IMG/VR virus record: IMGVR_UViG_3300030102_003466
Location: 1 to 25,380 of that record
DNA: 25,380 nucleotides
Origin: a virus
Strand: one strand, 5' to 3'
The position numbers and the translations under genes are program-made. This document shows, piece by piece, positions 1 to 25,380 of this stretch; the stretch's first letter is position 1, and each line of letters opens with the position of its first letter. The notes beneath the pieces were generated by a model. It worked only from the letters and a program-made list of their open reading frames with translations. It ran no database searches and was not told where the DNA came from.

Positions 1-1728
1 TCACGATCCTATGGGATGTGTTACCTTAAGAACAGGCGTTCCGGGTTTTCTTTCATGGCCTCAGGAGAGGTGGTTAACTTGGCAACCATATCAAGTGACA
101 GTAGGTATGGTATATTATCCAAGTCCGGTCCTGATGCAAAGAAGATGTTCACAGATAAGGTGGTACCCATATCAGTTAATTATCCCTTCTTTTTCAAGCC
201 GACCCAGGACGGAATGGACCGTCCAAAGACCGAACTTGCCTACCGTGTCCCCGCAACCAAGTACACCCGTCGTAAGCTCACCGCCCCCGCCTCCGACGAA
301 ACCTTGGAGGATCTCAAGGGACTTGACACCACCATCGATTGGAAGAACACCGGTGACAACTCCTATGATGGGGAAAAACTTAAACTCCTCGTCCATGATG
401 AATCGGGGAAGTGGGAAAAGCCCAATAACATCCTCAACAACTGGAGGGTTACGAAAACCACGCTAAGATTAGGTAGCAAAATTATTGGCAAGTGTATGAT
501 GGGTTCAACAAGTAATTCATCTGACAAAGGTGGTGATAATTTTAAAAAACTATATAATGACTCAGACGTTACAAAAAGAAACCGCAACGGACAGACTCGT
601 AGCGGATTATATTCTTTGTTCATTCCTATGGAATGGAATTTCGAGGGATTCATTGATTCTTATGGATTACCTGTATTCGAAACACCGAGAAAAGAAGTTA
701 GAGATGTCTACGGATCAATTATTGATGTTGGAGTTATTAGCCATTGGGAAAACGAAGTTGAAGGTTTAAAAGGCGATCAAGACGCTTTAAATGAATTTTA
801 TAGGCAATTCCCACGAACAGAGGAACACGCATTTAGAGATGAAACCAAAAACAGTATATTTAACTTAACAAAAATATACGAACAAATAGATTATAATGAA
901 GGTATTACGACATCATCTAATGTTACGACTGGAAGCTTTTCATGGCAAAATGGTATCAAAGACACAAAAGTGCAGTTTACGCCAAACCCTAACGGAAGGT
1001 TTAAAGTCAGCTGGGTTCCGGATGTAGAACTACAAAATAAAATAATAATAAAAAACGGCAGGAAATATCCTGGCAATGAACACGTTGGAGCATTTGGTTG
1101 TGATAGTTATGATATATCAGGAACAACAGATGGTAAAGGATCTAAAGGTTCATTACATGGTTTAACTAAATTTAGTATGGAAAAAGCTCCAGCTAGTCAA
1201 TTCTTTTTAGAATATATAGCTAGACCTGATACTGCTGAAATGTTTTTTGAAGATGTATTAATGGCATTAGTATTTTATGGTATGCCAATACTTGCAGAAA
1301 ATAATAAACCAAGATTATTATATTATTTAAAAAGAAGAGGATATAGAGGTTATTCGATGAATAGACCTGATAGAATATGGAATAAATTATCAGTTGCTGA
1401 AAAAGAAGTAGGTGGTATACCAAATTCAAGTGAAGATATAAGACAAGCTCATGCTGCAGCTATTGAAAGTTACATTAATAGTTATGTAGGATTAAAACCA
1501 GATAATACATATGGTAATTTATATTTTAATGATACATTAAACGATTGGGCTAAGTTTGATATAAGTAATAGAACAAAATTTGATGCCGCTATTAGCTCGG
1601 GGTTAGCAATTATGGCATGTAACAAGCATTTATATGCACCACAACAAATAAGACAAATAAGTAATAAAGTAAATTTTAGTTTTGCTAAATACAATAATAA
1701 AGGCAATATTTCAAAAATAATAAACTAG
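1..1728 (+). CDS. terL: Phage terminase large subunit, 5'-truncated by window edge
   Basis: This is the DNA-packaging motor ATPase and nuclease that drives phage DNA through the portal and cuts it. The frame is open from base 1, so the N-terminus and its Walker A loop lie upstream of the window. Numbering from the Met codon at 16, a hydrophobic stretch ends in Asp-Glu at 128-129 (LLVHDE), a Walker B motif. The coupling motif GSTSN follows at 163-167, the spacing expected for terminases. A likely RuvC-type nuclease domain has its first acidic residue in FGCDSYD (Asp363). The upstream text RRSGFSFM and the region around KTELAYR also resemble this family. The gene ends in TAG directly against the portal ATG. 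The first 480 bases are about 49% G+C, far above the rest of the gene. Motifs and position make the family call secure; only the missing N-terminus is unknown. Confidence 0.9.
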   Translation, partial: SRSYGMCYLKNRRSGFSFMASGEVVNLATISSDSRYGILSKSGPDAKKMFTDKVVPISVNYPFFFKPTQDGMDRPKTELAYRVPATKYTRRKLTAPASDETLEDLKGLDTTIDWKNTGDNSYDGEKLKLLVHDESGKWEKPNNILNNWRVTKTTLRLGSKIIGKCMMGSTSNSSDKGGDNFKKLYNDSDVTKRNRNGQTRSGLYSLFIPMEWNFEGFIDSYGLPVFETPRKEVRDVYGSIIDVGVISHWENEVEGLKGDQDALNEFYRQFPRTEEHAFRDETKNSIFNLTKIYEQIDYNEGITTSSNVTTGSFSWQNGIKDTKVQFTPNPNGRFKVSWVPDVELQNKIIIKNGRKYPGNEHVGAFGCDSYDISGTTDGKGSKGSLHGLTKFSMEKAPASQFFLEYIARPDTAEMFFEDVLMALVFYGMPILAENNKPRLLYYLKRRGYRGYSMNRPDRIWNKLSVAEKEVGGIPNSSEDIRQAHAAAIESYINSYVGLKPDNTYGNLYFNDTLNDWAKFDISNRTKFDAAISSGLAIMACNKHLYAPQQIRQISNKVNFSFAKYNNKGNISKIIN

Positions 1729-4149
1729 ATGGCTAAGATAACAACAAAAAGTAATTTTCCAAGTCAAGCCGTTACTGACATTGAGAAAGCTGACATAAGC
1801 TATGGTTTGCAAGTTGCAAAAGCTATTGAAGCTGAATGGTTTAAAAAAGACTCAGGAAGTACACGTTATTTTGCAAATAGAGACAATTTCCATAGATTAA
1901 GACTATATGCAAGAGGAGAGCAAAGTATACAGAAATATAAGAATGAATTATCTATTAATGGTGATTTATCTTATCTTAATTTAGATTGGAAGCCTGTGCC
2001 TATTATACCTAAGTTTGTAGATATAGTAGTTAACGGAATACAAGAAAGAACATATGATTTAAAAGCATATTCAATTGATGAAGCAGCAAGTAAAGCAAGA
2101 ACTAAATTTGTTAACGATATGCTTAACGATATGTATGCAGCAGAATATGCAAACAAGTTACAATCAACAATAGGCATAAATACATTCACAAACGATCCTA
2201 CAACTATACCACAAGATGAAGATGAATTAAATCTTCACATGCAATTAAACTACAAACAATCAATAGAAATTGCACAAGAGCAAGCAATAAATAATGTATT
2301 TGCTTTAAACAAATACGATTTATTAAAGAAAAGACTTGATTATGATATAGCTGTACTAGGTATGGCGTGTGTTAAAAATAGTTTTAATACGGCTGAAGGA
2401 ATTAAATTAGAATATGTTGACCCAGCTGATTTAGTTTATTCATATACTGAATCACCATACTTTGATGATATATATTATGTAGGTGAAGTTAGAAGAGTTA
2501 ATATTTCAGAACTTAAAAAACAATTTCCATATTTAACAAATGAGGATATTGAAAAGTTGCAAAATAATGGTGCTGCAAATACTAAGCTATATAATAAAAC
2601 ATATACTACATCGGATGCTGAAGATAAAAATTATGTTTATATATTATATTTTGAATATAAAACTTTTGAAAACCAAGTATATAAAATAAAACAAACAGCA
2701 ACTGGTTCTGAAAAAGCAATAGTTAAAACAGACGAGTTTAATCCGCCTAAAGACGCAAGATCAAGATTTGAAAAAGTAAACAGATCAATTGAAGTTTTAT
2801 ATTGTGGTGCTAAAATTGTAGGTCAAGAAAAAATACTTAAATGGGGTAAAGCAGTAAATATGACAAGACCAAAGTCAGATATTACTAAAGTACAAATGAG
2901 TTATTCAATTGTAGCCCCAAGAATATATAAAGGTAAACCAGAATCATTAGTAGGTAGAATGACTTCATTTGCTGACATGATTCAAATAACACATCTTAAA
3001 TTACAACAAGTACTTTCAAGAATGGTGCCGGATGGAGTGTACCTTGACGCAGATGGATTAGCTGAAGTTGATTTAGGTAATGGTACTAATTATAATCCAC
3101 AAGAAGCATTAAACATGTATTTCCAAACTGGTTCTGTTATTGGTAGATCAATGACACAAGATGGTGATTTTAATGGAGGTAAAGTTCCTATTCAAGAATT
3201 ACGTGCTGGCGGTGGTAATGCTAAAATAGCTAGCTTGATACAATCTTATAATTATTATTTACAAATGATGAGAGATGTAACAGGTTTAAATGAAGCAAGA
3301 GATGGTAGTACCCCAGATAAAAATGCATTAGTTGGTATACAAAAAATTGCAGCTGCAAATAGTAATACAGCTACAAGGCATATATTACAAGGTGGTTTAT
3401 ATTTAACATTAAGAACTGCAGAAGCAGTATCATTAAGAATAGCAGATGTATTAGAATATTCAAATACAAAACAATCATTTATACAATCATTAGGTAAATT
3501 TGATATGGCTACATTAGCAGAAATAAATGATTTACACATACATGATTTTGGTATATTCTTAGAATTATCACCCGATGTAGAAGAGAAACAATTGCTTGAA
3601 AACAATATTCAAATGGCAATTTCACAAAAGCAAATAGAATTAGAAGACGCTATTGATGTAAGAGAAATTAAAAATCTTAAACTAGCTAATCAATTATTAA
3701 AGCTTAGAAGAAAACAAAAGTTTGAAAAAGATAGACAATTACAAATGCAAAATATTCAAGCACAGTCTCAGGCAAATGCTCAATCAGCACAAGCAGCAGC
3801 AGCAGCGGATATGCAAAAGCAACAAGGTATTGCTGATAGCAAAGTAAAAATTGCACAAGCACAAACACAATTTGATATTCAAAAACTAGAAAGAGAAGCT
3901 GCAATTAAGAAAGAATTAATGGAATTTGAATTTCAATTGAATGTACAGCTTAAAGAAGCTGAAGCAGATGTAATTAAAAATAAAGAGAAGTACAAAGAAG
4001 ATCGTAAAGACGAACGAACAAAAATACAGGCTACTCAACAGAGCGAGCTTATAGACCAGAGAAAAACTGGTAAACCACCAAAAGATTTTGAATCTGCTGG
4101 GTTTGATAACTTAGGTGGGTTTGGTTTAGAACAATTTGAACCAAGATAA
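1729..4149 (+). CDS. Portal protein with long Gln-rich coiled-coil C-terminus
   Basis: This is the predicted dodecameric portal, the capsid-vertex channel for DNA entry and exit and the docking site for the terminase. At 806 residues it matches the long portals of marine podovirus-like and crAss-like phages. Support comes from its place between terminase and scaffold/capsid genes and from its texture: a mixed alpha/beta body (about 1-640) with a helical crown-like segment around MMRDVTGLNEAR (about residue 512 onward). From about residue 650 to 775 the chain is rich in Gln, Ala, Lys and Glu and should form a long helix or coiled coil, comparable to the barrel extensions of some portals. A short Gly/Phe-rich tail follows (FDNLGGFGLEQFEPR). 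The start codon abuts the terminase stop with no Shine-Dalgarno, suggesting translational coupling. No portal motif is strictly diagnostic, so the call rests on context, size and family resemblance. Confidence 0.85.
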   Translation: MAKITTKSNFPSQAVTDIEKADISYGLQVAKAIEAEWFKKDSGSTRYFANRDNFHRLRLYARGEQSIQKYKNELSINGDLSYLNLDWKPVPIIPKFVDIVVNGIQERTYDLKAYSIDEAASKARTKFVNDMLNDMYAAEYANKLQSTIGINTFTNDPTTIPQDEDELNLHMQLNYKQSIEIAQEQAINNVFALNKYDLLKKRLDYDIAVLGMACVKNSFNTAEGIKLEYVDPADLVYSYTESPYFDDIYYVGEVRRVNISELKKQFPYLTNEDIEKLQNNGAANTKLYNKTYTTSDAEDKNYVYILYFEYKTFENQVYKIKQTATGSEKAIVKTDEFNPPKDARSRFEKVNRSIEVLYCGAKIVGQEKILKWGKAVNMTRPKSDITKVQMSYSIVAPRIYKGKPESLVGRMTSFADMIQITHLKLQQVLSRMVPDGVYLDADGLAEVDLGNGTNYNPQEALNMYFQTGSVIGRSMTQDGDFNGGKVPIQELRAGGGNAKIASLIQSYNYYLQMMRDVTGLNEARDGSTPDKNALVGIQKIAAANSNTATRHILQGGLYLTLRTAEAVSLRIADVLEYSNTKQSFIQSLGKFDMATLAEINDLHIHDFGIFLELSPDVEEKQLLENNIQMAISQKQIELEDAIDVREIKNLKLANQLLKLRRKQKFEKDRQLQMQNIQAQSQANAQSAQAAAAADMQKQQGIADSKVKIAQAQTQFDIQKLEREAAIKKELMEFEFQLNVQLKEAEADVIKNKEKYKEDRKDERTKIQATQQSELIDQRKTGKPPKDFESAGFDNLGGFGLEQFEPR

Positions 4150-4178
4150 ATTTTTTAATAATTATATAATATTTTATT

Positions 4179-5411
4179 ATGGCAGAAGAAATTAAAGTAC
4201 AAGCTGTAGAGGCGGACGAACCAAAATCTATAGCACAAGAAGAACAAGAGGTGTTAGAAAACGCTGGCGTTACCGTAGAAGATGACGGTATGTACAAGAT
4301 TGATCTAACAAAGTTTAACGAAAATCCACAAGAAGATGCCGTTCAAGAACAAGAAACAGAAGATGGCGTGCTACGCGGAAGCAGCGAGAATGAAGAAGCT
4401 GGGAAAGAAGCCGAAGTGGGACTGCAAGAAGTACGCGAAGAAGAAAGCCCGATAATAGAAGAGGTTACAGATGAAGCAGATACAGTTAACGATACAGGAG
4501 TGGAAGGAAGCGATGAAGTTGCCGAGCCCACACCGGAACAAGAAGAAATACTACAGGAAGAAAAAGCACAAGAACCAGAAATAAACTTACCTGAAAATAT
4601 ACAGGAATTAGTTAAATTTATGGAAGAAACTGGCGGAACTATAGAAGATTACGCTAGATTAAATGCAGATTATTCTAATGTAGATGATGATACTCTATTA
4701 GTTGAGTATTATAAACAAACTAAACCACATCTTTCATACGAAGAAATTCAATTTTTAATGGAAGATAAATTTTCAGTAGATGAGGATTTAGACGATGAAA
4801 GAAACGTGCGTAGAAAAAAATTAGCTCTTAAGGAGGAGGTTGCGAATGCTAAAAACTTTTTGACAGGGTTGAAGGATAAGTATTACAAAGAAGTCAAGTT
4901 GGGTTCTAAGTTACTACCGGAGCAGCAAAAAGCTATAGAATTTTTTAACCGCTATAATGACGAGCAAAAATCAGCTAATGAATTATTGGCGAAGCAAACA
5001 TCACATTTTAAAAATGAAACTGATAAAGTATTTAACAATGAATTTAAAGGTTTTAACTTCAATGTTGGAGACAAAAAATATCGTTTCAATATTAAAGATG
5101 TTAATAAGGCGAAGGAAAATAGTAATTTATCAAATGTTTTTGATAAATATGTTGACAAAAATCAAATGATGGTTAACGCTAAAGACTTTCACAAATCCTT
5201 ATTTGCCGCTTCAAATCCAGATGCTTTAGCAAAACATTTTTATGAGCAAGGTAAATCCGATGCAATAAAAGAAATGTCGGCAAACGCTAAGAATATTAAC
5301 ATGGACCCAAGAAAAACATCTGACGGTTATGTTGATACTGGCGGTGTTAAAGTTAAAGCAATTAGTGGAGATAATAGTTCAGGGTTGAAATTGAAACTTA
5401 AAAACTATTAA
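4179..5411 (+). CDS. Probable capsid scaffolding protein
   Basis: This 410-residue protein sits between the portal and the major capsid protein, where phages usually encode the scaffold that templates procapsid assembly. Residues 1-140 are strongly acidic and low-complexity (runs of Glu, Gln, Asp) and probably disordered. Residues about 140-270 are predicted helical and charged (for example LKEEVANAKNFL). The C-terminus ends in a small basic segment (SGLKLKLKNY); scaffolds often bind capsid protein through a short basic C-terminal region. The first 380 or so coding bases are clearly richer in G+C (about 53% at 4381-4440) than the remainder. No protease motif was recognised, so a scaffold-protease fusion is not supported. 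The leader is A/T-only with no ribosome-site consensus. The coding call is firm; the function is inferred from position and composition. Confidence 0.65.
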   Translation: MAEEIKVQAVEADEPKSIAQEEQEVLENAGVTVEDDGMYKIDLTKFNENPQEDAVQEQETEDGVLRGSSENEEAGKEAEVGLQEVREEESPIIEEVTDEADTVNDTGVEGSDEVAEPTPEQEEILQEEKAQEPEINLPENIQELVKFMEETGGTIEDYARLNADYSNVDDDTLLVEYYKQTKPHLSYEEIQFLMEDKFSVDEDLDDERNVRRKKLALKEEVANAKNFLTGLKDKYYKEVKLGSKLLPEQQKAIEFFNRYNDEQKSANELLAKQTSHFKNETDKVFNNEFKGFNFNVGDKKYRFNIKDVNKAKENSNLSNVFDKYVDKNQMMVNAKDFHKSLFAASNPDALAKHFYEQGKSDAIKEMSANAKNINMDPRKTSDGYVDTGGVKVKAISGDNSSGLKLKLKNY

Positions 5412-5430
5412 TTAAACTTAAAAATTATTT
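5394..5430 (+). repeat. Imperfect tandem repeat across scaffold end and capsid leader
   Basis: Two copies of a 17-base A/T-rich unit (aaacttaaaaactatta and aaacttaaaaattattt) lie 20 bases apart with two mismatches. The first covers the last codons and stop of the scaffold gene; the second forms most of the leader of the capsid gene just before its ATG. The repeat may be a duplicated A/T-rich translation leader or simple low-complexity drift. Confidence 0.5.
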
Positions 5431-5433
5431 AAA

Positions 5434-6855
5434 ATGGCAGACGTAAGTTTTTCGTTGCCTAGTGAATTTACTCCTTATGCGAGTAAAGTTGCTACAACGA
5501 GTAATTATTTAAATTTCCACGGTAGTGGTGGGGCTAACTGGTCTCAGCAGTATTTACCAGAGTTATATGCTCAGGAAGTGGAAAGATACGGGAACAGAAG
5601 TATTTCTTCTTTCCTAAGAATGGTAGGTGCTGAAATGCCTATGGCTTCTGATCAAGTTGTTTGGTCTGAGCAAGGTAGATTGCACTTAGCTTATGAAGGA
5701 GCTTCAATTACTAATGCAGGGGTTATTACAATTGCAAGTAGTGGAACTCACGCGGTAAGAGTTGGACAAACTATTGTTTTATCCGATAATCAAACTGCAC
5801 CAACAATTATTAAATGTTATGTTTCAGCGGTGGCTGCAGACAACACTACTTTAACTGTAATTCCTTATTCAGGAGGTGCAACAGTAGGTGCTGTTTCTGG
5901 CTTTGACACTGCAGATGACACTAACACTAATACATGTTCATTCTTTGTTTATGGGTCTGAATTTGTAAAAGGAGCTGGTGCCATGGATGGCGCTGTTACT
6001 CCAGAATTCCAATCATTTACTAACAAACCAATTATTTTAAAAGATAAATTTGAAATCTTTGGTTCTGATACTGCTCAAATTGGTTGGGTAGAAGTAAGTG
6101 GTGAGGCTGGACAAGCAGGTTACTTATGGTATTTAAAAGCTGAAGGTGACACAAGAGTAAGATTCGAAGATTATTTAGAAATGGCTATGGTTGAAGCAGA
6201 AAAATCTGTATCAGCTGGTGGCACTGATTCAATCTTAGGAGCAAACTCAGGAACTGAAGGTTTATTTAAAGCTGTTGAGTCTAGAGGTATTGTTGCTACA
6301 AACGCATTTGATGCTGTAGGCGATGTTATTTCTGACTTTGACTTAATCTTAAAGGAATTAGATAAGCAAGGAGCTATTGAAGAAAATATGTTATTCTTAA
6401 ATAGATCTGCTAACTTATTAATGGATGACGCTCTAGCTAATATTTCTGCTGGATCTGCAGGTGGTACTGCTTTTGGTGTTTTTGAAAACTCAGAAGATAT
6501 GGCACTTAACCTTGGATTTAGAGGATTTAGAAGAGGATCATACGATTTCTATAAGACTGACTGGAAATATTTAAATAACAAATCTACAAGAGGATTGTTC
6601 GCGGATATCAAAGGTATTTTGGTACCAGCTGGGACATCGTCTGTTTATGACCAAATTATGGGTAAAAACATTAGAAGACCTTTCTTACATGTAAGATATA
6701 GAGCTTCTGAGGCGGATGACAGAAGAATGAAATCTTGGATTACAGGTTCAGTAGGTGGGGCTGCTACAACAGGAGATGATAAGATGGAAGTACACTATTT
6801 ATCAGAAAGATGTTTAGTAACTCAAGCTGCTAATAACTTTGTGTTATTTAAGTAA
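5434..6855 (+). CDS. Major capsid protein
   Basis: This is the predicted main shell protein (473 residues), expected to have the HK97 fold. The N-terminal part carries the stretch YGNRSISSFLRMVGAEMP and then WSEQGRLHLAYEG, which I recall as typical of capsid proteins from marine podovirus-like and crAss-like phages. A beta-rich insert at about 90-170 (Thr, Val, Gly and Asp rich) probably forms a surface domain. The C-terminal half contains helices around FEDYLEMAMVEAEKS and the conserved-looking GKNIRRPFLHVRY. Position after the likely scaffold supports the call. Compared with neighbours the gene uses more GCT, GGT and TCT codons, as expected for a very highly expressed protein. A strong terminator-like hairpin follows. 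The start follows an A/T-rich leader without Shine-Dalgarno. An alternative such as a head fibre is unlikely given place and size. Confidence 0.85.
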   Translation: MADVSFSLPSEFTPYASKVATTSNYLNFHGSGGANWSQQYLPELYAQEVERYGNRSISSFLRMVGAEMPMASDQVVWSEQGRLHLAYEGASITNAGVITIASSGTHAVRVGQTIVLSDNQTAPTIIKCYVSAVAADNTTLTVIPYSGGATVGAVSGFDTADDTNTNTCSFFVYGSEFVKGAGAMDGAVTPEFQSFTNKPIILKDKFEIFGSDTAQIGWVEVSGEAGQAGYLWYLKAEGDTRVRFEDYLEMAMVEAEKSVSAGGTDSILGANSGTEGLFKAVESRGIVATNAFDAVGDVISDFDLILKELDKQGAIEENMLFLNRSANLLMDDALANISAGSAGGTAFGVFENSEDMALNLGFRGFRRGSYDFYKTDWKYLNNKSTRGLFADIKGILVPAGTSSVYDQIMGKNIRRPFLHVRYRASEADDRRMKSWITGSVGGAATTGDDKMEVHYLSERCLVTQAANNFVLFK

Positions 6856-6863
6856 CATTTATT

Positions 6864-6898
6864 AAAGGTAACGGGTGCTTCGGCACCCAGTACCTTTT
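6864..6898 (+). terminator. UUCG-tetraloop terminator-like hairpin after capsid gene
   Basis: Nine bases after the capsid stop, gggtgc and gcaccc pair around a ttcg loop closed by C-G, the hyperstable cUUCGg type. Outside a 2x2 internal loop (ac/ag), aaaggta pairs with taccttt. The 3' arm runs into a T-rich tract (ttttgtttaattttta). This fits intrinsic termination of transcripts coming from the capsid gene, probably partial, because co-directional virion genes continue downstream. It could also protect the capsid mRNA 3' end. Confidence 0.8.
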
Positions 6899-6922
6899 GT
6901 TTAATTTTTATTATATTATATC

Positions 6923-7720
6923 ATGGCAAAAAAGAAAATAGCAGAGGTGGCTGTTGAAAAACCAGTAGTGGTTGCTCCACCAAAAAAAGAAACAAAACCT
7001 AAGTGGCAATATAAAGATAGACAATATTATTTATTAGGAGATAATTCGCCTATAGTATATATTCTTAAATCAAGAAACATTATGTGGTTTGATAAAGAAT
7101 TAGGTTATGAAAGAGAAGTAAAATATACAACAAATCAAAAAACACCTTTTGTTGATGAATTTAAAGGTAATGCAAGACTTGAGCATATTATATTTAGAGA
7201 TGGTGTATTATTTGTTCCTAAAGAAAAAGTTGTATTACAACAAATATTATCATTATATCACCCACATTTAAATCATACATATGCTGAAACAAATGAAGAA
7301 GCAGCGGCTGAAGATGATTTGAATTATATGGAACTAGAATTTAACGCTATTCAAGCGGCTATGGCAATGGATATCGACCAAGCTGAAGCAATAGTAAGAA
7401 CAGATGCTGGTTCTAAAGTATCTAAGATGAGCTCTAAAGAAATTAAAAGAGATTTATTTATAATGGCTAGGAATAATCCGCAACTATTCTTAGAATTAGC
7501 AAATGATGAAAATATTAATATTAGAAATATAGGTATTAAAGCTGTAGAAAGAGGCATAATAACTTTATCTAATGATAATAGAACTTTTAAGTGGGCTAAA
7601 AATGATAGAAAACTATTAACAGTACCGTTTGATGAAAACCCATATTCAGCATTAGCTGCATGGTTTAGAACAGATGAAGGTATTGAAGTTTTCCAAGTAG
7701 TAGAGAAAAAACTTAAATAA
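6923..7720 (+). CDS. Conserved virion-module protein, function unknown
   Basis: This 265-residue protein has no recognised function. It opens with a Lys/Val/Pro/Ala-rich linker (about 1-28), then a compact mixed domain containing LWFD-like text (IMWFDKELGYERE) and a conserved-looking HIIFRDGVLFVPKE segment (about 89-102). The rest is helical: SSKEIKRDLFIMAR is followed by a HEAT-like stretch, LANDENINIRNIGIKAVERG, near residues 192-211. I recall similar proteins directly after the capsid gene in uncultured marine phages, which suggests a head decoration, head completion or capsid-vertex role, but nothing in the sequence proves it. It is the first gene after the capsid terminator-like hairpin, so its expression may be lower than that of the capsid or need its own promoter. 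The start is fixed by the A/T leader just upstream. Confidence 0.85.
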   Translation: MAKKKIAEVAVEKPVVVAPPKKETKPKWQYKDRQYYLLGDNSPIVYILKSRNIMWFDKELGYEREVKYTTNQKTPFVDEFKGNARLEHIIFRDGVLFVPKEKVVLQQILSLYHPHLNHTYAETNEEAAAEDDLNYMELEFNAIQAAMAMDIDQAEAIVRTDAGSKVSKMSSKEIKRDLFIMARNNPQLFLELANDENINIRNIGIKAVERGIITLSNDNRTFKWAKNDRKLLTVPFDENPYSALAAWFRTDEGIEVFQVVEKKLK

Positions 7721-7730
7721 GTTGTTTATA

Positions 7731-7761
7731 GTGGTTAGGCCGCTATATGCGGCTTAATCAT
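7731..7761 (+). other. Intergenic RNA hairpin
   Basis: The arms gtggttaggccgc and gcggcttaatcat can pair over 13 positions, including G-T wobbles, around a tatat loop. It fills the 58-base gap between two virion genes. No T tract follows on the + strand (an A run does), so it is not a classical terminator. It may be an mRNA processing or stability element. Confidence 0.6.
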
Positions 7762-7778
7762 TATATAAAAAAAATATT

Positions 7779-8519
7779 ATGGCAATATCAGTTGATAACG
7801 TATATAAAACAGTACTATCAATATTAAATAAAGAAGGAAGAGGTTATATTACACCTGAAGAATTTAATAAAATTGGATCACAAGTTCAACTTGATATACT
7901 AGATCAAAATTTTCATGATTACAATCGTGCAGTTGTAAAACATACAAGAGGTATGGCTGTTAATGGTTATGGCAATATACCCGAAAGAATAGAACAAAAG
8001 CTCGATCCTTTTTATGCATTTGCTGATATTACATTAAGTAATGGCGTTGGTACTCTACCAACTGACCTATATAGAACAATATCAATTAGTGTATCTAATA
8101 AAACATTAGAGTTAGAAAAAGTTGATAAAAAAACATTATCTTACCTATTATCTTCACCTTTAACAAAACCAACAACATCATTTCCTGTATATTATCAGAG
8201 AGCAACAGATATTGTTGTTGAGCCTGCCTTAACTGATGGAAGTTGGGCATTAGGTAATTTAAAACTTGAATATATTAAAACACCCGCTGATGTGGTATGG
8301 GCATATACATCCTCTGGTATTGGTGTATTAACATATTCAACAAGTACTGGTTCCGGTGTAACACCAACAACAGGTTATGTAGATTTTACATTACATGAAT
8401 CTGATAGAGTACAATTAGTGCTAGGTATATTAAAATATGCAGGATTGGTAATAGAAGATCCAGCAGTTATACAAGGAGCATCACAAGAAGAAGCAAAAAA
8501 AATACAATTAGAAAATTAA
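7779..8519 (+). CDS. Probable head-to-tail ring/adaptor protein
   Basis: This 246-residue protein begins with a helical segment containing ILNKEGRGYITPEEFNKIG, which I recall as a signature of a structural protein conserved in crAss-like and related Bacteroidota phages, where it belongs to the portal-proximal ring or tail set. The GYITPEEF text resembles an EF-hand-like start, but the full acidic calcium loop is not visible. The middle and C-terminal parts are beta-rich with a Thr/Ser/Gly stretch (about 165-205), ending in a helix (SQEEAKKIQ). It precedes a second ring-like protein after a 5-base gap, and the pair lies just upstream of the muzzle-type protein. The role (closing the portal or extending the short tail) is inferred from this context. 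Confidence 0.6.
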   Translation: MAISVDNVYKTVLSILNKEGRGYITPEEFNKIGSQVQLDILDQNFHDYNRAVVKHTRGMAVNGYGNIPERIEQKLDPFYAFADITLSNGVGTLPTDLYRTISISVSNKTLELEKVDKKTLSYLLSSPLTKPTTSFPVYYQRATDIVVEPALTDGSWALGNLKLEYIKTPADVVWAYTSSGIGVLTYSTSTGSGVTPTTGYVDFTLHESDRVQLVLGILKYAGLVIEDPAVIQGASQEEAKKIQLEN

Positions 8520-8524
8520 AATAG

Positions 8525-9625
8525 ATGGGATTCATAACACAAACACACTATCAGTATTATAATACTAGTCAAAAATTTACAGCTACAGCAGGACAAACGG
8601 TGTTTACATTAACTTTTGATCCCTTACCAACAGCGGAATCAAAATTTAAAATATTTATAAATACATCAGAAGTTGATGATAACTTATATACATATAATGC
8701 CGCTAATGGTCAAATTACTTTTTCATCTGGAAGAACAGCTGGGGATGTTTTAATTGTTGAATTAACAGAACAAAGAACTGGCGACTATAGATATATATCT
8801 TTACAAAATATAGTTAATAATTATATGATGGGATATGTAGGTGACGGTAAATTAATACCTACAGTAAAAAGAACAGACGTATTATTTCATGCTAAAAGAG
8901 GTATACAAGAATTTAGCTATGATATAACAAGGGTTGAAAAAATACAGGAGGTTGAGGTAAGCAGTAGTTTATCAATACCTATGCCGCAAGATTATGTAAA
9001 TTATGTGCAACTATCTATTGTTGATAATGGTGGTATTGAACATATAATACATCCTGCAAGATATACATCAGTACCTTCAGAAGCTATATTACAAGATAAT
9101 GATGGTAACTATTTATTTGATGATGACGATAGCTTATTAGTTTCTAAATCTGTAACACAAGATAGATTTTCAAATCTTGATGTAAATGATTTAACAGGTG
9201 CTTATTCAAATGAAGATATTGAATACGATTCATCAAGAGCAGGTGAAAGAATAGCTGAGTTTGGTAAAAGATATGGATTAGACCCACAATTTGCACAAAA
9301 GAATGGTGTATTTGCAATAGACGAACTTAATGGTAAATTTACATTTAGCAGTAATTTAGTAAATAAAATAATTACTATAAAATATATATCAGATGGTATG
9401 GGCACAGACGCAGAAATGCAAGTACATAAATTAGCTGAAGATGCAATATACAAATATATAACTTATGCAATAGCTAGCGGTAGACAAGCTTTTCCTGAAT
9501 ATATTATAAATAGATTTAGAAAAGAAAGAAGAGCGGCAATGCGTAATGCAAAACTTAGATTATCAAATATAAAATTAGGTGAGCTTGCACAAGTAATGAG
9601 GGGTAAATCTAAAAGAATAAAATAA
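8525..9625 (+). CDS. Probable tail tubular/ring protein with extra N-terminal beta domain
   Basis: This 366-residue protein appears to have two parts. Residues about 15-80 form a Thr/Phe/Gly-rich beta domain (ATAGQTVFTLTF ... TAGDVLIVEL) of a kind often seen as an add-on in phage tail and fibre proteins. The rest (about 85-366) begins YRYISLQNIVNNYMMGYVGDGK and includes KRTDVLFHAKRGIQEFSYD and MPQDYVNYVQLSIVD. I recognise these as conserved in marine podovirus-like tail or adaptor proteins. The C-terminal helix is very basic (RFRKERRAAMRNAKLRLS). The gene starts 5 bases after the previous stop and ends 2 bases before the muzzle-type protein, a tight assembly operon. It is probably a ring or tube component under the portal, with moderate certainty. 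Confidence 0.65.
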   Translation: MGFITQTHYQYYNTSQKFTATAGQTVFTLTFDPLPTAESKFKIFINTSEVDDNLYTYNAANGQITFSSGRTAGDVLIVELTEQRTGDYRYISLQNIVNNYMMGYVGDGKLIPTVKRTDVLFHAKRGIQEFSYDITRVEKIQEVEVSSSLSIPMPQDYVNYVQLSIVDNGGIEHIIHPARYTSVPSEAILQDNDGNYLFDDDDSLLVSKSVTQDRFSNLDVNDLTGAYSNEDIEYDSSRAGERIAEFGKRYGLDPQFAQKNGVFAIDELNGKFTFSSNLVNKIITIKYISDGMGTDAEMQVHKLAEDAIYKYITYAIASGRQAFPEYIINRFRKERRAAMRNAKLRLSNIKLGELAQVMRGKSKRIK

Positions 9626-9627
9626 AT

Positions 9628-12600
9628 ATGCCAGAAATTAAGAATAACTTTATTCAAGGTAAAATGAACAAAGACCTTGATGACAGATTATTACCTAACG
9701 GTCAGTATAGAGACGGTTTTAACATTAGAATTTCTAAATCAGAAAATTCAGATGTAGGTACTGTACAAAATGTTAAAGGTAACGATTATGCATCTGGTTC
9801 TGCAACTTTATCACTACCTAGAGAATATCATCCAAATAATAGTACAGGAGATGGGGAACCTCTATTAGATACTGTAGGTTATTATGCAGATTCATTAGAA
9901 GGATATATATTTTGGTTTGTTACTTCCTTTACAGGATCAACAAGTGATGATATATTAAATACAACATATACAAAAACAATAAATGTTGCTGCTAATGATG
10001 TAACTCACGATGATGATTCAGCACCTAATACAACTATTGAAATATCTAATGCTTCTAATTATACAATTGAAAGAGGTATGAAAGTTACTGGAACAGGTGT
10101 TGTAGCAGATACATTTGTTCAATCTGTAAGTATTTCAAATAATACAGCAACAGTCCTTTTGAATAAAATACAAAGCGGACAAACAGTTCTTGATGGGGTG
10201 GCACTTACTTTAACACATACATGTAGAATATATTACATGAACACCAAACTTAATATACCACCTACAGTATTAATTGATAATGATAAACTAAACTTTTCAA
10301 AAAGACATCATATACATCATGTTAATTTAATTAATAATTTATTATTTTGGACAGATAATTATAATCAACCAAGAAGAATAAATATTGATTTAGCTATAAA
10401 TGGTAATACATATATTGATAATGATTTTTTTGAAGATAAAATTAGTGTTGCACAATATATGCCTTATTCAGCACCTAAAGTAAAAATGGAAGCTGCTAAC
10501 GGCACAATAATATCTGGTAATTTAGGAACTAATATTTTAGGTAGTACTAATAGAAGTGATTTAACAAACGGTACTCATGAAGTTGAATTAACTGATTCAG
10601 GTGTATCAACAAGTGGCGATGGAGAAAATGCTATTTTTAATGTTACAGTTAGCGGCGGTGCTATAACACAAATTAATTTTACATCTCCAGGCAACGGATT
10701 TAAACCAGGTGATACCATAACTATGACTCCTACTGTACCATGGATTCCTGTAGGTTTTAGCAGTACAAATATAGTTATAACTTTAACGGGCAATGAATTA
10801 ATTGAAAACAGTAGACATATACAAGACAAGTTCGTAAAATTTGGGTATAGATTTCAATATGAAAATAATGAATATTCTGTAATATCTCCATTTACACAAA
10901 CATGCTTTATTCCTGGTAAAGGTAAAACTATAAATAGAGGGTCTTATTTAAGTGGCGAAGCAGGTTTACTTTCTGCTACAGATAGAAATAATGCTTATAA
11001 AAATACAACGGTAGATTCGATGCAAAATGCAATAAATAGAGTTCATTTATTTATTGATTTACCTACAAATATAAGTAAATATAGTATAGGTGCAGTAGAT
11101 GCAGGACCATCAACTGTAGTCCCTAATTCTCACTTAATTGGATTATCACACACTGTTCATGGTGTATATCAAGATGATGCAAGCAATAATCCTATTACAA
11201 ATGGAGATAAAGTATTAACAGCAAGAGGAGATGAATATACAGTTAATAGTTTATCAATAGCTAGCCCAAATTCAACATTAACAACAACAACAAGAATTTT
11301 ACCTTCAATTGTACCAAAAGAAAGATTATACTTTTTTGATTCTATAGCAACATATACAAATCCATTAAATATTAAAAAAATAGAAATAGTATATGTAGAA
11401 GCAAATAGTTTAGCAGTAAAAGTTGTTGAAACAATACCTTTAAACAATACAACTACATATTCACATAGAGTTGAACCTATAACAAATAATAAAGGTAGAT
11501 TAGTTTATGGCTATTCATATATATATAACGCATCTAAACCTATAAAAACATTACCATCAAATGAAATTACAAGAGTAATGGACTCTGTGCCTATAAAAGC
11601 GCATACACAAGAAATGTCGGGCAACAGAATAATATATGGTAATTTTAAACAAAACAGACCTTTATCACAAGCAATTTCATCAAATGCTTTTAGTGTAAAT
11701 AATGGTAATCAAGAAAAAATAAATAATTCATATTTGTTGTCTTCTGTAAAATCTGTAAGAGAATATTCTGTAGGTTTGGTTTTATCAGATAGATATGGTA
11801 GACAATCTACAGTATTTTTACCAGATGTATCAACAACATTTGTTAAACCACAAGATACTGCTTCAACCGGAATGCCTGGGGTTACGCCGGGTGTTGGAGG
11901 AGCAACTTGGTCTTATGATGATGTTTGGAAACATTCAGTATTAAAATTAGATTTTAGCAATACAATACAAGACTTATATAATGCTGAAACAAATCCATTA
12001 GGTTGGTACACATATAAAGTTGTTGTAAAACAACCGGATCAGGAATATTATAATGTGTATGCACCTAATCTAATTGATAATATACCAGCTGCAAATAAAA
12101 AATCGTGGCTAGTGTTATATGGTGATAATATAAATAAAGTCCCAAGAGATATTACGGATGTAAGTATAGAAACAGGATTAGCGGGCTCAAAAGTTCAGCT
12201 ATTACCTAGAATACAATATACAACTAATTATTTCCAAAACCCTGATAATGATTTTATAAGTGTTATTTCAATTGGGAAAGCAAGTGAACACAATGCTACT
12301 GTACAGAATTTTACAGGGGCAAGTGGTGATGAACTATTGCCTGATTTTTATAAATCTATAACGGACCCTTTATTAGCAGAATTACCTGATGGGTTAGGTT
12401 TTAATTATTCTGGAGGTGCAGCAGCTTTTGGTAATTTAGTAACTTTAGAAACAAAACCTGTGCATTCAGCTTTAGATATATATTATGAAACATCAACAGC
12501 TGGATTAATATCTGACTTAAATGAATCTATATTAGCAGCAACAGGCGCTTTACCTAGCCAAATAACTATTAGTTCAAATACATTTTTAGAAAGTGCTAAT

Positions 12601-13437
12601 TCAGGAACAACTATTGGTGCTCTTACAGCAAATGATTCTTCTGGTAATCAATTAAGTGGTGAAAGTTATGCTTTAGTAGAAGTATTTGATGGCGGTGGTA
12701 ATAATAGAACAAGTGAATTTGTAGTTACAGGTTCTAATTTAAAAACAGCTACAACATTTATACATAAAAATAAACCAACAGATGATTTTACAGTTACAAT
12801 TCAAGTTACTGACAATGCAGGAAATACATTTAATGAAAATCTATCTATAGAATTATTAAATGTAGCGCCAGCCATATTTAGCGGCACTGGAAGTATGGAC
12901 TTAGGGGCAAGCACACCTAGCGGAACACAAATAAGAACAATTGTTGCTGTTAATGGAAGTGCAACTAGTTTAAGTAATAATATTGGATTAACTTATGCAA
13001 TTACCAATGGTAATTCAGCAGGTAAATTTTCAATACATTCATTTACAGGTGTTATAAGTACAGCCGGAACAGTAACAACAGGTGAAAGTTATACATTACA
13101 AATTACTGTATCTGATTCTGGTGGATTACAAGCAGCAGGTAATTTAAGTATTAGTGTTGTAACAGTTACAAGAACTTCTTTTTACAGGTCAACTGTTGGT
13201 AAAAGCACAACTACTTTAGCTTGTAATGAACCCGCTGCAGTACAAGTTTATCATGATGGCAGTGGTGCTTTACCTGCTAATGGCGATAAAGTATATACAA
13301 CAGCCACCGGAACAACTGTATTTGATTCGCAAAACTTATATCATTCAATGGCACAAGATCCTGCTGGAGCAAGTGATCAAAAATCAAGATTTAGAACAAA
13401 CTCATCAGGGGTTGTTAGCGATGTTGGTGCGTGCTAA
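9628..13437 (+). CDS. Tail stabilisation ('muzzle'-type) protein, N-terminal part, with beta-domain insertions
   Basis: This 1269-residue protein is the largest tail component here and probably forms the distal end of the short tail. It opens with MNKDLDDRLLPNGQYRDGFN, typical in my recollection of the tail-stabilisation or muzzle proteins of crAss-like and marine phages. Propeller-like text appears at FWTDNYNQPRRIN (about 247-259), and the late core motif YYETSTAGLISDLN occurs near 952-965. Three added beta modules are visible: about 118-193 (GMKVTGTGVVADTFV), about 316-388 (FTSPGNGFKPGDTITM), and two cadherin-like repeats at about 977-1180 (VTDNAGN and VSDSGGL). A Cys-containing terminal module follows, starting FYRSTVGKS. 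The ORF ends in a TAA in the same frame as the next gene, which encodes what looks like the rest of the family's core. It could therefore be one half of a split gene. Confidence 0.7.
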   Translation: MPEIKNNFIQGKMNKDLDDRLLPNGQYRDGFNIRISKSENSDVGTVQNVKGNDYASGSATLSLPREYHPNNSTGDGEPLLDTVGYYADSLEGYIFWFVTSFTGSTSDDILNTTYTKTINVAANDVTHDDDSAPNTTIEISNASNYTIERGMKVTGTGVVADTFVQSVSISNNTATVLLNKIQSGQTVLDGVALTLTHTCRIYYMNTKLNIPPTVLIDNDKLNFSKRHHIHHVNLINNLLFWTDNYNQPRRINIDLAINGNTYIDNDFFEDKISVAQYMPYSAPKVKMEAANGTIISGNLGTNILGSTNRSDLTNGTHEVELTDSGVSTSGDGENAIFNVTVSGGAITQINFTSPGNGFKPGDTITMTPTVPWIPVGFSSTNIVITLTGNELIENSRHIQDKFVKFGYRFQYENNEYSVISPFTQTCFIPGKGKTINRGSYLSGEAGLLSATDRNNAYKNTTVDSMQNAINRVHLFIDLPTNISKYSIGAVDAGPSTVVPNSHLIGLSHTVHGVYQDDASNNPITNGDKVLTARGDEYTVNSLSIASPNSTLTTTTRILPSIVPKERLYFFDSIATYTNPLNIKKIEIVYVEANSLAVKVVETIPLNNTTTYSHRVEPITNNKGRLVYGYSYIYNASKPIKTLPSNEITRVMDSVPIKAHTQEMSGNRIIYGNFKQNRPLSQAISSNAFSVNNGNQEKINNSYLLSSVKSVREYSVGLVLSDRYGRQSTVFLPDVSTTFVKPQDTASTGMPGVTPGVGGATWSYDDVWKHSVLKLDFSNTIQDLYNAETNPLGWYTYKVVVKQPDQEYYNVYAPNLIDNIPAANKKSWLVLYGDNINKVPRDITDVSIETGLAGSKVQLLPRIQYTTNYFQNPDNDFISVISIGKASEHNATVQNFTGASGDELLPDFYKSITDPLLAELPDGLGFNYSGGAAAFGNLVTLETKPVHSALDIYYETSTAGLISDLNESILAATGALPSQITISSNTFLESANSGTTIGALTANDSSGNQLSGESYALVEVFDGGGNNRTSEFVVTGSNLKTATTFIHKNKPTDDFTVTIQVTDNAGNTFNENLSIELLNVAPAIFSGTGSMDLGASTPSGTQIRTIVAVNGSATSLSNNIGLTYAITNGNSAGKFSIHSFTGVISTAGTVTTGESYTLQITVSDSGGLQAAGNLSISVVTVTRTSFYRSTVGKSTTTLACNEPAAVQVYHDGSGALPANGDKVYTTATGTTVFDSQNLYHSMAQDPAGASDQKSRFRTNSSGVVSDVGAC

Positions 13438-13467
13438 CTTATTAATAAAACATGTAATAATAATATT

Positions 13468-14685
13468 ATGCCTAATTACGCTTTAGAAGTACAATTTTTT
13501 AATACATTTATTCTTAGACCAGATGCAAATAATAAAACATATATTGAGGAGTCAAGAATAAAAGGCGGATTTAATGAAGATTTCGTTAGTATTGGACCAA
13601 AAGCACACTTAGTCGATGAAAATTATTCAGAAACTAGACGTGATAACGCATTAATATATTCTGGTGTATACAATTCAAGAACAGATGTAAATAAAACAAA
13701 TGTATTTAATGCAGCTGAAAATATAACTAGAGCAGTTGACCCAGCAAATGGCAGCATACAACGATTACATGCTGAAGACACAAATTTAAATATACTACAA
13801 GAAGATAAAGTAAGTTATGCTTTAATTGACAAAGATGCTTTATTTACAGCAGAAGGAGGTCAATTAACAGCTTCAGGAGCAAAAGTTATAGGTCAAATAG
13901 TACCTTATTTAGGTAAATATGGATGTCAAAATCCTGAAAGTTTTGCTATAAAAGGTGCTCGTAAATATTTTGCCGATAAATCTAGAGGTGCAATATTAAG
14001 ATTATCAAGAGATGGTATTACAGAAATATCAGCAGCAGGAATGCGTGATTATTTCAAAGATAATTTAAAATTAGCAGATAAAGTTGTAGGTGGTTATGAT
14101 GATAGCTCAGATGAATATATAATATCATTACAGGGTGCTAATATATCGGGGACATATGACACATTGACATATGACGAAAGTGTAAAAGGCTGGGTAAGTT
14201 TTTATAATTATAAACCAGATTTTATGTTTAGCTTAAATAAAGAATTTTACAGCTTATATCATAATAATGTATGGGAACATTATGTTAACAATAATTATAA
14301 TACATTTTATGGCGAAACAGTAAATGCTAGAGTAACATTTGTTGCAAATGCAAATCCTAGCGATGTTAAAAACTTTTCAGCAATAAATTATGAAGGTTCA
14401 CCTGGTTGGGAAATGACAGGATCAAATACAGATTATGGGGCATATGCTACAAAAGTATTACCTTCAACAGATGGTACAACAGGCGATATAGTTTCAAAGT
14501 TTGTTGACAAAGAAGGTAAATATTATTCACAATTAATGAATACAAATGCAGGTGTGTTAGGGCAAATATCAGGAGTAAGAGTATCTGGTATAAAAGGTAC
14601 TACTGCTAATGTAACTATGAAACACACATCTACAAATGAAGTTGAGTTATTCTCAGTTTCACATAATGTTACAATATCAAGTTAA
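13468..14685 (+). CDS. Tail stabilisation protein, C-terminal part encoded separately
   Basis: This 405-residue protein contains FNEDFVSIGPKAHLVDE, YSGVYNSRTDVNKTNVF, DPANGSIQRLHAEDTNL and ALIDKDALFTAEGGQL. I recall these motifs inside the C-terminal half of single-chain muzzle or tail proteins in related marine phages. The repeated pattern of beta strands (for example YFADKSRGAILRLSRDGITEI) fits propeller-like blades. The gene lies in the same reading frame as the preceding 1269-residue ORF, separated by one TAA and ten sense codons before its ATG. The leader is A/T-rich (taataatatt), as for other genes in the window, so independent initiation is plausible. It would assemble with the upstream product in the tail tip. 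Its last residues form beta strands (EVELFSVSHNVTISS). The gene is certain; the split-gene reading is inference. Confidence 0.7.
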   Translation: MPNYALEVQFFNTFILRPDANNKTYIEESRIKGGFNEDFVSIGPKAHLVDENYSETRRDNALIYSGVYNSRTDVNKTNVFNAAENITRAVDPANGSIQRLHAEDTNLNILQEDKVSYALIDKDALFTAEGGQLTASGAKVIGQIVPYLGKYGCQNPESFAIKGARKYFADKSRGAILRLSRDGITEISAAGMRDYFKDNLKLADKVVGGYDDSSDEYIISLQGANISGTYDTLTYDESVKGWVSFYNYKPDFMFSLNKEFYSLYHNNVWEHYVNNNYNTFYGETVNARVTFVANANPSDVKNFSAINYEGSPGWEMTGSNTDYGAYATKVLPSTDGTTGDIVSKFVDKEGKYYSQLMNTNAGVLGQISGVRVSGIKGTTANVTMKHTSTNEVELFSVSHNVTISS

Positions 14686-15084
14686 ATGGAATTAAATATA
14701 CGCAGACTCGAAGAGTCAGACTATGAAACATTAGTTAAATGGTGGGATTGGTGGCCAGGCTGGGAAGCTCCGCCTAAAACACTTTTGCCAGATACAGGTT
14801 TTATAGTAGAAAAAAACAATGTTGGTATAGTTTCGGCTTATGTTTATATGACGAATTCTAAGACCGCTATTTTTGATTGGGTAGTATCTAACCCAGAATA
14901 TAGAGAAAGTGACAGAAAAGACGCGATAAGGCTCTTAATTCAAGCTACAGAGACCGTTTTAAGAGATCAGGGTATAAAACATATATTTTCTTTTGTACGT
15001 CACAAAAATTTATTAAAAATACATGAAGATTTAGGATGGAATATTGATAAAAAACCATCGCACGAAATAATTAAAAATTTATAA
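14686..15084 (+). CDS. GNAT-fold acetyltransferase-like protein, possible T7 gp13-type virion assembly protein
   Basis: This 132-residue protein opens with the beta1-helix pattern of GNAT N-acyltransferases (NIRRLEESDYETLVKWW). A beta hairpin follows (GFIVEKNNVGIVSAYVYM), then a strand DWVVSNPEYRES leading into the long helix that normally binds acetyl-CoA. The canonical Q/RxxGxG/A loop is not clean (RESDRKDAI), so catalysis is uncertain. The C-terminus has FSFVRHKNLLKIHEDLGW, like the usual GNAT alpha4-beta7 end. ATG follows directly after the preceding stop. T7 gp13 is a 138-residue protein of this fold class located just before gp14-16, and this gene holds the same place before a gp14-sized protein. 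A structural-assembly role is therefore as likely as small-molecule or protein acetylation. Confidence 0.7.
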   Translation: MELNIRRLEESDYETLVKWWDWWPGWEAPPKTLLPDTGFIVEKNNVGIVSAYVYMTNSKTAIFDWVVSNPEYRESDRKDAIRLLIQATETVLRDQGIKHIFSFVRHKNLLKIHEDLGWNIDKKPSHEIIKNL

Positions 15085-15085
15085 C

Positions 15086-15670
15086 ATGGCAGTATTTAGC
15101 GCAATAGCAGCCGGTAAAGCGAGAGAACAAGCAAATCAAGCAAAGCGAGATTTAAATGCAGCTTTATCAAGTAGACAAACAATTATTAATCCATACTCAA
15201 ATGTATCAGACTTATCTGGTATGTTGAGTAATCCATTTGCAAATTTACAAGTTGCAACAGGAGCAGCAGAAATGCAAGCAGAACAAGCAGACATGTCTTT
15301 AGCTAATACATTAGATACCATTAGAAGCACAGGCGCTGGTGCTGGTGGCGCTACTGCTTTAGCTCAAGCAGCTTTAGCAAGTAAGCAAGGTGTTGCAGCT
15401 ACAATTGAACAACAAGAGGCAGCAAATGCAAAACTAAGGGCTCAGGGTGAACAACAATTGCAGCAATTAAGATTAGATCAAGCACAAAGAGTACAAGATG
15501 CAGATGTAATGGGTAGAACATTTATGTTCCAAGCAAGAGAAGGAAGAGAAGTTGCAAATATAGCTAGATTAGCAGGATTACAACAGCAATATAGTCAGCA
15601 AAGAATGGATGCAATGGGTTCAATGGGTTCTAATTTAACAAGTTTAGCAGGAGCTTTTATTACTGGTTAA
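15086..15670 (+). CDS. Internal virion protein, T7 gp14-like in size and position
   Basis: This 194-residue protein is Ala, Gln and Gly rich and mostly helical. It starts with an Ala-rich amphipathic helix (FSAIAAGKAREQANQAKRDL) and has a Gly/Ala stretch (TGAGAGGATALAQAALASKQ, about 87-106) that could insert in membranes. A long heptad-like segment (EQQEAANAKLRAQGEQQLQQ) follows, and the end is a hydrophobic LTSLAGAFITG. T7 gp14 (196 residues), the outer-membrane channel part of the DNA-ejection machine, has similar size and place before two larger internal proteins. The gene begins one base after the preceding stop. The call rests on composition and gene order, not on residue-level similarity that I can demonstrate. 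Confidence 0.65.
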   Translation: MAVFSAIAAGKAREQANQAKRDLNAALSSRQTIINPYSNVSDLSGMLSNPFANLQVATGAAEMQAEQADMSLANTLDTIRSTGAGAGGATALAQAALASKQGVAATIEQQEAANAKLRAQGEQQLQQLRLDQAQRVQDADVMGRTFMFQAREGREVANIARLAGLQQQYSQQRMDAMGSMGSNLTSLAGAFITG

Positions 15671-15685
15671 AATAAAAAATAAAAT

Positions 15686-17056
15686 ATGAGTTTACCAAGA
15701 GTTAGTTACGGAAATTATAATTACGGTCAATATGCAAATCCAACACCTGTAAAATATAAAGGTGGATTAGGGGAGGGCTTAACTGGGCTTGCCGCTGGGA
15801 TTATAGCCGGCAAAAAGAAAAAAAAGAAAGAAGAAAAACAAAAGCTAGAAGCAGCAGATACTACATCAGCTATTGCAGAACAAAAATATCAAGCAGCTTT
15901 AAATGAAAATATAGGTAAAGCTAGACTTCAAAATCAAAAATGGATTATAGAACAAAAAGAAGGATATGGTAACGTAGTAAGAGATTATAAATTAGGTAAA
16001 ATAGATAGAGATACATATCTTGAAAAAATGAATTATTATAATACATTATTAACTAATTTAGGTACTTTTAAAGAACAAATAACTACTATTTCTAAAATGA
16101 ATAACGGTCAAGATATTGATTTGTCATTATTAAGAAATAATCCAGAAGCATATAGAGCAGAAATACATAGAAGAGCTTTAAGAGATGGCAATGTATTTAT
16201 AGGTACAGGGAAAAATGGAGAAGTTATGCTAGATGTTGCTACATGGTCTGAAAATATTGGAAAAGAAGATTCTAGAATTGATATTAGTTTACAAGGAGCT
16301 ATTGGTGATCCTAGATTTTATACACCAGAATTATCATATAATCAAAGTTTAAATAAACTATATAATGCTGAAATTACTGCTTTAGCTGCAAATTCTAGTG
16401 GAAAAGGACTTCATACGTCTATAAGCGAAGATGGAAGAGACATAGTAAAATTTGATGAAACTAAAAGAGATGAAATTAAATCATATGTTCTTAAAAATGG
16501 TAAGTTAGATGGTATTTTAGTAGGAGATGAAAAAAGAAAATACTTTGAAGATAATATGGGTAATGGATTAGGCTCTTGGCAAAATACTGATGAACAAAAT
16601 GCATTAGTTAGAAATGCATTAGCTGAAGACATGGTAAATAGTTTGAGTGGTAAAGTAATAAGTAATACTAAATCTTTAGTACCAAAAAATACTGGCGTTA
16701 GTGATACACAAAAAGCCAATCAGGCTTTAATTGATCAAATGAGAAGAATTAATGAAAACGCTATAAAAACAACTAAAACTCAATTTGGTCCAATTACTCA
16801 ACCAGATATTGATTATGTATTAAAAAATTATAATGCTTTACTAGGTAGACTTGGACAAATACAAAAAGACAGTGAAGATGGAAAATATTATTTAGTAAGT
16901 AGACAAGAATCTTTTGCAGGTCAAGCTTTTAAACAAGAAGTTAATATAAGTAATCTTTCTGAATTAATGGCAACAACAGCTATATTTTTAGGCGGAAGAG
17001 GTATGATTGAATTGCTAGGGGAGGATGCTCCTGGTGGGTTACCAACTAATAAATAA
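15686..17056 (+). CDS. Probable internal virion/ejection protein, middle component
   Basis: This 456-residue protein lies between the gp14-like gene and the giant 1980-residue gene, the place of gp15 in T7. The N-terminus has a Gly/Tyr-rich start, a short hydrophobic Gly/Ala helix (GLTGLAAGIIAG, about 31-42), then a Lys/Glu-rich stretch encoded by long A runs, including A8 at 15818-15825. A helical heptad region follows to about residue 115 (for example KARLQNQKWIIEQ), then a mixed domain. The hydrophobic helix next to lysines might be a membrane-active segment. No enzyme motif was found. It is shorter than T7 gp15 (747 residues). It could be carried in the capsid as cargo and ejected with the DNA; this is inferred from position. 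Confidence 0.6.
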   Translation: MSLPRVSYGNYNYGQYANPTPVKYKGGLGEGLTGLAAGIIAGKKKKKKEEKQKLEAADTTSAIAEQKYQAALNENIGKARLQNQKWIIEQKEGYGNVVRDYKLGKIDRDTYLEKMNYYNTLLTNLGTFKEQITTISKMNNGQDIDLSLLRNNPEAYRAEIHRRALRDGNVFIGTGKNGEVMLDVATWSENIGKEDSRIDISLQGAIGDPRFYTPELSYNQSLNKLYNAEITALAANSSGKGLHTSISEDGRDIVKFDETKRDEIKSYVLKNGKLDGILVGDEKRKYFEDNMGNGLGSWQNTDEQNALVRNALAEDMVNSLSGKVISNTKSLVPKNTGVSDTQKANQALIDQMRRINENAIKTTKTQFGPITQPDIDYVLKNYNALLGRLGQIQKDSEDGKYYLVSRQESFAGQAFKQEVNISNLSELMATTAIFLGGRGMIELLGEDAPGGLPTNK

Positions 17057-17064
17057 ATAAAATT

Positions 17065-20000
17065 ATGTTTCAATATAATGGTGTACAATATACATTGCAA
17101 GATGTAATAGAAACTGCAAATAGCTTAGGATTAACTTTATCTGAATATTTAGAAAAAAATCCAGAAGTTAAACAAATAGCAGAAGAACAGGATTTTCAAA
17201 ACCCCACAGCACAGGGTGCGGTTGTGGAGGGAACTGCAGCACCCGATATGGAGTCTCCTTCGGAAGATACTTTGTTGGAATTACTAAACAGAGAGGAAAT
17301 AGAAAGAGTAAGTAAAAGAGACTTTGCACTTCAACAAGAAATAAATAAATACGGTGGATATGCCTCTGAAGAAGAGAGACGTCAAAAACAAGATATTGTT
17401 TTTAAATATTATGAAGATAATTTTGAAGAAGACGGTTTAACTTATAAAGAAAGAACTGAAAAAAGAGCTAATACTTCTGTTGGTAAAATGATAAATTCTA
17501 TAGAAAATGCAATGATTAGAATTAAAGGATTTGAACCAAGATTAACATTAGCTACAAGAGGAATATTTACTAAAATACTTGGTGATGAAGCTATTGATAA
17601 ATTTGTAGAAAATCCTAATATAGGAGATTGGTGGAAAACTGGAATGAGTGATGACGATGTTCAAGTAGCATTAAATGAATTAAACAGATTAGAAAGCTTA
17701 CAAGGTAGAACTGGGAGTTTGTATGATGGTTTTAAAAATGGCGATATGGCTGAGCTTTTAGCTGGTACTGTAAACGCTATAACTTCTTTTGGTTCTTCCG
17801 CGCTTATTGGTGGTATGACTGGTGGAGCTGGTATAATGACAGACTTTTTTGCAGATTCATTTAGAAGAATTAATGTTGATAAAGCTGAAAGATTAGGGGT
17901 TGATCCAGTTGATTTAATGAATAGCGAAGATGCAGAATTTTATTTGCCTTTAGTATTAGGTGGGGCGGCAGGTGCGGCTGAAAGATTTGGTTTAAAAGGG
18001 GTAAGTAAAGCTATAAATGGAATAAAAGGAGGCACATTAAGAAAAATAGCAGGTAGACTTGTAGCGGGTGGTAAAGAAGCTGCTACAGAATATTTTCAAG
18101 GTGCACTAGAATCTGTTGAAATACCATTAGCAAAAAAAGAATATGATAAAGCTGCACAAGAATTATTTCAATATTTAGGCAGTAAAGAAGGTATAGAAAG
18201 TCTCTTACAAGGTTTTGTTGGAGGTGCAGGTGTAACAACAGGCGCAACAGCAAGTCCTAGAGAAGCAGCTACAATAGCAGCAACAAGTGCAGCTATAATA
18301 TCTCCAGAAGCGGTAGGGCTACTAACAGGTACATTAGCGCCTATGTCTATACGTAATGCAGCTAGCCAGTTGCGTTCGCCTCAAGATGTAAAAGAAATTG
18401 ATAAATTATCTTTAGAAATAGCAAAATTAGAAGAGCAAAAACTCAATGTTAAAGATAAAGATATAAAACAAAATATTGATGCTGCAATCGCTTCAAAAAA
18501 ATTAAGAATTAGTGAAATAATATCTAATGGTAATCAACAAATAAATGCTGTATCAGAAGCAGATTTAAAAGAAATTAGTTCTATGTCTGACTTGGCTAAG
18601 AAGTTTAACCAAGATATTAATGCATTAAATAAAAAATTAAGAGTTGATAAAACTATAAATAAGAAAGAATTTGATATTGCTAGAGCTACACTGTTAGAAA
18701 AATTTAGAGAAGATAAAGCAAATTTAGATAAAAAGATTTCAGATATATCTGTAAAAAATCAAAATATAGCTAAAAAGAATGAAGATCTTGTTAAAATTAT
18801 AAAGACTAGTAAAAACGAAGCAGCCGTTGAAAAAGCTAAAAATGATTTATTTGCTAATAATTCAGGATTTTTAAATAAATTAATTAATTCATCTTTTAAT
18901 CCAAATCTTGACACAGAATTAACTAAGGCTGATTTTACACAAAGTATTAATGAAGAATTTGGTAAGTTAATAAATACTTATGATATTACATTAGGTGTTC
19001 CATTTGGTGCATATATACAAAGAGAATTACCTAAAAGAATTGCAGGTATATTTGAAGCTCAGGTTGAAACTAAAGATGGTGAAATAATAGGTAAGACTGA
19101 TATATCTAAAATTCAATTAGCACAGGAACAAGCAATAGAAACTGGAAAAGGAGATATAGTTTCTGAATTAGTTACAGAAGAAGATTTAAATTTAGAATCT
19201 GCTACACCTATAACTGAAAATAGAATGTTTGAAAAAACAGGTTTAGAATCAGAAGCAATAAACACAGCAGCTAAACAAATATTAAAAGGTAAATTACCTG
19301 GACTAACTGAAGTAGTAGCAAGAGATAAAAACCCATTTTTAACAGCAGTTGAAAAAGCATCGGAAGGTAAATTTTTTGAAGCTATATATAAAAAATTAGG
19401 TGGTAATCTAAATAATACTAATCTTGCGGAATGGAAACAAATGTTAGAGCAAGACATAGATGATTTCTTAGCATTGGTTGAAGAATCAGGTAATAAAGAT
19501 TATAATAGAATTAAAAATAAATTCTTAAAAGGTATATATAAAGGCAAGAAAGTTGGTAGGGCTGATATGAAAACAGGTACAGCAGCTGGTGAGGGTAGAT
19601 ATGAATATCAAACACCAACAAGAGAACAAGCTATAGAATATTTTACCGAGGGTAAAATGACTACTTTAGTTGAAAGAAAGAAAACATATACAAAAATATT
19701 AGCACATGCTGTAGGTAAAAAAGGTATCAAAGCTGTTATAAAAGATACGGAAGTTCAAAAATCATTTACTGAAGTTCAAAAATTATTAGGTAAAGAAATA
19801 CCTACAAATATCAAAGCAAAAGTTATAGAAAGGCTTGATAGAGTTATTAAAGTTTTAGAAACACCTATTAAACCACCTGGTGCTTTAACAGCAGATTTTG
19901 GTGTATTTATTGCGGATGCAGTTAGAGATATAGCTTTAAAAATAGCTAAAGGTATTAAGTCAGCTTTAGAGAATGGTATAGCATTTAAGAAAGCTAAGCC

Positions 20001-23000
20001 ACAGGTTATTAAACAAGTAGCGTCTGAATTAAATTTAAATAAAAAATTAGAAAATAAATTTGTAAAAGAAGTAAGTGCTGCTGTAACTTTAGAAGATATA
20101 GTTACAAATAAGTTTGAAAAACGTATTGAAAAAACTTTTATAAAAATTACAAATGAAAGATTTAAAGATTCAATAAATGTTCAAATAAAAAATTTAAAAT
20201 CTAAGTTAAGTAAAGCTGATTCTGTTCAAGCTAAGCAAGATATATTATTTAGATTTTTTAAAACTATAAGTCAAACATTTCAAAAACCCGGAGCAAATAA
20301 TGTTTGGAAAGGCCAAACCGCTGAAGCAGCTTATAATTATTATCAAAAAGAATTAGGTATAAATTTAAAAGAACTAAAATTTACTATAAAAGCAGTTAAA
20401 GGTGGAAAAACAGTTGCATTTAAAGGAGAAAAAATATTACAAATTGCAGGTAGGCCAGCGGATCATAGAAGAGCTACAAAAGATGAAGCATACTATGAAG
20501 AAATAGTTGATGCAATGGATGAAAGATCAGAAGAATATAAGTCTTATATACTTTCTGAAATAGATTATTTATTAGAAAATAATGGAAAACAAGATGTTAT
20601 AGATTTTATTAGTATACAAAATTTTCATATTGATTCACCTTTAAGATTAGTTGGTAAATTAAATAAATATGAAAATAAAAAAGGAAAGAAAAAATATGAG
20701 CATACTCCTCCAATAAAACAACTACAAGACGAAATATATGAGGCTGTAAATTCTACAGATAATAAACAAGAAATTTTAACAAAAGTTGAAAAAATTCTTA
20801 ATAAAAGCAAAGTTGATTTAATAACTCAAGAATCAATGAGTAAGGTTGAAAAAATACCTGGTAGAAAAACAGCAGGTGAAGGTGATACAAGATATGAAGG
20901 GGTAATAGATCCTAATAATTTAGTTGAAATAAAAAGAAAAAATCAAAAGGCAACAGAATTATATAATGAAAGGGACTTAAACAAAGATATGAATATCATA
21001 ATAGAAGATAAAACAGGATTGCCTGCTGACGCTAGATATTCACAAGCAGTTGCTAAAAGACGTGGAAAAAGAAACAATAGGTTTAATTTCTTTGTACCAC
21101 ATAGTGCTGAAGATTTTTTAGGCTTAATGTATACATTATTACCTAAAGGTAAAAGAGGAGATAAAGCATTAGAATGGTTAAAACATAATTTACTTAATCC
21201 ATATGCAGTTGCAATGGAAAATATAAATCGTGAACGAATGCAAGTAATGAGTGATTTTACAGCATTAAAAAAGAAACTTTCTAAAGTCCCTAAAAAATTA
21301 AAAGAACCTATATTAAAAGGTGATTTTACAAATGAAGATGCGGTTAGAATATGGATATGGAATAGTATGGGTATTTCTGCAAGTGACTTACAACTTTCAG
21401 AAACTATTTATAAACAATTAGTTGATACGGTTAACAATAATCCAGATTTTTTAGAATTTGCTAAATTACTTAAAGCCATAAATAAACAAGATGGTTATCC
21501 AAAAGCAGATAAATATTGGAATGCTGGTAATATAACTACAGATTTATTAGGAAATTTAAATACTGAAAAAAGAGATAAACATCTAGAAATATGGCAAAAT
21601 AACGTTGACACTATTTTTGACGAAGACATGTTCTTAAAGCTAGAAGGTGAATTTGGCAAAAGTTATGTCAATGCTTTAAAAAATATATTAAAAAGAATGA
21701 AGTCTGGTCGAAATAGAACAGGATCAGGCGGCGATGCTGAGACTAGTGCTTGGTTAGACTGGATTAATAATTCTGTAGGTGTTATTATGTTCTTAAATAT
21801 TAGAACAGCTACGCTACAAACAATATCAACAATTAACTTTTTAAATTGGACTGATAATAATCCTTTAAAAGCCGGAGCTGCTTTTCTTAATCAAAAACAA
21901 TATTGGAAAGATTTTTCAATGATATTTAATTCTGATTATTTAAGAGAAAGAAGAGGTGGTTTAAAAATAAATATTGCTGAAAGTGAAATTGCAGATATGG
22001 CAAACAAAGGTGGTGTAAGAGGTGTTATAAGTTATTTATTAAATAAAGGATTTATACTTACAAGAATGGCGGATAGTTTTGCTATTGCTAATGGTGGTGC
22101 TGCTTTTTATAGAAATAGAGTTAATACATATTTAAAACAAGGTATGTCTCAAAAAGAAGCTGAGAATAAAGCGTTTTTAGATTTTAGAGAAATATCTGAA
22201 GAATCACAACAATCTTCTAGACCTGATAGAATATCAATGCAACAAGCTAGCCCTATGGGTAGAATTGTATTGGCATTTGGTAATACACCAATGCAGTATA
22301 CTAGAATTATGAAAAGAGCTGCACAAGATTTAGCAGCTGGCAGAGGTGACTGGAAAACTAATATATCAAAAATAGCTTACTATGGAACTATACAAAACTT
22401 TATGTTTAACGCGTTACAAAAAGCTTTATTTGCAATAGCACTTGATGATGAAGATGATGAAGAAGCAAAAGAAAGATATATTTCTGTAGCAGAAGGAATG
22501 GCTGATTCTATACTTAGAGGTACTGGTATTTATGGGGCTGCCGTTGTAACTGCTAAAAATGTTGCTATTGATGTTGCAAGAAGAGCAAAAAGAAAAAGAC
22601 CTAATTTTGCAGATTCAGCATGGAAATTATTAACAGTGTCGCCACCTATAAGTTCTAAAGTAACTAAAATTAGATCTGCATTATATGCTTTAGATTATCA
22701 ATTAGATGAGATGAAAGAAAAAGGTTTTTCATTAGATAATCCAGCATATATGATGGCAGCAAATGTTATAGCCGCAACAGCTAATGTACCAGCAGATAGA
22801 GTATTAAGAATGATAGATAATTATAGAGCAGCTTTTGCAGAAGATACAGAAACTTGGCAAAGAATAGCTTTATTATTAGGTTGGTCTACATGGGAAATAG
22901 GAATAGAAGATAACGATAAACAACAAAAGAAAGAATCCAAATCTATAGAACAACAAGCTAAGGATAGACTTAAAAAACATTTAGAAAAATATAAAAGAAA

Positions 23001-23007
23001 AAAATAA
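17065..23007 (+). CDS. Giant internal virion / DNA-ejection protein
   Basis: At 1980 residues this is the largest protein here, probably packaged in the head and ejected, in the place of T7 gp16 (1318 residues). Residues 1-75 resemble a small N-terminal tag domain followed by an acidic linker. Residues about 225-435 contain Gly/Ala-rich hydrophobic segments (SSALIGGMTGGAGIM, LPLVLGGAAGAAERFG, TTGATASPREAATIAATSAA) that could contact membranes. Residues about 440-600 are coiled coil. A long Lys-rich middle (600-1330) has no recognised domain. The C-terminal third carries the conserved-looking stretch PMGRIVLAFGNTPMQYTRIM and later hydrophobic helices, and it ends in a very basic tail. No lytic-transglycosylase motif like that at the start of T7 gp16 was seen. 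Its leader is aataaataaaatt, with no ribosome-site consensus. The class is fairly sure; the internal domains are unassigned. Confidence 0.72.
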   Translation: MFQYNGVQYTLQDVIETANSLGLTLSEYLEKNPEVKQIAEEQDFQNPTAQGAVVEGTAAPDMESPSEDTLLELLNREEIERVSKRDFALQQEINKYGGYASEEERRQKQDIVFKYYEDNFEEDGLTYKERTEKRANTSVGKMINSIENAMIRIKGFEPRLTLATRGIFTKILGDEAIDKFVENPNIGDWWKTGMSDDDVQVALNELNRLESLQGRTGSLYDGFKNGDMAELLAGTVNAITSFGSSALIGGMTGGAGIMTDFFADSFRRINVDKAERLGVDPVDLMNSEDAEFYLPLVLGGAAGAAERFGLKGVSKAINGIKGGTLRKIAGRLVAGGKEAATEYFQGALESVEIPLAKKEYDKAAQELFQYLGSKEGIESLLQGFVGGAGVTTGATASPREAATIAATSAAIISPEAVGLLTGTLAPMSIRNAASQLRSPQDVKEIDKLSLEIAKLEEQKLNVKDKDIKQNIDAAIASKKLRISEIISNGNQQINAVSEADLKEISSMSDLAKKFNQDINALNKKLRVDKTINKKEFDIARATLLEKFREDKANLDKKISDISVKNQNIAKKNEDLVKIIKTSKNEAAVEKAKNDLFANNSGFLNKLINSSFNPNLDTELTKADFTQSINEEFGKLINTYDITLGVPFGAYIQRELPKRIAGIFEAQVETKDGEIIGKTDISKIQLAQEQAIETGKGDIVSELVTEEDLNLESATPITENRMFEKTGLESEAINTAAKQILKGKLPGLTEVVARDKNPFLTAVEKASEGKFFEAIYKKLGGNLNNTNLAEWKQMLEQDIDDFLALVEESGNKDYNRIKNKFLKGIYKGKKVGRADMKTGTAAGEGRYEYQTPTREQAIEYFTEGKMTTLVERKKTYTKILAHAVGKKGIKAVIKDTEVQKSFTEVQKLLGKEIPTNIKAKVIERLDRVIKVLETPIKPPGALTADFGVFIADAVRDIALKIAKGIKSALENGIAFKKAKPQVIKQVASELNLNKKLENKFVKEVSAAVTLEDIVTNKFEKRIEKTFIKITNERFKDSINVQIKNLKSKLSKADSVQAKQDILFRFFKTISQTFQKPGANNVWKGQTAEAAYNYYQKELGINLKELKFTIKAVKGGKTVAFKGEKILQIAGRPADHRRATKDEAYYEEIVDAMDERSEEYKSYILSEIDYLLENNGKQDVIDFISIQNFHIDSPLRLVGKLNKYENKKGKKKYEHTPPIKQLQDEIYEAVNSTDNKQEILTKVEKILNKSKVDLITQESMSKVEKIPGRKTAGEGDTRYEGVIDPNNLVEIKRKNQKATELYNERDLNKDMNIIIEDKTGLPADARYSQAVAKRRGKRNNRFNFFVPHSAEDFLGLMYTLLPKGKRGDKALEWLKHNLLNPYAVAMENINRERMQVMSDFTALKKKLSKVPKKLKEPILKGDFTNEDAVRIWIWNSMGISASDLQLSETIYKQLVDTVNNNPDFLEFAKLLKAINKQDGYPKADKYWNAGNITTDLLGNLNTEKRDKHLEIWQNNVDTIFDEDMFLKLEGEFGKSYVNALKNILKRMKSGRNRTGSGGDAETSAWLDWINNSVGVIMFLNIRTATLQTISTINFLNWTDNNPLKAGAAFLNQKQYWKDFSMIFNSDYLRERRGGLKINIAESEIADMANKGGVRGVISYLLNKGFILTRMADSFAIANGGAAFYRNRVNTYLKQGMSQKEAENKAFLDFREISEESQQSSRPDRISMQQASPMGRIVLAFGNTPMQYTRIMKRAAQDLAAGRGDWKTNISKIAYYGTIQNFMFNALQKALFAIALDDEDDEEAKERYISVAEGMADSILRGTGIYGAAVVTAKNVAIDVARRAKRKRPNFADSAWKLLTVSPPISSKVTKIRSALYALDYQLDEMKEKGFSLDNPAYMMAANVIAATANVPADRVLRMIDNYRAAFAEDTETWQRIALLLGWSTWEIGIEDNDKQQKKESKSIEQQAKDRLKKHLEKYKRKK

Positions 23008-23009
23008 TT

Positions 23010-23141
23010 ATGGCAAAAGACGCGTGTTACAAAAAAGTAAAGGCAAGATATAAAGTCTTTCCTTCTGCATATGCTAGCGGGGCATTAGCAAAGTGTAGAA
23101 AAGTAGGAGCAGCTAACTGGGGTAATAAATCTAAAAAATAA
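23010..23141 (+). CDS. Small basic two-cysteine protein (43 residues)
   Basis: The ORF runs from ATG to TAA with the usual A/T leader (aaaaaataatt) 2 bases after the giant gene. The product starts MAKDACYKKVKARYKVFPSA and ends GAANWGNKSKK. The text KKVKARYKVFPSAYASGAL is one I recall from tiny proteins of marine phages and some algal viruses, which argues that the frame is real despite its size. About 28% of residues are Lys or Arg, and there are two cysteines (6 and 29). No function is known to me; a nucleic-acid-binding role is possible from its charge. It is the first of four similar small basic genes. Confidence 0.78.
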   Translation: MAKDACYKKVKARYKVFPSAYASGALAKCRKVGAANWGNKSKK

Positions 23142-23144
23142 ATC

Positions 23145-23267
23145 ATGGCAAAAAAATATAAACCACATATGATGTATTGCAAAGATGGTTCAGCAACCAA
23201 AGCAATGACATACAAAGAACATTTAGCATTAAAGAAAAAAGGGTGCGGGCATAAAAAACCTAAATAA
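23145..23267 (+). CDS. Small basic Cys/His protein (40 residues)
   Basis: This short ORF has its own A/T leader and overlaps the next gene by one base (TAATG), the compact coupling seen elsewhere in the window. The product begins MAKKYKPHMMYCKDG and ends KKKGCGHKKPK. Cys12, His26, Cys34 and His36 could form a small metal site, but spacing alone does not prove this. About 30% of residues are Lys. The PHMMY...HLALKKKG pattern is familiar to me from small marine-phage proteins. Function unknown. Confidence 0.75.
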   Translation: MAKKYKPHMMYCKDGSATKAMTYKEHLALKKKGCGHKKPK

Positions 23268-23554
23268 TGGCTGATCCAATAAAAGGCACAGGTAAAAAAC
23301 CTAAAGGTAGTAGTAGACGTTTATATACAGACGAAAATCCAAAAGATACAGTTAGTATTAAATATGCAACCGTTGCAGATGCTAGGGCAACCTGCGCTAA
23401 AGTAAAAAAAATTAATAAGCCTTATGCTCGCAAAATACAGATACTAACTGTTATGGAGCAAAGAGCTAAGTATGGTAAAAAGCCACAACAAGCGGCTATA
23501 GCTAAAAAATGTAAAATGGCATTAAAAAGAAAACATGGCAGTAAGAAAAACTAA
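23267..23554 (+). CDS. Small basic protein with KGTGKKPKGS motif (95 residues)
   Basis: The start shares one base with the stop of the preceding gene. The N-terminus reads IKGTGKKPKGSSRRLYTDEN, followed by DTVSIKYATVADA; I recall this combination from small proteins in marine phages and algal viruses. The remainder is helical and Lys-rich (for example AAIAKKCKMALKRKHGSKK). It has two cysteines (43 and 82), and 27 of 95 residues are Lys or Arg. The charge suggests DNA or RNA binding, possibly as packaged or condensing protein, but the sequence does not show it. Its 3' end overlaps the next gene by 20 bases, so the two are probably translated together. Confidence 0.78.
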   Translation: MADPIKGTGKKPKGSSRRLYTDENPKDTVSIKYATVADARATCAKVKKINKPYARKIQILTVMEQRAKYGKKPQQAAIAKKCKMALKRKHGSKKN

Positions 23555-23810
23555 AAAAGGACTAGCACTTAAACGTTGGTTTAAAGAAAAATGGATTGAT
23601 GTACGCACAGGTAAACCATGTGGTAGACGAAAGGGCGAAAAGCGTGGTACACCTTATTGTAGACCAAGTAAAAGAGTATCAAGTAAAACACCTAAAACTT
23701 CTGGTGAAATGTCTGCTTCGGAAAAAAGAGCTAAAATTGCAGAAAAAAAGCGATTAGGGCAACCAGCAGGCAAGCCAAGGAGAGTAAAAAACGTTAAAAG
23801 ACGTAAATAA
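23535..23810 (+). CDS. Small very basic protein with KWFKEKW-type motif (91 residues)
   Basis: This frame overlaps the previous gene by 20 bases. The product contains LKRWFKEKWIDVRTGKPCGR, then GTPYCRPSKRV, and ends in a Lys/Arg cluster (RRVKNVKRRK). The FKEKW...PCGR...YCRP layout is one I associate with a domain of unknown function found in marine phages and large algal viruses (I believe DUF5872, from memory). The two cysteines (29 and 42), with nearby Arg and Lys, could form a small knuckle. Over a third of residues are Lys or Arg. It closes the set of four basic genes and is followed by a 34-base gap. Function unknown; nucleic-acid contact is a reasonable guess. Confidence 0.8.
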   Translation: MAVRKTKKGLALKRWFKEKWIDVRTGKPCGRRKGEKRGTPYCRPSKRVSSKTPKTSGEMSASEKRAKIAEKKRLGQPAGKPRRVKNVKRRK

Positions 23811-23844
23811 CAGGTAATTACATATATTATACAAACTTAACAAT

Positions 23845-25035
23845 ATGAAACAAATTTTAACTATTTTAGCGTTATTAATATCATTTAATATTACTGCGCA
23901 AGAGGAAAAGAAAAAAGGTAAATTTTTCAAATCTATTTATGATGAATTATTTAAATATGGTACATTATATGTAGCAGGTGATATTAAAAATCCAAGAGAA
24001 AATCCTAAAGATTATTTTGTAAGAACAAACCCTGATGGTAATTTATACACACCGCCAGTTGTTGTTGATGGTACAGATTATTACGATTTTGATTATCGTT
24101 ATGGTTTTGGTATTCGTAAAATAGCAAGATTTGATTATGAAAGAAAAGCTAAAGATTACTATAACGGTACTGAATCTAACGTAGCTATGACAGCTCCTAA
24201 TTCATCCGTTAAAGGTTTGGAATATGTATTTCATACAGAAAAAGAAAGATCCAGAGATGAGATATTTAAAAATCATCGTTATTTTGTAAAACATAGTGGT
24301 AAATACCACATGGTTAAACTAGAAAGTAGAGCACAAGGTAAAGTTGATTTTAAATATAAATCAGCAGAAGTTAGAGCTAAATTACCTATTGGTAAAAAGT
24401 TTAGTTTATCAGCAGGTGCAATGTATCGTACGCATGAAAGAGCTTATGGATATAATCCAATTGAAATATGGTTAAATGAAACAAATGAAAATGGTTGGCC
24501 AGTAAATTATTGGTACCAGTTAGGTTATCAATACGGATATACAGATCAATGGGTTACTATTAATATTGACGGTGAAGATGTATACGATTATTATTGGTAT
24601 GATCCAGAAGGAAACACGGTAGCTTATACAGATTTACAGTTCCGTGATACTATATTTGAATCATTAATTAATCGTTACAATAATGAACAGTGGGATTTAT
24701 TAGATCCATTCGGTGTTATATCGCCTGTAGTCGGATTTGATTTTTATCATTTCAAGTCAAACTTCTGGCTTCACGCTTATGGTTCTTATTTATTGCCATA
24801 TCATAAATATGTTGAAGGTGATGAAGATTTTAGTTATTTAAATAGAAATAACTGGGGATTAGGTGGATTAAGACAAGATTCAGAACTTGAACAATGGGAA
24901 GATTTTCAAGCTGGTATAAACTTTGGATGGAAACTAAACAGATCAATAGGTGTATTCTTCGAGGGTGAATATACTAAGTTCTGGGATAGTAGAATATATA
25001 ACGGGTCTGTTGGACTAAATATAACACTAAGATAA
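23845..25035 (+). CDS. Secreted, outer-membrane beta-barrel-like protein
   Basis: This 396-residue protein starts with a signal peptide: MKQ, a hydrophobic core (ILTILALLISFNI) and a predicted cut at ITA|QEE. The Gln at the new N-terminus matches the Bacteroidota Q-rule for signal peptidase I substrates. The mature chain is rich in Tyr, Trp, Phe and Gly with alternating strand patterns (YYDFDYRYGFGIRKIARFDY; WLHAYGSYLLPYHKY), and it ends in strands of outer-membrane-barrel style (IGVFFEGEY ... NGSVGLNITLR). I recall related unannotated proteins in uncultured marine phages. It overlaps the next gene by one base. A host-envelope role such as lysis, receptor masking or superinfection exclusion is possible; a virion component is less likely because of the signal peptide. 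The barrel call is from pattern only. Confidence 0.7.
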   Translation: MKQILTILALLISFNITAQEEKKKGKFFKSIYDELFKYGTLYVAGDIKNPRENPKDYFVRTNPDGNLYTPPVVVDGTDYYDFDYRYGFGIRKIARFDYERKAKDYYNGTESNVAMTAPNSSVKGLEYVFHTEKERSRDEIFKNHRYFVKHSGKYHMVKLESRAQGKVDFKYKSAEVRAKLPIGKKFSLSAGAMYRTHERAYGYNPIEIWLNETNENGWPVNYWYQLGYQYGYTDQWVTINIDGEDVYDYYWYDPEGNTVAYTDLQFRDTIFESLINRYNNEQWDLLDPFGVISPVVGFDFYHFKSNFWLHAYGSYLLPYHKYVEGDEDFSYLNRNNWGLGGLRQDSELEQWEDFQAGINFGWKLNRSIGVFFEGEYTKFWDSRIYNGSVGLNITLR

Positions 25036-25322
25036 TGGCAAAGCAAATCGGGGAAGATACTAAAGTAACATTAGATTTAAAAACAATAGGTTTAATAATT
25101 GGCGGTGTAGTTTCGTTAGCTAGCATGTATTTTGTAATGCAAGCTGATATTGCTAGAGCAATGGAATTACCTGAGCCGGTTATAGATAGAGTTGAATATG
25201 ATTTAAAAGATGAATTAATTCGTCAAACAATTATGGACACTCAGGAAGATGTTGAGGAAATAAAAGAAACTATTGATAAAATAGATCAAAGATTATACGA
25301 TATACAAAGTAAACAAAGATAG
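25035..25322 (+). CDS. Small inner-membrane protein with C-terminal coiled coil
   Basis: This 95-residue protein has a charged N-terminus, one strong transmembrane helix at about 16-36 (LKTIGLIIGGVVSLASMYFV), a Pro-containing linker (ELPEPVIDRVE) and an acidic coiled coil at about 55-93 (EDVEEIKETIDKIDQRLYDI). It starts in a TAATG overlap with the outer-membrane-like gene, which implies coupled expression. Single-helix inner-membrane proteins with periplasmic coiled coils include phage inner spanins, so a role in envelope disruption is a testable idea. No partner lipoprotein with a lipobox Cys is visible here. A holin is less likely because there is only one helix and a long soluble tail, but it is not excluded. 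Confidence 0.72.
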   Translation: MAKQIGEDTKVTLDLKTIGLIIGGVVSLASMYFVMQADIARAMELPEPVIDRVEYDLKDELIRQTIMDTQEDVEEIKETIDKIDQRLYDIQSKQR

Positions 25323-25323
25323 T

Positions 25324-25380
25324 ATGAAATACTTAAATATAATTTTACTTTTAATTACATTTAATTCATTTGGACAAGAA
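25324..25380 (+). CDS. Start of a secreted protein, truncated by window end
   Basis: An ATG one base after the preceding TAG opens a frame that runs to the last base. The 19 visible residues are a complete-looking signal peptide: MKY, hydrophobic NIILLLITF, and a probable cut at SFG|QE. Like the gene at 23845 it has Gln at the predicted mature N-terminus. No lipobox Cys is seen in the visible part. It is probably the third member of the envelope cassette; the mature domain lies outside the window. Confidence 0.68.
   Translation, partial: MKYLNIILLLITFNSFGQE

Follow-up and report, generated by a model that had tools for sequence, protein, structure and literature searches.

Small, basic, two-cysteine proteins of a flavophage-like podovirus as members of an apparent module set of marine phages and probable head cargo

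Background

Phage T4 holds small internal proteins in its head (IPI, IPII, IPIII and Alt), which are matured by gp21, a protease that cuts after L/I-X-E (PMC9026906, PMC5694885). In cyanophages related to T4, PHROG 727 (T4-GC119) is a long multi-module myovirus protein, here called a string. DUF5872 (PF19197) is a family without an attached function that is annotated in a large algal virus, Chrysochromulina parva virus (PMC12085832), and DUF6321 (PF19846) is another basic two-cysteine module. Such module families are already known as names without function; in full-text literature searches DUF5872 gave a single paper and DUF6321 and DUF6496 gave none. A literature search on cyanophage prohead protease together with polyprotein returned, in its listing and abstracts, nothing evidently on the strings.

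We analysed a virus record of 25,380 bases (IMGVR_UViG_3300030102_003466; hereafter the window), which is classed as linear and is perhaps a fragment. Near its end lie four consecutive small genes, A to D, for strongly basic proteins with two cysteines each. They compare with the described systems as follows. The protein D is a member of DUF5872, and A matches PHROG 727 internally, the window having single-module podovirus genes where PHROG 727 is one long protein. With the T4 internal proteins the likeness is one of logic: A-D are known from their genes alone and start at or near the module, with no propeptide, and it is the cyanophage strings that carry motifs matching gp21-type sites.

Results

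The phage and its gene order

The capsid protein of the window is 40-48% and the terminase 47-65% identical to the best matches among those listed, which come from the phages Flavobacterium elemo and Maribacter Panino and from a podovirus of environmental origin; Cellulophaga phages also figure in the match tallies. Judged by these proteins, the window phage is a podovirus related to Flavobacterium, Cellulophaga and Maribacter phages. The window and its relatives share the order terminase, portal, scaffold-like gene, capsid, tail genes, in some an acetyltransferase, and a giant protein. A-D close this structural block, after the giant protein and before genes of 396 and 95 amino acids. The 1980-aa gene directly upstream of A (17065..23007, +) has, by gene order alone, the position of the giant "structural protein" of elemo-type flavophages; it contains no cysteine, and its residues 588-693 match an RNA polymerase sigma factor PHROG (E 1.3e-6). 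A 132-aa GNAT-like gene (14686-15084; sub-threshold Pfam match, phrog_17252 at E 6.7e-28) within the structural block is placed similarly to a gene labelled N-terminal acetyltransferase in MW202828.

Downstream of D, the 396-aa gene (23845..25035, +) forms part of the context; its product has a flavobacterial-looking signal peptide, is possibly a cell-surface protein, and gave no family in Pfam or PHROG searches. A similar-looking 405-aa gene lies 3' of the cassette in another locus (L037). The 95-aa gene that follows in the window has weak holin and spanin profile matches. When A, C and D were searched by tblastn against the phage collection, no flavophage isolate was found among the matches listed; for A, 306 further rows were covered by the organism tally alone.

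A cluster of four basic genes

All four genes are ATG ORFs on the plus strand: A (43 aa, 23010..23141; DACY...FPSAYASG...CRKVGAANWGN), B (40 aa, 23145..23267; a rare two-cysteine basic protein), C (95 aa, 23267..23554; predicted helical) and D (91 aa, 23535..23810). A and B are spaced by 3 bases, B and C overlap by 1 base (TAATG), and C and D overlap by 20 bases. Re-calling the ORFs reproduced the coordinates, spacings, overlaps and cysteine counts of the original prediction. The unusual basicity that it described is equally clear: Lys+Arg makes up 27.9% of A, 30.0% of B, 28.4% of C and 37.4% of D (net charge +11, +10, +21 and +28), a composition of the protamine/histone-like class, against 6.8-15.2% in the remaining 15 window genes. 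Those 15 have 14 cysteines in 8063 aa; A-D have 8 in 269 aa, two per protein, where 0.47 would be expected (Poisson P about 4e-8). The four-gene cluster is a real, non-random feature.

Substitutions between A, B and D and their relatives in two other loci (L001 and L002) fall mostly at codon position 3 (for D versus L001, 9/3/28 over the three positions), and A, B and D are thus genuine genes. The differences of C from its relatives are less clear-cut (17/16/32); as a gene, C is backed by its conservation across 99 sequence sources, the window included, in a profile search.

Relatives of A, B, C and D

D passes the curated cut-off of DUF5872 (56.3 bits against 27.5, E 6.1e-15), its residues 4-73 aligning with profile positions 48-111, in the C-terminal half. 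A alone stays under that cut-off (14.4 bits, E 0.06, profile 11-43). A 136-aa fusion of A and D found in other loci runs along profile positions 8-90 at 25.8 bits, just below the cut-off, which suggests that DUF5872 corresponds to A and D joined in a single chain; in the window these two are separate, with B and C between them. At least 580 stretches related to D were found in viral contigs. A plasmid search with D gave no match, and its alignment against genome contigs gave nine loci, whose titles denote MAG contigs or other environmental genomes, so that no clear cellular D family emerged.

A matches PHROG 727 at E 2.4e-19, over profile positions 268-308 and thus only 41 of 450; as far as the alignment goes, A shares one internal module with PHROG 727 and not the whole architecture. 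By tblastn, A matched 366 phage records, mainly cyanophages, with up to about 92% identity, and C matched nine, including HTVC033P and gp123 of Bellamy, a string in which A and D are also found beside C. These matches of A, C and D bear out the suspected kinship to small proteins of marine phages, and the link to large algal viruses made with it is upheld by the DUF5872 annotation in Chrysochromulina parva virus (PMC12085832). B has no family in Pfam, PHROG or NCBIfam and no tblastn match in the phage collection; its profile gave 11 matches, which are 10 unique sequences with the window's own counted. NCBIfam holds nothing for A-D.

In the AlphaFold2 model of C, residues 31-90 have a pLDDT of roughly 90 or higher. 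A fold search with this model gave no match in PDB at E 0.001 or better, and profile searches of solved structures with the strings and with D yielded no match with an E value of 1 or below. Two virus proteins of BFVD, named cytidyltransferase and SET domain protein, match C by fold. A likeness of C to Larp7, the best of three weak solved-structure matches (E 0.047), was not credited.

Separate genes and strings

Some marine phages encode C, D and A, together with two further modules, E (DUF6321) and F (a CWKGYEKKG unit), in small genes of their own, and T4-like cyanophages join them in one protein. We searched 248 loci and the window with profiles A-F; the loci had been fetched with D, C and Syn19_101 as queries, so the counts establish the existence of the two states but not their frequency. 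One-module small ORFs numbered 98 for D, 93 for A, 89 for C, 75 for E and 11 for B. Multi-module long ORFs were arranged as D-A-F-E (33), C-D-A-F-E (9), D-A-F-F-E (8), D-F-A-E (6) and others, with E the last module in most strings. Among 80 loci fetched with an A+D fusion, a third state, A and D in one small gene, was present in 50, A and D lay in separate ORFs in 27, and the remaining three lacked such a pair. With one cyanophage string protein, tblastn matched 491 of 50,697 phage records. Going by these profile matches, A-D are members of a wider interchangeable module set of marine phages. The window fragment differs from this set in that the E profile found no match among its ORFs of at least 25 aa, and F is likewise absent.

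Within 3 kb of D, in 80 loci fetched with D, we found A in 76, E in 49, B in 8 and C in 7. Near C, in 80 loci fetched with C, D was found in 19, E in 20, A in 15 and B in 2. These counts are lower bounds because many contigs are incomplete. A and D are thus partners, and B and C occasional partners. The expectation that the four proteins work together holds for A and D, which are close neighbours in most D loci and fused in many others, and is weak for B and C; four genes as a fixed cassette were rejected for these two on the same counts. The outcome named beforehand as fatal to the prediction, neither homologues nor co-occurrence, did not arise, as homologues were found and A and D co-occur.

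Strings lie near terminase genes in Syn19, Bellamy and P-SSM2, and rows of small, mostly basic genes are present in P-SCSP2, HTVC033P, HTVC023P and CRP-7. Genes adjoining the modules are terminase, portal, scaffold or capsid genes in Syn19, P-SSM2, Bellamy, P-SCSP2 and CRP-7, and in many D loci the modules stand among head and tail genes. In HTVC033P and HTVC023P their neighbours include genes of lysis type, namely amidase and peptidase M15. Among the genes that flank D cassettes (L027:5502-8096 and neighbours), some match amidase/virion, baseplate or tail-fibre PHROGs (10 of 90 neighbour clusters searched). In 22 loci we found a total of 22 ORFs that finish with a C-terminal tag, RGCG-x-V...RRK-x-T; 15 of them have A, 4 have D and 3 have neither (for example L034:54-236, L044:4110-4292, L062:4116-4298 and A or D genes of other loci). 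The tag may be another exchangeable module.

Paired cysteines

Of 85 aligned free A sequences, 73 have both cysteines, 10 lack cysteine in both columns and 2 have gaps there; reading the rows of the 10 showed four with two slightly shifted cysteines and six without cysteine. Both were present in 8 B sequences and absent from 2. For D, 87 have both and 4 are gapped, and for E, 68 have both. C departs from this, with 11 that have both, 64 that have neither and 1 gapped: two cysteines each holds for A-D of the window but is no general trait of C. Single-cysteine forms were absent among the scorable sequences of A-E, which is the pattern expected of a disulfide pair, and the relatedness of the sequences inflates any P value on this pairing. 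A set of three or four conserved metal ligands was not found: D has two near-invariant or invariant cysteines and no histidine, A in strings has two invariant cysteines and no invariant histidine, and C is mostly free of cysteine.

Candidate cleavage sites in string linkers

The pattern [ILVMF]xE[AGSK], which is wider than the gp21 site, occurs 436 times in 71 different strings against about 182 in shuffled sequences, and 188 against 89 after thinning to 30 representatives. Replacing E by D, K, Q or N gave 0.48-1.17 times the expectation. The reversed motif reached 1.27-1.46 times and is thus itself above 1; [LI]xE alone reached 1.72 times and its reverse 1.31. The comparison set, 172 non-string ORFs from these loci, had 325 motifs against 318 expected (1.0 times). 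At most 14 aa upstream of a module, the motif was present in 43 of 59 distinct stretches for A (shuffled mean 10.0), 29 of 46 for E (6.4), 47 of 53 for F (8.1) and 19 of 39 for D (3.4). The enrichment fails in single proteins (S-CREM2 gp137, P 0.11; S-SZBM1_139, P 0.26; S-SZBM1_194, P 0.54). An AlphaFold model of one string (L173; mean pLDDT 61, pTM 0.25), used solely to locate disordered linkers, has the linkers as low-confidence stretches. The linkers of cyanophage strings thus carry enriched and well-placed putative cleavage sites.

Module-bearing proteins in purified virions

We searched the whole record of cyanophage S-CREM2 with DUF6321, string, C and D profiles, and module-bearing stretches were found only in gp160 (D-F-A) and gp137 (E). 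Both are in the published mass-spectrometry list of CsCl-purified virions, gp160 with 7 unique peptides and 13.1% and gp137 with 4 unique peptides and 4.1% (PMC10665884, Table 3). The same searches of S-SZBM1 identified _192 (E) and _139 (F), of which _139 is in the virion list with 4 peptides and 10.5% and _192 is missing from it (PMC9146016, Table 1). In the two published lists, three of four module-bearing proteins were thus detected, one with both D and A. As base rates, 52 proteins were detected in S-CREM2, with 221 annotated features in its record (PMC10665884), and 30 of 218 ORFs in S-SZBM1 (PMC9146016); the S-CREM2 authors allow that some listed proteins may be carry-over (PMC10665884). 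Residues 17-46 of gp160 (L165:4239-5132) include GPVAGYDPLMG, which is similar to GPVAGFDPVLI, a stretch close to the N-terminus of the Bellamy capsid protein; this capsid N-arm-like stretch is a single case in the set and was set aside as evidence.

The string T4-GC119 is labelled "hypothetical" in the records of S-SM1, Syn19 and P-SSM2, and virions of S-SM1 have been analysed (PMC3037559). Strings in the S-P4 and RN05-S records have the label "structural protein", of unknown provenance. Cryo-EM of P-SCSP1u describes a shell of the major capsid protein alone, which is neutral on internal cargo.

Enzyme-like company of the strings

S-adenosylmethionine lyase is an anti-restriction type of domain. 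It was matched (E 6.7e-8) by S-SZBM1_194 (L249:3253-5376, - strand), a basic 706-aa protein whose gene is near the small terminase gene and shares a gene row with the DUF6321-bearing _192. This protein also has a sub-threshold DUF3008 match; it contains none of the modules A-F convincingly, and the cleavage-type motif is without enrichment. DUF192 was detected in 12 of 49 strings. Cytidylyltransferases themselves are present in virion lists (PMC3037559, PMC10665884, PMC9146016). This company of enzyme-like domains, together with the cytidylyltransferases in virions, is a hint, and no more than a hint, that strings may bring in cargo with a role in the host.

Discussion

String relatives of the modules are found in purified virions, and therefore A-D are probably carried in the head with the DNA. 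On balance we think it somewhat probable that A-D are virion-internal cargo modules that travel with the DNA, by a logic like that of the T4 internal proteins. The packaged set is the best reading among those offered by the original prediction, both module-bearing proteins of S-CREM2 being in the published virion list and one of them containing A and D.

Late basic proteins that are never packaged and act in the dying cell, by helping lysis or binding host nucleic acid or ribosomes, would be an unlikely alternative, in which the virion matches are carry-over of the kind the S-CREM2 authors allow (PMC10665884). It would fit the amidase and peptidase M15 neighbours in HTVC033P and HTVC023P, the weak spanin and holin matches of the neighbouring window gene, and the "hypothetical" label of T4-GC119 in three records. 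The strings of Bellamy, Syn19 and P-SSM2 adjoin terminase genes, however, three of four module-bearing proteins are in the virion lists, and the motif is enriched in strings and not in neighbouring ORFs; paired cysteines would also suit an extracellular setting better. The charge, +10 to +28 on 40-95 aa and +13 to +25 per 100 aa in string modules, is what one would expect of purely structural, protamine-like counter-ions of DNA with no later role in the host, yet the sharply conserved non-basic positions (PSAYASG and the C, G and W residues) exceed what a counter-ion needs. Together with the S-AdoMet lyase of a related string-type protein (S-SZBM1_194) and the cytidyltransferase and SET labels on the two BFVD matches of C, they make this explanation distinctly improbable.

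Small zinc-binding regulators, another proposal of the original prediction, are disfavoured. Two cysteines per protein, kept as a pair in A, B and D, would agree with it, but there are only two, no invariant histidine accompanies them in D or in string A, and the pair is missing from 64 of 75 C, six A and 2 of 10 B sequences, so we regard it as very unlikely. Chance ORFs might be imagined in an A-rich stretch, as lysine codons are A-rich and the ORFs are short; homologues in many phages with up to 97% identity, the third-position bias and the conserved gene order refute this, and we give it practically no weight.

For cargo in the head, the following course would be consistent with these observations. 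For the window's own proteins we infer packaging, DNA binding, disulfides and action in the host, and for the strings actual cleavage. Expressed late, the free-standing basic modules encoded by A-D would be packed into the head alongside the genome. Charge would largely hold them there, and most would be stapled by an internal disulfide after the particle has left the reducing interior of the cell. They would enter the host with the DNA and then either merely release it or act early against the host. In T4-like cyanophages the same modules would be made as one string, to be cut in the linkers by the prohead protease at h-x-E|[AGSK] during head maturation; the window podovirus makes separate genes and so would need no cutting.

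A broader picture is tentative, and we consider it possible but more doubtful. Unrelated marine phages (flavophage-like podoviruses, pelagiphages, roseophages and cyanomyoviruses) and perhaps large algal viruses may all draw on a single toolkit of exchangeable basic cargo modules, stapled by disulfides, which would be packaged with the genome and injected along with it. These would be separate genes in podoviruses and a protease-cut polyprotein in T4-like phages, and the strings would be loading racks that recombine modules, sometimes with a SAM lyase or a cytidylyltransferase.

As far as the literature searched reaches, what is new is the reading that these families form a single exchangeable set of cargo, encoded either separately or strung together. 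If they are indeed packaged cargo, this would give a concrete, testable role to a class of short unknown genes that is very common, and would illustrate two ways of carrying one cargo, in separate genes and in a string that a protease can cleave.
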